In this document: piece by piece, positions 1 to 64,000 of the stretch
Layout: each line of letters starts with the position of its first letter
Position numbering within the stretch: position 1 is the stretch's first letter
Assembly (NCBI RefSeq): GCF_039655875.1
Contig: NZ_JBBYXK010000001.1
Coordinates: 744,001 to 808,000, forward strand
Length of the DNA stretch: 64,000 bases
Origin: Emcibacter sp. SYSU 3D8
GTDB lineage: Bacteria; Pseudomonadota; Alphaproteobacteria; SMXS01
Direction: 5' to 3'
Position numbers and translations under genes: made by a program
Notes under the pieces: generated by a model
The model's database searches: none
The model's input: only the letters and a program-made list of their open reading frames with translations
What the model was told of the DNA's origin: nothing

Positions 1-226
1 AAATGTCGAGGAGCGTGGCGTAGGACACCACGTCCGGATCGAACCGCACTTCCACGGCTTCGGCGTGCCCGCTCGTGCCCGAGCATACCTCGCGGTAGGT
101 AGGATTGCTGGTCAGGCCGTCGGTATAACCCGACCGCACCGACTCGACGCCCCTGATCGGAAGAAACACGGCCTCGGTGCACCAGAAGCAACCGCCTGCC
201 AGCGTCGCGGTTTCAATGTCAGCCAT
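1..226 (-). CDS. msrA: Peptide-methionine (S)-S-oxide reductase MsrA, N-terminal part
   Basis: The first 75 codons of MsrA, which reduces methionine-S-sulfoxide in proteins; the gene runs off the left edge of the window. The N-terminus carries the family signature GGCFWCTEAVF, with the catalytic Cys in GCFW, followed by the conserved SGYTDG and TYREVCSGTSGHAEAV stretches. The start ATG at 226 has an AGGGAG ribosome site a few bases upstream. No signal peptide is seen, so the product is cytoplasmic. The family is certain; the rest of the gene lies outside the window. Confidence 0.95.
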   Translation of the reverse strand, partial: MADIETATLAGGCFWCTEAVFLPIRGVESVRSGYTDGLTSNPTYREVCSGTSGHAEAVEVRFDPDVVSYATLLDI

Positions 227-293
227 GGTCCACTCCCTTGCTCGCCCGTGCGGCATTAAATCGTGCGCCGCACGGGATTTGCAAGCGCCCGGC

Positions 294-1139
294 TCAGCGG
301 CCGGACATCACGTCCAGCTTCTTGTATCCGGCCGGCGGCTGAAAGAACGAAGCCTCCAGCGCCTGTTCCCTTGCGCCCTTGAAAGTGGACTCGGACTCAA
401 GCGCGCCGTTGTCGAAGGTGCGCGTCCGGACCGGGACACCATCGATCTCCTTGAGCAGCGCCATGGAATCGTCCGCGGCCCGGCTCGCCGCCGGCATGCT
501 CTCGAACATCCGCTTCATGAACGCCGACATGTCAAGGAACGCCGGCATGACCCGGGTGCCATAGGGGAACGCCGACGCGCCGGCGGCGCAATATTCCGCG
601 GTCTTCGCACCGGCTTCCCACTTTTCCCAGATCTTGCACGCAATGCCGTCCACCTTGTCGGTCCGGCCGGTGGCCCGGATCTCCCGCGTCGACGGCGCCG
701 GCGCGCCCGGCATGGCGCCGGGCGGCATGCGCTGCATCACAGCCGCGCGCTGTTCGGGAGTCAGCCGCTTCATCGCCTCGGCCATGGCCGAGTTCGCGGC
801 GCCGGCTTGCCCGGACATCATGCTGCCGAGCCGCTTGAACGTCTGCTCGTCCATCACGCGATAGGCCTTTTCGTCATGGCTGATGATGATCATTTCGGGA
901 CCGCGGCCCGCGGCTGCCGGATGATAGATCATCTCGGACATTCCGCCGGACTTCTGCCCGCCGCGCCCGTTCTCGCGAACCTGGGTTCTGACGAACTTGC
1001 CGTCGACCGACATCTGGGCCGTCGTCGTCGAACCGGACGCGACGTCGCGCGTCTCCATGTCGATCACCACGCCTGCATGCGCTGCGGCCGGAAAGGCCGC
1101 CAACGGCAGCAACAGGACAAGTTGACGCAAAATCCCCAT
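294..1139 (-). CDS. Secreted DUF4412-like protein
   Basis: A 281-residue protein of unknown function. The chosen ATG at 1139 is preceded by GGGAGAG and opens a clear signal peptide (MGILRQLVLLLPLAAFPAAAHA), so the mature protein should be periplasmic. An in-frame ATG at 1226 would add 29 residues ahead of the signal peptide and is less likely. The mature part reads like DUF4412 proteins: a beta-rich start, a Met/Ala-rich middle, and a late segment with two Cys (IACKIWEKW and AEYCAAG) about 20 residues apart that could form a disulfide. It stands alone behind msrA in the same orientation. Function unknown. Confidence 0.7.
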   Translation of the reverse strand: MGILRQLVLLLPLAAFPAAAHAGVVIDMETRDVASGSTTTAQMSVDGKFVRTQVRENGRGGQKSGGMSEMIYHPAAAGRGPEMIIISHDEKAYRVMDEQTFKRLGSMMSGQAGAANSAMAEAMKRLTPEQRAAVMQRMPPGAMPGAPAPSTREIRATGRTDKVDGIACKIWEKWEAGAKTAEYCAAGASAFPYGTRVMPAFLDMSAFMKRMFESMPAASRAADDSMALLKEIDGVPVRTRTFDNGALESESTFKGAREQALEASFFQPPAGYKKLDVMSGR

Positions 1140-1338
1140 GATCGTTCTCTCCCGTATGAAACGATGACTTCCGGCCGGAACGGGCCGCCGGACATCCATG
1201 ATCTCCATGCCATGTCGGATCGACACGGCCTCGCAACATTATAGGCAACCGCGCCCGGCGGCGCACCCCCTTGCAATTCAAGGGCTTCTGGGCAGAATGC
1301 GCGGTTCGGCCAACGCCAATGAGAGGGCTTTAACGGGG

Positions 1339-1848
1339 ATGACAGCCAAACAGATCTATACCGAGTGGCAGCAGACCGCGGTCGCCGATCCGCGGGCGGC
1401 GACGGTGCCGCAACTGGTGCACGGCATGGAACGGATCACGGCTGCCGAGGGCCCCATCCTCGAGGACCGGCTTTATGCGCTGTATTCTCGTGCCGGCGAC
1501 CTGGGCCGCATCTACGACCATACACGGCGCCGCTTTACCACCGCGCTCGCCCATGCAAAGAGCGAGGGCATCCTGGCCATCGAGATCGAGACATTCGGCG
1601 ACAACGAGGAAAAGGTGATCCGGCTGCCCGGTCAACCGCAGGTGATCGTCCGCAGCCGGGGGTCGCGCACCCTGCATGAGGTGCCGGCGTCGGAGCTGGC
1701 CGAGGTGATGATGGAAATCCGCGTCAACCACGACCTGATTTCCCGCGAGGAGCTGTTCAGGGCGGTGCTGGAGGAATATGAGCTCAAGCGCCTTACCCAG
1801 GCCACCGAGAATCGTCTGAACGATATCCTCAAGACCTGGCTCGCCTGA
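1339..1848 (+). CDS. Hypothetical protein resembling the DUF3320 helicase-tail domain
   Basis: A 169-residue cytoplasmic protein. The start ATG at 1339 follows a GGGG stretch; an ORF extension to 1198 lacks coding character and runs into the divergent promoter region. The middle (AAEGPILEDRLYALYSRAG, then an RRFTTALAHAKSEG helix) resembles the small winged-helix-like DUF3320 domain found at the end of some DNA2/NAM7-type helicases, here free-standing with no helicase beside it. The C-terminal third is acidic and helical (REELFRAVLEEYELKRLTQ). The resemblance is by eye only; the function is unknown, though a nucleic-acid role is possible. Confidence 0.6.
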   Translation: MTAKQIYTEWQQTAVADPRAATVPQLVHGMERITAAEGPILEDRLYALYSRAGDLGRIYDHTRRRFTTALAHAKSEGILAIEIETFGDNEEKVIRLPGQPQVIVRSRGSRTLHEVPASELAEVMMEIRVNHDLISREELFRAVLEEYELKRLTQATENRLNDILKTWLA

Positions 1849-1938
1849 CCGGAAAAGTCTGTTCGCGCGTTGGCGCTCATGCTACCCCCACAGTGACTGG
1901 CAAAACCTGCTACTGGTCGCAGGCTAAAGGGGGCGAAT

Positions 1939-2466
1939 ATGAACGGTACAACGGCGTTGAATCTTATCCGGCGGCTGGGCGGCATCTGCCTTGCCATCCT
2001 TGTTCTCGCATCGGCGAAGGACGCGCGGGCCGCCGACGAAGTGCGCGTCAACCATGGCAAATGGCAGCTCTACTGCGCGGCCAGCAAACCAGGCGCATCG
2101 CAGGAATGCGAGATCCATCAGCTGCTGTCGAACGCCAAGAAGCAGCTGGCGGCAGGCATGTACGTGATCCGGCGCGGCTCCGGCAGCGTGTTGATGGTGC
2201 GCGTACCCCTGGGCGTGCTGCTGAACAAGAGCATGATGCTGCAGATCGACAACGGTATCGGCACGGATGCCCTCACCTTCCTCCGTTGCGACACCGATGG
2301 CTGCATTGCCCAGATGCCGGCAACCGAGCCGTTCCTCAATTCGCTGCGCAAGAACAGCGGCGTGACCTTGACCATGTATGCGAACGCCAATACGCCGATT
2401 CCGATCAAGTTCACGCTGGACGGTTTCGCCGCCGCGGAAAAGGCGCTTTCCGAACGAGCCCGCTAG
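1939..2466 (+). CDS. Invasion-associated locus B (IalB) family protein
   Basis: A 175-residue secreted protein of the IalB family, common in alphaproteobacteria and mostly of unknown role outside Bartonella. It has a signal peptide ending near ASAKDARA, a WQLYC strand start, and the two Cys-containing strands typical of the family (QECEIHQ and LRCDTDGCIAQMP), followed by a helical tail (FTLDGFAAAEKAL). AAAGGGGG lies upstream of the ATG. The stop is 7 bases from the stop of the convergent aminotransferase. A second family member lies at 3907-4443, beyond that gene. Confidence 0.85.
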   Translation: MNGTTALNLIRRLGGICLAILVLASAKDARAADEVRVNHGKWQLYCAASKPGASQECEIHQLLSNAKKQLAAGMYVIRRGSGSVLMVRVPLGVLLNKSMMLQIDNGIGTDALTFLRCDTDGCIAQMPATEPFLNSLRKNSGVTLTMYANANTPIPIKFTLDGFAAAEKALSERAR

Positions 2467-2472
2467 GCGCGC

Positions 2473-3609
2473 TCAGGCACGCTGCGCGGCCAGCGCATCC
2501 TTCATTGCTTCGACGCAAAGGGTGACCGAGCTGCGCTGGGCTGTCTGACCCATCAGCCCGACGCGCCAGATCTTGCCGGCCAGCGAGCCCAGGCCCGCGC
2601 CGATCTCCAGGCCGTAGCGCTCGAGCACATGGGCGCGCACGGCGGCCTCGTCGATACCGGCCGGCACCTTCACGGCATTGAGCTGCGGCAGCCGGCTTTC
2701 GACTGGTACGAGGAATTCCAGCCCCAGACCCTCGAGACCGTCCTTCAGTTCAAGATGCATGGCCGCATGGCGGGCCCATGAATTCTCGATGCCCTCCTCG
2801 GCCAGCAGCACCAGCGATTCGTGCAGGCCGTAGAGCGCATTGACCGGCGCGGTGTGGTGATAGGAACGCCCGTTGCTGCCGTCCCAGTAGGACATCACCT
2901 TGGTCAGATCCAGAAACCAGCTCTGGACCGGCGTCTTGCGGGCCTTCACCGCCGCCACGGCGCGCTCGGAGAACGAGACCGGTGACAGCCCGGGCGGGCA
3001 GGACAGGCACTTTTGGGTGCCCGAATAGACGGCGTCGATCTGCCAGCCGTCCACCTCGACGGGAATGCCCGCAACGCTCGTCACCGCATCCATCAGGGTG
3101 AGGCAATCATGCTCACGGGCGATGGCGCTGATCGCCGCGGCATCGGTCGCCACGCCGGTCGAGGTTTCCGCATGGACGAATGCAAGCAGTCTGGCGTCCG
3201 GATGGGCGCGCAGCGCGTCCTCGATCTTCCCGGGATCAACCGTCGTGCCCCAGTCGAACTCCACGGCGACGGGAATACCGCCGCAATTGACGACATTCTC
3301 GATCATCCGCTTGCCGAACACACCGTTGACGACCACGACGACCTTGTCGCCGGGTTCCACCAGGTTGACGAAACAGGTTTCCATGCCGGCGGAGCCGGGC
3401 GCCGATACCGGGAATGTCAGCGGGTTGCGGGTGCGCAGCGCCATGCGCAGCAGTTCCTTGAGATCTTCCATGAAACCGGAGAACCAGGGATCCAGATGGC
3501 CGACCGTCGGCCGCGCCATGGCCGCCAGCACCCGCGGATGCACATTCGAGGGTCCCGGCCCCATCAGAACGCGCTGTGCCGGATAGAGCGAACGGAAGCT
3601 GTTGGACAT
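2473..3609 (-). CDS. Alanine-glyoxylate-type aminotransferase (class V, PLP)
   Basis: A 378-residue PLP enzyme of the AGXT/serine-glyoxylate aminotransferase family, expected to transfer an amino group from alanine or serine to glyoxylate. Family marks are the N-terminal MGPGPSNVHPRVL, SAPGSAGME, the HAETSTGV segment, the LMDAVTSVAG motif, and the PLP lysine in SGTQKCLSCPPGLSP. ATG at 3609 is preferred because GGAGACGG lies just upstream; an in-frame ATG at 3630 has no comparable site. It sits convergent to one IalB gene and divergent from another. Donor specificity cannot be read from sequence. Confidence 0.87.
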   Translation of the reverse strand: MSNSFRSLYPAQRVLMGPGPSNVHPRVLAAMARPTVGHLDPWFSGFMEDLKELLRMALRTRNPLTFPVSAPGSAGMETCFVNLVEPGDKVVVVVNGVFGKRMIENVVNCGGIPVAVEFDWGTTVDPGKIEDALRAHPDARLLAFVHAETSTGVATDAAAISAIAREHDCLTLMDAVTSVAGIPVEVDGWQIDAVYSGTQKCLSCPPGLSPVSFSERAVAAVKARKTPVQSWFLDLTKVMSYWDGSNGRSYHHTAPVNALYGLHESLVLLAEEGIENSWARHAAMHLELKDGLEGLGLEFLVPVESRLPQLNAVKVPAGIDEAAVRAHVLERYGLEIGAGLGSLAGKIWRVGLMGQTAQRSSVTLCVEAMKDALAAQRA

Positions 3610-3906
3610 GGACCGTCTCCGCATAGTCATTCAGGTGCCCCGTTCTAGCCGAGCCCTTGCGCCGGGGCACGGAATAATCGCCGCCAGGCGGTGGAGAAAT
3701 CGGCGCTGGCAGGCTTTTAGGCTCGTTTCGCTGTCGACATCACCGCCCCGGACACCTAATTCCTCCAGGCCCGCTTAAAACACGGCCATGGACGCCCACT
3801 GGCAAGAATGCTACGGATCAGCCGCTCGATCAGCGGCCGGACGGGGTGGCCGAGGGGGTCGTCGCAATCGAATGTCTGCTTAAACTTCAGTCCCATGGAG
3901 GACAAC

Positions 3907-4443
3907 TTGCTCGGAAATATTCTTCGGTCGAACTTCGTCGCCGCGGCCTTGGGCGTGCTCGCGCTGGGGTCGGTCACCGTATCGTCAGCTGCAGTGGCGC
4001 AAACGCCCGCGCCCGCCGCCCAGCCCGTCGCGCCCAAGCCGGAAATGTTCGGCAATTGGGGCCTGGTGTGCCCCCAGCCCAAGGCCTGCCAGATCCAGGT
4101 CGTGCTGGTGAACAAGGACAAGAAGTTCGTGGCCGCCCTCGCCTATGGCAAGTCCGGCACCAACCAGACCCTGGTCGGCATCGTGCCGCTGGGCTTCCGC
4201 CTGCAGAACCAGCCGCCTTTCACCGTCGATGGCGGCGCGGCCGTCCCGGGAAATTACGTGCAGTGCCTGTCGAGCGGCTGCCGGGTGGCGATCCCGGTCA
4301 CCGACGCGGTGCTGCGCTCGATGCAGGGCGGCAAGCAGGCGACCCTGACGCTGCTGTCGCCGTCGAGCAAGCAGATGCCGCTCAATTTCGACCTGACCGG
4401 CTTCCAGGATGCCAAGGCAGCGCTGGACAGGAAGCTCCAGTAG
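3907..4443 (+). CDS. Second IalB family protein, probable TTG start
   Basis: A secreted IalB-type protein of about 178 residues, paralogous in layout to the one at 1939-2466. The signal peptide (LGVLALGSVTVSSAAVAQ) precedes an Ala/Pro-rich linker and the domain start MFGNWGLVCPQPKACQIQ; further Cys lie in VQCLSSGCRVAIP. An ATG at 3895 is in frame but has no ribosome site, whereas TTG at 3907 is preceded by GGAGG at a spacing of 5, with the upstream ATG overlapping that site, so TTG is the better start. A hairpin terminator follows at 4468. Function unknown; likely an envelope or stress role. Confidence 0.8.
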   Translation: MLGNILRSNFVAAALGVLALGSVTVSSAAVAQTPAPAAQPVAPKPEMFGNWGLVCPQPKACQIQVVLVNKDKKFVAALAYGKSGTNQTLVGIVPLGFRLQNQPPFTVDGGAAVPGNYVQCLSSGCRVAIPVTDAVLRSMQGGKQATLTLLSPSSKQMPLNFDLTGFQDAKAALDRKLQ

Positions 4444-4467
4444 CCAAAACCCGCCAATTCTTTTGAG

Positions 4468-4498
4468 AAACGGCCATCGTTGACGCGGTGGCCGTTTT
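4468..4498 (+). terminator. Rho-independent terminator between convergent genes
   Basis: A 9-bp perfect stem AAACGGCCA / TGGCCGTTT with a 12-base loop, ending in TTTT on the plus strand. It lies 25 bases after the second IalB gene and just before the end of the convergent thioredoxin-like gene, so it probably stops plus-strand transcription and may also work in the other direction. Confidence 0.65.
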
Positions 4499-4510
4499 CG
4501 TTCGGCCGGC

Positions 4511-5074
4511 TTACCGCGCCGCCAGGCCGTCCAGCGTTTCGACGATCAGCCCGACCGGCGGCCGCTTGGCGACGGACTCCTCGTAGAGCTTGGCCAGGAC
4601 CACGCCCTGCGGATCGAGGACCAGGATAATCGGCCGGGGAACACCGTGAGCCATGCTGCCGGGCGGATATTGCGGGTCGCGCACACCAAAGCGATCGATG
4701 ATCTCGGATTTCGGATCGCTCACCAGCGGATAGCCGATGCCTCGCTTGCGGGAGAACGCCGCACCTGTCGCCGGATCGTCGTAGGAGATGCCGGCAACGG
4801 TGTAGCCGCGCTTCTCGATCTCGCCGAGGCCGTCATTGATCTCGATGAGCTGCGCCTGGCAATAGGGACACCACGCCGCCGAACGATAGAACACCAGCAC
4901 GACGCCTTTCTCGCCTGTCAGCGAGGCCATGGTCCGCGGCGTCCCGGCGGAATCGAGCGGCGTGCCGATTGCCGGCACGGGTGATCCCAGAGCCGGCCCC
5001 AGATCGGCATTCGCGCTCGCCGCGGCGGCGCCCGCCATGCCGAGGACTAGCATCAAAGCAGCAATCAGTCGCAT
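4511..5074 (-). CDS. Secreted thioredoxin-like/AhpC-TSA family protein
   Basis: A 187-residue thiol protein. ATG at 5074 follows a GGGAGGGAG ribosome site and begins a signal peptide (MRLIAALMLVLGMAGAAAASANA). The domain has the peroxiredoxin/TlpA-like fold pattern: PVPAIGTPLDSAG, VVLVFYRSAAWCPYC with a CPYC redox motif at residues 69-72, the ISYDDP strand, and a cis-Pro region near VPRPIILVLDPQG. A CxxC pair rather than a single peroxidatic Cys suggests a disulfide reductase or a bacterioferritin-comigratory-like peroxidase acting in the periplasm. No partner gene is adjacent. Confidence 0.8.
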   Translation of the reverse strand: MRLIAALMLVLGMAGAAAASANADLGPALGSPVPAIGTPLDSAGTPRTMASLTGEKGVVLVFYRSAAWCPYCQAQLIEINDGLGEIEKRGYTVAGISYDDPATGAAFSRKRGIGYPLVSDPKSEIIDRFGVRDPQYPPGSMAHGVPRPIILVLDPQGVVLAKLYEESVAKRPPVGLIVETLDGLAAR

Positions 5075-5191
5075 CCGAAGTTCTCCCTCCCCGACCGCAC
5101 GGTCCAGCACCGCGCACGTCCGATTACCCATTCGCCCTGCACCGGCCGAATGTTACGCCGTGAACCGACGATTGCCTGGAGCGTGCGCGCG

Positions 5192-5440
5192 CTATGCCCG
5201 GTGGGCGTTGACGATCAGGGAATCGATGGTGGCCTCGCCAAGCGCCCGGGCGGCCTCCAGCCGGTGCAGGCCCTCGACCAGAATGTATCGCTCCGCGTCG
5301 GGCCGCACATGGATCGGAATTTTCAGGCCGTTCTCGAGGATGTCCGCGGCCAGCTTGTCGACCTTGGTCTGGTCGAGAGATTTGCGGTACTTTGTCGGCA
5401 CGTAGATCTGCTCGATCGTCACCTTGACGGTTTTCAGCAT
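5192..5440 (-). CDS. Small ParB/sulfiredoxin-domain protein
   Basis: An 82-residue protein consisting of little more than a ParB N-terminal nuclease-like fold: the entry IEQIYVPTKYRKSLD, then LAADILENGLKIPIHVR and the signature YILVEGLHRLEAARALGE (a GxHRxxA variant of GxxRxxA). It lacks the HTH and dimerisation parts of chromosomal ParB, so it is not a partition protein. The start at 5440 is set by GGAGAG just upstream; a longer frame to 5941 is antisense noise. Stand-alone ParB-like domains can bind nucleotides or act as small kinases, but the role here is unknown. The 206 bases between it and the next gene show nothing recognisable. Confidence 0.75.
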   Translation of the reverse strand: MLKTVKVTIEQIYVPTKYRKSLDQTKVDKLAADILENGLKIPIHVRPDAERYILVEGLHRLEAARALGEATIDSLIVNAHRA

Positions 5441-5646
5441 GGTACTCTCCCCGTCATTCCCACGGCCGGATGATAGCAGGGTTTGACCCGCCGTCCACTG
5501 GTGGCGGATGGCGCTCATCCACGGCACGCGCGCCGTCTTTACAGTCAGTCGTGCACCACACGCTGGCAACAGCCATGCGTACAATCCGCCTGGTAATGTA
5601 AGCCGCCTTGATGCGGTCTCAATGCCCGTTCCCCGTCCCGCAGCAA

Positions 5647-6141
5647 TCAAATCGACCGGCTCATGAGAATGCCCGGCAGGCTCAAATTTGGTCCAAGCGG
5701 GACGTCGATGCGTTCTTCGGTCTTGAATCCAAGCGCCAGGTAGAACGGTTCCCCGTTGAGACTGGAGAAGCACAGGAACCGGTTCGCCCCCGCCGCGCCG
5801 GCGTCCATCTCGCACCGTCCATAGAGCCGTCGTCCGACGCCCCTGCCTGTCCAGTCGGCGCGGACGCCGAAATGGCGGATGTGGGCAGCACCTTCCTTGA
5901 TTATGCCCGTGCCCGGCTCGTCGAACGTCCAGCCGCCGCACCCGACCGGTTCGCCGCCCGCCTCGGCCAGATAAAAGGTGCCGGAGGCCAGCAGCCGGGA
6001 ATTGGCCTTGATCATCAGCGCCAGCGCCGGTGCCAGCAGGGCAGGCTCATAGGCAGGGGCCATCAACGTCGGATAGGAGTCCTGAAGGATGCCGTCGACC
6101 GCAGGCGCATCGTCGGGGCCAGCCACACGGACGGCTATCAC
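5647..6141 (-). CDS. GNAT family N-acetyltransferase
   Basis: A 164-residue GNAT protein. The start is a GTG at 6141 that overlaps the TGA of the upstream gene (GTGA), with AAGGACGG as ribosome site, so the two are translationally coupled. Visible GNAT features are the N-terminal VRVAGPDDAPAVDGILQDSY, the beta4 strand HIRHFGVRADWTGRGVGRRLY with the acetyl-CoA loop GRGVGRRL, and the late strand EPFYLALGFKTEERID. Its substrate is unknown; fusion-free small GNATs of this type acetylate amines or protein N-termini. Confidence 0.85.
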   Translation of the reverse strand: MIAVRVAGPDDAPAVDGILQDSYPTLMAPAYEPALLAPALALMIKANSRLLASGTFYLAEAGGEPVGCGGWTFDEPGTGIIKEGAAHIRHFGVRADWTGRGVGRRLYGRCEMDAGAAGANRFLCFSSLNGEPFYLALGFKTEERIDVPLGPNLSLPGILMSRSI

Positions 6142-6593
6142 CGTCCGTCCTTTCGCCTCTGCTGGATCAATTTCTCCAGCTCGCCCAGAAAGCGCGACCG
6201 GTCGGCCTTGGTGAAGCTGGCGTTGTAGCCCTTGATTTCGCCTGTCTCGCGCAGATGGGTGTTCAGGTCGCGCATGGCGAGCGCCATGCCAATGCTGTGT
6301 TCGGTGAAGGGCCGGCCGGTCGGGCCAAGCACCATGGCGCCCGCCTTCAGGCACCGGGACGCCAGCGGAATGTCGGCGGTGATCGCGATGTCGCCTTCGC
6401 CGATATTGTCGGCAATCCAGTTGTCGGCGGCGTCGAAGCCTTCGGTCACCACCACCTGGCGCACATTCGGTGCGTCGACCTTGCGGCTCCACCGGTTGCT
6501 GACGAACAACACCTGCAAACCGTGGCGGCCGGCGACCTTCAGCACCTCGTCCTTTACCGGGCAGGCGTCGCCGTCGATGTAGATGTCCAGCAT
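6138..6593 (-). CDS. YaiI/YqxD family protein (DUF188)
   Basis: A 151-residue member of the widespread YaiI/YqxD family, whose fold is NYN/PIN-like with conserved acidic residues, suggesting nuclease activity that is not well established. Signatures are the start MLDIYIDGDACPVKDEV, FDAADNWIADNIGEGDIAIT, ADIPLASRCL and the RPFTEHSIG stretch. It lies 10 bases from the TPR protein gene ahead of it and is coupled by a GTGA overlap to the acetyltransferase behind it, forming a small operon. Confidence 0.9.
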   Translation of the reverse strand: MLDIYIDGDACPVKDEVLKVAGRHGLQVLFVSNRWSRKVDAPNVRQVVVTEGFDAADNWIADNIGEGDIAITADIPLASRCLKAGAMVLGPTGRPFTEHSIGMALAMRDLNTHLRETGEIKGYNASFTKADRSRFLGELEKLIQQRRKDGR

Positions 6594-6603
6594 GGCGGCC
6601 TGC

Positions 6604-8247
6604 TCAGCGCCGCTTCGCCGCTTCGGCGGCGGCTTTCTCCGCCGCGGCCACGGCCTCGAGCACGGCCTGGCGTCCCAGCCGCGCCTGGGTTCCGTTGGGG
6701 TCGATCACCAGCGCCTTGTCGAAATCCTCCATGGCGCGCCCGTATTCCTTCCAGGCATAGAAGAGCCAGCCCCGCCGCGCATAGGCGTCGGCGTCCACAT
6801 AGTCCCGGTTGATGATCTGCGTCAGGTCGTCGAGTGCGTTGGCATAGTTGCCGCGCTGCTGGTAGAGCATGGCCCTGCCCTTGAGCGCCTCCAGATTGCC
6901 CGGATCGAACCGCAGCACCGACGAATAGTCGTTGATGGCGGCGTCCAGATTCAGCTGGCGCTGGTGTTCCCTTGCGCGGTCAAGATACGCGTTGGCGCTT
7001 TCGGGTTTCAGCTCGATGACCTTGCTGAAATCCGCGATGGCCGCAGCGCCACTGCCCTGCAGCTGATACAGCGTGCCCCGTGCGGTATAGGCGGCCACCA
7101 GCGAGGGGTTGGCCCTGATGGCGGCATCGAGGTCGGCGATCGCCTCGCTGGCCCGGTTGAGCGCGTAATAGGCAATGCCCCGGCGGTAATGGACGTCCGC
7201 GCCGGATGCGCCGGCCCGAATGGCGGCGGTGTAATCGGCAATGGCCTCCTCGAACCGGCCGTTGTCGTGGAAGAGGAACGCGCGCAGCAACAGCAATTGG
7301 GTATTGCCAGGCGCCAGTTCGATGGCGCGGCCGTAATCCTGCAGCGCCAGATCGACGAGCCCTGCCCGAAGACGGGCTCGGGCCCGCTCGCGCAGCACCT
7401 GCACATCGTTCGGATAGCGATCCAGATAATTGTTGTAGAGCGCCAGGGCGTCCTGAACCCGGTTCACGCCGATCAGGTAGCGGGCGAAATCGGCGATCAG
7501 GTAGCCGCGCGACGGCGCGAGGTCGATGGCTTTGGCATAATCGGCGATCGCCGCCTCGACGCGGTTGAGGCGCGCATTCGCCTGGGCGCGCCTTGCATAG
7601 CCCTCGAAGGAGTCGGGCGCCTGCTGGATCACAACGCTGAACAGCTCGGCGGCACGGGCATAATTGCCGCCGTCGAACGCCATGCGGCCTTCGTTCAGTT
7701 CGCCGCCACGGTAATTGTCGCGAAGGCTACCGTCATCCGGCTCTCCCTCGGCAGCGGCGGCCTGCACGGACTCGTGGGAGGGCGCGGCCGCTGCCGTCGG
7801 CTCGGCCAGGGCGACGCCGCCCACGACCTCCTGGCACAGTCCGGCCTCACGCGCTTCCATGACCTGGTCATAAAGCCGCTCGGCCCGGGAATAGTCCGGG
7901 TCGCCCGGCACGGCCGCGGAGAAGAACTGCTCCAGCGGCTGCGCCGCATCGCAAACCTGCTCGACGGCAACGAACGCCGCGGCCTGCGCGATGGTGATCG
8001 CGGACGGCATGGCGCAAAGCCTCGTGTCCTGTGCCTGTGCCGCCAGCTTCAGCACCTTTGCATGGTCGCCGGCCTTGCTTGGCGCCTCGATGTCACGGGC
8101 AATGGCGTCGACCAGCCCCTGATAGAGCACCCCGCGCTGGCTGCCGTTGGGAATACAGTCGCCGGCGGGCTCCTGCGCCCATGCGGGCAGCACCAGACTT
8201 GCCGCTACCGCGGCCGCAAGCCAACCAACCGCACAACGATGCTTCAT
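6604..8247 (-). CDS. Periplasmic tetratricopeptide repeat protein
   Basis: A 547-residue protein with a signal peptide (cleavage after VLPAWA) and no membrane segment afterwards, so probably periplasmic. From about residue 190 to 520 it is a run of TPRs with the usual A/Y/A/P spacing (for example AIADYAKAIDLAPSRGYL, AIADLDAAIRANPSLVAAY and AMEDFDKALVIDPNGTQ), roughly nine to ten repeats. The first 180 residues contain several Cys and are not repeats. The tail is Ala/Lys-rich. GGAGG lies upstream of the ATG. It is likely a protein-protein scaffold; no partner can be named. Confidence 0.82.
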   Translation of the reverse strand: MKHRCAVGWLAAAVAASLVLPAWAQEPAGDCIPNGSQRGVLYQGLVDAIARDIEAPSKAGDHAKVLKLAAQAQDTRLCAMPSAITIAQAAAFVAVEQVCDAAQPLEQFFSAAVPGDPDYSRAERLYDQVMEAREAGLCQEVVGGVALAEPTAAAAPSHESVQAAAAEGEPDDGSLRDNYRGGELNEGRMAFDGGNYARAAELFSVVIQQAPDSFEGYARRAQANARLNRVEAAIADYAKAIDLAPSRGYLIADFARYLIGVNRVQDALALYNNYLDRYPNDVQVLRERARARLRAGLVDLALQDYGRAIELAPGNTQLLLLRAFLFHDNGRFEEAIADYTAAIRAGASGADVHYRRGIAYYALNRASEAIADLDAAIRANPSLVAAYTARGTLYQLQGSGAAAIADFSKVIELKPESANAYLDRAREHQRQLNLDAAINDYSSVLRFDPGNLEALKGRAMLYQQRGNYANALDDLTQIINRDYVDADAYARRGWLFYAWKEYGRAMEDFDKALVIDPNGTQARLGRQAVLEAVAAAEKAAAEAAKRR

Positions 8248-8320
8248 CCCCCGCCGCCTCCGATGCGAATGCCCAATGATCTAGCATACAAGATAGGGAG
8301 GTGAGAGTCAGAGCCTGAAC

Positions 8321-9325
8321 CTAGAGCCGGACCACCATCTTGCCCACATTCGCGCCGGCCAGCAGGTCGACGAAGGCCTTGCCGGTGTTCTCGAGACCAT
8401 CGACGATGGTTTCGTCGCCGTGCAGCGCACCGCTGACGAGTTGGCCGGCCAGGTCACGCATCATCTCGGCCCGCTGGGCGGCGTAAAGACCAATGTTGAA
8501 GCCGGTCAGGGTCACGCCCTTCTCGATCGCGGCGAAAAAGTTGCCCGGGCCACGGCGGTAATTGGCAGAATTGTAGAGTTCGACCGCGCCGCAAAGAGCC
8601 ATACGCCCATGGACCTTCATGGAATCGAGCGCCGCCTCCAGATGGGAGCCGCCCACATTGTCGAAATACATGTCGAGACCATCGGGTGTGAACTGCTTGA
8701 GCGACGCGCGCAGATCTTCGGTCCGGTAGTTGATGGTGGCCTCGGCGCCGAACCGCTCCTTGAGCAGCGCGGCCTTGCGCGGATCGCCCGTGCTGCCGAT
8801 CACCCGGCAACCGTGGTTGCTGGCAAGCTGGCACACCACCATGCCGACGGCGCCCGCCGCGGCGGAGACAAAGATGGTCTCGCCCGCCTTCGGCTTCAGG
8901 ACATATTCCATCCCGGCATAGGCCGTCATGCCCGACAGGCCCAGCACGCCGAGATAGGCACTGAGAGGCGCCAGTTCTGGATCAATGGGCACGAGAGAAC
9001 TGGCGCCGGCCACGTAAAGATCGCGCCAGCCCATCAACGGCGAAAACACGAATGAGCCTTTGGGCATGGCGCCCGACGTGGATTCGATTACCTCGCCCAC
9101 CGCTCCGCCGTCCATCTCGCCGCCAATGTCGGTGGGCGCATGGACGCCCTCGAGCGTGGTCATCGGCAAACGCATATAGGGATCGACCGAAAGGAAAGTA
9201 TTGCGCACCTTGACCTGGTCCGGCCCCAGCGCCGGCAACGGCACCTCGGCCAGCTTGAAATCGTCAGGTCTGGGCGCACCGTCTGGCCTGCGCGCAAGCT
9301 GAAACACCCGGCTGGTATCGGTCAT
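8321..9325 (-). CDS. NADP-dependent zinc-independent MDR oxidoreductase
   Basis: A 334-residue member of the medium-chain dehydrogenase/reductase superfamily, closest in pattern to the CurA/leukotriene B4 12-hydroxydehydrogenase group, which reduces the C=C bond of enones with NADPH. It has PYMRLPM near the start, the nucleotide loop SAAAGAVGMVVCQLA, GSTGDPRKAALL and the group signature DMYFDNVGGSHLEAAL. No structural zinc Cys cluster is present. It begins 12 bases after the molybdopterin oxidoreductase stop with AGGGGAGAG as ribosome site, so the two are co-transcribed and may act on one substrate. Confidence 0.87.
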   Translation of the reverse strand: MTDTSRVFQLARRPDGAPRPDDFKLAEVPLPALGPDQVKVRNTFLSVDPYMRLPMTTLEGVHAPTDIGGEMDGGAVGEVIESTSGAMPKGSFVFSPLMGWRDLYVAGASSLVPIDPELAPLSAYLGVLGLSGMTAYAGMEYVLKPKAGETIFVSAAAGAVGMVVCQLASNHGCRVIGSTGDPRKAALLKERFGAEATINYRTEDLRASLKQFTPDGLDMYFDNVGGSHLEAALDSMKVHGRMALCGAVELYNSANYRRGPGNFFAAIEKGVTLTGFNIGLYAAQRAEMMRDLAGQLVSGALHGDETIVDGLENTGKAFVDLLAGANVGKMVVRL

Positions 9326-9336
9326 GATCTCTCCCC

Positions 9337-11484
9337 TTATTGATTGCTGCGTTCGATCCGCACGGGAATGGCGGACATCACCGGCATGCGGTTGATGGAT
9401 TCGGCGGCCCAGTCGGCGCTGACCAGCCGGCTGGTGGCGCTGTAGCGCCCTTCGCGCTCGTCCTCGTCATCCGGGAAACCGCCCCAGCAATGGCTCATGG
9501 AGACGACGCCGCCGCGCACGGTGGCGTCGGCCTTCACCATGGCGAACAGGCTGTCGTGCGGCGAGACGATGCGCACCCGCTCGCCGTCACTCAGGCCCGC
9601 GGCGGCCATGTCTCCCGGATTCATGAAAGCCGGGTTATAGGGCAGCCGCTCGCGGGTCAGCGGCAGATCGGCGCCCAGCGAGTTCATCACCTCGCGAAAG
9701 CGACGCGACACCAGCCGCATGGGAAAGGCGCGTTCGTCGGCCTGGGGCACACCGCCCGTCACGTCCCCGCGCAGCGTCGCCAGTTCGTCCAGCACGTCGG
9801 AACCCGCAACGTCGAGACGGGTGACGGCCTGCCCGTCGCCGGGGCCAACTATCTGATCGGGAACCTGAAAGAGCCGCCCGCCTTCAGCGCGCTTGACCTC
9901 GCCGAGCGGGACCTGGGCGTGGGCCGCCATCATCTCCAGAACCTCGTCGGCGGTGGGCGCTATCTCCATGGAAAGCGGCGTGCCGTAGAACGACAGCGTC
10001 ACGCCAAGGCGCTTCGCCAGGCTCCAGAAAACGTACCAGTCGTGCACCACGTCACCCTGCGGCGCAATCAGCGCCGGTGTGTACTGGGCATAGGGCACGG
10101 GGAAAAACTTGTCGAAGAAACCGGTGTGGTCCGGCCGCTCGAACGGCAGGGTCGGTGCGATGATGTAGTCGGCAAGCCGCGCCGTCGCCGACATGCGCGG
10201 GTCGATGGCAACCAGCAGGTCAAGTTGCCCGAGCGCCTGAAGCGCCTTGCGCTGGTCGGGCAGCGCTACCGCCGGATTGGCGCCCATGCAAATCAGCGCG
10301 CGGATACGGCCATGGCCGGGATGCAGGATTTCGTCAGGCAGGATCGCCGACATCATCTGCCCCTTGATTGTTCCAAGGCCGTGCTTGCGGCTTTTGGCGC
10401 CGCCGCGTTCCCATTCGCGGGTCGGCGGCACGGCCGCCTCGGACCGCTCGATGCGCGGCGACAGCACGCCCGGATTGGCCACGGAATCGCCCGCCCGCAG
10501 ATAGCGGCCGCAGATCACGTTGAGGCACTGCACCAGGTGCTCGGACAGGTTGGAATGCTTCGCCATGTCCGGACCGGTGCCGCTGCCCGCCATGCCGGTG
10601 CGCGAGCGCCTTGCGAACAGGTCGGCGGCTTCGACGATCTGCACGGCAGGAATATCGGCGCGTGCGGCGACGCATTCCGGCGTAAAATCCCGTACTGCAT
10701 CACGCAGCGCCTCGAGGCCGGTCACATGGCGCTCGCAGAAATTCCTGTCCTCCCAGCCTTCGGCCAGGATGACGTGGATCATGGACGCCAGGATGGCCGC
10801 ATCCTCGCCCGGCCTGGGCTGGATGAAAATATCGGCGTGCCGCGCGGTTTCGGTGCGGCGCGGGTCGACGACGATCAGCTTCATGCCCGCCGCCCGCGCG
10901 TCCTCCATGCTTTTGACCGGATTGAAGTTGTTGAAGCCCGACAGGCCCGGCCCGCCGGTCACCGACACCAGCGGGTTGGTGCCAACGAACATCCAGACGT
11001 CGGCGCCGATGAAAGGTTGTGGCCCGCCGCCGAACTCGCCGATCCGCCCCGACGCGATCCATTTGGCCGACTGGTCGATGGTCATGGTGCCGAACAGGCT
11101 GGGCGAGCCGATGGCCGCCGTGAATGCGCCGGCGAATCCCGGATTCGGCGCGGCAAACAGACCCTGCGTGCCGATGAATACGGCCACGGCGCGCGGCCCA
11201 TCCTCGTCGATGATCGCGCGCAGCCGGTCGGCGATCTCGTCGAAGGCGCGTTCAGAGGGAATCGGCTCGAGCGCGCCGCCGGCGCCGCGCTTCAGGCTGG
11301 CGGTGATCCGCTCGGGTCCGTGATGGAACTCGGGATTGCGCAGCCCCTTGAAACAGGCATAGCCGCGGGTCATCGGGTTCGACTTGTCGCCAAGTACCCT
11401 GGTGACCTTGCCGTCCTCGATCGTGGCTTCCATGGCGCAGAAGCCCTGGCAGATGCGGCAATAGGTCTTGCGTATCTCGGTCAT
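9337..11484 (-). CDS. Molybdopterin oxidoreductase, formate-dehydrogenase-like
   Basis: A 715-residue single-subunit enzyme of the DMSO-reductase superfamily. The start ATG at 11484 has GGGGAGAAAG upstream; an ATG at 11562 does not. The N-terminus binds a 4Fe-4S cluster through C9, C12, C16 and C44 (YCRICQGFC, then YACFKG). The middle carries bis-MGD binding motifs (MFVGTNPLVSVTGGPG, LIVVDPRRTETARHADIF, ICMGANPAVALP), and the C-terminal molydopterin-binding domain starts near MRLVSRRFREVMNS. No Tat signal is seen, so it is cytoplasmic. Where formate dehydrogenases carry the Sec/Cys ligand, the text here reads TIDQSAKWI, with no evident ligand. The substrate is unknown; a reductase gene follows in the same operon. 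Confidence 0.87.
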   Translation of the reverse strand: MTEIRKTYCRICQGFCAMEATIEDGKVTRVLGDKSNPMTRGYACFKGLRNPEFHHGPERITASLKRGAGGALEPIPSERAFDEIADRLRAIIDEDGPRAVAVFIGTQGLFAAPNPGFAGAFTAAIGSPSLFGTMTIDQSAKWIASGRIGEFGGGPQPFIGADVWMFVGTNPLVSVTGGPGLSGFNNFNPVKSMEDARAAGMKLIVVDPRRTETARHADIFIQPRPGEDAAILASMIHVILAEGWEDRNFCERHVTGLEALRDAVRDFTPECVAARADIPAVQIVEAADLFARRSRTGMAGSGTGPDMAKHSNLSEHLVQCLNVICGRYLRAGDSVANPGVLSPRIERSEAAVPPTREWERGGAKSRKHGLGTIKGQMMSAILPDEILHPGHGRIRALICMGANPAVALPDQRKALQALGQLDLLVAIDPRMSATARLADYIIAPTLPFERPDHTGFFDKFFPVPYAQYTPALIAPQGDVVHDWYVFWSLAKRLGVTLSFYGTPLSMEIAPTADEVLEMMAAHAQVPLGEVKRAEGGRLFQVPDQIVGPGDGQAVTRLDVAGSDVLDELATLRGDVTGGVPQADERAFPMRLVSRRFREVMNSLGADLPLTRERLPYNPAFMNPGDMAAAGLSDGERVRIVSPHDSLFAMVKADATVRGGVVSMSHCWGGFPDDEDEREGRYSATSRLVSADWAAESINRMPVMSAIPVRIERSNQ

Positions 11485-11584
11485 GGCTTTCTCCCCATAG
11501 CCACGGACTTGAACCGGTAACGATCGGCAGCGTCGCGCCGGTTGCATCACCATCAATAGCAAATTTACAAAAGTGTAACGAACA

Positions 11585-13714
11585 CTATTTTTTGGCGGGT
11601 TTGAGGTCGCGCACGGTGATCTGCGCCTTGTCCACCACGCTGCCGTCGGCGCGCTGGAGCAGGACGGTATGCGCGCCTGGACGCGGCGCCCACAAATAGG
11701 ATGCGTCGGCGCGTCCGAGCAGCCGGCCGTCCATCTTCAGCGACAATGTCCTGTCCGCGCCCTCGGCCCGCACCGGCACGCGGGTATTGTGGGCCGGAAT
11801 ATCCGGGTCGAGGGCGATGACCACGCCGTGGGCCGGACTGACGATGCGGGCGAAGCTGCTGGTCGGGACGGCGCGTATCAGTGCCGTTTCCGTGCCGCTG
11901 AGGAACCAGTCCTCGCGCGTGCCCTCGATCGCCGGATCGAATCGTACCTCATGGCGAATGACGCCTTCGGGCGGCGCAGGCGCGGCGATCTCACCGCCCT
12001 GGTCGAGTTGGGCGATGACATTCTGCCATACCGGCGCCGCGCCGCTGACTCCGGAGACGTTGTGCATGGAATCGCCCTCGAAATTTCCGACCCACACGCC
12101 CACCGTGTAGCGCCGCGACCAGCCGATGCACCAATTGTCGCGCATGTCCTTGCTGGTGCCGGTCTTGACCGCGCTCCAGAAGCGGGTGTTGAGGTTGTTG
12201 GCGAGGCCGAAGGTGGTGACCCGCGCCGCCCGGTCGCCGAGGATGTCACCAACCAGGAAGGCGGCGGCCGCGGGCATGACCCGCTGGTCGGCCGCGTCGG
12301 GGGTGCCGGGATCGAGCAGCAGCGGCGCCAGCAGGCCGCCGCGCGCCAGCATGCGGTAAGCGGTGACCTGTTCCCACAGCGTCACTTCGGCCGAGCCGAG
12401 CGCCAGCGAGAAGCCGTAATAGTCACCGTCCCGGTCGATGCCGTCATAGCCGATCCGTTGCAGCCGGTCGCGGAACGGCTCGACGCCCACCAGTACCAGC
12501 GTCCTGACGGCGGGCACGTTGAGCGAACTGGCAAGCGCCGTGCGGACGCTGACCGCGCCCTTGAAGTCGAGGTCATAATTCTGCGGGATATAGAGGCCGA
12601 CCTTGGTCTGAAGGTTGATGGGCGAATCGTCAAGAATCGAGGCCGGCGTCAGATAGCGCTTCTCCAGCGCCATGCCGTAGAGGAACGGCTTCAGGGTGGA
12701 ACCGGCCTGTCGGGGAGCGCGGACGCCGTCGACCTGCGCGGCGCGGGAGCGGCTGCCGCTGGAGGCGACATAGGCCAGCACCTCGCCGCTGGCATTGTCG
12801 ACGACCAGCACGGCGCCGTCGCGGACATTGCGGCTGGTCAGGCCGCCCAGATGGCGGCCCAGCGTTTCCACCGCACGGCGCTGGATATCGAGATCCAGGG
12901 TCGTCCGCCGCCGCTCGCCGGGACTGTGCAGCAGGGCGTTGGCAAGCTGGGGCGCCAGGCCCGGCGGGCGCGTGGCGCGCGCCTTGTCCAGCAACCGCCC
13001 CGCCGTGACGCGCAGGCCGGCGCAATCGGCCCGGGACCGGGCGCAGGCGCGGGCGGCGACCCGGTTGGCAGACGCGCCCGGACTGGGCAGCAGCGCAGCC
13101 AGGACAAGGCTTTCGTTGGTGGTAAGACCGGAGGGATGCTTGCCGGCGAGAAATTTCGCCGTGGCGCCGATCCCCTGCAACTCGCCGCGGAAATCGAGCA
13201 GGTTGAGATAGGCTTCGAGGATCTGGTCCTTGGTCCACGATTGCTCGATGGCCAGGGCGGCGCGCATCTGCGCCAGTTTCTGGCCCCAGCGGCGGCCGCC
13301 GCCGCCCGCCTTGAGATCCGCGTCGAGCAAGGCGGCAAGCTGCATGGTGATGGTGCTGCCGCCCCGGTTCGGCCCCCCGGTCAGCCGGTCGCGCAGCGCG
13401 CCTGCCGCAGCGGTCCAGTCGACGCCGCCATGACGCCGGAAGCGCCGGTCCTCGCCAGCGACGATCGCCTCGCGGAGCGCCGGCGAGACACCGTCCAGCA
13501 TCACCCAGTCGAGCCGCCTGATGCCGAAATCGACGCGCTTGACGTCGAGCACCCGGCCGCGCCGGTCGAGCAGCCAGGCCTCGGACGGCCGGTAGCCGTC
13601 CCTCACCTGCTCGAAGGAAGGAACGGGCGCGGCAGGCCAGATGGCGTGGGCGACCAGGATCGCGGCGAGCAGCAGCGCCGGCAGCGCAAGCGCGAACCTG
13701 CCGCGCCCGGTCAC
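11585..13714 (-). CDS. pbpC: Penicillin-binding protein 1C
   Basis: A 709-residue bifunctional class A PBP, polymerising lipid II and cross-linking peptidoglycan in the periplasm. A single N-terminal membrane anchor (FALALPALLLAAILVAHAIW) is followed by the GT51 glycosyltransferase domain with EDRRFRRHGGVDW (catalytic Glu at about 88) and RGGSTITMQLA, the transpeptidase with STLK at 339-342, SLN at 397-399 and KTGTS at 517, and a C-terminal PBP1C-specific beta domain. The GTG start at 13714 overlaps the stop of the macroglobulin gene (GTGA) and GGAGGTGAAGG serves as its ribosome site. The pairing is a known partnership. Confidence 0.93.
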   Translation of the reverse strand: MTGRGRFALALPALLLAAILVAHAIWPAAPVPSFEQVRDGYRPSEAWLLDRRGRVLDVKRVDFGIRRLDWVMLDGVSPALREAIVAGEDRRFRRHGGVDWTAAAGALRDRLTGGPNRGGSTITMQLAALLDADLKAGGGGRRWGQKLAQMRAALAIEQSWTKDQILEAYLNLLDFRGELQGIGATAKFLAGKHPSGLTTNESLVLAALLPSPGASANRVAARACARSRADCAGLRVTAGRLLDKARATRPPGLAPQLANALLHSPGERRRTTLDLDIQRRAVETLGRHLGGLTSRNVRDGAVLVVDNASGEVLAYVASSGSRSRAAQVDGVRAPRQAGSTLKPFLYGMALEKRYLTPASILDDSPINLQTKVGLYIPQNYDLDFKGAVSVRTALASSLNVPAVRTLVLVGVEPFRDRLQRIGYDGIDRDGDYYGFSLALGSAEVTLWEQVTAYRMLARGGLLAPLLLDPGTPDAADQRVMPAAAAFLVGDILGDRAARVTTFGLANNLNTRFWSAVKTGTSKDMRDNWCIGWSRRYTVGVWVGNFEGDSMHNVSGVSGAAPVWQNVIAQLDQGGEIAAPAPPEGVIRHEVRFDPAIEGTREDWFLSGTETALIRAVPTSSFARIVSPAHGVVIALDPDIPAHNTRVPVRAEGADRTLSLKMDGRLLGRADASYLWAPRPGAHTVLLQRADGSVVDKAQITVRDLKPAKK

Positions 13715-16700
13715 GGCGCCTTCACCTCCACCGGCCGGTTCGGATATTCGCCCAGCATTTCGGGTGCGTACATGGCCTCGACATGGGTCGCCGGCAGCTG
13801 GAACAGGCCGGGATTGTTGAAGCGCACCGTGTACTCGACACTCCACGCACCCTTGGGCACGAAGCGGTAATAGGCGATGAAGCCATCGGCGCGCCGTTCC
13901 TCATACGCCTTCCACGCCCAGCCTGCTTCCCGCTGATCCATGGTCAGGCTGTCGGACTGACCGCCCAGACCGCCGCCCAGAATGGTCGCGCCGGCCGGGA
14001 TCGGATCGTCGACGACCACCCATGTCATGTCGGACTGGGCTTCCAGGTCGAGCCGCACCCGGACCACATCGCCGCGGGTCCAGACGCCCTTGGCCGCCTG
14101 TTCGACCGGCGTCACCGTCCGGGTAACCTTGAAGCCGCTGCTGAACGGCTGCGTCAGCGGGACCGCCGCCTGGGCCCGGACCATCACCCAGGGCTTGCCG
14201 GTGCCGGCCTGGGTCACGGTCAGGTCCTGGCGGCCTTCGGCCCAGGGGAAGTTCTGCCGGTGTTCCTTGTCGTCCCCATCCCAGGCCGAGGAGATCGTCT
14301 GGCCGGCGTAATCGGTGTTGGTGACGCCTGTCACCGGCGCCGCCTCGAAGCGGGCGCTGAACTTCTCCATGGCCAGCACGCCCCAGGCATTGGCCACGGT
14401 GGTGGTCCAGCGGCCCTGCTGCTGCCGGCCCAGCGCGCCCCGGACCATGCGCGGAACATCCCGCTGCCAGCGCGGCGATTCCAGCACGCTGAGCACGGCT
14501 CGCACCGCATTGGAATCGGGCGAGATCATCAGCCACCACAGTGCGTCCGTGCGCTCGGTGGAAAAGCCCATGGTCGTGCCCTGGAAATCGAGCCGGGCGC
14601 GGAGGATGGAATCCGCCTGTGCCAGCTTCTGGTCGCGGCCCGGGATCGTCTTGACCCGTTGCAGCACGTTGCGCCAGTCGAGTACGGCCGAGGTTGGCCA
14701 CAGCGCCGGCGCGATGGAAATGCTGGTCAGCATCTCGGGCGTTGCGGCATCATAGCGCGAAAGCGCCTCGATGGCCGCGACCTTGCGGATCGCCAGGTCC
14801 GCCGTCGGCAATGCCGAGCCACGGATAATCCTGCCCTCGACGAAACTCGTCAGCGCCTCGATCATGATCGCACGGTCGGCTTCCGGAATGTCCCAGCCGG
14901 CCTCATGGCCGATGGCGAGCACATAGGACGTCAGCGTGTCCTCGCCCTGCAGCATGTCGGACTCGAAATACTTCACCAGACCGTCGCTGTCCCGGTACGC
15001 CGGCAGGCGGGCCATCATCGTCCGCCAGCGCGCCTCGTCGCGCAGGGCAACGGCTTTCGATACGTTCTGCTCGAAGCAATCGTAGCGGTAGTCGGCCATA
15101 TAGGCGCGCACGCCATCGAGCGCGCTGCCCAAGGTCGGCTGGAGGCTGATCGCGAGGCCGCCGCGGCCCGGAATGGCGCCGGCGGGCCGCTCGGCCGGGA
15201 TGGTCACGCTGCCGTCGACCTGCTCGAGCGTGGCCTGGAAGGTCCGTACCGGCACCGCCTGCTCTACCCTCTGCGTGATCCGCAGGTGATCGCCTGTCGC
15301 GGAGCCCTTGTTGCGGACGGTGACATCCCAAGCCAGTTGCGCAGCACCGACCGGCACGGTCACCGGCCAGACCAGGTCATAGGCGCCGCCCGCCGGCACT
15401 TTCACCGTCTGCCGCGCCGGGGCCTTGCCCGGCACCGGCGTCACCGCCACCTCGGCCTCGACCTCCATGGACGAGCCCGTGGTATTGCGGACGGTGAACA
15501 TGGCGTTGAACCGGTCGCCCTCGCGCACCATCGGCGGCAGGCCGGAATGCACCATCAGGTCCTGGGTGGTCTTGATGGACGCATCGCCTGTGCCGAACAG
15601 GCCCTGCCCGGCATTGGCCACCGCGACGATGCGGAAACTGGTCAGGGAATCGTTAAGCGGGATCGTGACCTCGGCGTTGCCGTCGGCATCGAGCGGGGCG
15701 CGGCCTTTCCAGATCAGCAGGGTATCGAACAGCTCGCGGGCGCTCTCGCGGCCGCCGCCGCCGCCGGTCGGAACCGCCTTGCGGCCATAATGGCGCTTGC
15801 CGACCACCTGCATCTGGGCGGTAGACGACCACACTTCCATGGCCCGCTCGCCCATCATGGCATCGAGCAGATTCCAGGAATTGTTGGGCGCCAGCGCCAG
15901 CAGACCCTCGTCGACGGCGGCGATCGCCACTTCGCCACCCGCCGGCATGTCCTTGCCGTTGGCGCGCTCGACATGGATCTTCACCTTGACCTGCTCACGG
16001 ATCCTGAAAGTGTCGTCCGAGGGCTTGACCTGGACGTCGAGCCGATGCGGCGCCCAGCCGACCCTGATCTTGCCCATACCCATGCGATAGGCGGGCTTGG
16101 ACAGGTCGACCAGTGCCGTCGGCTTGCCGCCGTCCCGCACCACCAGCCAGCGTGGCAGATCGTATTCGCGGGCCATGTCGGACAGCCACGTCTTCCAGTC
16201 TCCGACCCGGCCGCGGACCGCCAGCACCGATACGTAGATATTGGGCGCGTAATTGTCGCGGATCGGCACCTTGACCACCGGATCGCTGCCCGACAGTTCG
16301 GTCACGAAGCTGTCGATGACGCCTTCGCGCTCGACGGTCACCAGCGCCGTCGCCGTGCGGAACGGCGAGCGGACTTGGAAGCGGGCGGTCTGGCCCGCCT
16401 CGTATTCGGGCTTTTCGGGGATCACGTCCATGCGATCGCTGGCCGATTGGTCGAACCAGGTGTTCTCCGGACCGGCCACATAGGCCGACGCTGTCGCACC
16501 GGCCACATGGCCGCCGCCGTCCCGGGTCTGGGCACGGATCAGCACCTCGCCCGAGACTCCGGGCGCCACATCGCAGTGGAGATAGCCACCGGCATCCGTA
16601 TCGCCGTCGCAGGAGGCCGGCAGCAGGCTGACCTTGGTAGAGCTCTCATAGTCGTAGAAGCCGCCGATCAGCCGTTTGCGGTAGGAGTAGACGGTCTTCT

Positions 16701-19515
16701 GGTAGAGCGCGACGCGCACATTCTGGCCGGAGACGGGTTTCCCCTTCAGGTTCACCGCCGCGACGGTGAACCGCAGCTTGTCGCTGCTGCCGGCCCAACC
16801 GTCGGTCCTGATGCCCAGATTGACGGCGGCGGGATACAGGCCGATGCGGCTGGTCGCGGTCTGGATCTCGCCGTTGGCGTCGGCATATTCCAGTTCGGCC
16901 ACCATGCGCGACGGCTCTTCCAGTTCCTTGGGCACGGCTGCCGTGACCCTGAGCGCCCCCTTGTCATCGAGGGTAAGCGGCATCACCTGGGTGATCGGCT
17001 TGGCAGAGGGCCCCTGCGCCTCGGGATCGACATCGAAGGGACTGCCCTCGTTGGTCTGTAGCCCCACCTTCACCGGCCTGCCGCCGAAGGTGTAGCCGTC
17101 ATGGTCGGGAAACGAGACCGGCCAGGGCGTGACCACCGTGCGCAGCTTGACCTGGGCGCCGCCCGCGCCGCCGCCGGACAGATAGCTGACATAGAGATCG
17201 AGCGGCACCTGCTTGGGCCGCACCTGCGGCTTGTCTGGTCCCTGCACCACGGCCGACATGGTCGGCACGCGGAACTGCTCGACCTTGAAGGAGCCGGCGG
17301 TAAATGTCCGGTCACCGAGCTGGAGCTGGACGATGTAGTCTCCCAGCTTCGCTTCGGGCGGGATCTGCCAGGTTTGCAGCGCGATGCCGTTGGCATCGAA
17401 GGTCACGTCGCTCGCGTAACGGGCGTCGCTGCCGGCATGGACGATGGCGACCTTGACCGGCGCCGCGCCGGGCCTGATCGCGGCGATGCCAGCCGAGGTG
17501 TGCCGGCGCAGGAAATGCTTCATCGACACGGTCTCGCCGGCCCGGAACAGCGGCCGGTCGAACACGGTATGCACCAAGGACTCCTGTGCACCGTAAGACG
17601 ACATGTTGAAGTCGTAAGGGGCGATGCCGTTGTTCCACGACGTGAGCGTGAAGCTCATGTCGGAGTCGGTGCGGGCGCTGATCATCAATGGATGGCTACC
17701 GTAGGCGCCGCAGCGCTCGGACGCATAGCCAGGCTCGGGCAGCTTGCCGGCGGCGACGGAAACGATGCCGCCCTTGCCGGTCTCGCCGGTCCACAGCACC
17801 TGGCCGGTGCAGAAATCGCTGACGGAGATCTTGGCGCCCCTGACCGGGACGGCGTCATGCAACTGCGTGACCCAAATGGCCGAGCCTTCGCGCCCCCACT
17901 TGAAGTGCACCGCCATGTCGGTGACCAGGGCGGCAGTCGCCACGTGGCGCACCTTTCCCTTGGCCATCAGCGCCTCGCCGAGGATCGGGCTGGCCAGTTC
18001 GATCACATAGAAGCCGGGATTCTTCAACGGGATGCCGACGACCTCGAATGCCTTGGCGCCTTCGGGTTTGGGCAGGCGGAAGGCCATGGTTTTCACGCCC
18101 TCCTCGCCCTTGCCGGAAAATACCGAGGTGTCGCCGGTGCGCTCCTGCCACTTCCGCTGGTCGCCTTCGCCGGTCCATTCTCCGCGCGATTCCATGCCGG
18201 ACTTCACCCGTCGCAGCCATTCAGCGATCTGCTGGTCGTTTTCGCTCATGCGCGCGGCGGTACCGGGCATGGCCGGAGTCACTGACGCCTTCCCCGCGAC
18301 CAGAGGCTCGATATTGCGGACGGTCACCGGCAGGACGCCGTCCTCGTGGACTTCGATGATGCCGAACTCGCCGTTGAACTTGGCGAGCGGCGGAAAGCTG
18401 TCGATCCGCATCTCGAGCGGAAACCGGTCGCCATTCTCGAGCTTGCGGCCCGCGTCGTCGGCCATGCCCGCCGGCATGGCCAGCTGGAGCGTGGATCGCT
18501 CGGGAAACGGCCCCTTGAATTCCACGGTCTGCAGCGTGGCCTCGCGGGTCGCCGTATCCGGCTTGAAGGTCTTGCCGCCCGGACCGGTCATGGTAATGGC
18601 CAGCGCCTTGTCGCGCGGTACCGGCGACGTGAAACCGACCCGGATCGGCCGCATGGGCAGGCAACCGGCCTTGGCGTTGACCCGCTCGCATTCGGCGCGG
18701 GCGGTAAAGGCGGGACGCACCTGATAGGCCAGCCGCTGCTCGCCTGGTGTCGCGATGCCCCCAGGCGTGGCGATCCCCTGGCCCCAGACCAGTTCCACGC
18801 GCGTTGCCGGCGGCAGGCTGCGCTGGCATCTGGCGAGGGTGATCTGCGTCTCGGCCTTGTCTGTCATGGCCCGGTCGCGGATACGAACCTCGTTCCAGTC
18901 GCCGTCCTTCCACAGGATCGAATAATAGGAATAGCCGATGCGCCGTTGCACCTTCAGCATGGCGGCCCGATCGGCGCCGCGCAGCACCTTGAGCGGAATG
19001 CGTTCGCCGATGCCGTCGACGGCGCAATAGCCGTGCTGCTCCACCGACGCCGGGTCGGCCGGCGCATCCAGCGCCAGCACGAAGACCTGGTTCTCGTCGA
19101 TCCGCTCCGAGCCTTCATAAGGCAGGCTGGCCCTGATCGACGGCCCACCGGTGTCGAAGGTGAATTCGCGGGCGCCGGTAACGGCGGCGCCGCCGATGTC
19201 CGTCACGTCCGGATTCACCGTGAACCTGCACACGGCGCCGCCAGGCAGGTCCTGATCGAAATCGTAAACCCAGTTGCGCGGATCGGCCCATCGGCCCTTG
19301 CCTTTGGCCGGGCAGCTTACGGTGAAGGGATCAGGCAGCCGCGGATCGCCCAGCGCCACCATATTGTCCGAGAAGCGGACCGCGACCTGGCGCACATCCT
19401 TGACCGTTCCGGTGGGTGTGAACACCTCGACCGACGCAGCCTGTGCAGCGCTTGTCCCCATCGCGGCGATGACCGCCGCCAGCAACAATCGCTTCATGCC
19501 GGAAACTCGCACCAT
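13711..19515 (-). CDS. Bacterial alpha-2-macroglobulin (YfhM-like)
   Basis: A 1934-residue periplasmic protease trap. After a signal peptide ending at TSAAQA come the MG domains, then a bait region, and the thioester motif CFEQ at about residues 1480-1483, within YDCFEQNVSKAVA, set in the helical TED domain; the C-terminus is beta-rich. A cleaving protease would trigger the thioester and be trapped covalently. Bacterial homologues are usually lipoproteins; here the signal peptide has no lipobox, so the product should be soluble. ATG at 19515 is preferred because GGAGGCGGG lies upstream; an ATG at 19497 is possible. It is coupled to pbpC, so breaches of the wall could be both defended and repaired. 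Confidence 0.93.
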   Translation of the reverse strand: MVRVSGMKRLLLAAVIAAMGTSAAQAASVEVFTPTGTVKDVRQVAVRFSDNMVALGDPRLPDPFTVSCPAKGKGRWADPRNWVYDFDQDLPGGAVCRFTVNPDVTDIGGAAVTGAREFTFDTGGPSIRASLPYEGSERIDENQVFVLALDAPADPASVEQHGYCAVDGIGERIPLKVLRGADRAAMLKVQRRIGYSYYSILWKDGDWNEVRIRDRAMTDKAETQITLARCQRSLPPATRVELVWGQGIATPGGIATPGEQRLAYQVRPAFTARAECERVNAKAGCLPMRPIRVGFTSPVPRDKALAITMTGPGGKTFKPDTATREATLQTVEFKGPFPERSTLQLAMPAGMADDAGRKLENGDRFPLEMRIDSFPPLAKFNGEFGIIEVHEDGVLPVTVRNIEPLVAGKASVTPAMPGTAARMSENDQQIAEWLRRVKSGMESRGEWTGEGDQRKWQERTGDTSVFSGKGEEGVKTMAFRLPKPEGAKAFEVVGIPLKNPGFYVIELASPILGEALMAKGKVRHVATAALVTDMAVHFKWGREGSAIWVTQLHDAVPVRGAKISVSDFCTGQVLWTGETGKGGIVSVAAGKLPEPGYASERCGAYGSHPLMISARTDSDMSFTLTSWNNGIAPYDFNMSSYGAQESLVHTVFDRPLFRAGETVSMKHFLRRHTSAGIAAIRPGAAPVKVAIVHAGSDARYASDVTFDANGIALQTWQIPPEAKLGDYIVQLQLGDRTFTAGSFKVEQFRVPTMSAVVQGPDKPQVRPKQVPLDLYVSYLSGGGAGGAQVKLRTVVTPWPVSFPDHDGYTFGGRPVKVGLQTNEGSPFDVDPEAQGPSAKPITQVMPLTLDDKGALRVTAAVPKELEEPSRMVAELEYADANGEIQTATSRIGLYPAAVNLGIRTDGWAGSSDKLRFTVAAVNLKGKPVSGQNVRVALYQKTVYSYRKRLIGGFYDYESSTKVSLLPASCDGDTDAGGYLHCDVAPGVSGEVLIRAQTRDGGGHVAGATASAYVAGPENTWFDQSASDRMDVIPEKPEYEAGQTARFQVRSPFRTATALVTVEREGVIDSFVTELSGSDPVVKVPIRDNYAPNIYVSVLAVRGRVGDWKTWLSDMAREYDLPRWLVVRDGGKPTALVDLSKPAYRMGMGKIRVGWAPHRLDVQVKPSDDTFRIREQVKVKIHVERANGKDMPAGGEVAIAAVDEGLLALAPNNSWNLLDAMMGERAMEVWSSTAQMQVVGKRHYGRKAVPTGGGGGRESARELFDTLLIWKGRAPLDADGNAEVTIPLNDSLTSFRIVAVANAGQGLFGTGDASIKTTQDLMVHSGLPPMVREGDRFNAMFTVRNTTGSSMEVEAEVAVTPVPGKAPARQTVKVPAGGAYDLVWPVTVPVGAAQLAWDVTVRNKGSATGDHLRITQRVEQAVPVRTFQATLEQVDGSVTIPAERPAGAIPGRGGLAISLQPTLGSALDGVRAYMADYRYDCFEQNVSKAVALRDEARWRTMMARLPAYRDSDGLVKYFESDMLQGEDTLTSYVLAIGHEAGWDIPEADRAIMIEALTSFVEGRIIRGSALPTADLAIRKVAAIEALSRYDAATPEMLTSISIAPALWPTSAVLDWRNVLQRVKTIPGRDQKLAQADSILRARLDFQGTTMGFSTERTDALWWLMISPDSNAVRAVLSVLESPRWQRDVPRMVRGALGRQQQGRWTTTVANAWGVLAMEKFSARFEAAPVTGVTNTDYAGQTISSAWDGDDKEHRQNFPWAEGRQDLTVTQAGTGKPWVMVRAQAAVPLTQPFSSGFKVTRTVTPVEQAAKGVWTRGDVVRVRLDLEAQSDMTWVVVDDPIPAGATILGGGLGGQSDSLTMDQREAGWAWKAYEERRADGFIAYYRFVPKGAWSVEYTVRFNNPGLFQLPATHVEAMYAPEMLGEYPNRPVEVKAP

Positions 19516-19683
19516 GGTCCCGCCTCCACGCGATCCGGCAAGGCCACGGTCCATGTGCAGGCCGCCCCGCCAGAGCAGGATTGTACCCGCCCCGGCCGGT
19601 TAAACTCCACTGTTCAAATACGAAACACGGACCGCGCCGTGCGGCTGCGGCGGCCTGACTGCCGTCTGGCCAGTTGCCGCCGT

Positions 19684-21108
19684 TCAGCCAGCCGGGACCC
19701 AGCCAGCATGGAAGCCGAAGGGTACCCGGGACGGAATCATGATTCGCGCCACCGGCGGCGCGGTGAAGTCGCGTGCATCGATCACCAGGCATTCGCTGCG
19801 CTGGCTATTGGCATCCCAGACGAACAGCACCAGGTAACCGTCGTCCTCGGCGGCGGCGCCGTCCCGCTTGCAGAACACGCCCTCGCCTCCCCAGCGATTG
19901 TCACCCAGTTCATGAACCAGAACCTCGCCGGTCCGGTCGTCATATTTCAACGCGGCGTTGAACAGGGCGTCATGGTCCAGGTCGAAACGCGCCGCATAGG
20001 TGTAGCGCGACTTGCGGCCGCACAAATCGTCATTGATACGAGTGAAATCGCAGTGGTGCCGCGTATCCAGATGACGTTCGGATACGGCGCCCGTCTTCAT
20101 GTCGAGGCGCCATTCGTAGAGCTGGCCCAGCTGATCGGCCATGTCCGCGTGATTGCCGGCGTTTTCGGTGGCCCGCGCTACATCGGTGCGCAACGACCGG
20201 CTGGCCTGGACGATTACCTCGTCGCCCTCCTCCCAGGCGTTTGAGACGTGGAACACCATCGAGGTGTCCACATCGAACCATTTCACGTCCTTGTCCGTGC
20301 CCATGCGCGGCACCACGCCGAGACGCGAGCCATTCTCCGGTTCCCAGTCCAGCATCAGGCCGCCGGCCATGGCGCGGACAAAATCGAAGGTGATCGGCAT
20401 GTCGAGGAACACGGTGTAGTGCTCGGTGATGGCGCAGTCATGCATCATCACGCCCTTGGGAATGGTGATCGGCGCGGTGTGGACGATCTCGCCTTCGGCG
20501 CTGACCACGCTGTGTGTCAGATAGGGCGGCATGGGCGAATAGCCGAAGGTGATCATCTCGCCGGTCACCGCATCGACCTTGGGATGGGCAGTGAAGGGAT
20601 GGCGCAGCTTGCCGCCGAAATTGTACTCGCCCTCGGTATCAAGGCCGGGCAGCGACATGCGGTGCGGCGGCGCGGCCTCCATCAACGCGTACAGGGTCTT
20701 GTTGTGATAGACCATGGCCGTATTGGCGGTGTTCTTCATCAGGCCTTCGGCGGGCGGCGCAACGCCCTTCACGAAGTCGCCCATAGCTGCCATGCCCTTC
20801 CAGATCCAGGTGCCCTTCGCCCGCTCCTTGCGCAAGCCTTCGGTGTCGACGAAGCGGTTTCGATAGGTGGCGCGGCCCTTGTCGAACTGCACCGCGTGGA
20901 TCATCCCGTCGCCGTCGAAGATGTGGTAGGTGGCCGGATCCGGCACGTAGACCGGATTGGGCCCGATGCGCAGGAAATGTCCGTTCAGGTCCTCGGGGAT
21001 CTTGCCGATCACCTCGACGCAATCGGCGACGGTCTCTTCGGACACCGGCGCGTAATTGCCGCTCAGGAACGGATTGAAGACGTCGGGAGCCTTGGCTTGT
21101 GTGGACAC
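19684..21108 (-). CDS. Carotenoid oxygenase family protein
   Basis: A 474-residue non-heme iron dioxygenase of the carotenoid/stilbene cleavage family. The four iron-binding His are recognisable in FTAHPKVD, MHDCAITEHY, VFHVSNAWEEGD and, at the C-terminus, FGFHAGWVP. The N-terminal NPFLSGNYAPV and FLRIGPNP segments are also typical. Two GTG starts are possible: 21117 and 21108; the second has GAGGTG at a spacing of 6 and is preferred. No signal peptide. Substrate could be a carotenoid, an apocarotenoid or a lignin-type stilbene; the neighbours do not decide. It is divergent from the MAPEG gene with a palindrome in between. Confidence 0.9.
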   Translation of the reverse strand: MSTQAKAPDVFNPFLSGNYAPVSEETVADCVEVIGKIPEDLNGHFLRIGPNPVYVPDPATYHIFDGDGMIHAVQFDKGRATYRNRFVDTEGLRKERAKGTWIWKGMAAMGDFVKGVAPPAEGLMKNTANTAMVYHNKTLYALMEAAPPHRMSLPGLDTEGEYNFGGKLRHPFTAHPKVDAVTGEMITFGYSPMPPYLTHSVVSAEGEIVHTAPITIPKGVMMHDCAITEHYTVFLDMPITFDFVRAMAGGLMLDWEPENGSRLGVVPRMGTDKDVKWFDVDTSMVFHVSNAWEEGDEVIVQASRSLRTDVARATENAGNHADMADQLGQLYEWRLDMKTGAVSERHLDTRHHCDFTRINDDLCGRKSRYTYAARFDLDHDALFNAALKYDDRTGEVLVHELGDNRWGGEGVFCKRDGAAAEDDGYLVLFVWDANSQRSECLVIDARDFTAPPVARIMIPSRVPFGFHAGWVPAG

Positions 21109-21174
21109 AATACGCACCTCGGTGTGAGTGAATGATGATGCTCGAGCCGGGAATCGGCATGAAGCGTAATGAAT

Positions 21175-21188
21175 TTACCTATCGGTAA
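21175..21188. promoter_or_regulatory. Palindrome in a divergent promoter region, possible operator
   Basis: The sequence TTACC-TATC-GGTAA is a perfect 5-bp inverted repeat with a 4-base spacer. It lies 67 bases upstream of the carotenoid oxygenase start and about 100 bases upstream of the MAPEG start, in the only AT-richer part of the 179-base intergenic region. The size and spacing resemble operators of TetR-type repressors, but no regulator gene is adjacent. Confidence 0.4.
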
Positions 21189-21287
21189 CAACATGAAAAG
21201 CAGCAGTGGCGGTGAATATCGCCTGGCCATATCGCCCGGGCGCATTCGGCGTTATTGTACCCGCCGGGTTCACCTGGGGAGGGAACA

Positions 21288-21686
21288 ATGACCGAGACGA
21301 GCGCCGAACTGACAATCCTGGTCTGGAGCGTCATCCTGACCTTCGTGCTGATCCTGGTGCCGGCCACGCAGTCGGTGCTGGTCAACGGCATGAAGGTGAT
21401 GACCGGTCCGCGCGACAACCTGCCGGAGCCCGGCGTGGTCAACAAGCGGCTGCGCAGGCTGGCCGCCAACATGATCGAGAACCTGGTGCTGTTCGCCCCG
21501 CTGGTGCTGGCGGCGGCCGCGGCCGGCATCTCCAACCAGTGGACGGTGCTGGGTTGCCAGCTGTTCCTCGGCGCCCGGCTCATCCACGCCTTGGTCTACG
21601 CTTTCGGCATCCCCTGGATCCGCCCCATTTTCTGGGCGGTGGCGGTTGCCGGCATGGGCATGATCGCGTGGCAAGTACTGGCGTAG
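21288..21686 (+). CDS. MAPEG family membrane protein
   Basis: A 132-residue protein with four predicted membrane helices, of the MAPEG family (membrane-associated proteins in eicosanoid and glutathione metabolism). Typical features are the first helix ILVWSVILTFVLILVPATQ, the cytosolic loop with RLRRLAANMIENLVLFAPLVL (the conserved Glu and Asn of the glutathione-binding site), and LGARLIHALVYAFGIPWIR, which matches the family's RxxHxxxY region. ATG at 21288 follows GGGGAGGGA. Bacterial members may conjugate or peroxidise lipophilic substrates with glutathione; a glutathione synthesis gene (gshA) occurs elsewhere in the window. Confidence 0.85.
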   Translation: MTETSAELTILVWSVILTFVLILVPATQSVLVNGMKVMTGPRDNLPEPGVVNKRLRRLAANMIENLVLFAPLVLAAAAAGISNQWTVLGCQLFLGARLIHALVYAFGIPWIRPIFWAVAVAGMGMIAWQVLA

Positions 21687-21757
21687 CCACGTGCGTGCGC
21701 CATCCTGTTGCGCGCGATAATTCGCTTCGCTAGCCTTGTGTCGGAAGAGGCCGATCC

Positions 21758-22567
21758 ATGTGGCGAAGCATAGCCAACCAGTTGCTTGGGCTGGTGGGGC
21801 GCATCATCTGGTATTCAAGCCGGCGCGAGCGGGCCCAGTTCACGGCGTGGCGGGTCATCCGCGCGTCCTATCCCGTGCTGTCCAGATTGTATCTGCTGGG
21901 GGTGAATCCCCGGCAGCAGAAGGACTGGCGCAGTTCCATGCTCAACCGGATTCTGAGCGTGTTCACCCGCATCGACGCCGACTTCACGCTGCACCTCGAC
22001 ATTCGCGGCGCCTGGCTGCTCAAGGAAGCGCACCGGCAATATGGCGGCGTGCTGATCTGCACCGGCCATTTCGGACTCACGCTGGCATCGCACAAGGGTC
22101 TTCTGGATCTGGGTCTCGACCCGGTCTTCATCGGCTCGGGCCAGCGCGGCGCCCGCGACATGTCAGGCTGGAACTGGGGCACTGCCACGCCCATCGATCT
22201 GGTGGATTCCGACCGGTCTGACGTCCTGCTTCAGGCTGCACGTCGGCTGCGGGACGGCGCCGTGGTGATCGGCTATGTGGACTTCGACCCGCTGGCCCAT
22301 GGCCTGCGCTGCAACCCGGCGTCCCTGGCAATCTCGCCCAATGCGTTTTCGTGGGCCCAGATCAACCGTTTTCCCATGCTGTTCATGGCGTCCGAACCAA
22401 GCGAGGACGGCCGTATCGTGCTGGAATTTACCCAGCCCATTCACGCCATTCCCGACAGCCCCAGGAGCGCGCTCGCCTGCGCCGCCGAGTTCGGCGACTT
22501 CATGACCTCGCGCACCGGCCGCAACCACGTGGTGATGCGGCCCAAGGAAGCGTCTCGAGCGCTTTAG
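21758..22567 (+). CDS. LpxL/HtrB-like acyltransferase family protein, atypical active site
   Basis: A 269-residue protein that resembles lipid A lauroyl/myristoyl acyltransferases and related LPLAT proteins: an N-terminal amphipathic region, the strand GGVLICTGHFGLTLASHKGL in the position of the acyltransferase HX4(D/E) box, a later VVIGYVDFDP strand, and the FPMLFMASE stretch. However the residue five positions after the His is Leu, not Glu or Asp, so the catalytic dyad looks incomplete and activity is uncertain. GGAAGAGG lies upstream of the ATG. It is isolated from lipid A genes. Family placement is by eye. Confidence 0.55.
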   Translation: MWRSIANQLLGLVGRIIWYSSRRERAQFTAWRVIRASYPVLSRLYLLGVNPRQQKDWRSSMLNRILSVFTRIDADFTLHLDIRGAWLLKEAHRQYGGVLICTGHFGLTLASHKGLLDLGLDPVFIGSGQRGARDMSGWNWGTATPIDLVDSDRSDVLLQAARRLRDGAVVIGYVDFDPLAHGLRCNPASLAISPNAFSWAQINRFPMLFMASEPSEDGRIVLEFTQPIHAIPDSPRSALACAAEFGDFMTSRTGRNHVVMRPKEASRAL

Positions 22568-22614
22568 CGGGATGAGATAGAGATTCAGAGAAAAGTATGT
22601 AATCTACTAATTTA

Positions 22615-22645
22615 ATTGTCATCCCCGCCTTGAGCGGGGACCCAT
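22615..22645 (+). repeat. REP-like palindromic repeat, left copy
   Basis: A 31-base unit: a constant left arm (ATTGTCATCCCCGCC), a TTGA loop, and a constant right arm (GCGGGGACCCAT), forming a CCCCGC/GCGGGG hairpin. The identical arms occur in inverted orientation at 22976-23015 on the other side of the GIY-YIG gene. The sequence just to the left (about 22580-22614) is markedly AT-rich compared with the rest of the window. Confidence 0.8.
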
Positions 22646-22663
22646 ATCGATATCAGCCACGCC

Positions 22664-22957
22664 ATGTCCGAAAAACAATACTACGTCTATATTGTCACCA
22701 ACAAAACGCGCGGCACGCTTTACACCGGCGTGACATCAGACCTCACCAGACGCATCGCCCAGCACAAGAGCAAAGTGCTTCCCGGTTTCACCGCGACCCA
22801 CGGCCTCGACAAGCTGGTCTACTACGAAGTGTTCGGCGACGTCACCGAGGCCATCCGCCGCGAGAAGCGGCTGAAGCGCTGGAATCGTGCCTGGAAGATC
22901 GAGGTCATCGAAGCCGGCAATCCCTACTGGAAGGACCTGTTCCTCGAGTGGTTTTAG
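22664..22957 (+). CDS. Small GIY-YIG nuclease family protein
   Basis: A 97-residue stand-alone GIY-YIG domain, the type often labelled UPF0213 or endonuclease-like. It has YYVYIVTNKTRGTLYTGVTSD, split as the GIY-like YVYIV and the YIG-like YTGVT, then LTRRIAQHKSK with the catalytic Arg, a helix with EAIRREKRLKRW carrying the catalytic Glu, and the terminal GNPYWKDL. The gene is alone and bracketed by inverted copies of a palindromic repeat 18 bases away on each side, which suggests that gene and repeats form one unit. The biological role of these proteins is not settled. Confidence 0.9.
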   Translation: MSEKQYYVYIVTNKTRGTLYTGVTSDLTRRIAQHKSKVLPGFTATHGLDKLVYYEVFGDVTEAIRREKRLKRWNRAWKIEVIEAGNPYWKDLFLEWF

Positions 22958-22975
22958 GGCGTGGCCGTCATCGCC

Positions 22976-23015
22976 ATGGGTCCCCGCTCGCGCTTCGCTT
23001 GGCGGGGATGACAAT
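22976..23015 (-). repeat. REP-like palindromic repeat, right copy (inverted)
   Basis: The reverse complement has the same two arms as the copy at 22615-22645 (15 and 12 identical bases) but a longer 13-base loop that is itself partly self-complementary. It begins 18 bases after the GIY-YIG stop. A run of seven T follows at 23017-23023, so on the plus strand the hairpin may also terminate the nuclease transcript. Confidence 0.8.
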
Positions 23016-23054
23016 GTTTTTTTGTTTCGCCTTCTCGCGAGCAAAATAGGGGTT

Positions 23055-23355
23055 CTATGTGCTTTGCGGACTACTGGTTCTGAGCGAATGCACTGGGTCG
23101 GCTGCGCCTGCATAGTGGTCCCGCATCTCGCGAACCCTTTGGGCAAGTGCCTCTGGATCAACGTCAATGAGCGAGCAGTTCACCTTGTGGGTGCGCGGGT
23201 ATAGACGCCGCGTAAGTCTTCCAATGCCAAGGCATACCGGGCTCTATCGTGTTCAGAATGAGCATCGAAAGCGTGAGGAACGCGATGCACATCAAGGCAG
23301 GAGGAATCACCTTCCATCGGTTGAAGCGAATGACGAGCTCTTCGGGCTTGGACAT
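23055..23355 (-). pseudogene. Decayed small membrane protein gene (frameshift or internal deletion)
   Basis: The reading frame from the ATG at 23355 encodes 63 residues: a charged start (MSKPEELVIRFNRWK), a hydrophobic helix (VIPPALMCIAFLTLSMLIL) and then a nondescript tail ending at 23164. In a neighbouring frame, without its own start, the sequence continues as RLYPRTHKVNCSLIDV followed by DPEALAQRVREMRDHYAGAA and stops at 23055. The second piece reads like real protein and the two together look like a gene for an STM3941-type small membrane protein that has lost its middle or its frame. It may alternatively be a genuine 63-residue gene. It lies next to the repeat-bracketed GIY-YIG unit. 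Confidence 0.4.
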
Positions 23356-23379
23356 TGTACTTATGCCCGCCGCGCTACG

Positions 23380-24927
23380 TTATTCCGCCGCCGCCTTGGG
23401 CTCGGGCTCCTGCCAGGTGAGGATGGGCGCGCGGGCGGCGCGGGTCTCGTCGAGACGGCCGACGGGCGCGAACCTTGGCGCCGACGCGAACCGCTCGGTG
23501 TCGCCGGCCTTCGCCGCCAGCGCCAGCGAGCGCATGGCGCCGATGAAGTCGTCGAGGCTCTCCTTGCTCTCGGTCTCGGTTGGCTCGACCAGCATGGCGC
23601 CGTGCACCACCAGCGGGAAATACATGGTCATGGGGTGATAACCCTCGTCGATCAGCGCCTTGGCGAAATCGAGGGTGGAGACGCCCGTGTCCTTGAGGAA
23701 CCGGTCGTCGAACAGCGCCTCGTGCATGCACGGGCCGTCGAACGACGCGGACATGACGTCCTTCAGGCTCTCGCGGATGTAGTTGGCATTGAGCACGGCG
23801 TCTTCGGCCACCTGCCGCAGGCCGTCGCCGCCATGGCTGAGCATATAGGCAAGCGCCCGCACGAACATGCCCATCTGGCCGTGGAACGCGGTCATGCGGC
23901 CGACACGGGCGTGCGGCACGTCCTCGACCAGGCTCAGGTCCTGACCGTCTCGCGCCACATAGGCCGGCGGGATGAACGGCAACAGCGCCTCGGAGAACAC
24001 CACCGGGCCGGCGCCGGGTCCGCCGCCGCCATGGGGCGTCGAGAATGTCTTGTGCAGGTTGATGTGCATGGCGTCGACGCCCAGATCGCCCGGCCGTACC
24101 TTGCCCACGATGGCGTTGAAATTGGCGCCGTCGCAGTAGAAGAACGCACCCGCTGCATGAACTTTCTCGGCTATCTCGATGATATCGTTCTCGAATAGGC
24201 CGCAGGTGTTCGGATTGGTCAGCATCAGTGCCGCCACGTCCGGCCCGAGCTTGGCAACCATGGCGTCCACATCGACGCGGCCGGCCGGCGTCGCCGGGAT
24301 CGGATCGACGCTATAGCCGCACAGCGCCGCCGTCGCCGGATTGGTGCCGTGGGCGGATTCGGGAACCAGCACCCGGCTGCGCGCGTCGCCGCGGGCCTCG
24401 AGCGCCGCGCGGATCACCATCAGGCCGCACAATTCCCCATGGGCGCCGGCCTTGGGCGACAATGCGACACCAGGCATGCCGGTCAGCGTGGTCAGCCAAT
24501 GGGACAGCTGCTCCATCAGCTCGAGCGCGCCCTGTACCGTCGAGACCGGCTGCAACGGATGGATGTCGGCAAAGCCCGGCAGTGCGGCGACCTTTTCGTT
24601 GAGGCGCGGATTGTGCTTCATTGTGCACGAGCCCAGCGGGAACAGGCCCATGTCGATGGCATAGTTCTTCCGGCTCAGGCGGGTATAGTGCCGCACCGCC
24701 TGGGGCTCGGAGAGACCCGGCAGCCCGATGGGACGGGTGCGCGCGAGGCCGCCAAGACGGTCGGCCTCCAGATCGGCGTCCGGCAGGTCGACGCCGGTAC
24801 GGCCCCAGCCGTCCAGCTCGAACAGCAGCTTCTCGTCGAGCGCCAGCGCCTTGTTGCCGGTCCAGGTGGCGCCGGCGGTTTCTCCCGTACTGACCGAAGG
24901 CCCGGTCGGGCGTCCCTGCCGGTTCAT
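23380..24927 (-). CDS. gcvPB: Glycine dehydrogenase (P protein) subunit 2
   Basis: The 515-residue C-terminal half of the split P protein, which decarboxylates glycine and passes the aminomethyl group to lipoyl-GcvH. It carries the PLP lysine in [19 protein letters not shown], and conserved [25 protein letters not shown] and [12 protein letters not shown]. Its ATG overlaps the gcvPA stop (ATGA), giving balanced synthesis of the two subunits. It is the last gene of the glycine cleavage operon, so it is also under the glycine riboswitch at 28025-28216. The first 25 residues are variable and rich in Gly/Thr. Confidence 0.97.
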
Positions 24928-26267
24928 TGCAGCACCTCCGTCAGCGCCGCGCCCAGCGCGGCGATGTCCTCATCCGTATTGGTCTCGGTGACCGCGACCA
25001 CGATCAGGTCGTCCAGCTGCGTGTGAAAGCGCGACACCGGCACGCCGCCCAGTACCTGATGCTGCGCCAGCAGCTCGATCGTCTGCGCGGCCGAGCGCGG
25101 CACCCGGATGGTGAACTCGTTGAAGAAGGTCTCGTTCAGCACCTCGACGCCCGGGACGCGCGCCAGCGTATCGGCCGCGCGGATGGCCCTGGCATGGTTG
25201 AGCCGCGCCAGCCGGCGCAGCCCTTCCTCGCCCAGCAATGTCATGTGAATCGTGAAGGCCAGCGAGCAAAGTCCTGAATTCGTGCAGATATTGCTCGTCG
25301 CCTTTTCACGGCGAATATGCTGTTCACGGGTCGACAGGGTAAGCACGAAACCGCGTCTGCCGTCTGAATCCACCGTCTCGCCGCAGAGCCGCCCGGGCAT
25401 CTGCCGGACATATTTCTGGCGGGTGGCGAACAGCCCCAGATAAGGGCCGCCGAAATTGAGACTGTTGCCGATGGACTGGCCCTCGCCCACCACGATGTCG
25501 GCGCCCATCTCGCCCGGCGACCGGATGGCGCCCAGCGAAACCGCCTCGGTGACCACGACGATCAGCAGCGCGCCGGCTTCGTGCACTTTCTCGGCCAAGG
25601 TCGACAAGTCACTGATCCGGCCAAAGAAATCCGGGTTCTGAACGACCACGCAGGACGTGTTCTGGTCGATCAGCGCGGCCAGGTCCTCGCCGCCTTCCGG
25701 CGCCGGCGCGCGGCGCAGGATCACCTCGTCTTCCGGGGTGAATCGGGTCACGGTCTCGACCACGTCGGCATATTGCGGGTGGAGGTTGCCGGACAGGATG
25801 ACCTTGCGGCGCTTGGTGACCCGCTGGGCCATCAGCACCGCCTCGCCGCAGCCGGTCGAGCCGTCATACATCGAGGCGTTTGCCACATCCATGCCGGTGA
25901 GCCGCGCCACCTGGGTCTGGAATTCGAACAGATATTGCAGCGTGCCCTGGCTGATCTCGGGCTGGTAGGGCGTGTAGGCGGTCAGGAACTCGCCGCGCTG
26001 CATCAGGTGCTGGACGCTGGCCGGCACATGATGGCGATAGGCGCCCGCCCCGACAAAGAACGGCACGCTGCCGGCCGAGACATTCTTTGCCGCGAGCGCC
26101 TCCATGTGGCGCTGCACTTCCAGCTCGCCCTGGTGGCGCGGCAGGTCGAGCGGCCCATCGAGCCTGGCTGCCGGCGGCACGTCGCGGAACAGGTCGTCGA
26201 CCGACGCGGCGCCCATGCTGGCCAGCATGTCGCGCCTGTCACCGTCGCTCAGCGGCAGGTAACGCAT
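24924..26267 (-). CDS. gcvPA: Glycine dehydrogenase (P protein) subunit 1
   Basis: The 447-residue N-terminal half of the P protein. It begins [19 protein letters not shown] and has the family blocks [46 protein letters not shown] and [13 protein letters not shown]. It works as a heterodimer or heterotetramer with GcvPB. Its ATG follows directly on the stop of the 71-residue gene (TGAATG), with GAAGGGAT as ribosome site inside that gene, so translation is coupled. Confidence 0.97.
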
Positions 26268-26483
26268 TCAGTGATCCCTTCTCTTCTTGGCGTCGCGCAT
26301 GCGGGCAATGCCCGACGGCGTGCCGTTGGGCGTGCTGGAGGGGCCGGAAAACCGGAAACCGCCCTCGCGCCGCCAGACGCGGCGGGACAGGTCCAGCATG
26401 GGCCGGCGCAAGGTCCGCCAGTCGGCCGGTTCGCCGGACGGCGGCGCCCGGAACAGGATGGTGTCGGCGCGGGTCCAGCGCAT
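26268..26483 (-). CDS. Undescribed 71-residue basic protein inside the glycine cleavage operon
   Basis: This frame fills the gap between gcvH and gcvPA exactly: its ATG directly follows the gcvH stop (TGAATG) and its own TGA directly precedes the gcvPA ATG (again TGAATG). GGAAGGGCT at the end of gcvH serves as its ribosome site. The product is very basic, rich in Arg, with the patterns MRWTRADTILFRAPP and LDLSRRVWRREGGFRFSG and a charged tail (RMRDAKKRRDH). No membrane helix, signal peptide or known domain is seen. Being fitted base-for-base between operon genes argues for real translation, either to make a protein or to couple gcvH to gcvPA. I do not recognise the family. Confidence 0.6.
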   Translation of the reverse strand: MRWTRADTILFRAPPSGEPADWRTLRRPMLDLSRRVWRREGGFRFSGPSSTPNGTPSGIARMRDAKKRRDH

Positions 26484-26861
26484 TCAGTCGAGCCCTTCCA
26501 CAAAGGCCTTGTAGTCGGCCTCGGACATCAGCGCGGCAACCTCGTCCGGTTTGGACAGCTTGACCTTGAAGATCCAGCCGTCGCCCGTCGGCGCCGAATT
26601 GACCAGCGCCGGGTCGCCGTCGAGCGCCGCGTTGCCCTCGACCACCTCGCCGGAGACCGGTGAATAGAGTTCGCTGGCGGCCTTGACGGATTCGATCACC
26701 CCGGCCTCGCCGCCGGCGGCCAGCGTCTTGCCGGCCTCAGGCACTTCCACGAAGACCACGTCGCCCAGCGCGTTCTGGGCATAGTCGGTGATCCCCACGA
26801 CGCCGATCCCGCCTTCCAGCCGGATCCATTCGTGGTCTTTGGTGTAGCGGACGTCGCTCAT
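26484..26861 (-). CDS. gcvH: Glycine cleavage system H protein
   Basis: A 125-residue lipoyl carrier of the glycine cleavage system. The lipoylated Lys is about residue 60 in GVIESVKAASELYSPVSG; the flanking ITDYAQNALGDVVFVEVPE and GWIFKVKLS are also typical. ATG at 26861 has AGGAG at a spacing of 8; a GTG two codons upstream is too close to that site. It starts 11 bases after the gcvT stop. Confidence 0.97.
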   Translation of the reverse strand: MSDVRYTKDHEWIRLEGGIGVVGITDYAQNALGDVVFVEVPEAGKTLAAGGEAGVIESVKAASELYSPVSGEVVEGNAALDGDPALVNSAPTGDGWIFKVKLSKPDEVAALMSEADYKAFVEGLD

Positions 26862-26872
26862 GGACACGGCTC

Positions 26873-27973
26873 CTATTTCCAGCCTTTGGGAACGAAGGGA
26901 AGCGGCGCGATGCGCGCCGGGTGAACCTTGCCGCGGATGACAAGGCCGATGGCCGTGCCGTCATCGGCGTAATCGGGGGTGACGTAGCCCATGGCGACGG
27001 GACCGCCCACGCTCGGCCCGAAGCCGCCCGAGGTGATCTCGCCGATCTCGTTGCTGGTCTCGTCGACGATGATGGTGTGCGCCCGCGCCGGAGCCTTGCC
27101 CTCGGGCCGGATGCCGACGCGGATGCGCCGGGGTCCGGCGAACAGCTGCTCCAGGATCGGCTCGGCGCCGAGGAAGCCGCCTTCCAGCTTGCGCCGTTTG
27201 CCGATGGTCCAGGTAAGTCCCGCCTCGACCGGCGTGGTGTTCTCGTCCAGGTCGGCACCGTAAAGGCACAGTCCGGCCTCGAGCCGCAGCGAATCCCGCG
27301 CGCCCAGACCGGCCGGCATCACCTCGGGCTGGGCAAGCAGCAGCCGGGCCAGCGTCTCGGCGTGTTCCGCCGGCACCGATATTTCCACGCCGTCCTCGCC
27401 CGTATAGCCCGAGCGGCTGACCCAGCAGTCGATACCGCCCAGCGTCAGCTCGCGGGCGCTCATGAACGGCATGGCGCCGATATGCGGATCCAGCCGGGCG
27501 ATGACGTCAACCGCCTTGGGCCCCTGCAGCGCGACCAGCGCCCGGTCGTCCAGCATGACAACGGTGCCCGGCGGCATATGCGCCTGCATGTGGGCGAGAT
27601 CCCCGCTCTTGCAGCCGGCATTCACCACCACATACAGGTCGGATTCCCGGCGGGTGACCATCAGATCGTCCATGATGCCGCCATGGGCGTTGGTGAACAG
27701 GGTATAGCGCTGGCGGCCCACCTTCAGCGCCTCGATGTCGCCGGGCACCAGCCGCTCGAGCGCCTCGATGACGCCCGGCCCCTTCACCAGCACCTGTCCC
27801 ATATGCGACACGTCGAACAGGGCGGCCGAGGCGCGGCAGTGCAGATGCTCGGCCATGATGCCGGCCGGATAGCGAATCGGCATGTCGTAGCCCGCGAAGC
27901 CGCCGAACTCGGCGCCGAGTTCGCGGTGCAGTCCATGGAGCGGGGTGGTGAGCAGCGTTTCCGGAGCGGTCAT
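26873..27973 (-). CDS. gcvT: Glycine cleavage system T protein (aminomethyltransferase)
   Basis: A 366-residue tetrahydrofolate-dependent aminomethyltransferase, first gene of the operon. It has LTTPLHGLHRELGAEFGGF, the conserved FDVSHMGQVLVKGPG, and C-terminal blocks such as EITSGGFGPSVGGPVAMGYV. ATG at 27973 has AGGAA upstream; an ATG at 28000 lacks one. The leader of about 50 bases upstream separates it from a tandem glycine riboswitch, so the whole operon should respond to glycine. Confidence 0.96.
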   Translation of the reverse strand: MTAPETLLTTPLHGLHRELGAEFGGFAGYDMPIRYPAGIMAEHLHCRASAALFDVSHMGQVLVKGPGVIEALERLVPGDIEALKVGRQRYTLFTNAHGGIMDDLMVTRRESDLYVVVNAGCKSGDLAHMQAHMPPGTVVMLDDRALVALQGPKAVDVIARLDPHIGAMPFMSARELTLGGIDCWVSRSGYTGEDGVEISVPAEHAETLARLLLAQPEVMPAGLGARDSLRLEAGLCLYGADLDENTTPVEAGLTWTIGKRRKLEGGFLGAEPILEQLFAGPRRIRVGIRPEGKAPARAHTIIVDETSNEIGEITSGGFGPSVGGPVAMGYVTPDYADDGTAIGLVIRGKVHPARIAPLPFVPKGWK

Positions 27974-28024
27974 CGGGTTCCTGACATGTGGGCAAGCCAC
28001 CCGCGTCCGGATGGACGAAGGCTG

Positions 28025-28216
28025 CCCCCTCTGTCTTCGGAACCTGAGAGATTTACCGGACTCCCGCCATCGGCGAGGGCCCGAATTACTCCTTCGGTGA
28101 GCAGCACCAGGATGGTGCGTCTGCTTTCCAGAGTGCCTGTACCCGTGCGGTCCTTTTGCCTGAAAGTTTCCGGGGCGGTTGCTTCTTCGGCGCCGGCAAG
28201 GACCGGTCTCTCCCGC
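28025..28216 (-). promoter_or_regulatory. Tandem glycine riboswitch (two gcvT-type aptamers)
   Basis: Read on the minus strand, the leader starts GCGGGAGAGACC and has the first aptamer landmarks GCCGAAGAAGCAA, AAACTTTCAGGCAAAAGGAC and CTCTGGAAAGCAG, then the second aptamer CACCGAAGGAGTAA, GGCGGGAGTCCGG, AATCTCTCAGGT and GACAGAGGGG. These are the conserved elements of the Rfam glycine riboswitch in its tandem form. In known cases glycine binding switches on glycine cleavage genes. It ends about 50 bases before the gcvT start. Whether control is by termination or by access to the ribosome site is not clear; no terminator stem with a T run is visible after it. Confidence 0.93.
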
Positions 28217-28237
28217 AAGGGCGTGAGGCGTAGCAGG

Positions 28238-28265
28238 AAGGTAGCAGGCGGCGGGTGGGAGTCAA
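28238..28265 (-). promoter_or_regulatory. Candidate promoter of the glycine cleavage operon
   Basis: On the minus strand TTGACT (28260-28265) is followed after 16 bases by TACCTT (28238-28243). A start site about 7 bases further would fall some 15 bases before the first aptamer of the riboswitch, exactly where it is needed. The -35 box is good, the -10 box weak. Confidence 0.5.
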
Positions 28266-28404
28266 GGCGGGCCCGCTGTCAGCCGCAGCGAATGCCCAGT
28301 CAATTGCGCGCGGTAAGACGGCGCGAGCATACGGGCCAAGGACCATCGGCAGCCATTCGCTCATGCAGACTGGCTCTCCGGCCGCGCGGACCTAAGTTTA
28401 CAGG

Positions 28405-28584
28405 ATGACAGATCGCCTCACCGCCCTTGAACGCGTATTCGAACTGGCCAGGTCGGGCTCCTGCGATGGGATCGACGCCCTTCGCAAGCAGCTCAAGGCC
28501 GAAGGCTATGCCGATACGCAGATCACCGGTCCCACCCTGCTGAAACAGTTGCGCGAACTCTGCGCCGCCGCGCAGAAGCCCTAG
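28405..28584 (+). CDS. Small conserved-looking cytoplasmic protein (59 residues)
   Basis: An ATG at 28405 opens 59 codons that read as a compact helical protein: MTDRLTALERVFELARSG, then a run with DGIDALRKQLKAEGYADTQ and the end GPTLLKQLRELCAAAQKP. The mix of helix-forming and acidic residues, and the amphipathic pattern, look like real coding sequence; I recall similar short proteins in other alphaproteobacteria but cannot check. It has one Cys in SCDG. The ribosome site is weak (ACAGG). It lies divergent from the glycine cleavage operon and 100 bases before the ion channel gene. Function unknown. Confidence 0.65.
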   Translation: MTDRLTALERVFELARSGSCDGIDALRKQLKAEGYADTQITGPTLLKQLRELCAAAQKP

Positions 28585-28682
28585 GCGCAAGCCTCGGCCC
28601 GCGATGTCCCTGCGCGCTGGCGATTGCCCGCCGGTGCGGCTAGGCTTGCGGTAACAGGGGCTGCATTGATTTCGGGGGCATC

Positions 28683-29816
28683 ATGTTTCAGGCATCCACG
28701 GAAACCGGCGGACGCGTATCCGCCGTGATGCGGCAGTTCCTTCCCGCCGGCCTCGTCATGGCGGCGGCGCTGATGCTGGCGCTGCCCGCATCGGCAGCGG
28801 GCACGGCAGGCGCCGGGGCGCCGGCTGCCGCCAGGGCCTTCGACCTGGGGCCACCCAAGCCCGGCCCGTTCGTGGTCCGCGCCGATTTCGAATTGCACGA
28901 CGTCAACGCCATCAACGACGTGACGGAAACCTTCGAGCTGGCCGGCGTGCTGACGCTGATCTGGAAGGATCCGCGCCAGGCGTTCGACCCGGTCGCCGCC
29001 GGCGTGGACGAAAAGGTCTACCAGGGCGGGTACCAGTTCGCCGAGGTTGCCCCGGGCTGGTATCCGCAGGTGGTGCTGGTCAACGAATCCGGCCTGTACC
29101 AGAACAGCGGCGTGGTGCTTCGGGTCAAGCCGGACGGCACCTCGACCCTGATCGAGACAGTGAACGCGGTGGCGAAAGGGGATTTCGACATGCGCCGCTT
29201 CCCCTTCGACCGGCAACGCCTGGACGCCGTCTTCGAGGTGCTGGGCTTCGGCGTGGACGAGATCGTGCTGGAGGCCATCCCGGGCGACGCGGATACGCTG
29301 ACCCGCGGCGTCAAGATTCCGCAATGGCGCATCCTTGGCGGACGCCTGACCTCCGGCAGCCGCCTCGCCACCCATGCCGGCAGTGGCGGCGTCGGCTCGG
29401 CCCTGACGGTGAGCGTCGACGTGGAGCGCGAGTCGTTCTATGTGCGGCGGCTGATCACCCTGCCGCTGGTGCTGATCGTGCTGCTGTCGTTCTCGGTGTT
29501 CTGGATGGACCGGTCGTCGCTGGGCGACAGGCTGAGCGTGTCGTTCATGGGCATCCTGACCGCCGTCGCCTATCAGATCGTGATGAGCGGGCTGTTGCCG
29601 CCAATCTCGTATTTCACCCTGATGCACGGCTTCCTGACCATCAGCTTCCTGATCATGGTCGCCTCGGTGGTGGTCAATCTGGTGGCGGGCCGGCTGGACC
29701 AGCTGGGCAAGGCGGCGCTGTCCGACCGCATCGACAAGCGCAGCCGGTGGGCGTTTCCGCTGGTCTATTTCGGCATCATCTTCACCATGCTCGGGGTGAC
29801 CATGCTGGTTACCTGA
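28683..29816 (+). CDS. Prokaryotic pentameric ligand-gated ion channel
   Basis: A 377-residue membrane protein of the Cys-loop receptor superfamily, like GLIC and ELIC. A signal peptide (about residues 16-39) is followed by a beta-sandwich ligand-binding domain with GVLTLIWKDPR (88-98) and the loop FDMRRFPFDRQRLDAVFE (168-185), the bacterial Cys-loop without the Cys pair. M1 is near 257-275 (LITLPLVLIVLLSFSVFWMD), M2 near 280-305, M3 near 308-336 and M4 near 356-377. GGGGGCATC precedes the ATG. It would form a pentameric pore in the inner membrane opened by an unknown ligand or by protons. No transporter or regulator is adjacent. Confidence 0.9.
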   Translation: MFQASTETGGRVSAVMRQFLPAGLVMAAALMLALPASAAGTAGAGAPAAARAFDLGPPKPGPFVVRADFELHDVNAINDVTETFELAGVLTLIWKDPRQAFDPVAAGVDEKVYQGGYQFAEVAPGWYPQVVLVNESGLYQNSGVVLRVKPDGTSTLIETVNAVAKGDFDMRRFPFDRQRLDAVFEVLGFGVDEIVLEAIPGDADTLTRGVKIPQWRILGGRLTSGSRLATHAGSGGVGSALTVSVDVERESFYVRRLITLPLVLIVLLSFSVFWMDRSSLGDRLSVSFMGILTAVAYQIVMSGLLPPISYFTLMHGFLTISFLIMVASVVVNLVAGRLDQLGKAALSDRIDKRSRWAFPLVYFGIIFTMLGVTMLVT

Positions 29817-29913
29817 CGGCCTGGCCGATCAATGCGGGTACTCTGCCCCTTGGCCTCGGTGACCGGCCTGTGACAGGCTGTCCTGTGATCGTCCAGCCAC
29901 CGGAGGCCAATTC

Positions 29914-30438
29914 ATGAACTGGGACGCAGTAACGGCGCTCGCCGAAGTGGCGGGTGCCGCCGCCGTCGTGATTTCGCTGCTTTATGTCGCGCGGCAGCTC
30001 CGGCAGAGCGCCAATTTCACCCGCGCCACCAGCCAGCAGATGCTGATCGACAAGACCACGGACCACAATCGCTGGATTTGCGAGGACCCGCAGCGCATTG
30101 AAATCCTGCGCCGCGCCGTGGGCGGATTCCACGACCTGCCGCCGAACGAGCAGCATCTGGTCTACACCGTGTTCTCGGCCTTCCTGACCGGCCTGGAGAA
30201 TGCCATCTATTTCCGGCAGGCGGGCGTTTGCCCAGATGCGGTCTATGCCATGCAGGAGCGCACGGCCATGCTGATCCTGCGCACCAGGGGCGGCCAGGAA
30301 TTCTGGGAAAGCGGCCAGTTCCTGATCGGCGACGACGTCCGCCACAAGATCGAGGACCTGCTCAAGCGCAAGGAAGACGGCATGCCGCCGCTGCACATGG
30401 TCATGCCTTGGCTGGGCACGGCGTCGGCGACGGCCTGA
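29914..30438 (+). CDS. Hypothetical membrane-anchored protein
   Basis: A 174-residue protein. It starts with a short exposed stretch and one membrane helix (VAGAAAVVISLLYVARQLRQ), then a soluble, largely helical domain with TRATSQQMLIDKTTDHNRWI and EILRRAVGGFHDLPPNEQHL. The layout, helix first and then a QLRQSANFTRA linker, matches a family of marine and soil proteobacterial proteins of unknown function. GGAGG lies upstream of the ATG. No operon partner: the ion channel ends 97 bases before it and the next gene is convergent. Confidence 0.65.
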   Translation: MNWDAVTALAEVAGAAAVVISLLYVARQLRQSANFTRATSQQMLIDKTTDHNRWICEDPQRIEILRRAVGGFHDLPPNEQHLVYTVFSAFLTGLENAIYFRQAGVCPDAVYAMQERTAMLILRTRGGQEFWESGQFLIGDDVRHKIEDLLKRKEDGMPPLHMVMPWLGTASATA

Positions 30439-30447
30439 TGAAAAGCG

Positions 30448-30756
30448 TCAGAGGTAGCGCGGGATCGGGCCGAGTTGCGGCGTCATGTCATCGGTGAGGT
30501 CGAGCACCACTTCGTCCACATAGCACCAGCCCCAGCCTTCCGGCGGATCGTAACCTTCGATGACCGGGTGGCCGGTCTGGTGGAAATGGGCGGTCGCATG
30601 CCGGTTGGGCGAGTCGTCGCAGCAGCCCACATGTCCGCAGGTGCGGCACAGCCGCAGATGCACCCAGGGCGCGCCAATCTTCAGGCAGTCCTCGCAGCCT
30701 TTGGCGCTGGGCGTGACAGGATGGATGGAATCGGCATGGCTGCACGCGTTGGACAT
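30448..30756 (-). CDS. UBP-type zinc finger protein
   Basis: A 102-residue protein that is essentially one ZnF-UBP domain, the fold that binds ubiquitin C-termini in eukaryotes. Metal ligands are visible: C5/H7, C21/C24, C37/C40, C45, H53, H57/H59 and H63 (CSHAD, CEDC, CRTCGHVGC, RHATAHFHQTGH). Bacteria lack ubiquitin, and the function of the short bacterial versions is not known. It is convergent with the hypothetical protein gene before it. No operon partner. Confidence 0.88.
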   Translation of the reverse strand: MSNACSHADSIHPVTPSAKGCEDCLKIGAPWVHLRLCRTCGHVGCCDDSPNRHATAHFHQTGHPVIEGYDPPEGWGWCYVDEVVLDLTDDMTPQLGPIPRYL

Positions 30757-30826
30757 CGCAGGCTCCCTGCATCAATCAGGTGAATGGAGCACCGTCCGTA
30801 CCGCTCGCGTCAAGCCCCGCAAACCG

Positions 30827-31438
30827 TCAGCCCAAGGCATCGAATGCCTCGCGAACCGCGTCCGAACTTGCACGAAAGACCGCCAGCACCTCTGGATCGA
30901 ACTTGCCGGCATGAAGCCGGCCGGTGCCGTCGCCCTCCAGGATCATGCCCATGACGTGGTCATGCTGCAGCGCGGCCCGGTACGGCCGGGCCTCACGCAG
31001 CGCATGATAGACATCGCAGATGCCGACAATGCGCGCCTCCAGCGGAATTGCCTCCCCCGCCAGTCCATGAGGATAGCCCGAACCGTCCCAGCATTCGTGG
31101 TGGTATAGCACTGCGTTGGCCGCCACTTTCAGTGTGATGTCTTCGGAATCGCGCAGGATGTTGAACCCCATCACAGGATGTTGCCGCATCACCGCCCATT
31201 CCGCTTCATCGAGCGGTCCCGGCTTGTTGATGATGGCATCCGGTACGACGATCTTGCCGATATCATGCAGGCTCGCGGCATAAGACAGCCTGGCGGAAAG
31301 ATCGGGGCCCAGCCCCATGCCCCGGCACAACGCCTCGCACACAGCGCTAACGCCCGCATCATGATAGCGAAGCGTGACCGATCGCATGGCCTCCACCGCC
31401 GTCAGACAACGTCGAACAGTTGCAGTAACTGTATTCAT
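30827..31438 (-). CDS. HD-GYP domain phosphodiesterase
   Basis: A 203-residue protein made of an HD-GYP domain alone, the type that hydrolyses cyclic di-GMP. It has the HD metal dyad in ASLHDIGKI (H58, D59), the HPVMGFNIL helix, paired His at 113-114 followed by WDGSGYPHGL with GYP at 121-123, and ARIVGICDVYHAL. No sensory or receiver domain is attached, so input must come from another protein. ATG at 31438 is preferred, with GAGGGCG upstream; a longer frame to 31504 lacks coding character. Confidence 0.85.
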   Translation of the reverse strand: MNTVTATVRRCLTAVEAMRSVTLRYHDAGVSAVCEALCRGMGLGPDLSARLSYAASLHDIGKIVVPDAIINKPGPLDEAEWAVMRQHPVMGFNILRDSEDITLKVAANAVLYHHECWDGSGYPHGLAGEAIPLEARIVGICDVYHALREARPYRAALQHDHVMGMILEGDGTGRLHAGKFDPEVLAVFRASSDAVREAFDALG

Positions 31439-31546
31439 TGGCCACGCCCTCGCGCGCTTTATGCATTGCCCGCGATGATACACCCGCCCCGGGACGCCCG
31501 CCATGCGGCAATGGGAACCGGGGATTGGCAGCCGGTCCGGCCCCCG

Positions 31547-32434
31547 TTAACCCCGGTAGCGGAACAGGCCTTCCTGCGCCACGGAGGCAACCAGCAGACC
31601 CTCGCGGGTATAGACGCTGCCCCGGTTGAATCCGCGGGCGCCCGAGGCGCTGGGGCTGTCCATGTCGTAGAGCAGCCAGTCGTCCATGGTAAACGGATGG
31701 TGGAACCACATGGCGTGGTCCAGGCTGGCCGACTGCAGCTTGCCCGACAGCCAGGAAATGCCATGGGGCCGGAAGCAGGTGTCGAGCAGGCTCATGTCGG
31801 AGGCATAGGCCAGCATGCACTGGTTCAGCGGCAGGTTGTCGCCCACCGTGTTGCGGGCGCGGAACCAGACCTGCTGATAGGGCGGCGCCTTGACCGGGTC
31901 GATGAAATCGTGCCGGCTGACCGGCCGCATCTCGATCGGGCGCGGACGGGCGAAGTGCTTGGCAATGGCCTCGGGGACCTTGTCGATGATCGCCATCCGC
32001 AATTCCTCGTCGGTGGGCAGCGACTCAGGCATGGGCACATTGGGCATGTCGAACTGGTGCTCGAAGCCCTCCTCGGGAATCTGGAACGATGCCGCCAGAT
32101 TGAATATCTGCTTGCCATGCTGGATCGCCACCACGCGCCGCGTCGTGAAGCTCTTGCCGTCGCGCGAGCGGTCGACCTCGTAGATGATCGGCACCTTCGG
32201 ATCGCCGGGCCGGATGAAGTAGGCATGGAGCGAGTGGCAAATACGGCCTTCCACCGTGCGGTAGGCGGCGGTCAGCGCCTGGCCGATCACCTGCCCGCCG
32301 AACACCCGCTGCCAGGTCACGTCCGGACTGATTCCCCGGAACAGATTGACCTCGAGCGGCTCCAGATCGAGCAGGGCGATGACGTCATCGGTGGCTACGC
32401 TGTTATTGGCGGTCTTCACGGCGGACTCCGTCAT
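31547..32434 (-). CDS. tesB: Acyl-CoA thioesterase II
   Basis: A 295-residue double hot-dog thioesterase that hydrolyses medium and long acyl-CoA. Family blocks are FRGISPDVTWQRVFGGQV, SLHAYFIRPGDPKVPI, DRSRDGKSFTTRRVVAIQ and, in the second hot-dog, LDHAMWFHHPFTMDDWLLYD with the catalytic Asp, ending SVYTREGLLVASVAQEGLFR. It is cytoplasmic. Divergent from the GNAT-nitrilase gene over a 179-base region without clear promoter boxes. Confidence 0.93.
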   Translation of the reverse strand: MTESAVKTANNSVATDDVIALLDLEPLEVNLFRGISPDVTWQRVFGGQVIGQALTAAYRTVEGRICHSLHAYFIRPGDPKVPIIYEVDRSRDGKSFTTRRVVAIQHGKQIFNLAASFQIPEEGFEHQFDMPNVPMPESLPTDEELRMAIIDKVPEAIAKHFARPRPIEMRPVSRHDFIDPVKAPPYQQVWFRARNTVGDNLPLNQCMLAYASDMSLLDTCFRPHGISWLSGKLQSASLDHAMWFHHPFTMDDWLLYDMDSPSASGARGFNRGSVYTREGLLVASVAQEGLFRYRG

Positions 32435-32613
32435 CGGTCGGTTTATCGCGGATTGGTCGCGGTATTATGCGCAGCACCACCCCGCTGTCACGCGATTGCA
32501 GGCGGCACCTGACCCGCGTCGCGCGCCGAACGGCGCCGCGGGTCTGGTCGCGCCGGTTTCCATCGCGTCAATCCGGTGCATATAGTGGGGTAGAAAACCA
32601 ACAAGGAATCTCT

Positions 32614-34242
32614 ATGGCCCGCGCTCCCGCCCCAAAAAAGCCTGCCACCGCCAAGCCCGCGAAACCGCGGGCGGCGGCAAAGAAAAAGCCGTCCGCGCCG
32701 CGCGGCGCCTCCGCCAAGCTGGTGGTTCGCAACGCCACGCTCGACGACGTGGGGGCAATCATCGCGCTGGTGCAGCGGGTTTACCCCGACATGCCTCCCT
32801 ACACGCCGGGCATGGTCCAGGGCCAGATCGTCAACTTTCCCGAAGGCCAGTTCCTGGTGGAATATGACGGCACCGTGGTGGGCTATGCGGCCAGCTTCCG
32901 CATCGACGAGACCACGGCGCTGAACCAGCACAGCTGGAGCGTGATTACCGGCGGCGGCTACGGATCGCGGCACGACCCGCACGGCGAGTGGCTGTATGGC
33001 ATGGAAGTCTGCGTCGACCCGTCGCGGCGGCGTCTGCGCCTGGGCCAGCGGCTGTACGACGAGCGCGAGCGGCTGTGCGAGGCACTGGAGCTGAAGGGCA
33101 TCGTGTTCGGCGGCCGCATGCCCGGCTGGCAGCGGCGCAGGAAAGCCTATCCGGATCCCATGGACTACGTCGAGGCGGTCAAGGCCCGCCGTGTCGAGGA
33201 CATGGTGATCTCCTTCCATATCCGCGCCGGATTCGAGCCCATCGGGGTGCTCAGGAATTACCTGGAATCCGACAAGGCCTCGGGCGGATGTGCGACGCAT
33301 ATGGTGTGGCGCAACCCCTATGCACCGCAAGAGAGCAGCCCGCATCATCCGCCGCAGGGACAGAAGGAGGACGTGCGGGTCGCCACCGTGCAGTTCCAGC
33401 AGCGCAAGATCGACAGCTTCGAGGAATTCATCGCCAACGTGGAATATTTCGTCGACGTCACGGCCGATTACCGCTGCGACTTCGTGGTGTTTCCCGAACT
33501 GTTCACGCTGCAGCTGCTGGCATTCGAGAAGCGCAAGCTGACTCCGGCCGAGGCCCTGGAAACCCTGACCGATTTCACGCCGCGCTTCGTGGCCGCGCTG
33601 CGCCAGCTGGCCATCAGCTACAACATCAACATCATCGGCGGCTCGCACCCGACCCGGACCGACGACGGCGACATCCAGAACGTGGCCTATGTGTTCCTGC
33701 GCGACGGCTCGGTGCACGCCCAGGAGAAGATTCACCCGACGCCCAACGAGCGGCACTGGTGGAACATCAAGGGCGGCGACAAGGTCGCCACCATCCAGAC
33801 CGACTGCGGGCCGATCGGCGTGCTGATCTGCTACGATTCCGAATTCCCGGAGCTGGCGCGGCGGCTGGTGGACGAAGGCGCCAAGCTGCTGTTCGTGCCG
33901 TTCTGCACCGACAGCCGCCAGGGCTATCTGCGGGTGCGCTATTGCTGCCAGGCACGGGCCATCGAGAACCAGTGCTATGTGGTGATGTCGGGCAATGTGG
34001 GCAACCTGCCCAACGTGGACAACATGGACATCCAGTATGCCCAGTCATGCATCCTGACGCCCTGCGACTTCCCGTTCGCCCGCGACGGCATTGCCGCGGA
34101 AACGACCGAGAACGTGGAAACCGTGGCGATCGCTGACCTGGACATGACCGACCTGTCGTGGGCCCGCGCCCAGGGCACGGTGCGCAACCTGCGCGACCGG
34201 CGCTTCGACCTCTACAAGGTTGTCTGGCATGATGGCGGCTAA
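32614..34242 (+). CDS. GNAT acetyltransferase fused to carbon-nitrogen hydrolase
   Basis: A 542-residue two-domain protein. Residues 1-35 form a Lys/Ala/Pro-rich tail. Residues about 36-245 are a GNAT domain (VRNATLDDVGAIIALVQRVY, EVCVDPSRRRLRLGQRLYDE with the CoA loop). Residues about 250-540 are a nitrilase-superfamily domain with the Glu-Lys-Cys triad in FVVFPELFTLQLL, EKIHPTPNE and GVLICYDSEFPELARR. Such fusions are known and are annotated as bifunctional GNAT/carbon-nitrogen hydrolases; the substrate is unknown, but an amide-forming or releasing step with acetyl transfer is plausible. ATG at 32614 follows AAGGA. Confidence 0.9.
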   Translation: MARAPAPKKPATAKPAKPRAAAKKKPSAPRGASAKLVVRNATLDDVGAIIALVQRVYPDMPPYTPGMVQGQIVNFPEGQFLVEYDGTVVGYAASFRIDETTALNQHSWSVITGGGYGSRHDPHGEWLYGMEVCVDPSRRRLRLGQRLYDERERLCEALELKGIVFGGRMPGWQRRRKAYPDPMDYVEAVKARRVEDMVISFHIRAGFEPIGVLRNYLESDKASGGCATHMVWRNPYAPQESSPHHPPQGQKEDVRVATVQFQQRKIDSFEEFIANVEYFVDVTADYRCDFVVFPELFTLQLLAFEKRKLTPAEALETLTDFTPRFVAALRQLAISYNINIIGGSHPTRTDDGDIQNVAYVFLRDGSVHAQEKIHPTPNERHWWNIKGGDKVATIQTDCGPIGVLICYDSEFPELARRLVDEGAKLLFVPFCTDSRQGYLRVRYCCQARAIENQCYVVMSGNVGNLPNVDNMDIQYAQSCILTPCDFPFARDGIAAETTENVETVAIADLDMTDLSWARAQGTVRNLRDRRFDLYKVVWHDGG

Positions 34243-34306
34243 AGCAGGAAAGTAGGCGAGGCCGTGCCGGAGAATCCTGCACAGGGTCAGGAACGGGGGA
34301 GTCGTT

Positions 34307-35476
34307 ATGAGCTGGAGTCCATTTTCGGAAGAGGTGATGGCCGATCCGGCCAACGGTCATCGCCAATTATTGTCCGCCTGCCCCGTTCATCGATGCGATG
34401 AGCTGAACCCGCCGTTCTATACGCTCTCGCTCTATGAGGACGTGGCGAATGCGCTGCAGGACATCGAGACATTCTCGAGCCGGCATGGCCAGGGCCCGGC
34501 GTTCCAGGATCCCATCGGCATGCTGTGCGATCCACCGCAGCATTCCTATTTCCGCAAGCTGGTCCAGGGAGCGTTCACGCCGAAAAAGGTGAACGAGCTG
34601 CGCGCCCCCGTGGTCGAGCTGACGGCCGGGCTGATCGAGAACGTGCTGCGCGGCCCGGCCGCGTTCGACCTGCACGATGCCATCGCCTTTCCCCTGCCGG
34701 TGATCATCATTTCACGGCTGCTTGGCGTGCCCGAGCAAGACCTCGACCGGTTCAAGATGTGGTCGGACATGCAAGTCTCGATCATGGGCGCCAAGGACCC
34801 GGCGCCCTATGCCGCCGAACAGGCGGTCTTCCAGTCCTACATGACCGCGCACCTGCTGGGACGCCAGGCCAGGATCGCGGCAGGCGAGGCCGTGCCGGAC
34901 GACCTGCTGACCCTGGTTGCCAACGCCCGCGACGAGCATGGTAAGTTCGTCCCCCAGTCGGACGCGCTCTCGGTGCTGAACCAGCTTCTGGTGGGCGGCA
35001 ACGAAACCACCACATCGCTGATCACCAACCTGATGTGGCGCCTGCTGGAGCGGCCGGAGCGATGGAAGATGCTGGTCGAGAACCCCGACCTGATCGATTC
35101 CGCCATCGAGGAAAGCCTGCGCTACGACCCCCCGGTGCTGGGCCTGTACCGGAACACCACGCGGGATGTGACCCTGCACGGCCAGACCATTCCCGCCAAC
35201 AGCAAGGTGCTTATCAATTACGCTGCGGCGAACCGCGATCCGGCGGTGTTCGAGCGGCCGGACGAGTTCGATATCACCCGTCCGCGCAAGCGACACATGG
35301 CGTTCGGCCACGGCATCCATTTCTGCATCGGGGCGCCGACCGCCCGTCTCGAGGCGGAAGTAGCGTTGCGGGCGCTGGCCGAGCGGATGCCCGATCTGCG
35401 GCTGGTCGATCCGGGCGAGCGCATCGGGCCGTTTTTCCTGTGGGGCCGCCGCAAGCTCCCCGTCGCGTGGAAGTAA
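34307..35476 (+). CDS. Cytochrome P450
   Basis: A 389-residue soluble class I P450. The I-helix oxygen-binding motif is GGNETTTSLI, the K-helix ExxR is ESLRYDPP, and the heme ligand is C340 in FGHGIHFCIGAPTARLE. The ribosome site is GGGGGAG. The next gene (LLM oxidoreductase) starts 4 bases after the stop, so they form an operon. No ferredoxin or reductase gene is nearby. Substrate unknown; similar enzymes hydroxylate terpenoids, steroids or fatty acids. Confidence 0.95.
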   Translation: MSWSPFSEEVMADPANGHRQLLSACPVHRCDELNPPFYTLSLYEDVANALQDIETFSSRHGQGPAFQDPIGMLCDPPQHSYFRKLVQGAFTPKKVNELRAPVVELTAGLIENVLRGPAAFDLHDAIAFPLPVIIISRLLGVPEQDLDRFKMWSDMQVSIMGAKDPAPYAAEQAVFQSYMTAHLLGRQARIAAGEAVPDDLLTLVANARDEHGKFVPQSDALSVLNQLLVGGNETTTSLITNLMWRLLERPERWKMLVENPDLIDSAIEESLRYDPPVLGLYRNTTRDVTLHGQTIPANSKVLINYAAANRDPAVFERPDEFDITRPRKRHMAFGHGIHFCIGAPTARLEAEVALRALAERMPDLRLVDPGERIGPFFLWGRRKLPVAWK

Positions 35477-35480
35477 GATC

Positions 35481-36344
35481 ATGAAACTCGGGTACTACGC
35501 CATCAACACCGGCCCGACCGCCAGGCCGGACACCATTGCCGCCATCCTGCGATGCGCCGAGGACGCCGGCTTCGAATCGGCCTGGACCGGCGAACACGTG
35601 GTCGCCATCGACCCGCAGGCGCCGCCCTCGCCCATCCCGCCCGACCTTCCGATCATCGACACGATCGCCTCGCTGGCGTTCGCGGCAGCCGTGACGACAC
35701 GGCTGAAGCTCGGCTCGGGCATCATCCTGCTGGCCCAGCGCAATCCGGTGATCCTGGCCAAGGAACTGGCGGGCGTGGATGTCCTGTCGAACGGCCGTCT
35801 GCTGTTCGGCGTCGGCGTGGGCTATGTCAAAGGCGAGTTCGACGCGATCGGCGTGCCCTACAGCGAGCGAGGCGCCAGGGTCGACGACCACATCGAGGCG
35901 ATCCGGGCCCTGTGGACCCAGGACCGGCCCAGCTTCGATGGCCGCTTCACGAAATTCGCCAATATCCAGTCAAAGCCCATGCCAGTGCAGACACCGCACC
36001 CGCCAATCATCATTGGCGGCATGTCCGAGGCAGGCTATCGGCGCGCCATCCGGCATGGCGACGGCTGGTTCGGCTTCGGCCAGACCGAGGAAGATGTCGC
36101 CGCCTCCCTGGCCGGTCTCAAATCGGCTGCGGCCGAGGCAGGCCGGCCGGAACGATTCGATGCGCTCGAAATTTCCGTGACCCCAAGAGGCCCCGTGGAC
36201 GCCGACAGGATCAGGCGTTTCGAGGATATGGGCGTCCACCGGCTGGTCCTGATGCCGGCCATGAGCGGCGGCAAGGCAGGCAGCCTGGACGGCATACGCC
36301 GGTTCATCGAGGATACCGCGCCATTGGCGCCGTCAACCTCATGA
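35481..36344 (+). CDS. LLM class F420/FMN-dependent oxidoreductase
   Basis: A 287-residue flavin-dependent oxidoreductase of the luciferase-like monooxygenase superfamily, of the F420-type subfamily. It has CAEDAGFESAWTGEHVV, the TRLKLGSGIILLAQRNP strand, SNGRLLFGVGVGYVKGEFDAIG and the GGMSEAGYRRAIRHGDGWFG stretch. It is co-transcribed with the P450, GGAAGTAAG inside the P450 end acting as ribosome site. Proteobacteria often use FMN instead of F420. The pair is presumably a small oxidation pathway for one compound. Its stop overlaps the convergent 2OG oxygenase. Confidence 0.9.
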   Translation: MKLGYYAINTGPTARPDTIAAILRCAEDAGFESAWTGEHVVAIDPQAPPSPIPPDLPIIDTIASLAFAAAVTTRLKLGSGIILLAQRNPVILAKELAGVDVLSNGRLLFGVGVGYVKGEFDAIGVPYSERGARVDDHIEAIRALWTQDRPSFDGRFTKFANIQSKPMPVQTPHPPIIIGGMSEAGYRRAIRHGDGWFGFGQTEEDVAASLAGLKSAAAEAGRPERFDALEISVTPRGPVDADRIRRFEDMGVHRLVLMPAMSGGKAGSLDGIRRFIEDTAPLAPSTS

Positions 36345-36980
36345 GGTCTGGCGGATCGGCTCCTTGAGCCTGAACTTGGCATTGAAGGCGATGGAGATGC
36401 GCGAATCGTCCTGTTCGTTCGGATAGACCCAATGCCGAAGATATGACGGAAACAGGTAGATAAGGCCCGCCCGGGGTCGCTTGCGGATCTTGGGCACGAA
36501 GTGCGTCGAACCGAGGCCTTCCATCTGGTGGACCGGCCCGCGCGGATCGAGGAATTCGATGCAGCCGCTGCGGCTGTCCGACGGCGAGTCCGGCACCTTG
36601 ACATAATAGCTGCCCGACCATTCGTAGTCGGGATGGGCGTGCGGCGTATTGTAGGCGCCCGGACCATTGACGTTGATCCAGCCCTGCAGGATGAAGACCC
36701 GCTTGCTCAGATCCAGCTTCGGGGCGATCTGCCGTGTCGCCGCAGCGATGGACGAATTGATCTGATCGGCGAGCGCCCGGAACGATGCTTCCGGTCGGCG
36801 AAAGAAGTCGGTCGGGGAATGCCAGCCATGCTGGTTGCTCCGCTGCATCCCCTCGTTGTCATGGCGATAGGCTTCGATGTCGCGAATCATCGCCGCGTTG
36901 AGGGCCTCGGCGCCATCGATCTCGAACGTGAAGATCGGCGAGGCAAAGCATGGTTCCGCGGCAAGCATGGATGGCGGCAT
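36339..36980 (-). CDS. 2OG-Fe(II) oxygenase family protein (TIGR02466-like)
   Basis: A 213-residue protein of the putative 2-oxoglutarate/iron oxygenase group. The metal triad is in NTPHAHPDYEWSGSYYV (the H-x-H/D pair) and FPSYLRHWVYPNEQDD with the distal His, followed by RISIAFNAKF with the 2OG-binding Arg. The pattern (PIFTFEIDGAEALNA start, QGWINVNGPGAYN) matches TIGR02466. Role unknown; relatives are found near phage and cell-surface genes. The stop overlaps the LLM gene by 6 bases (TCATGA). Confidence 0.8.
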   Translation of the reverse strand: MPPSMLAAEPCFASPIFTFEIDGAEALNAAMIRDIEAYRHDNEGMQRSNQHGWHSPTDFFRRPEASFRALADQINSSIAAATRQIAPKLDLSKRVFILQGWINVNGPGAYNTPHAHPDYEWSGSYYVKVPDSPSDSRSGCIEFLDPRGPVHQMEGLGSTHFVPKIRKRPRAGLIYLFPSYLRHWVYPNEQDDSRISIAFNAKFRLKEPIRQTS

Positions 36981-37045
36981 GGTCGTTGTCCCCGGAGGCT
37001 TTCAGCCGGCGACCATATTCGGCTGCCGGCAGCAGCGTCTCAAGT

Positions 37046-37606
37046 CTACTTTCCGGCCCCGCGGGCGACGTTGTAACCGAACTCGCCGCGCTCGAGCTGG
37101 AGCCCGATGAGCACCTCCTCATAGGGAACGTCATCGCCCTTCTGCGGCAGCACGGCATTCAGCTTTTCATGGGAAATGACCACGTCGCTCGAGCCGAACG
37201 TCAGGCTGGTGTCGTAGACATCCTTCTTGAGAACCTTCTGGTTCTCATCCGCGAGGGCGACGAAATATTTCAACGTCGCGCCTGAATCGGTCGAGGCGGG
37301 ACCACGCTCGCCGACGATGTCGAAGGTGATCCGGGCATTCACCTGGGTCTGGTCCTTGGGGCTGCTGCAGATAATCTTCAGGTTCGTGACCTCGGCGCGG
37401 AGCGCCACGTCACCCGTCTGGCGCCCGTCTCCGGCAAATCGGGTCAACTGACCAGTATAAGCGACGATGCCGACCGGCGGGCAGTGCTGCTTCATGGCCT
37501 CGGACATGCCCATGTCGACCTTGCCGCCGAGAATACCGCATCCCGACAGCGCCAGCGCCCCGACCACAACCGCTGCGATCCGCGGCAAACCCATGGAAAA
37601 CTTCAT
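37046..37606 (-). CDS. Hypothetical lipoprotein
   Basis: A 186-residue protein with a lipoprotein signal: MKFSMGLPRIAAVVVGALALSGCG with the lipobox LSGC, so it should be lipid-anchored in the envelope. The mature part is beta-rich, with one Cys pair (KQHCPPVG and LKIICSSPKD), and ends FGYNVARGAGK. It is a single gene behind the oxygenase in the same orientation. ATG at 37606 with AAGGCGG upstream is taken; a TTG one codon ahead is in frame but not needed. Function unknown. Confidence 0.75.
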   Translation of the reverse strand: MKFSMGLPRIAAVVVGALALSGCGILGGKVDMGMSEAMKQHCPPVGIVAYTGQLTRFAGDGRQTGDVALRAEVTNLKIICSSPKDQTQVNARITFDIVGERGPASTDSGATLKYFVALADENQKVLKKDVYDTSLTFGSSDVVISHEKLNAVLPQKGDDVPYEEVLIGLQLERGEFGYNVARGAGK

Positions 37607-37732
37607 CAATCCGCCTTTTCGACCGTGTCCGGTTGGTTGGATTGCCCGGCTCCAGGTGATTCACCCGAATGCGGGACAATGATCAATTCTCAGTGCCTGA
37701 GCAGCGTGTCCCCTGCGGCGACCGCGGCTGCT

Positions 37733-37972
37733 CTAGAGTTTGTTGTGCGCGCCGTCGCACTGCGGCGACTTGCCGGTGTGCTTGCAGCCACAGAACCATA
37801 CCGTCCTGTCCTTCGTCGCCTGATATTCCACCGGCGCGAACTCCGAGCCCTTGTGGCTGCCGTCACAGAACGGCTGTTTGCTGCTCTGCCCGCAGGCGCA
37901 CCACCAGTAGCTCTTGCCGGCCTTGACGTCGATGCCATAGGGCTCTTTCTGGGCTATGACCGGCTCTGCCAT
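37733..37972 (-). CDS. Double CDGSH iron-sulfur domain protein
   Basis: A 79-residue protein with two CDGSH-type 2Fe-2S motifs: C25, C27, C36 and H40 (CACGQSSKQPFCDGSH) and C61, C63, C72 and H76 (CGCKHTGKSPQCDGAH). This is the two-motif Miner2-like arrangement. The clusters are redox-active or transferable in the family; the bacterial role is not firmly known. It lies divergent from thrB over a 143-base region. No membrane helix. Confidence 0.92.
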   Translation of the reverse strand: MAEPVIAQKEPYGIDVKAGKSYWWCACGQSSKQPFCDGSHKGSEFAPVEYQATKDRTVWFCGCKHTGKSPQCDGAHNKL

Positions 37973-38115
37973 GATGGTATGTCCCTTGCGCTGCTATCAA
38001 ATGACGCGTCGGAGCGGCATATTAGAGAACGCCAGGGGTCAGGACAAGCGCGCCCGCCCCCGGCTTCCACGATCACCCGCCGGCGAGCCCCTCCAACCCG
38101 CGACTGCACCCCATC

Positions 38116-39075
38116 ATGGCCGTTTACACCCACGTCGATGAGGACGCCCTGGCCGATTTCCTGGCCCATTATGACGTAGGCGACGTCGTCGCGTTCAAGG
38201 GCATCGCCGAGGGCGTCGAGAACTCCAACTTCCTGCTCCAGACCGAGCGCGGCAGCTACATCCTCACACTCTATGAAAAGCGGGTGAACCGCGACGAGCT
38301 GCCATTTTTCCTGGGGTTGATGGGACATCTGGCGAACAAGGGACTGGCCTGCCCCACGCCGATCACGGGCGACGACGGCAAGGCGCTACGAGAGCTGTGC
38401 GGCCGTCCGGCGGCGCTGATTTCGTTCTTGCGCGGCCTTTCGGTGGTGCGCCCCTCGCCGGCCCATTGCGCCAGCGTCGGCCGCGGCATGGCCGAGATGC
38501 ACATGGCCGTGGCGGACTTCGGCATGAGCCGCAACAACGGCCTGGGTCTTGCCGGCTGGCGCCAGCTTGCCAATGCCTGTCGCGATCAGGCCGAGCAGGT
38601 GCGCCCCGGCCTGATGAGCATGATCGACGACGAACTGGCATGGCTGGACACGGCATGGCCAAAGGTCCTGCCGTCCGGCGTCATTCACGCCGACCTGTTC
38701 CCCGACAATGTATTTTTCATCGGCGAGCAACTTACCGGCCTGATCGATTTCTATTTCGCCTGTAACGACTTCCTGGCCTACGACCTGGCGATTGCCATGA
38801 ACGCCTGGTGCTTCGAATCCGACCGGTCGTTCAACGCCACCAAGACCCGCCGTCTGCTGGCCGGCTACCAGTCGGTGCGGCCGCTGGAGCCGGCCGAGAT
38901 CGACGCCCTGCCGGCGCTGGCCCGGGGCGCGGCGCTGCGCTTCCTGCTGACCCGGCTGTATGATTGGGTGAACCAGGTAGAGGGCGCGCTGGTACGGCCC
39001 AAGGACCCGTCGGAATATGTCGAGAAGCTGCTGTTCCACCGGCGGGTGAAGAATCCGGGAGAATACGGCCTGTGA
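38116..39075 (+). CDS. thrB: Homoserine kinase (APH-like ThrB)
   Basis: A 319-residue enzyme phosphorylating homoserine for threonine synthesis. It is of the aminoglycoside-phosphotransferase-fold type, not the GHMP type: [24 protein letters not shown] at the N-lobe, the catalytic loop [11 protein letters not shown] and the DFG-like [18 protein letters not shown]. The end [16 protein letters not shown] is conserved. Its stop overlaps the rnhA start (GTGA), a well-known alphaproteobacterial arrangement. thrC lies 3 kb away in the opposite orientation. Confidence 0.95.
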
Positions 39076-39515
39076 CGGCGCGGGTGCGAATCCATACGGA
39101 CGGGGCCTGCTCGGGCAATCCCGGTCCGGGCGGCTGGGGCGCGTTGCTGGAATACAACGGCGCCGAAAAGGAAATCTGGGGCGGCGAGAAGCCGACCACG
39201 AACAACCGCATGGAGCTGCTGGGTGCGATCAGGGCGCTGGAGGCGCTGAAGAAGCGCAGCCAGGTCGATCTCTACACCGACAGCATCTATGTGCGGGACG
39301 GCATCACCAAATGGATCCACAACTGGAAACGTAACGGCTGGCGCACCGCCGGCAAGAAACCGGTGAAGAATGCCGAGCTGTGGCAGGAACTGGATGCGCT
39401 GATCCAGATGCACGATGTCGCCTGGCACTGGGTGAAGGGCCACGCCGGCCACCTAGAGAACGAGCGGGCCGACGAACTGGCGCGCAGGGGACTGGAAGAG
39501 ATCAGGTGGGCTTAG
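39072..39515 (+). CDS. rnhA: Ribonuclease HI
   Basis: A 147-residue RNase HI that degrades the RNA of RNA-DNA hybrids. All four active-site acids are seen: Asp in [16 protein letters not shown], Glu in [10 protein letters not shown], Asp in DLYTDSIYV and Asp in [12 protein letters not shown]. The GTG start at 39072 overlaps the thrB stop. A strong bidirectional terminator follows 22 bases downstream. Confidence 0.96.
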
Positions 39516-39536
39516 CCGGGGCCACCTGAAACCAAC

Positions 39537-39563
39537 AAAAAGGGGCGCCGAAGCGCCCCTTTT
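39537..39563. terminator. Bidirectional rho-independent terminator
   Basis: A perfect GC-rich stem AGGGGCGC / GCGCCCCT with a CGAA tetraloop, preceded by AAAA and followed by TTT, lies midway between the convergent rnhA and peroxiredoxin genes. The A and T runs on both sides allow it to act on either strand. Confidence 0.85.
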
Positions 39564-39582
39564 CATTGCCCGTAAGCAATAC

Positions 39583-40065
39583 TCAGAGCTGACCCAGGGC
39601 CACTTCGGCGCTGGAGTTCTGGAAGGCGCCGCCCTCTTCCGTGTTGAGATGCGTCACCACGCCGTCCTCGGCGATCAGCGAGAAGCGCTGCGAGCGGTGG
39701 CCGAGGCCCAGGCCGCTGAGGTCCAATTCAAGGCCCAGCTCCTTGGTGAAGTTGCCGCTGCCGTCAGCCAGCATCAGCACCTTCTCGCCCACATTCTGGT
39801 CCTTGCCCCAGGCATTCATCACGAACACGTCGTTCACCGCCATGCAGGCGATGACATCCGCGCCCTTGGCCTTGATGGCGTCGGCATTCTGCACGAAGCC
39901 CGGCAGATGCTTGGCCGAGCAGGTCGGGGTGAACGCGCCGGGAACGGCGAACAGCACCACCTTCTTGCCGCCGAACAGCTCGGACGTCGAGATCGGGGCC
40001 GGACCCTTCTCGGTCATCTGGGTCAATGTACCCTCGGGAATCTTGTCACCAACTTTGATCGTCAT
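39583..40065 (-). CDS. Peroxiredoxin (Prx5/PrxII type)
   Basis: A 160-residue thiol peroxidase. The peroxidatic Cys is C49 in the family motif FAVPGAFTPTCSAKHLPGF. The rest (VNDVFVMNAWGKDQNV, LADGSGNFTKELGLELDLSG, RSQRFSLI) fits Prx5 closely. No resolving Cys of a 2-Cys type appears except one mid-protein (VIACMAVND), so reduction probably involves glutathione/glutaredoxin. GGGAGA precedes the ATG. Confidence 0.93.
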   Translation of the reverse strand: MTIKVGDKIPEGTLTQMTEKGPAPISTSELFGGKKVVLFAVPGAFTPTCSAKHLPGFVQNADAIKAKGADVIACMAVNDVFVMNAWGKDQNVGEKVLMLADGSGNFTKELGLELDLSGLGLGHRSQRFSLIAEDGVVTHLNTEEGGAFQNSSAEVALGQL

Positions 40066-40186
40066 GGGAATCTCCCTGTTCCTGCCATATCTCGGAATTT
40101 CGTCGCCGCCGGTCGGCGGCAGCGGGCGGGATCATAGCAGCAGCACCACCCGAATTGCATGGGGGAATTCACGCCGAGCCGACCGG

Positions 40187-40216
40187 TTACACGCCCGCGC
40201 CGAATAGGGCTATAAT
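40187..40216 (+). promoter_or_regulatory. Candidate promoter of yqgE
   Basis: A perfect TATAAT (40211-40216) stands out in a GC-rich setting, 68 bases before the yqgE start. The best -35 partner, TTACAC (40187-40192), with an 18-base spacer, is poor. Only the -10 box is convincing. Confidence 0.4.
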
Positions 40217-40283
40217 AGCATGCCTGCGCGGGATTTTCCGCGTTCCCTCTTGAGCGGCGCGCCGGAAGGCACACTTACAGACA

Positions 40284-40877
40284 ATGTCGAAGCAAACCTT
40301 TACCCGAGTGCGCTCCCGCAAGCCCGATTACCTCCGCGGCAAGTTGCTGCTGGCCATGCCGAACATGGGAGATCCGCGTTTCGAACGCAGCGTGATCTGT
40401 CTGTGCGAACATTCCGAGGAAGGGGCAATGGGAATCATCGTCAACCAGCCGGCGGAGCACATCGCCTTTCCCGAACTGATGGACCAGCTGGAAATCCCCG
40501 CGCCGCCCAACTGCGCGCAGGTCGGCGTCTTCACCGGCGGACCGGTCGAGCCGAATCGCGGCTTCGTGCTGCATTCGGCCGATTATTTGCACGACACGTC
40601 GCTGATCGTATCGGAGCTGGTGGCGCTGAGCGCCACCGTCGACATCCTGAAGGCTCTCGCCCACGGTACCGGGCCACAGCACAGCCTGCTGGCGCTGGGC
40701 TATGCGGGCTGGGGACCGGGACAACTGGAAGCCGAGATTCAGGAAAACGCCTGGCTGCACACGGAAGCGGACCCGGACCTGCTCTTCGGCACCGAAGCCA
40801 CGCTGAAATGGCCGCTTGCCATGGCCAAGCTGGGCATCGACCTGTCCATGCTGTCAACCCAGGCCGGCCACGCCTGA
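40284..40877 (+). CDS. YqgE/AlgH family protein (UPF0301)
   Basis: A 197-residue cytoplasmic protein of the widely conserved YqgE/AlgH family. Signatures are YLRGKLLLAMPNMGDPRFERS, EGAMGIIVNQPA, FTGGPVEPNRGFVLHS and ALGYAGWGPGQLEAEI. The biochemical function of the family is unresolved; alginate and expression-control links were proposed in Pseudomonas. It is convergent with the M16 peptidase. Confidence 0.95.
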   Translation: MSKQTFTRVRSRKPDYLRGKLLLAMPNMGDPRFERSVICLCEHSEEGAMGIIVNQPAEHIAFPELMDQLEIPAPPNCAQVGVFTGGPVEPNRGFVLHSADYLHDTSLIVSELVALSATVDILKALAHGTGPQHSLLALGYAGWGPGQLEAEIQENAWLHTEADPDLLFGTEATLKWPLAMAKLGIDLSMLSTQAGHA

Positions 40878-40881
40878 GCGG

Positions 40882-42144
40882 TCAGGCCGCGAAGCGCTTC
40901 GTGATCGTGTCGTAGTCCGGCAGCTTCTTCAGCGGGCCGACGGCGGCAATGGTGGGTTTGCCTTCGGTAAGCAGCAGACCGGCCATCTCCCTCACCGCCT
41001 CGGGCGTTACCGCGTCGATGCGGGCGACGATTTCCTCGAGCGGGATCACCCGGCCGAACATCAGCAACTGGCGCGCCATCTGTTCGACCCGGCTGGACGA
41101 GCTTTCCAGCGCCATCAGGGTGCCGGCCTTGATCTGGGCGCGGGCACGGGCGAATTCACGCGGCTCGACCTTGTCGCCCATCTTGCGAACCTCGTCGCCG
41201 ATTACCGTCACCAGCTCGCCGATCTGGTCCGGGCTGGTGCCCGCATAGATGCCGAACATGCCGCCATCCGCCAGCGCGGCGGTGAACGAATAGACCGAAT
41301 AGGCAAGGCCCCGATTCTCGCGCACCTCCTGGAACAGCCGCGACGACATGCCGTCTCCAAGGACGGTCGACATCAACTGCATGGCAAAGAACCGGTCGTC
41401 GAGGAACGACACGCCGGGGAAACCGAAGGTCAGGTGAACCTGCTCGAACTTGCGGTTGCAGCGCGCTTCACCGCCCCGGTATTCGGCCAGCGGCAGCGCC
41501 TCGGGCGCGCCCGGCTTGAGATCGCCGAATTGCTGCGCGGCGAGATCGACCAGCCGGGCGTGATCGACGGCGCCCGCGGCCGCGACCACCATGGTGTCGG
41601 CGGCATAATGGCGTCCCATATAGCCCGCCAGTGACTCACGCGAGAAGCCCGAGACCGTCTCGATGGTGCCGAGGATCGAGCGGCCCACGGACTGGTCGGG
41701 ATAGGCGGCTTCCTGCAGCAGGTCGAACACCAGATCGTCCGGCGTGTCCTGGACCTCACCGATCTCCTGGATGACCACGCCGCGCTCGCGCTCAAGTTCG
41801 ACCGGATCGAAGGTCGAGCGCTGCAAAATGTCGCCCAGCAGGTCGACGGCGAGCGGCACGTCCTCGCCCAGCACGCGGGCGTAATATGCGGTCTGCTCAC
41901 GCGATGTGTAGGCATTCAGGTGGCCGCCCACGTCCTCGATGGCTTCGGCGATGTCGCGGGCCGAGCGGCTCGCTGTGCCCTTGAAGGCCATGTGCTCGAG
42001 CATGTGGGAGACGCCGTTCTGCTCGGCGGATTCGGCGCGCGCGCCGACGCCGACCCAGACGCCGATGGAGGCCGTCTGAAGCCGGTCCATGGTCTCGCTG
42101 ACGACGCGCAGACCGTTGGGCAATGTGGTGATTTCAACGCTCAT
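40882..42144 (-). CDS. M16 family zinc metallopeptidase (processing-peptidase-like)
   Basis: A 420-residue peptidase related to the mitochondrial processing peptidase beta subunit. The inverted zinc motif HxxEH is at 47-51 (SHMLEHMAFKGT), with the third ligand Glu in VVIQEIGEVQDTP. It also has the glycine-rich FTAALADGGMFGIYAGTSP loop of the second domain. Cytoplasmic. Its ATG overlaps the thrC stop (ATGA). The thrC-M16 order is standard in alphaproteobacteria. Confidence 0.94.
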   Translation of the reverse strand: MSVEITTLPNGLRVVSETMDRLQTASIGVWVGVGARAESAEQNGVSHMLEHMAFKGTASRSARDIAEAIEDVGGHLNAYTSREQTAYYARVLGEDVPLAVDLLGDILQRSTFDPVELERERGVVIQEIGEVQDTPDDLVFDLLQEAAYPDQSVGRSILGTIETVSGFSRESLAGYMGRHYAADTMVVAAAGAVDHARLVDLAAQQFGDLKPGAPEALPLAEYRGGEARCNRKFEQVHLTFGFPGVSFLDDRFFAMQLMSTVLGDGMSSRLFQEVRENRGLAYSVYSFTAALADGGMFGIYAGTSPDQIGELVTVIGDEVRKMGDKVEPREFARARAQIKAGTLMALESSSSRVEQMARQLLMFGRVIPLEEIVARIDAVTPEAVREMAGLLLTEGKPTIAAVGPLKKLPDYDTITKRFAA

Positions 42145-43547
42145 GATGCGCGTGCAGCTATGTGGTCCTGCACCGACTTCAAGTCGTTGGGGAGAATTTC
42201 AAAGCGCTCGGTCCGGGACATCAGGTCGGCCATATGCGGCGGCAGCGCCGGATGGACGCCGCTGGCCGCGCTGACGGCATCGGGAAACTTGGCAGGATGG
42301 GCCGTCGCCAGCGTCACCAACGGCACGTCGGGACCGCTGCGCAGCCGCCGTCCCGCCGCGACGCCGACGGCCGTATGCGGGTCGATCAGCATGCCGCTGT
42401 CCTTCAGCACCTGGGCGATGGTGGCCCGGGTTTCGTCCTCGTCCACCTTGTCGGCCACGAACAGGCCGGAGGCACGGGCGATCTGCGCGTTGCCGATGGC
42501 CAGCTTGCCGGTCGCCGAGAAGTCATCCATGAGCTGGCGGATGCGGACGCCGTCACCGTCGTAAAGGTCGAACAGCAGGCGCTCGAAGTTGCTCGAGACC
42601 TGAATGTCCATGCTGGGGCTGATGGTCGGCTGCACCGTGCCGCGGCTGTAGTCGCCGCTGCGCAGGGCACGCGAAAGGATGTCGTTGATGTTGGTCGCGA
42701 CGATCAGCTTGTTGACCGGCACGCCCATGCGGGCGGCCACATAGCCGGCGAACACGTCGCCGAAATTGCCGGTGGGAACGGCGAAATCGACCGGCCTGCC
42801 GCCCAGCGCCAGCGACGACTGGACGTAATACACCACCTGCGCCAGCACACGCGCCCAGTTGATCGAGTTGACCGCCGCAAGGTTCAGCCGATCGCGGAAG
42901 GCGTGGTCGTTGAACATGGCCTTCACCAGTGCCTGGCAGTCGTCAAACGTGCCTTCGACGGCGACGTTATGGACATTGGCCGATGGCACCGTGGTCATCT
43001 GCCGGCGCTGAACTTCGGACACCCTTCCCGCCGGATGCAGCATGATGATGGTGACGTTTTCGCGGTCGCGGCACGCTTCGATCGCGGCCGAGCCGGTATC
43101 GCCCGATGTGGCGCCCACGACGGTGATGCGCTCGCCGCGCTTCCTCAGGATGTACTCGAACAGCCTTCCGAGCAGCTGCAGCGCCACATCCTTGAAGGCG
43201 AGCGTCGGGCCGTGGAACAGCTCCAGCAGCCATTCGTTGGCGTCCAGCTGGCGCAGGGGCGTCACCGCGGCATGGTGGAACACGGCGGGCGCGGCATAGG
43301 TCTCATGGACGATGGCGGCGAAATCGGATTCGGGGATGCCCTCGACGAACGGACGCATCACCTCGACCGCCAGATCCGCATAGGACAACGAAGACCAGCG
43401 CTTCAGGTCGTCCGCCGTGGCCGTGGGCCAGGACTGGGGAACATAGAGGCCGCCGTCGCGCGCCAGGCCGGCGAGAACCACATCCTCGAAGCCCAGGACG
43501 GGGGCGGCGCCGCGGGTGCTGACATAGCGGATCGAATCTGGGCGCAT
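42141..43547 (-). CDS. thrC: Threonine synthase
   Basis: A 468-residue PLP enzyme converting O-phosphohomoserine to threonine. The start MRPDSIRYVSTRG at 43547 is set by GAAGGG upstream; a longer frame in this direction overlaps surf1 and is not coding. The PLP lysine is in FHGPTLAFKDVALQLLG, the phosphate loop in VGATSGDTGSAAIEACRD, and the TNINDILSRAL segment is typical. It follows surf1 by 5 bases and is coupled to the M16 peptidase. Confidence 0.96.
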   Translation of the reverse strand: MRPDSIRYVSTRGAAPVLGFEDVVLAGLARDGGLYVPQSWPTATADDLKRWSSLSYADLAVEVMRPFVEGIPESDFAAIVHETYAAPAVFHHAAVTPLRQLDANEWLLELFHGPTLAFKDVALQLLGRLFEYILRKRGERITVVGATSGDTGSAAIEACRDRENVTIIMLHPAGRVSEVQRRQMTTVPSANVHNVAVEGTFDDCQALVKAMFNDHAFRDRLNLAAVNSINWARVLAQVVYYVQSSLALGGRPVDFAVPTGNFGDVFAGYVAARMGVPVNKLIVATNINDILSRALRSGDYSRGTVQPTISPSMDIQVSSNFERLLFDLYDGDGVRIRQLMDDFSATGKLAIGNAQIARASGLFVADKVDEDETRATIAQVLKDSGMLIDPHTAVGVAAGRRLRSGPDVPLVTLATAHPAKFPDAVSAASGVHPALPPHMADLMSRTERFEILPNDLKSVQDHIAARAS

Positions 43548-43552
43548 GGATA

Positions 43553-44269
43553 TCAGCCCTTCCGCCGATGATAGAGAACAAAGATTACCGCCGCAGTGAT
43601 CGCGAAGGCGAACCACTGGATGGCATAGGACAGATGCGGATCGCTGAGCTTTATGACCGTCTGCCCGCCCTTCGGCCAGCCGCCGGGCGTGGGCGGCCCG
43701 TCCGCTTCCACGAAGACCGGAAGCACGGTGACATCCTGCGCCTTGGCCATGGCCGCCAGATTGCCGTCGAAGAATATCTTCTGCTCGAGGTCGGCCGGCG
43801 GCATCACCAGCCGCGCGATCCATTTCTGATGCCAGGGCAGCCGCACGATGCCTGCAACCGTTGTCTCGCCTTGCACCAGACCTTCGGTGCGCGTCGACGG
43901 ATCACGTTGCGAATCGGGCACCCAGCCGCGATTGATCATCACCATCGAGCCGTCGGGACGCACCAGCGGCGTGATGACCTGAAAACCGTAATTGCCGCGC
44001 GTGGACTGCGCCGGCGTATAGCTTTCCTTGTCGTGCAGGAAGGTGCCGCTGAGCGTGACGTGCTGGTATTCCCAGGCTTCCGGATGCTCGATGGTCGCCG
44101 GCAGCGGGACTTCGGGAAGGCCGATCCGCTCCTCGATCAGTTGCATCTTGTCGTGCTTCCACGCCATGCGCTGAAGCTGCCAGACGCCGCAGGCTGTGCA
44201 AACGATGATGGCGACCACGGTGAAGATGACCGGGATGGGACGAGGCTTCTGCAGAAAAAGTGTTGTCAT
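43553..44269 (-). CDS. SURF1 family cytochrome oxidase assembly protein
   Basis: A 238-residue inner-membrane protein with one helix at each end (VIFTVVAIIVCTACGVWQLQR and FAFAITAAVIFVLYHRRKG), and a periplasmic domain with the SURF1 patterns GVWQLQRMAWK, MVMINRGWVP and HLSYAIQWFAFA. It helps heme a insertion into subunit I of the aa3 oxidase. ATG at 44269 has GGGGAAC upstream. It continues the oxidase operon after ctaE, separated by a hairpin. Confidence 0.93.
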   Translation of the reverse strand: MTTLFLQKPRPIPVIFTVVAIIVCTACGVWQLQRMAWKHDKMQLIEERIGLPEVPLPATIEHPEAWEYQHVTLSGTFLHDKESYTPAQSTRGNYGFQVITPLVRPDGSMVMINRGWVPDSQRDPSTRTEGLVQGETTVAGIVRLPWHQKWIARLVMPPADLEQKIFFDGNLAAMAKAQDVTVLPVFVEADGPPTPGGWPKGGQTVIKLSDPHLSYAIQWFAFAITAAVIFVLYHRRKG

Positions 44270-44285
44270 GTTCCCCAAAACAGGT

Positions 44286-44311
44286 TCGGCCCCGCCATCA
44301 GGCGGGACCGA
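44286..44311 (-). promoter_or_regulatory. Intercistronic hairpin between ctaE and surf1
   Basis: On the minus strand an 11-bp stem (TCGGTCCCGCC / GGCGGGGCCGA, one T-G pair) with a TGAT loop. No T run follows, so it is unlikely to be a simple terminator; an RNA-processing or stability element that separates oxidase subunits from surf1-thrC is more plausible. Confidence 0.5.
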
Positions 44312-44340
44312 CCCAAAACAGAATGAACGTGGCGTGTCGC

Positions 44341-45156
44341 CTAGTGATGCGCGCCGCCGGCGCCCTGGCCACCCACATAGATGACCATGAACAGGAACAG
44401 CCACACCACATCGACGAAGTGCCAGTACCAGGCTGCCGCCTCGAAGCCGAAATGCTGCTCGGGTTTGAAGTCGCCCTGATAGGCGCGGATCAGGCAGACG
44501 GCCAGGAAGATCGTGCCGACCAGCACGTGGAAACCATGGAAGCCGGTCGCCATGAAGAAGGTCGAGGCATAGATGCCGTCGGTGAAGCCAAAGGCCGCAT
44601 GGCTGTATTCGTAGGCCTGCACGCAGGTGAACAGCGCGCCCAGGACGATGGTGCACCACAGGCCCTGCTTCAGGCCCTTGCGGTCGCCTTCCAGCAGCGA
44701 GTGGTGCGCCCAGGTCACCGTGGTGCCCGACAGCAGCAGGATCAGCGTGTTGATGAACGGAAGATGCCAGGGATCGAAGGTCTGAATGCCCTCGGGCGGC
44801 CAGCTGCTGCCGATAAAATCGGTGGGATAGATCGCCGCATTGAAGTAGGCCCAGAACCAGGCGACGAAGAACATCACCTCGGAAGCGATGAACAGGATCA
44901 TGCCGTAGCGCAGGTGCAGCGCAACCACGGGTGTGTGATCGCCCTGGTTGGCTTCCTTGATCACGTCTTTCCACCACACGAACATGGTATAGAGCACGCC
45001 GATCATGCCCAGCGCGGCCAGCCACCAGCCCATGTCGTGCATCATCATCACGCCGCCACCGAACAGCGCGAACGCGCTCATGGCGCCCACGAACGGCCAA
45101 AGGCTAGGGTCAACCAGGTGATAGTCGTGATTGGGTTTGGCGTGCGCGTCGGCCAT
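44341..45156 (-). CDS. ctaE: Cytochrome c oxidase subunit III
   Basis: A 271-residue integral membrane protein with seven helices. Family marks are [38 protein letters not shown] with the conserved Glu, [15 protein letters not shown], and the C-terminal [20 protein letters not shown] and [16 protein letters not shown] motifs. It stabilises the subunit I active site of aa3 oxidase. It follows ctaG by 17 bases. Confidence 0.97.
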
Positions 45157-45173
45157 TGTTCGTCCCTGCTCGC

Positions 45174-45752
45174 TTATTGCACGGCCGCGGTCTTGCCGCC
45201 GGCCTCCTGATTTTGATTATAGAAGGTATATGACAGCGTGATCGAGGTCACATCCTTCATGTTGGCATCGTCCATGAAGGCGGGATCAATAAAGAAGCTG
45301 ACAGGCATGTCAACCTTCTGCCCCGCCTGGAGCGTCTGTTCGGTGAAGCAGAAACACTCCACCTTGGTGAAGTAGGCGCCGGCCTTTGCCGGGGTGACAT
45401 TGAACACCGCCTGGCCCGTGACCGGCTGGCCCGAATTGTTCTCGGCGCTGTAGAACACCAGCTTGTTCTCGCCCACCTTGACGTCGACGAAATGCTGCTC
45501 GGGCCGGAATCGCCACGGCAGGTTGGGGTCGGTGTCGGCATTGAAGCGCACCTTGACCTCGCGGTCGAACGTCTGGTCGGGAATGACCTCGGCCCGCTGC
45601 GGCGTGCCGTCATAACCGGTGACCTGACAGAAGATGCGGTAGAGCGGCACGGAAGCGGCGGTGAGAGCGATCATGCCCAATACCACGCCGGACAGCACGA
45701 TAACGGTGCGACGATGGCGCCCGGCGGCGTGGCCGTCACTGGCCCCAGACAT
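45174..45752 (-). CDS. ctaG: Cytochrome c oxidase copper assembly protein CtaG (Cox11)
   Basis: A 192-residue protein with a single N-terminal helix ([28 protein letters not shown]) and a periplasmic beta domain carrying the copper site Cys pair in [11 protein letters not shown]. It delivers copper to the CuB site of subunit I. ATG at 45752 overlaps by 17 bases the end of the 45-residue membrane protein gene upstream; an ATG at 45776 would overlap further. Confidence 0.94.
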
Positions 45753-45873
45753 GCCCGCCCCCGGCCATCTTGGCAATCGACGCCACGTAGAACAGGAAGA
45801 CCAGCAGGAACAGCAGCCCGGCGATGGTCCAGTTGCGAACCCGGCGCTTGCGGTGCTCGTCGTGCAACGGCAT
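45736..45873 (-). CDS. Small oxidase-operon membrane protein (CoxF-like), 45 residues
   Basis: A short gene: start [18 protein letters not shown], one hydrophobic helix (GLLFLLVFLFYVASIAKM) and a Gly-rich tail ending HVWGQ. The ATG overlaps the ctaB stop by one base (TGATG) and its end overlaps the ctaG start by 17 bases, so it is translated within the operon. The layout (basic RRR-RNW start, one helix, short tail) matches the tiny proteins found between ctaB and ctaG in alphaproteobacterial cox operons, called CoxF in some. The function is not well defined, likely oxidase assembly. Confidence 0.85.
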   Translation of the reverse strand: MPLHDEHRKRRVRNWTIAGLLFLLVFLFYVASIAKMAGGGHVWGQ

Positions 45874-46799
45874 CAGCTCAGCCCCAGCAATTTCTCGGCC
45901 AGCAAGGTGGCAAACAGGCCGAACAGGTAGAAGATCGAGAACAGGAACAGCCGGCGAGGCTGGATCATGTCCTCACCCCGCCAGACGCGCAGTGCCAGGT
46001 AAAGAAACCAGACGCCCGAGGCGACGGCGAACGCACCATACAGCCAGCCCGCCATGCCAAGCGCGGCCGGCAGCACGGCCAGCGGCGTGACCAGCAGGCT
46101 GTAGATGAGGATCTGCTTGCGGGTCTCGCGCGGGCCGGCGACCACCGGCAGCATGGGCACGCCCACCCGTTCATAGTCGCCCTTGGCGAACAGCGACAGC
46201 GCCCAGAAATGGGGCGGAGTCCACATGAATATGATGGCGAACAGCAGCAGCGGCTCCCAGGTCACCGAACCGGTGACCGCCGCCCAGCCGATCACCGGAG
46301 GCAGCGCGCCTGCGGCGCCGCCGATGACAATGTTGTGCACCGTGCGGCGCTTGAGCCACATCGTGTAGACCAGCACGTAGAAGGCGATGGTGAAAGCAAG
46401 GAGCGCCGCCGAGAGGACGTTGACGAACAGACCGAGGACGATGACCGAGCCGACCGACAAGGCCATGCCGAAACCCAGCGCCTCGCGGTCGTTGAGCCTG
46501 CCCGAGGGAATGGGCCTGCCCATGGTGCGGGTCATGCGGGCGTCGATGTCGGCGTCGTACCACATGTTGAGCGCGCCGGATGCGCCGGCACCGACCGCGA
46601 TGCACAGGATGGCCAGCAGGCCGAGCACGGGATGGATGCCGCCGGGCGCCGCCACCAGGCCGACCAGGCCGGTGAACACCACGAGCGACATGACCCGAGG
46701 CTTCAGCAGCGCCAGATAATCGGCGACACGGGGTTCCATGTCGCCGATATCGCCTGGTGCTTCAGTGGATCGGACCGATGCGATGATCGCGTCGGACAC
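45873..46799 (-). CDS. ctaB: Protoheme IX farnesyltransferase (heme O synthase)
   Basis: A 308-residue UbiA-type prenyltransferase with nine or so helices making heme O from protoheme and farnesyl diphosphate. The first Asp motif is [12 protein letters not shown], with [10 protein letters not shown] after it; [20 protein letters not shown] and [13 protein letters not shown] are heme O synthase specific. It starts 15 bases after ctaD. Confidence 0.96.
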
Positions 46800-46813
46800 G
46801 TTGTTTCTCCCGG

Positions 46814-48448
<1,635 letters not shown>

Positions 48449-48474
48449 CTAGGTCCTTCTTCTCTCGGCGCGGA

Positions 48475-49377
48475 TTACTCCGCGGCCCCCATGTTGAGGG
48501 CAATCGTCGTCTGGCCGGCGGGCGAACCGTTCGCGGCTTCCTTGGTCGTGGCGAGCCACGCCTGGTATTCCTCGTCCGACACCACGTCGACGGTAATCGG
48601 CATGGCGGAATGGCGCTGGCCGCACAATTCGGAGCATTGGCCGTAGTAGCGGCCCTCGAAGCCCGGCAATACGCGGAACCAGCGCTCGTTCAAGCGTCCG
48701 GGGACGGCGTCGACCTTCACGCCGAACGACGGGATGGTCCAGGCGTGGAGCACATCCAGCGGGTTGGCGGTAACCTGGAGGCGGATCACCGTGTTGACAG
48801 GAATCACGATGTGGTTGTCGACGGTCAGCAGGCGCGGCTGGCCCGGCTTCAGGTCGGCGTCCTCGACCATGATCGAGGCGAACGATATCCCTTCTTCCGG
48901 ATATTCGTATTCCCAGTACCAGCGGTTGCCGGTCGCCTTGAGCACGATTTCGTTGGCAGCCGGCGCAATACCGGACTCGGAGGCCAGATCGGCGGGCGGC
49001 GCATCCTGAAAGTACACGAAGCGCACACTGATGATGCCGATGATGGCGACGATGATGGTCGGGATAACCGTCCACACCACCTCGATCGCAGCATTGTGCG
49101 TGGTCTTGCTGGGAACCGGGTTCGCCTTGGCATTGAATTTGACAAAGGTCACGACCATCAGGACCGCGACGAATATCGTGATCACGACGGCCAGCGGCAG
49201 CAGGATGATGTCGTGGAACCAGGCGTTCTTCTGCATCACGTCGGTCGCCGCGACCTGGAACCCCATCTGCCACGGCTTGGCCTCGCCCTGCACCGCGATG
49301 TCGGCGAACGCCGCACCGGCAGTGGCGAAAGAGAAGAGCGAACTCATGACGGCCGCTATTGTTTTTACTTTAGACAT
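48475..49377 (-). CDS. ctaC: Cytochrome c oxidase subunit II
   Basis: A 300-residue subunit with signal peptide (SSLFSFATAGAAFA), two membrane helices (LLPLAVVITIFVAVLMVVTFV and VVWTVIPTIIVAIIGIISV) and a periplasmic cupredoxin domain. CuA ligands lie in CSELCGQRHSAM, with the aromatic electron-entry patch GNRWYWEYEYPE. No cytochrome c domain is attached. ATG at 49377 follows AAGGACGAG. It is the first gene of the operon; the 258-base region towards tldD holds no gene and no clear promoter box. Confidence 0.97.
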   Translation of the reverse strand: MSKVKTIAAVMSSLFSFATAGAAFADIAVQGEAKPWQMGFQVAATDVMQKNAWFHDIILLPLAVVITIFVAVLMVVTFVKFNAKANPVPSKTTHNAAIEVVWTVIPTIIVAIIGIISVRFVYFQDAPPADLASESGIAPAANEIVLKATGNRWYWEYEYPEEGISFASIMVEDADLKPGQPRLLTVDNHIVIPVNTVIRLQVTANPLDVLHAWTIPSFGVKVDAVPGRLNERWFRVLPGFEGRYYGQCSELCGQRHSAMPITVDVVSDEEYQAWLATTKEAANGSPAGQTTIALNMGAAE

Positions 49378-49635
49378 TCTCGTCCTTCGGTTCTCAAAGC
49401 TCACCCCGAGGGGCCCTGAAAAGTCGGCGCGACACTACACCCAGACTTTTGCCCCGACAACCGGTTATGGCGCGTCCGGCGGCGGGCTGGCAAGCCCAAT
49501 TCACGTGCGCCTGCTGTACATCGGATTGGCCGCCAGCGCCTCTGCGTGGCCTGCATAATTGATGGTCGAAATGCGCATGGCCCCGGTCCATATTAGGGCA
49601 ACCCAATTGGATGCACGTTCCGGATCGGAGTCGAA

Positions 49636-51072
49636 ATGTCAGATGAATCAATCGCCAGAGACCTCTTCTATACACAGACCGGCCTCAACGAGGCGTCGGC
49701 GCTGTCCATCACCGAAGAGGCGCTGGCCGGTTGTGATGACGGCGAACTCTATCTGGAATACACCCAGTCGGAGAGCTTCGTATTCGATGACGGCCGGCTG
49801 AAGAAGGCCAGCTTCGATACCGCGCGCGGCTTCGGACTGCGCAGCGTGTCCGGTGAATCGACCGGCTATGCGCACGCCTCCGATCTGTCCGAGCAGGCGT
49901 TGAAGCGCGCGTCCGATACCGTGCAGGCCGTGCGCCGGGGCCGCTCCGGCATCATGACGCCGCCGCCCAACGGCACCAACCAGAAGCTCTACATTCCCGA
50001 CAACCCGCTCGATCAGGTCGCGTTCGACGCCAAGGTCGGCATTCTCGAAAGCATGGATTCCTATGCCCGCTCGCTGGACGAGCGCGTGCGCCAGGTATCG
50101 GCCTCGCTGTCCGGCGAATGGTCGGTGGTCGAGATCGTCCGGGCCGACGGCAAGCGGGTCCGCGATATCCGCCCGCTGGTGCGCCTCGACGTGTCGGTGA
50201 TCGCCGGCAAGGGCGACCGGCAGGAAAGCGGTCACTTCGGCGCCGGCGGCCGCTGGGGTTATGCCGAGTTGCTCGATCCGGCCAACTGGCGCATGCAGGT
50301 CGATGAAGCGCTGCGCCAGGCGCTGGTCAACCTGGACTCGGAAGACGCGCCCGCGGGCGAGATGGAAGTCGTGCTCGGCGCCGGCTGGCCCGGCGTCATG
50401 CTGCACGAGGCCATCGGCCACGGCCTCGAGGGCGACTTCAACCGCAAGAAGACCTCGGCCTTCGCCGGCCTGCTGGGCGAGCGGGTTGCGGCGCCCGGCG
50501 TTACCGTGATCGACGACGGCACGCTCGAGGGCCGCCGCGGGTCGCTGACCGTGGACGACGAGGGCACCCCCACCTCCTCCACCGTCCTGATCGAGGACGG
50601 CATCCTCAAAGGGTACATGCAGGACCGCCTCAACGCCCGGCTGATGGGCATGGCCCCGACCGGCAACGGCCGGCGCCAGAGCTATGGCCACATGCCCATG
50701 CCGCGCATGACCAACACCTTCATGCTGGGCGGCGACAAGGATCCGCAGGAAATCCTGGCCGCGGTGAAGGACGGCATCTATGCGGTGAATTTCGGCGGCG
50801 GCCAGGTCGACATCACCAATGGCAAGTTCGTATTCACCTGCACCGAGGCCTATCGGGTAAAGAACGGCAAGGTTGGCGCCCCGGTGAAGGGCGCCACCCT
50901 GATCGGCGTCGGCCCCGAGGCGCTCAAGCACATCCGCATGATCGGCAACGACATGAAGCTGGACAGCGGCATCGGCACCTGCGGCAAGAGCGGCCAGGGC
51001 GTGCCCGTCGGCGTCGGCCAGCCGACCATGCTGATCGACGGCCTGACGGTGGGCGGCACGGCGTCGGCCTGA
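49636..51072 (+). CDS. tldD: Metalloprotease TldD
   Basis: A 478-residue TldD, which with TldE/PmbA degrades unfolded peptides. The zinc site is HEAIGHGLEGD (H257, E258, H262), with the third ligand Cys expected in KFVFTCTEAYRVKNGK. FDTARGFGLRSVSGE and GIGTCGKSGQGVPVGVGQP are also typical. Cytoplasmic. It sits divergent from the oxidase operon as in many relatives. No tldE in the window. Confidence 0.96.
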   Translation: MSDESIARDLFYTQTGLNEASALSITEEALAGCDDGELYLEYTQSESFVFDDGRLKKASFDTARGFGLRSVSGESTGYAHASDLSEQALKRASDTVQAVRRGRSGIMTPPPNGTNQKLYIPDNPLDQVAFDAKVGILESMDSYARSLDERVRQVSASLSGEWSVVEIVRADGKRVRDIRPLVRLDVSVIAGKGDRQESGHFGAGGRWGYAELLDPANWRMQVDEALRQALVNLDSEDAPAGEMEVVLGAGWPGVMLHEAIGHGLEGDFNRKKTSAFAGLLGERVAAPGVTVIDDGTLEGRRGSLTVDDEGTPTSSTVLIEDGILKGYMQDRLNARLMGMAPTGNGRRQSYGHMPMPRMTNTFMLGGDKDPQEILAAVKDGIYAVNFGGGQVDITNGKFVFTCTEAYRVKNGKVGAPVKGATLIGVGPEALKHIRMIGNDMKLDSGIGTCGKSGQGVPVGVGQPTMLIDGLTVGGTASA

Positions 51073-51078
51073 TCCCGC

Positions 51079-51492
51079 GTGGGGCGGCTGGTAACCATTA
51101 CCCGCTGCCTCGACCACACGGAGGCGCTCGTGATACGGGGCCTTCTCGAGCAACATGGCATCGTCTGCGTGCTCGACGGCGAAGGGTTGTCGAGCATCAA
51201 TCCCTGGATGACGGCGGCGATTCATGGCATCGGCGTCCAGGTGATGGAGGAGGACGCCAAGGATGCGTTGCTGCTGATCTCCCCTTTCACGGAGGGTGCA
51301 CTCGCAACACCGGCCGGGGAATGCTGTCCATCGTGCGGTAGTGATAATATCTTCCGGCCCGACAGTTTCCTGCTGGGCGTGTTGGTCGTCGCATTGCTCG
51401 GGTTGCTGGCACGGCGCCCTACTTCAAGCCGCATATGTCTCGTCTGCCGCGCGAAGTGGCGCGCCGACAAAACCGGCATTGCCGCCGAATAG
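51079..51492 (+). CDS. DUF2007-like protein with zinc ribbon split around a membrane helix
   Basis: A 137-residue protein starting at GTG 51079, 6 bases after tldD and probably co-translated. The first 70 residues match the DUF2007 pattern (TITRCLDHTEALVIRGLLEQ, IGVQVMEEDAKDALLLI), a small ACT-like ferredoxin fold. It then has CPSCGSDN, a membrane helix (FLLGVLVVALLGLLARR) and CLVCRAKW, that is, two half zinc-ribbon knuckles either side of a hydrophobic segment, so the knuckles can meet only if the helix is re-entrant or buried. Function unknown. Confidence 0.65.
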   Translation: MGRLVTITRCLDHTEALVIRGLLEQHGIVCVLDGEGLSSINPWMTAAIHGIGVQVMEEDAKDALLLISPFTEGALATPAGECCPSCGSDNIFRPDSFLLGVLVVALLGLLARRPTSSRICLVCRAKWRADKTGIAAE

Positions 51493-51574
51493 CGCCCAAT
51501 TTGGGGTGGCGGCCCGGACGCAAAGGGATCAAGCTGCCAGTCAGGACGAGGTTCGCTCATTTGTCGGACAGCGC

Positions 51575-51946
51575 ATGGATTTCAGGCGCCAGAAAACCTA
51601 TCACGACATACTTTCCGAACAGCGGGAGAGCGTCGAGGAACATCTGGTGCCCGATCCGCGCCTGCGCTGGCTGGCGGCAGCGGCGGGCGCGGCGCTTTAC
51701 CTCGCGGCCATAGCCCTGCTCTACTGGGCCAGCGACGTCGCTTTCCTCGACCGGCCCGAGGCCGGCGAAGTCGCGACCTGGAAGCGATTGCTCGGCATGC
51801 TGCTCAACACTGCGGCGGTCGGCTTCAGCGTCATCTACCTGGTGTCGGTGGTGCTGTGGGCGCTGAAGCAGGCCAGCCCGAAATACTTTCTGGTGTTCGG
51901 CGTGCTGGGCCTGTTCGCCGGGCTGCTGGTGGCCTTTATCCTGTAG
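51575..51946 (+). CDS. Hypothetical small membrane protein
   Basis: A 123-residue protein: a charged start (MDFRRQKTYHDILSEQRE), then three predicted helices (WLAAAAGAALYLAAIALLYW, MLLNTAAVGFSVIYLVSVVLW and YFLVFGVLGLFAGLLVAFIL). ATG at 51575 is chosen since upstream frame sequence overlaps the preceding gene; the ribosome site is weak. It lies 82 bases after the DUF2007-like gene and is convergent with gshA. Function unknown. Confidence 0.65.
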   Translation: MDFRRQKTYHDILSEQRESVEEHLVPDPRLRWLAAAAGAALYLAAIALLYWASDVAFLDRPEAGEVATWKRLLGMLLNTAAVGFSVIYLVSVVLWALKQASPKYFLVFGVLGLFAGLLVAFIL

Positions 51947-51957
51947 GCGGAAAGCCG

Positions 51958-53325
51958 TCAGTAGGCGAATTCCTCGAACACCGGGAGAACGCTGCCGTTC
52001 CAGCGGGTGTTGTAGGCGTCCAGCAGGTCGTCGGCCTGGGTGCGGCCGGTTTCGGCGATGTGCTTGAGCGAGGCCAGGAAACCGGTTTCGTCGTCACCCT
52101 TGTAATCGAGCCGGGCGCGGCGGCGCAGGCCTTCGGACGCGAGGGCGAGCACCTTCTTCGATACATCCTGAATGGTCTCGTCGCCGATCCGGGCCTGGAG
52201 CGCGAGGCGCGGCACATCCGAACGCAGGCGATTGTGGTCCTCGAGCGTCCAGTCCTTCACCAGATCCCAGGCGGCGTCGAGCACGCCCTGGTCGTAGAGC
52301 AGTCCGACCCACAGCGCCGGCAACGCACACAGCCGCTTCCACGGGCCGCCATCGGCGCCGCGCATCTCCAGGAATTTCTTCAGCCGGACCTCGGGGAACA
52401 CCGTGGTCATGTGCTGTTCCCAGTCGTCCATGGTCGGGAGTTCACCCGGCCGTCCCGGCAACCGGCCGTTCATGAAATCCCTGAACGACTGGCCGGCCAC
52501 GTCGATATACCGGCCGTCGCGGTAGATGAAGTACATCGGCACATCGAGCACGTAATCGACATAGCGCTCGTAGCCCATGCCGTCCTCGAACACGAAGGGC
52601 AGCACGCCGCAGCGGTCGGGATCGGTGTCTTCCCAGATATGGCTGCGCCAGGACAGGTAGCCGTTGGGCTTGCCGTCGGTGAAGGGCGAGTTGGCGAACA
52701 GCGCCGTCGCCACAGGCTGCAGCGCCAGCGACACACGGAACTTCTTCACCATGTCGGCTTCGGAGGAATAATCCAGGTTCGCCTGCACCGTGCAGGTGCG
52801 GAACATCATGTCGAGGCCCAGGCTGCCGACCTTCGGCATGTAGCGCCGCATGATCTCGTAGCGGCCCTTCGGCATCATCGGCACGTCCTCGCGGCGCATG
52901 TTGGGCGTCATGCCCAGGCCGATGAATCCGATGCCGAGTTCGCGGGACACTTCCTGTACCTGGGTGAGATGCGTGTTCACCTCGTCACAGGTCTGCCAGA
53001 TGCTCTCGAGCGGCGCGCCCGACAGCTCGAACTGGCCGCCTGGCTCCAGGGTGATCGAGGCGCCGTTCTGTTTCAGCGCGATGACGTGGCCGTCTTCCGA
53101 GACGGGTTCCCAGCCGAAACGGCCCATGCCATTGAGGACAGCCTGAATACCCGCCGGCCCGTCATAAGGCAGCGCCTGCTTGTCGGACCAGCTGAAGCCG
53201 AACTTCTCGTGCTCGGTGCCGACCCGCCAGTATTCCTTGGGCTTGTTGCCGCTCTCGATATATTCGACGAGCTGCGCCTTCGACTCGATCAATGTCTGGT
53301 TCGCTTGGCCCGGTACGCCGGCCAT
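51958..53325 (-). CDS. gshA: Glutamate-cysteine ligase (plant/alphaproteobacterial type)
   Basis: A 455-residue GCS2-type enzyme making gamma-glutamylcysteine, first step of glutathione synthesis. It resembles the plant-type group: EYWRVGTEHEKFGFSW, LEPGGQFELSGAPLESIW, GLGMTPNMRREDVPMMPKGR, LDMMFRTCTVQANLDYSSE and MRGADGGPW. ATG at 53325 has GGAG upstream at good spacing; an ATG at 53343 lacks one. It follows rsmE in the same direction after 65 bases. The product feeds glutathione-dependent enzymes in the window. Confidence 0.94.
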   Translation of the reverse strand: MAGVPGQANQTLIESKAQLVEYIESGNKPKEYWRVGTEHEKFGFSWSDKQALPYDGPAGIQAVLNGMGRFGWEPVSEDGHVIALKQNGASITLEPGGQFELSGAPLESIWQTCDEVNTHLTQVQEVSRELGIGFIGLGMTPNMRREDVPMMPKGRYEIMRRYMPKVGSLGLDMMFRTCTVQANLDYSSEADMVKKFRVSLALQPVATALFANSPFTDGKPNGYLSWRSHIWEDTDPDRCGVLPFVFEDGMGYERYVDYVLDVPMYFIYRDGRYIDVAGQSFRDFMNGRLPGRPGELPTMDDWEQHMTTVFPEVRLKKFLEMRGADGGPWKRLCALPALWVGLLYDQGVLDAAWDLVKDWTLEDHNRLRSDVPRLALQARIGDETIQDVSKKVLALASEGLRRRARLDYKGDDETGFLASLKHIAETGRTQADDLLDAYNTRWNGSVLPVFEEFAY

Positions 53326-53390
53326 GGCTGCACTCCACCCCATTTGAGTATCGCCAAGTAACGGCTGCCGAGGCAGCTTTCAAGCCTCAA

Positions 53391-54155
53391 TCACGCCGAG
53401 CGGTGCACGGCGCTGGTGCTCCAGTCGCCGAGCACGGCCTGAAACAGCGCCAGCGCAGCGACGGCGGCGGTGTCGGCGCGCATGATCCGCGGACCCAGGC
53501 TGATGGGCAGCGCAACCTTCTGCGCGTGAATCAGCGCCCGCTCGCCATCGGAGAAGCCGCCTTCTGGGCCGGTCAGGATACCCCATGCAGTCCCCTGCCC
53601 CTTGACCGCTTCCAGCGTCGCCAGCGCAGGCCGGTCGCCGCCTTCGTCGCAGAAGATCAGGCCGCGCGCTGACGGCCAGCCGCCCAGCAGGTTGCGCAAT
53701 GTCTGGGGCTCGCGGATTTCCGGCACGTTCAGGCATTCACATTGTTCGGCCGCCTCGACGGCGTTGGCGCGCAGCCGGTCAAGATTGACGTTCCGCACCA
53801 CACTCCGTTCGGTCAGCACCGGCTGCAGCACGGCCACGCCCAGTTCGGTCGCCTTCTGAACGACGAAGTCGAGCCGCGCGCCCTTGATCGGCGCAAAGGC
53901 CAGCCACAGGTCGGGCACCGCGGTCTGTTCGCGGACGCGCTCGTGGAGCCGGGCAGTACCGGCTTTCTTGCCCAGCACGGCAAGCTCGGCGATCCATTCG
54001 CCGTCACAGCCGTTGAAGACATGGAACCGGTCGCCCTCGCGCCGGCGCATCACCGCGCGCATGTAGTGGACCTGATCGGCGGCCAGGTCGATGACGGCGC
54101 CCGCGGCCAGCGGGGCGTCGACGAACAGCCGGATTTTCGAGTGGTCGTAGGCCAT
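53391..54155 (-). CDS. rsmE: 16S rRNA (uracil(1498)-N(3))-methyltransferase RsmE
   Basis: A 254-residue SPOUT methyltransferase acting on helix 44 of 16S rRNA. It has the N-terminal PUA-like domain (HYMRAVMRRREGDRFHVFNG), the KGARLDFVVQKATELGV stretch, and the SAM knot AWGILTGPEGGFSDGERALI with LGPRIMRADTAAVAAL. ATG at 54155 has AGGAG, though at a long spacing. Divergent from ubiA over 67 bases. Confidence 0.92.
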   Translation of the reverse strand: MAYDHSKIRLFVDAPLAAGAVIDLAADQVHYMRAVMRRREGDRFHVFNGCDGEWIAELAVLGKKAGTARLHERVREQTAVPDLWLAFAPIKGARLDFVVQKATELGVAVLQPVLTERSVVRNVNLDRLRANAVEAAEQCECLNVPEIREPQTLRNLLGGWPSARGLIFCDEGGDRPALATLEAVKGQGTAWGILTGPEGGFSDGERALIHAQKVALPISLGPRIMRADTAAVAALALFQAVLGDWSTSAVHRSA

Positions 54156-54222
54156 GACGGGCGGTTGCTCCTGACTGGGGATAGCGCTAACACACTTCGA
54201 TGACAAAGCGGAAGCACCCCTG

Positions 54223-55161
54223 ATGGAGTCGGCCACATCCCGCCCCGCCGACGCAATTCCCGGCGGCTGGGTCGACCGCTGGCTGCCCGGTCCACTTCGG
54301 CCCTGGGCGCGGCTGATGCGGCTCGACCGGCCGGTCGGCGCCTGGCTGCTGCTGTGGCCGTGCTGGTGGAGCACCATGCTGGCCGTGACCGACACGGGCG
54401 CGCGGCCGTGGTCGCCGGACATCCTGCTGATCCTGCTGGCATTCGCCGCCGGTGCGCTGGTGATGCGCGGCGCGGGCTGCACGATCAACGACATCTGGGA
54501 CAGGAAGATTGACGCGATGGTGGCGCGCACCGCCGGGCGGCCCATCGCCAGCGGCGCCATCGGCGTGCCGGCGGCCGTGGCGCTGGTGATCGTCCTCGGC
54601 CTTGTCGGGCTGGCGATCCTGGCGTCGTTCACGCCGCGCACCATAATCGTCGCCGTGCTGTCGCTGCCGCTGGTGGTGCTGTATCCGCTGGCCAAGCGGG
54701 TGACGTACTGGCCGCAGGTGGTGCTGGGCACCGTGTTCAACTGGGGCGCATTGCTGGGCTGGCCGGCGGTGACCGGCCAGTATCCGGGATGGCCGGCTTT
54801 CCTGCTCTATCTGGGCTGCTTCTGCTGGACCCTGGGCTACGACACCATCTACGCCCATATGGACCGCGCCGACGATGTCACGGCCGGCGTGAAGTCGTCG
54901 GCGCTGGCGCTGGGCGCGCGGACCCGGCCGTTCCTGTGGACGGTGTATGGCGCGGCGCTGATATTCTGGGCGGCGGCGGGCCTGCTGTGCGAACTCGGAC
55001 CAATGTTCCTTGCCGGGCTTGCCCTGGCCGGCGCCCATTTCGTATGGCAGATCGTCCGCCTCGACATCGACGATCCGGCCATCTGCCTGCGCCTGTTCCG
55101 GTCCAACATACGCTTTGGCTGGATCATCTTTGCTGCCATCATTGCCGGCCAACTGGGATAA
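54223..55161 (+). CDS. ubiA: 4-hydroxybenzoate octaprenyltransferase
   Basis: A 312-residue integral membrane prenyltransferase of ubiquinone synthesis. The two Asp motifs are INDIWDRKIDAMVARTAGRP and GYDTIYAHMDRADD; RLMRLDRPVGAWLLLWPCWW is the usual first block. Eight or nine helices. ubiD starts 3 bases after the stop, so the two successive-type steps of the pathway share a transcript. Confidence 0.96.
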   Translation: MESATSRPADAIPGGWVDRWLPGPLRPWARLMRLDRPVGAWLLLWPCWWSTMLAVTDTGARPWSPDILLILLAFAAGALVMRGAGCTINDIWDRKIDAMVARTAGRPIASGAIGVPAAVALVIVLGLVGLAILASFTPRTIIVAVLSLPLVVLYPLAKRVTYWPQVVLGTVFNWGALLGWPAVTGQYPGWPAFLLYLGCFCWTLGYDTIYAHMDRADDVTAGVKSSALALGARTRPFLWTVYGAALIFWAAAGLLCELGPMFLAGLALAGAHFVWQIVRLDIDDPAICLRLFRSNIRFGWIIFAAIIAGQLG

Positions 55162-55164
55162 ACC

Positions 55165-56679
55165 ATGCCCTATTCCTCCCTGCGCGACTTCATCGCCACG
55201 CTCGAGAGCCGCGACCTTCTGGTGCGGGTGAAGGAGCCGGTATCGACCGTGCTGGAGATGACCGAAATCCAGACCAGGCTGCTGGCCGAGGGCGGCCCCG
55301 CCGTGCTGTTCGAGAATGCGCTGATGGCGGACGGCACGCCGAGCGCCATGCCGGTGCTGGTCAATCTGTTCGGCACCGTCGAGCGGGTGGCCATGGGCAT
55401 GGACCGCAGGCCGGATCAGCTGCGCGAAGTGGGCGAGACGCTGGCCTTCCTGCGCCAGCCCGAGCCGCCCGGCGGCTGGCGCGAGGCGCTCGACATGCTG
55501 CCCGTTCTGCGCACGGTCATGGCGATGAAGCCGAAGACCACCACCTCGGCGCCGGTGCACCAGGTGGTGCTGCAGGGTGACGACGTGGACCTGTCCGCCC
55601 TGCCCGTCCAGACCTGCTGGCCCGGCGAGCCGGCGCCGCTGATCACCTGGCCGCTGGTGGTCACCAAGGGGCCGGGTAAACGCAAGGAAGACGACTTCAA
55701 CCTGGGCATCTACCGCATGCAGGTGACCGGGCGGAACACCACCATCATGCGCTGGCTGAAGCATCGGGGCGGCGCCCAGCACCACCAGCGTTGGGCGCAG
55801 GAGAAATCCGAGCCGTTGCCCGCCGCCGTGGTGATCGGCGCCGATCCGGGGACCATCCTCGCCGCCGTGACACCGGTGCCCGACACCCTGTCGGAATACC
55901 AGTTCGCCGGGCTGCTGCGCGGCAAGAAGGTCGAGCTGGTCGATTGCAGGACCGTGCCGCTGAAGGTGCCGGCCGAGGCCGAAATCGTGCTGGAAGGCCA
56001 TGTGTCGCTGACCGACTACGCCGACGAAGGCCCCTATGGCGACCACACCGGCTATTACAATTCGGTCGAGAAATTCCCGGTGTTCACCGTGTCGGCGATC
56101 ACCATGCGCCGCGATCCGATCTACCTGTCGACCTTCACCGGCCGCCCGCCGGACGAGCCCAGTGTGCTCGGCGAGGCGCTCAACGAGGTGTTCATCCCGC
56201 TGCTGCGCCAGCAATTCCCGGAGATCACCGACTTCTGGCTGCCGCCCGAGGGCTGTTCATACCGCATCGCCGTGGTGTCCATGCGCAAGGCCTACCCGGG
56301 CCACGCCAAGCGTGTCATGCTCGGCGTCTGGTCCTATCTGCGGCAATTCATGTACACCAAGTGGGTGATCGTGGTGGACGACGATATCGACGCGCGGAAC
56401 TGGAAGGACGTGATGTGGGCGATCTCGACCCGCATGGACCCTGCCCGCGACATCACCCTGATCGAGAACACGCCCATCGACTATCTGGACTTCGCCTCGC
56501 CCGAGGAAAGTCTGGGCAGCAAGATCGGTCTCGACGCCACCAACAAGTGGCCGCCCGAGACCAAGCGTGAGTGGGGCCGCAAGATCCGCATGAGCGACGA
56601 CGTGATCGCAACCGTCACCGACAAATGGCATCGTCTGGGCCTGCCGGGTCGTGGCAGGCCGATCTGGGACAACGACTAG
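55165..56679 (+). CDS. ubiD: 3-octaprenyl-4-hydroxybenzoate decarboxylase UbiD
   Basis: A 504-residue prenyl-FMN-dependent decarboxylase that removes the carboxyl group of the prenylated ring. Conserved parts are [20 protein letters not shown], the [20 protein letters not shown] block, the [14 protein letters not shown] cofactor region, GDHTGYYN and the late [15 protein letters not shown]. The UbiX flavin prenyltransferase that supplies its cofactor is not in this window. Directly coupled to ubiA. Confidence 0.96.
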
Positions 56680-56759
56680 AACGGCGGGCGGTCCGCGAAC
56701 ACTGGACCGGCCGCCGCAGCATGATAAGACCGGACCGACCTGTCAGGGAGCATCGCCGC

Positions 56760-57914
56760 GTGGCCAGGATTTTCCTCTATATCGTCGCCGGCCTTGTCGT
56801 GCTTGCCGTCGTCGTCGTCTTGTTGCTCGGAGCCTTCAAGGACGATCTGAGCTATTGGGCGATGACGCCCGGTGACCCCTTCGAGGCCGCACAGGCGCCG
56901 CCGGCGCCCGATTATGCCGATGCCGCCTCATGGGCGGCGCTGCCGACGACGCAGGACGCCGCCGACCAGGTCCCGAAGACGCCCGCCGCACAGGACAACC
57001 AGGCGACCGCGCCGGTCGACGTGTTTTTCATCGCGCCGACCACCTACTACAATCGCGCCGGCTGGAATGCGCCGATCGACGATGCCGATGCACGCGAGCG
57101 CCTCGACGGCTTCGTGCTGAAATACCAGGCCAGCGCCTTCAACGGTTCGGCCAGGGTCTATGCGCCGCTCTATCGGCAGGCCACGCTGGGCGCATTCTTT
57201 CCGGAGAACCGGGACGACGGCGACAAGGCGCTGGCATTGGCCTACGAGGACGTGCGCCGCGCCTTTCGCCACTACATGAAGAACGACAACGAGGGCCGGC
57301 CATTCATCCTGGCCGCGCATAGCCAGGGCAGCCGGCACCTGTCCTACCTGCTGCGCGACGAGATCGACGGCACGCCGCTGGCCCGGCGCATGGTCGCGGC
57401 CTATGCGGTCGGTTACGCCCTTCCCATGGACCTGTTCTCGCGCGTCTACAAGGATATCCAGCCGTGCACCGCGCCGCGTCAGACGGGCTGCCTGGCCAGC
57501 TGGAACAGCTTCGCCCTGCAGGATGCCGATCCGGCCAGCCTGTTCGACAATGTGGGCTTCCACTATGACGGCGTCTACGAGGCGAACCGTGGCAAGTCCC
57601 TGCTTTGCGTCAACCCGCTGCGCTGGGATACCTCGGACGAGAACGCGCCCGCCGTCCTGAACCTGGGCGCGCTGCCGACCACGGACGACCCGCTCGGCGT
57701 GCCCGATACCGGCATTACCGGCGCGCACTGCAAGGACGGCGTCCTCTATGCCTCGCCGCCGGACGGCAAGGGCTATAGCGGGTTGGTGCTGCCGGGCGGC
57801 AATTATCACATCTACGACTACAATCTGTTCTACATGAACATCCGCGACAACGTCGCCAATCGGGTCGCCGCCTTCCTCGCCGCACCGAGATCGGCCCCCG
57901 TGCCCGTTCCGTGA
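56760..57914 (+). CDS. DUF3089 family alpha/beta hydrolase-like protein
   Basis: A 384-residue protein. From the GTG at 56760, preceded by AGGGAG, it begins VARIFLYIVAGLVVLAVVVV, a membrane anchor, with the rest outside. The DUF3089 domain has VDVFFIAPTTYYNRAGWNAP, a serine nucleophile elbow in ILAAHSQGSRHLSYLL, and YHIYDYNLFYMNIRDNVANR near the end with a possible catalytic His. It is probably a lipase- or esterase-like hydrolase of the envelope, substrate unknown. An ATG at 56721 is an alternative start without a ribosome site. Confidence 0.82.
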   Translation: MARIFLYIVAGLVVLAVVVVLLLGAFKDDLSYWAMTPGDPFEAAQAPPAPDYADAASWAALPTTQDAADQVPKTPAAQDNQATAPVDVFFIAPTTYYNRAGWNAPIDDADARERLDGFVLKYQASAFNGSARVYAPLYRQATLGAFFPENRDDGDKALALAYEDVRRAFRHYMKNDNEGRPFILAAHSQGSRHLSYLLRDEIDGTPLARRMVAAYAVGYALPMDLFSRVYKDIQPCTAPRQTGCLASWNSFALQDADPASLFDNVGFHYDGVYEANRGKSLLCVNPLRWDTSDENAPAVLNLGALPTTDDPLGVPDTGITGAHCKDGVLYASPPDGKGYSGLVLPGGNYHIYDYNLFYMNIRDNVANRVAAFLAAPRSAPVPVP

Positions 57915-57978
57915 ATTTTCCGTGACAGTCCCATGACCGGCTTTACCGCCCGGACCCGCGTGCCTATAGACGTGCGCC

Positions 57979-58557
57979 ATGAACATCATGCTTGGAAGAG
58001 CCCTGCTCCTCATCGCCCTCGCCAGCCCCGTGCCGGCCATGGCGGACTCCCTTCCGACGCCCAAGATCGCCGTGATCGACCTTGCGGCACTGAGCCAGAA
58101 GTCGCTCGTCACCCAGGACCTGGATAAAAAGGTCGAGGCCGCCAAGGCCGACTACCGCCTGAACACCCGGTACAGGTATGAGGCGCTGCAGGAAGAACTG
58201 CGCTCGCTCCGCGTCGATTCGGCCAATCTCGCGCCCGAGGAACGGCAGCAGCGGCAGGCATCGCTGGAACAGCGGATCGCCCAGGTCAGCGAGGACGACA
58301 AGAAGGGCGTCGAGGCCATCGAAGCCCGCGGCCAGGCGGCCATGGCGAGCCTGCAGCCGAAACTCGATGCAATCATCAGCCGTGTTTCTGCAGGCATGTC
58401 CCTCGACATGGTGCTGGAGAAACAGGCCTATGACGGCCTCGTCGCCGACAAGCTGGCCACGCCCGGCGCCAATGACATCACCGGCCTGATCGGCACGTTC
58501 CTCAACGCCGAGGTGCCGACGGTGGAATTGCCGCCCGAGGGAGCATCCCGGCCATGA
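57979..58557 (+). CDS. OmpH/Skp-like periplasmic protein, first of a pair
   Basis: A 192-residue secreted protein (signal peptide ends near VPAMA). It starts PKIAVIDLAALSQKSLVTQD, the OmpH/Skp entry strand and turn, and continues as a long charged coiled coil (from about residue 50 to 130: EEERQQRQASLEQRIAQV-like heptads). Skp-type chaperones hold outer-membrane proteins in transit. Its stop overlaps the next gene by 4 bases (ATGA). It is not next to bamA or lpxD, the usual place, so it may be a paralogue with a special client. Confidence 0.75.
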   Translation: MNIMLGRALLLIALASPVPAMADSLPTPKIAVIDLAALSQKSLVTQDLDKKVEAAKADYRLNTRYRYEALQEELRSLRVDSANLAPEERQQRQASLEQRIAQVSEDDKKGVEAIEARGQAAMASLQPKLDAIISRVSAGMSLDMVLEKQAYDGLVADKLATPGANDITGLIGTFLNAEVPTVELPPEGASRP

Positions 58558-59171
58558 TCCGCGCCATCCTTATCGGGGCCGCGCTCGCGCTGCCGCTCGC
58601 CGCCCACGCACAAGCCCCGGCCGCCGCGCCGCAGGCCGTTGCACCCGCGCCCGCAACGGCCGGATTTCTGGTGATCGACGGCGAACGGCTGGCCACCGAG
58701 GCCGCCGCCATGCGGAGCATCTTCGACCAGATGGCCGCGCGCCGCGATACCGAGGCGGCCGCGTACAATCTGGCGCTCGACAAGCTGGACAATGAATTCG
58801 AGCCGGTTCGGTCGGCCAGAAGCACCATGGACGCCGCCGAGTACCAGAAGGCCGTGGACCAGTACAACGGCATCAGGGCCCAGATCGACGGCACGCTTGC
58901 CAAGGTCCAGGACGATATGAACAAGGCCGGTGAAAAAGCCGTCGAACAGTTCAACAGCATCGCCACCCTGGTCGGCCAGCAGGTCCGTCAGGATTACGGC
59001 GTCAGCCGTTTCCTCGACAGCTCGTCCGTGCTCTATATCCGGCCCGGCTCGCCCTATGATGTGACCGATGAGGTGATCCGGCGGGTCGACGCCAAGCTGC
59101 CGGATATCAAGGTGGATTTCCCCGAGCGGCCCAAACCGGCGCCGGCGACACCTGCCGCCGAGACGCAGTAG
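58554..59171 (+). CDS. OmpH/Skp-like periplasmic protein, second of a pair
   Basis: A 205-residue secreted protein (signal peptide MIRAILIGAALALPLAAHAQ). After an Ala/Pro linker come the strand GFLVIDGERLATEAAAMRSI, a coiled coil with AAYNLALDKLDNEFEPVRSA and QYNGIRAQIDGTLAKVQDDM, and a Pro/Ala tail (KPAPATPAAETQ). It is coupled by ATGA to the preceding gene; the two share layout but little text, so they may form a mixed oligomer. The family call is by overall pattern. Confidence 0.7.
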   Translation: MIRAILIGAALALPLAAHAQAPAAAPQAVAPAPATAGFLVIDGERLATEAAAMRSIFDQMAARRDTEAAAYNLALDKLDNEFEPVRSARSTMDAAEYQKAVDQYNGIRAQIDGTLAKVQDDMNKAGEKAVEQFNSIATLVGQQVRQDYGVSRFLDSSSVLYIRPGSPYDVTDEVIRRVDAKLPDIKVDFPERPKPAPATPAAETQ

Positions 59172-59174
59172 GCG

Positions 59175-59960
59175 TCAGGAAAACGTGAACCTCGCCGGCC
59201 TCTTGCCGAGGAATGCGGCGACGCCTTCGCGGTAGTCCTCGCCCTCATAGGCCTGCATGGCCAGCTGCCAGCTTTCCTCGGTCTCGGCGTCAGCGCCGCC
59301 CGAGATCATGCCGATGATCTGCTTCAGCACGCGGACCGAAAACTGCGAGTTGCACGCGATCTGGGCGGCGAAGTCCCTCGTCTCCTGCTCGATCGCATCG
59401 AGCGGGTGAACCGCGTTGACCAATCCGATCGCCAGCGCCTCGGCGGACGGTACGGCGCGGCCGGTGAACATCATGCTTTTCGCATGGGACGGGCCGACCA
59501 CGTCGACCAATTGCTTCATGTCCTCGAGCGTATAGGCCAGACCGAGCTTGGCGGGCGGAATGCCGAGCCGCGACTCGGGCGACGCAAAGCGGACGTCGCA
59601 GGTCAGCGCGATGGCGCAGCCGCCGCCTATGCAGATGCCGCGCACCATGGCGATGGTCGGCTTGGAAATGCGGGTCAGCGCCCGAAGCCCGTTGGTGATG
59701 GCGGCGCGGTTGGCGTCACGCAGGGCGCTGTCGGCGTTGAGCGCCTCGAACTCCGAAATATCCGCGCCGGCGCTGAACGCCTTCTCGGTGCTGCCCTTCA
59801 CCACGACAACCTTCAACGCCCGGTCTGCCTCGACCTCGGCGGCGATACCGGGAAGCGCCTCCCACATGGACTGGCTCATGGCGCCAAGCTTGTCGGGCCG
59901 GTCGATCACCAGCCAGGCGAGATCGCCTTCCTTTTCCAGATAGAGGGGCGCGGCGTTCAC
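59175..59960 (-). CDS. Enoyl-CoA hydratase/isomerase family protein
   Basis: A 261-residue crotonase-fold enzyme. It has GAMSQSMWEALPGIAAEV, the oxyanion segment KAFSAGADISEFEAL, and the conserved ICIGGGCAIALTCDVRFASP with SRLGIPPAKLGLAY. Catalytic Glu positions for hydratase activity cannot be confirmed. GTG at 59960 overlaps the cobA stop (GTGA). The substrate is some acyl-CoA. It is convergent with the second OmpH-like gene, stops 4 bases apart. Confidence 0.88.
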   Translation of the reverse strand: MNAAPLYLEKEGDLAWLVIDRPDKLGAMSQSMWEALPGIAAEVEADRALKVVVVKGSTEKAFSAGADISEFEALNADSALRDANRAAITNGLRALTRISKPTIAMVRGICIGGGCAIALTCDVRFASPESRLGIPPAKLGLAYTLEDMKQLVDVVGPSHAKSMMFTGRAVPSAEALAIGLVNAVHPLDAIEQETRDFAAQIACNSQFSVRVLKQIIGMISGGADAETEESWQLAMQAYEGEDYREGVAAFLGKRPARFTFS

Positions 59961-60727
59961 GGGGACTCCCGGATCTGCCGGACCAGGTCGCGTCCCAGGC
60001 TCTCGGCCAGCGTCACAACCCGCCCGATGACGATCAGCACAGGCGGCGCGAGGCGCGTGTCCTTCACCAGCTTCGGCAGGGTCGCGATGGTGCCGGCGAC
60101 GACGGTCTCGGTCTGGAGCGTGCCCTTGGAGACGGCCATGGCAGGCTGGTCGGCCGGCATGCCCGCCTTGATCAGTTCGGCGCTGATCTCGGGCAGCTTG
60201 GCCAGCCCCATATAAACGACAAGCGTGGTGTCGGGATCGGCCAGGCTCTTCCAGTTCAGATCCAGCGGCACATTCTTGCCGCACTGACCCGTGACGAAGC
60301 GCACGCCGTTCGCCAGCCCGCGATGGGTCAGCGGCACATTGAGGCCCGCCATGACGCCCGACGCGGCGGTCACGCCCGGCACCACTTCGAAATCGACGCC
60401 TTCCCGGGCAAGCACGAGGGCTTCCTCGCCGCCGCGGCCGAAAATGTACGGGTCGCCGCCCTTGAGGCGCACCACGCTCTTGCCCTGACGGGCGAGCGTC
60501 ACCAGCAGGTCGCTGATCTCGGACTGGGGCAGCGAGTGGGTGCCGCCTTCCTTGCCCACATAGATGCGCGCGGCATGATCGGGAATCTCGGAAAGAATCT
60601 CGTCGGAGACCAGCCGGTCATAGACCACGGCGTCGGCAGCGCGCAGCACGCGCAACGCCTTGAGGGTGATCAGCTCCGGGTCTCCCGGACCCGCGCCGAC
60701 GAGATAGACTTTCGCTTCGCCTGCCAT
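59957..60727 (-). CDS. cobA: Uroporphyrinogen-III C-methyltransferase
   Basis: A 256-residue SAM-dependent methyltransferase turning uroporphyrinogen III into precorrin-2, for siroheme or cobalamin. Motifs are VYLVGAGPGDPELITLKALR, YVGKEGGTHSLPQSEI, RLKGGDPYIFGRGGEEALVL and VPGVTAASGV. It is a single-domain enzyme, without the CysG dehydrogenase. ATG at 60727; a TTG three codons upstream is also in frame. It is coupled to an enoyl-CoA hydratase, not to sulfite reduction genes. Confidence 0.93.
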   Translation of the reverse strand: MAGEAKVYLVGAGPGDPELITLKALRVLRAADAVVYDRLVSDEILSEIPDHAARIYVGKEGGTHSLPQSEISDLLVTLARQGKSVVRLKGGDPYIFGRGGEEALVLAREGVDFEVVPGVTAASGVMAGLNVPLTHRGLANGVRFVTGQCGKNVPLDLNWKSLADPDTTLVVYMGLAKLPEISAELIKAGMPADQPAMAVSKGTLQTETVVAGTIATLPKLVKDTRLAPPVLIVIGRVVTLAESLGRDLVRQIRESP

Positions 60728-60801
60728 GAACCCCAACTATGCGCCGCGCCGCAGAAAAGCAAGCGCGGCTATCGGTGGCCGGGTGTGCCGGAGATGAAGG
60801 A

Positions 60802-60829
60802 TTGACCTCCTGTAATGTTATGTTATTAC
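60802..60829 (+). promoter_or_regulatory. Candidate promoter of the TonB receptor gene
   Basis: TTGACC (60802-60807) and TATTAC (60824-60829) with a 16-base spacer, 32 bases before the receptor start. The spacer and the -10 box are covered by the palindrome at 60811-60830, as expected for a repressor that blocks polymerase. Confidence 0.5.
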
Positions 60830-60830
60830 A
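60811..60830. promoter_or_regulatory. Zur-type operator
   Basis: TGTAATGTTATGTTATTACA is a palindrome with perfect outer arms TGTAAT / ATTACA and AT-rich centre, in an otherwise GC-rich region. It matches the general form of proteobacterial Zur boxes (zinc uptake repressor), and the gene downstream is a histidine-rich ZnuD-like TonB receptor, which supports zinc control. The operator assignment is by pattern. Confidence 0.7.
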
Positions 60831-60860
60831 TCCTCTGTTCGCACTGCCGGAGGGATACCC

Positions 60861-62939
60861 ATGAACCGCCTTGTCACCATAACAGCCCTGTCGGCCCTCG
60901 CCGGTCCGGCGATGGCGGCCGAAACCGGCGTCGCCGTGGCGCCGGGCGAGGAGATCGTGGTGACGGCGCGCCCCAGCGCCGCGGATCCGTTCAGCGTCCT
61001 GCAGAGCACAACCGTCCTGACCGCCGAGAGCCTGCAGCTGCGCCTCGAAGGCTCCATCGGCGAGACGCTTGCCAGCCTGCCGGGATTCAGCTCCAGCTTC
61101 TTCGGCCCCGGCGCGTCGCGCCCGATCATTCGCGGCCTGGACGGCGACCGCATCCGCGTACTCACCAACGGCATCGGCTCCATCGACGCCTCGACGGTTA
61201 GTCCCGACCACGCGGTGGCCGCCGACCCGCTCGGCGCGCAGCGGATCGAGGTGGTCCGGGGCCCCGCGAACCTGATGTATGGAAGCAATGCCGTCGGCGG
61301 CGTCGTCAACCTACTCGACGGCCGCATCTCCGAGCGCCTCCCCGCTGATCCCGTCAGTGGCCAGGTGGACGTGCTCTATGGCAGCGCGGCAGATGAGCGT
61401 GCCGGCGCCGCCCATGTCGATGTCACCATGGGAAAGTTCGTCCTGCACCTGAAAGGCTTCTACCGCGAGTCGGACGACTACCGTGTGCCCCTCGGCGCCC
61501 TGAAAGACGATCACGACGAGGATGAGTACGAGTACGGCGAACACGAGGAAGAGGAAGAAAACCCCCGGCGCGTGGCCAACAGCGCCAACCGGAGCCAGGG
61601 CGCCACGGCCGGTCTGTCCTATGTATGGGACGACGGCTTCCTTGGCCTCGCCTATTCGCGGCTCGACAGCAAGTATGGCATCCCAAGCGGGGGCCACGCT
61701 CACGAGGAAGACGAGCACCACGACGACGAACACGAGGATGAGGATGAGGAAGCCGGTCACGGCGAGGAAAACGTCGCGGTCGATCTGGTGCAGGATCGTC
61801 TTGATATCGCCGGCGAGGTCCGCGGAGACCTCCTCGCGTTCGAGGCCGCACGGGTCCGGTTCGGTTACGCCGACTACCAGCATGTCGAGATAGAGGGCGA
61901 CGAGATCGGCACGATCTTCGGCAACAAGGCATGGGAAGGGCGCCTCGAACTGGTCCACAAACCCCTTTTCGACGGCATCTGGAGGGGAGCAAGCGGCGTC
62001 CAGCTTACATCGCGCGACTTCGAGGCCATTGGCGACGAAGCGTTCGTTCCGCCCAGCGAGACCTTCAACTGGGGATTGTTCACCTTTCAGGAGGTGAAGC
62101 TGGGAGCAGTGACCGTCGAACTCGGCGCGCGCTTCGAGAACCAGCGCGTCGAGGCGCTCGGCGAACGGCGGACCTTCGACAGTTTGAACGTATCGGGCGG
62201 ACTGGCGTGGACGCCGGACGAGGACTGGCTGCTGGGCGTCACGATCAGCCGGTCGAGGCGCGCGCCTACAGCCGAGGAACTATTCGCCGACGGCGCCCAC
62301 CTTGCCATCGGCGCCTATGAGATCGGCGACCCGGGCCTTCGGCAGGAGACGGCGGTAAACGTCGAGGCATTCCTGAGAAAGCGCGCCGGCGTGGTGACCG
62401 GCTCGATCAGCGGCTTTGTCACCTGGTATGACGACTTCATCACGCAAGCGTTCACCGGCGGGGAAATGGATGGCCTGCCGGTGCTTCTGCGCGGCCAGAC
62501 CAACGCACGGTTCGTCGGCCTCGAAGCCGAGGTCGAGGTCAAGGCGGTGCAGACCGACCTGTGGTCGCTGACTTTCGACGCCTCGGCCGACTATGTGCGG
62601 GCGACGGACACCATCTCCGGCGGGACACTGCCGAGGATTCCCCCGTTCCGCCTCCAGTTGGGCGCGGAATACCGGCGCGACTGGCTGACCGGCAGGGTCG
62701 AGGTGCAGCGGTTGTCGCGTCAGGACCGGGTGGCGGCGTTCGAGGAGGAGACCGAAGGCTACACCATGCTGAACGCCAGCCTCTCGGTACGTCCCTTCAC
62801 CGCGCGGCCTGACGTGACCATCATGCTGCGCGGCCGCAACCTGACCAACGCCATAGCCCGCGCCTATACCTCGTTCCTCAAGGAATTCGCACCGCTGCCG
62901 GGCCGGGATATCCGGGTATCCCTCCAGGTGGGCTTCTAG
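60861..62939 (+). CDS. TonB-dependent zinc receptor, ZnuD-like
   Basis: A 692-residue outer-membrane receptor. It has a signal peptide ending AGPAMA, a TonB box EEIVVTA, a plug with the PGFSSSFFGPGASRPIIRGLDG run, VVRGPANLMYGSNAVGG and a beta-barrel ending in the terminal Phe (VSLQVGF). Two acidic/His-rich loops lie at about 215-237 (KDDHDEDEYEYGEHEEEEEN) and 276-304 (GGHAHEEDEHHDDEHEDEDE), likely metal-capturing extracellular segments. GGAGGG precedes the ATG and a Zur-type operator overlaps the promoter. Zinc is the best candidate; a zinc chelate is possible. Its stop overlaps that of the convergent gene. Confidence 0.9.
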   Translation: MNRLVTITALSALAGPAMAAETGVAVAPGEEIVVTARPSAADPFSVLQSTTVLTAESLQLRLEGSIGETLASLPGFSSSFFGPGASRPIIRGLDGDRIRVLTNGIGSIDASTVSPDHAVAADPLGAQRIEVVRGPANLMYGSNAVGGVVNLLDGRISERLPADPVSGQVDVLYGSAADERAGAAHVDVTMGKFVLHLKGFYRESDDYRVPLGALKDDHDEDEYEYGEHEEEEENPRRVANSANRSQGATAGLSYVWDDGFLGLAYSRLDSKYGIPSGGHAHEEDEHHDDEHEDEDEEAGHGEENVAVDLVQDRLDIAGEVRGDLLAFEAARVRFGYADYQHVEIEGDEIGTIFGNKAWEGRLELVHKPLFDGIWRGASGVQLTSRDFEAIGDEAFVPPSETFNWGLFTFQEVKLGAVTVELGARFENQRVEALGERRTFDSLNVSGGLAWTPDEDWLLGVTISRSRRAPTAEELFADGAHLAIGAYEIGDPGLRQETAVNVEAFLRKRAGVVTGSISGFVTWYDDFITQAFTGGEMDGLPVLLRGQTNARFVGLEAEVEVKAVQTDLWSLTFDASADYVRATDTISGGTLPRIPPFRLQLGAEYRRDWLTGRVEVQRLSRQDRVAAFEEETEGYTMLNASLSVRPFTARPDVTIMLRGRNLTNAIARAYTSFLKEFAPLPGRDIRVSLQVGF

Positions 62940-64000
62940 CGAGCGGCTCCGCCATACTCGAAGGCGCCCACGTCGAGCTTGCCGAGCGCCTTGCGCGGCG
63001 TCATCGGCTTGGGGAAGCCATACTCGTTGGCGGGCATCAGTGAAGTCTTGCCCGCATTGCCGACCTTGACGCCCTGATCGATGGCGTCGGCGTCTTTGGC
63101 CAGATGGTAGTCGTAGCCCGCACGGTCGACGAACTTCTCGCTGGACTCGATCCTGTTGTTCACGTCCTTGGCCGGTCCGTCGGACACGCCGATCCTGCCG
63201 ACCAGCAGATTGTTGGCGACAAACGCCGTGGCGCCGGACCGGTTGAGCACGAAGGTGCCGGCATGGCGGTCGTTCACCATGGTGTTGCTGGTGACATACA
63301 GCCCCAGCGGCTTGCCTTCGCATCCCTCGGCCCCATAGGACACCGCATTGGAATTCTCGGCGTTCGCACCCTTGTGCAGCACATTGCCGATGACGAAGGT
63401 CGCGCCGCAATTGGGCGCCTCGATCAGATAGCTGGCGCCGCCATTCTGGTCGGTGACCTTGTTGTAGAGGATCCAGTTCTCGGCACCGCGCACCTTGATG
63501 TGATGGCCGACGTCGTTGTGATGGAAATAGGAATTCATCACCACAACCCGCCTGGCGGTGCCGATGTAGATACCATGGGCCTGGCCACTGCCGGCATGGA
63601 CGCGATAGGCGAACTCGGAGTTGCGGATTTCCACCACCATGTCCGGCCGGTTGATGGTCAGGATGCCGCTCTGGTTGTGGTGAAAGCTGGAATTGCGCAC
63701 GTCGAGTTTGCCGCCCTCGTAGCGGATGCCCGCGCCATTCAAATCCGGCACCACGGCGCCGGAGAATTCGATGTTGTCGACGCTGACATTGTCGCCGCTC
63801 AGCACCCAGATGCCCTTGTTGTTGGGCGGGCCGACGGTGGCGCGGAAGTGCGGCCTGCCGTGCACGCCGCGCAACGTGACGTCGCTGGCGGCAATCTCGG
63901 CGAAGTCGTTGAGGTAAAGGCCGCCTTCGATCTCGACCACGTCGCCGTTCTGCAGGCTGCCGGCCACATCGCCAAGACGTTCGTAGTCCTTGCCCGGCCC
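62936..64000 (-). CDS. Right-handed parallel beta-helix protein, C-terminal part
   Basis: At least 354 residues, open at the right edge (the 5' end is outside). The frame reads GPGKDYERLGDVAGSLQNGD then VVEIEGGLYLNDFAEIAASD, the typical opening of pectate-lyase-like beta-helix proteins, and continues with repeats rich in Asn, Ser and Gly (VRNSSFHHNQSGIL, VVMNSYFHHNDVGHHIKV, GLYVTSNTMV), each a helix turn. It ends KLDVGAFEYGGAAR. Such proteins bind or cleave surface polysaccharide; this one may be envelope- or matrix-related. No catalytic signature can be named. Confidence 0.85.
   Translation of the reverse strand, partial: GPGKDYERLGDVAGSLQNGDVVEIEGGLYLNDFAEIAASDVTLRGVHGRPHFRATVGPPNNKGIWVLSGDNVSVDNIEFSGAVVPDLNGAGIRYEGGKLDVRNSSFHHNQSGILTINRPDMVVEIRNSEFAYRVHAGSGQAHGIYIGTARRVVVMNSYFHHNDVGHHIKVRGAENWILYNKVTDQNGGASYLIEAPNCGATFVIGNVLHKGANAENSNAVSYGAEGCEGKPLGLYVTSNTMVNDRHAGTFVLNRSGATAFVANNLLVGRIGVSDGPAKDVNNRIESSEKFVDRAGYDYHLAKDADAIDQGVKVGNAGKTSLMPANEYGFPKPMTPRKALGKLDVGAFEYGGAAR

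Follow-up and report, generated by a model that had tools for sequence, protein, structure and literature searches.

A GIY-YIG nuclease gene between inverted CGTC-type REPs: a candidate partner for a family of bacterial repeats

The bracketed gene and the repeats of its genome

The window, a 64,000-nucleotide stretch of the Emcibacter sp. SYSU 3D8 genome, contains near one end of gcvPB a small gene for a predicted GIY-YIG nuclease, placed between two inverted palindromic repeats as the first-pass annotation had described. The unit and its flanks, in window coordinates, consist of the following parts.

22613..23014, + strand: whole REP-nuclease-REP unit; the BLAST block common to genome G003 (inverted there) is exactly 22613-23014, and the G006 block ends at 23014
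22618..22644, + strand: 5' CGTC-type REP, with a TGTC tag, a 5-nt loop and a CCA tail
22664..22957, + strand: GIY-YIG nuclease gene, 97 aa; PF01541 match at E=1.5e-17, conserved active-site residues, AF2 pLDDT 92.8
22874..22894, + strand: codons of residues 71-77, the proposed REP-reading segment; covariation peak in two data sets
22977..23012, - strand: 3' CGTC-type REP, inverted relative to the 5' REP, with a 14-nt loop
22568..22612, no strand: AT-rich left flank, missing from the empty site
23015..23379, no strand: right flank, from the right REP to gcvPB, missing from the empty site; a longer related version is found in G007

The left palindrome reads GTCATCCCCGCCTTGAGCGGGGACCCA, with the structure GTCATCCCCGCC-TTG-AGCGGGGACCCA, and the right one, read on its own strand, is GTCATCCCCGCCAAGCGAAGCGCGAGCGGGGACCCA, made of the same arms in opposite orientation; both were computed to fold as hairpins. 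The arms they have in common measure 15 nt (ATTGTCATCCCCGCC) and 14 nt (GAGCGGGGACCCAT), so that of the lengths first reported, 15 and 12, the former stood and the latter had to be raised. The loops do differ as had been claimed, the gaps between repeat and gene are 19 bases before the start codon and 19 after the stop codon instead of the 18 first given, and the flank called AT-rich is so, the 96 bp that separate the nuclease start from the upstream gene having 46% GC against 65% for the window. In G000, G006 and G003 alike, the short loop is found in the 5' REP and the long AAGCGAAGCGCG loop in the 3' REP, the inverted unit included.

Both repeats have the make-up of CGTC-type REPs: a CGTC (or TGTC/CCTC) tag immediately before the stem, an 8-9 bp stem starting with AT, a short loop (the 14 nt of the right window repeat being unusually long) and a CCA tail. 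Di Nocera et al. (2013; PMC3733652) described this class, including dRS3 of Neisseria and RPE-4/RPE-6 of Rickettsia, as sharing the (C/T)GTC tag, the AT stem start, the CCA tail and the inverted dimers, and as lacking a dedicated transposase, whereas here a dedicated predicted nuclease gene accompanies the repeats. Rfam gave no match. Pattern searches of the 4.07-Mb genome, with the reversed pattern as control, found 13 occurrences of the exact arms and 41 copies of a broader strict CGTC-REP pattern, with no control match in either case; the thousands of unrelated copies that would have made the bracket look accidental are thus not there. The copies in the window are tagged TGTC and the others in the genome CGTC. 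With the long-loop copy included, 36 of the 42 REPs form 18 inverted pairs, all head-out with the tags facing outward, and inverted dimers are therefore the main arrangement of this multi-copy repeat. Seventeen pairs have spacers of 31-97 bp; the spacer of the eighteenth is 332 bp long and holds the nuclease gene, so that the unit resembles a gene-bearing REP pair. For a random 300-bp interval, the chance that REPs lie within 300 bp both to its left and to its right is 1.4e-4 per gene, and yet each of the three close GIY-YIG paralogs of the genome has REPs of its own subtype to either side (GTCATCCCCGC, GTCATCCCGCC and GTCATYCCCGCGCAC). The fourth, remote GIY-YIG gene of the genome has no REP bracket.

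The protein belongs to the GIY-YIG superfamily by its Tyr, Tyr, Arg, His, Glu and Asn residues, by PF01541 and by the fold obtained with AF2 and Foldseek; no NCBIfam family scored above its cut-off. Across 58 relatives Y9, Y20, H34, E67 and N86 do not vary, and R30 hardly does. The AF2 model, built with these relatives, has a helix at residues 60-72 that bears Glu67, a break at 73-74 and a further helix from residue 75, and in the model residues 71-77 are the elbow between the two helices, beside the active site. The nearest solved structure by sequence is UPF0213 1zg2 (E=3.4e-9 with the family profile); by fold, UPF0213 and Slx1, a nuclease of branched DNA, come closest among solved structures. 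Slx1 works with a partner, Slx4, and is structure- rather than sequence-specific. One difference between the window protein and the UPF0213 and Slx1/URI-type proteins is the bracket: the remote GIY-YIG genes found in this order have no flanking REPs.

Distribution of the bracketed gene

Elsewhere in the order the bracket is present at every close relative with readable sequence to its left and right, the subtypes including GTCATTCCCGCGAAAGCGGGAATCCAG, GTCACCCCGGACTTGTTCCGGGGTC and GTCATTGCGAGGAGGCGAAGCC, and none of the seven remote GIY-YIG genes of the order has a matched REP pair. A general gathering of REPs at any GIY-YIG gene was rejected on the ground that remote genes are unflanked. A scan of 84,980 species genomes, which used the protein alone and was therefore blind to repeats, returned 80 loci spread over many phyla, and at most of them inverted repeats that match each other flank the gene. 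The family ranges over about ten phyla, among them Pseudomonadota, Patescibacteria, Bacteroidota/Ignavibacteria, Chloroflexota, Armatimonadota, Desulfobacterota, Campylobacterota and Elusimicrobiota, and members also occur on a Planktothrix plasmid and, with dRS3-type repeats, in Neisseria. Had the flanking arms been absent from homologous genes the bracket would have lost its meaning, and they are present in many phyla. Related palindromes beside the same gene family start with GTCATTGCGA, GTCATTCTGA or GTCACCC, and REP-divergent relatives of the window protein include a GTCATTGCGA-type and a GTCATCCCGG-type one.

For enrichment we compared 235 non-redundant family genes (<80% identity) with control positions of the same geometry on the same contigs. 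A GTCA-tagged 12-mer upstream with an inverted copy downstream (at most one mismatch) was found at 126 genes (54%) and at 2 of 1379 controls; a matched pair or an inverted match score of at least 16 at 161 genes (69%) and at 2 controls (0.1%); and a tagged REP on one or both sides at 215 genes (91%) and at 9.3% of controls. The GTCA tag was adopted because a three-base GTC tag is too loose for the pair test (33 of 3257 controls and 2 of the 7 remote genes), and heads starting GTCAAG were dropped as a wrong-phase reading of the loop in CTTGAC hairpins. About 30% of family loci have no matched pair, for which decay, one-sided loss or misassembly are our guesses.

The family has no match among phage sequences and few on plasmids, so that movement may be rare. 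Rhizobium plasmids with the gene at one locus (L136) have no matched REP nearby and offer no informative empty site. In Neisseria gonorrhoeae (NZ_CP119140.1, 1882278-1882550; L169) a family gene lies between dRS3-type repeats at a place where no annotation is listed. The family members on Planktothrix agardhii plasmid p1 (L138) and in Ignavibacteria (L081) lie among GTCATTCTGAG...AAGAATCTC repeats, another widespread type.

Within the class, 92 of 289 genomes contain the family nuclease, and at least eight REPs of the strict pattern are present in 34 of these 92 as against 7 of the 197 others (OR 16, p=3e-13, a value that counts genomes as independent, though relatives are not). Thirteen of the 14 genomes with only a remote GIY-YIG gene have no REPs of the strict pattern. 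That pattern covers one REP class only, and many pattern-negative genomes with the nuclease accordingly carry other subtypes. Six genomes (G097, G153, G206, G231, G238 and G275) are rich in REPs with no family nuclease detected, several of them from genera or families in which the nuclease occurs; gene loss or assembly gaps may be the cause.

Protein covariation with the repeats and polymorphism of the unit

Mutual information between variable residues and eight REP positions placed residues 72, 73, 74 and 77 in all of the top 13 of 592 tests. A sliding-window Mantel test, controlled for distance in the remaining protein, gave its best values in the first set of loci at windows 71-77 and 72-78 (r 0.56, partial 0.55), with at most 0.17 outside windows starting at residues 65-77; repeated on loci fetched afterwards, it was again best at the same two windows (r 0.43, partial 0.39; elsewhere at most 0.29). 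Glycine at position 73 goes with 'GCGA' REPs in 14 of 14 cases against 0 of 129, with no exception among the 143, and the match spans Alphaproteobacteria, Gammaproteobacteria, Campylobacterota and others. Heads of the form GTCATTGCGA occur only beside proteins with Gly73, nearly always as K-x-GSR-xxK, and GTCATNCC heads go with K-x-W-x-R-x-W-K proteins.

Confinement of the signal to residues 71-77 argues against kinship alone, since common ancestry should distribute it across every variable position. So short a protein does not yield a well-supported tree, and an independent-pairs test has consequently almost no usable changes: well-supported branches hold just one or two independent changes per trait, which leaves a strict phylogeny-corrected test without power. 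Recognition of the REP by the nuclease is strongly supported by these comparisons of sequence. Residue-base rules made by hand held for GS with GCGA (4 of 4) and for E72 with CCG (2 of 2). A further rule, K72 with CCC, was dropped after 6 of 14 out of sample.

The first-pass annotation had proposed a search for empty sites in sister genomes, and such sites exist within the genus. In G005 the neighbouring genes are joined and the unit is absent, and G004 and G002 likewise have no unit; G006 has it in the same place, and in G003 it lies at the same end of gcvPB in opposite orientation. Homology with the sister genomes stops at the REP borders, and G007 retains a remnant at this locus. The element thus has the defined ends (a REP-to-REP block) and the presence and absence at orthologous sites that are asked of a transposon; the filled and empty flanks are too diverged to define a junction, and no target-site duplication is defined.

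A second case is found on Sphingobium plasmids, where seven records have a unit bordered by GTCACCCCGGG, placed between fnrL and the gene for a response regulator, and four lack it; two of these four have a single fused palindrome at the exact site. The fused palindrome resembles what a deletion between the stem halves would leave. On the TomTYG64 plasmid it reads GTCACCCCGGG-TCAAG-CCCGGGGTGAC and is tagged at both ends, with a near copy in TomTYG74 (L170, L171). A gene-free REPIN at C7:70203-70343 of the Emcibacter genome (L010; L314, L315) is common to G000, G005 and G004, with identical REP arms and diverged spacer and flanks, and G002 is without it. Comparison of these genomes shows that REP-bounded units are gained, lost or inverted, whichever enzyme does this, and that their arms are evidently under constraint or conversion.

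A proposed mechanism and its alternatives

The reading we prefer, with a probability of about 0.7, is that the unit is an autonomous CGTC-type REP element whose REP-specific, probably structure-selective nuclease spreads or maintains the REPs in the manner of the RAYT/REP system, much as had been suggested for the unit of roughly 400 bases before homologous genes were found flanked and sister sites empty, filled or inverted. The GIY-YIG enzyme is then likely to be the missing partner of the CGTC-type REPs, which were thought to have no enzyme. The two inverted REPs on either side of the gene would be of the subtype that the nuclease recognises, and the nuclease would use residues 71-77, adjacent to the catalytic Glu67, to read the variable bases of the REP stem. 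It might then nick the hairpin, as a single strand or a cruciform and in the way of Slx1, at or close to the GTC tag, which is invariant and lies at the outer foot of the hairpin. Cuts at both outward tags could free or expose the REP-bounded unit, which host replication and repair would copy to new sites or use to convert related REPs to the same sequence, and the short gene-free inverted pairs 31-97 bp apart would be non-autonomous, REPIN-like copies. We infer the cleavage, the position of the cut, the single-strand or cruciform substrate, the route of re-insertion and mobilisation itself. A folded substrate is proposed in view of the Slx1-like fold and of the many intact REPs in the genome, to which an enzyme that cut duplexes freely would be dangerous. 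The joining of strands is the weakest step, as GIY-YIG enzymes hydrolyse DNA and we know of no strand joining by them, so that insertion would need host repair or a further partner.

The main rival is a role in homing or gene conversion with no real transposition, in which the nuclease would cut diverged or empty REP sites and repair would copy in the REP, and sometimes the gene, giving uniform REPs with few insertions. GIY-YIG enzymes include known homing nucleases, the I-TevI type sharing with the window protein the catalytic fold and residues and the tie between a small nuclease and a spreading DNA element; the REPIN with identical arms and diverged surroundings in three species also suits this explanation, as do cassettes that keep one locus between species (G000 and G006). 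However, homing genes interrupt their target, whereas here the gene has no intron and no long DNA-binding domain and intact candidate targets flank it while many others remain scattered elsewhere, and allelic conversion by itself would not account for the varied insertion sites and the opposite orientation seen at one locus. We consider it unlikely, at something like one chance in six.

Much less probable is a domesticated repair enzyme that removes REP hairpins or cruciforms during replication and whose flanking REPs regulate its own gene. The Slx1-like fold, repeats that form hairpins and the constraint on REP arms fit such a role, but alone it leaves unexplained the empty and filled sites, the co-existence in one genome of several paralogs, each paired with a REP subtype of its own, and the patchy presence of the gene within the class. 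Slighter still is the chance that the gene is a passenger in REP pairs moved in trans by a RAYT or IS transposase, as the gene-free pairs and the one Y1_Tnp (RAYT-like) gene of the genome might suggest: no CGTC REP lies near that gene, no transposase flanked by CGTC REPs was reported in the 2013 survey (PMC3733652), and a passenger would show neither REP covariation confined to residues 71-77 nor co-occurrence with REPs across genomes. A RAYT acting in trans was rejected by us on the position of the Y1 gene. Mere coincidence, with REPs, which are often intergenic (PMC3733652), gathering beside small intergenic genes, has a negligible chance given 161 of 235 genes against 2 of 1379 controls, 0 of 7 remote genes, and three of three close genes flanked at 1.4e-4 per gene.

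The autonomous REP element that we favour resembles the REP/REPIN-RAYT system in its small enzyme gene between inverted REPs, its dispersed head-out dimers, the tag outside the stem, the joint diversification of enzyme and REP variants and a mostly chromosomal location at few copies per genome. It differs in that RAYT is a Y1 HUH transposase (TnpA_REP), whereas the bracketed gene here is a PF01541 hydrolase from a different superfamily that lacks the HUH tyrosine transposase domain and has no known strand joining, and in that the tag is (C/T)GTC instead of GTAG; the sole PF01797 match of the genome lies elsewhere. Like MITEs and their parent IS, short non-autonomous copies share their ends with a longer enzyme-coding copy, but there is no DDE or other transposase, the ends are palindromic and no target duplication was detected.

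CGTC REPs and GIY-YIG proteins were already known; what is probably new is the pairing of these REPs with a dedicated, unrelated enzyme in a RAYT/REP-like working. A 2025 survey of REPs mentions neither RAYT, transposase nor nuclease, and we found no link between GIY-YIG and REPs in open-access papers. With a dedicated partner, the origin, spread and conservation of CGTC REPs can be put to the test with short oligonucleotides and a single small, soluble protein. Should the enzyme prove to cut and spread REPs, a GIY-YIG hydrolase would have arrived by convergence at the role of the RAYT transposase, and segment 71-77 would be a simple natural DNA-reading module in a nuclease of about 95 aa, which could interest protein engineers. 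More tentatively, and with rather less than even odds, we suggest that a hydrolytic GIY-YIG nuclease may drive a class of mobile DNA found across the bacteria, in which REPs of the CGTC type, with Neisseria dRS3 and the GTCATTGCGAG and GTCATTCTGA palindromes among them, would be non-autonomous copies of REP-nuclease-REP units, their specificity set by a swappable segment 71-77 of an enzyme that moves or copies DNA with no transposase. As to the Emcibacter genome itself, at C1:604033-604955 (L017, L312) its only Y1_Tnp gene lies about 400 bp from the remote, unflanked GIY-YIG gene.
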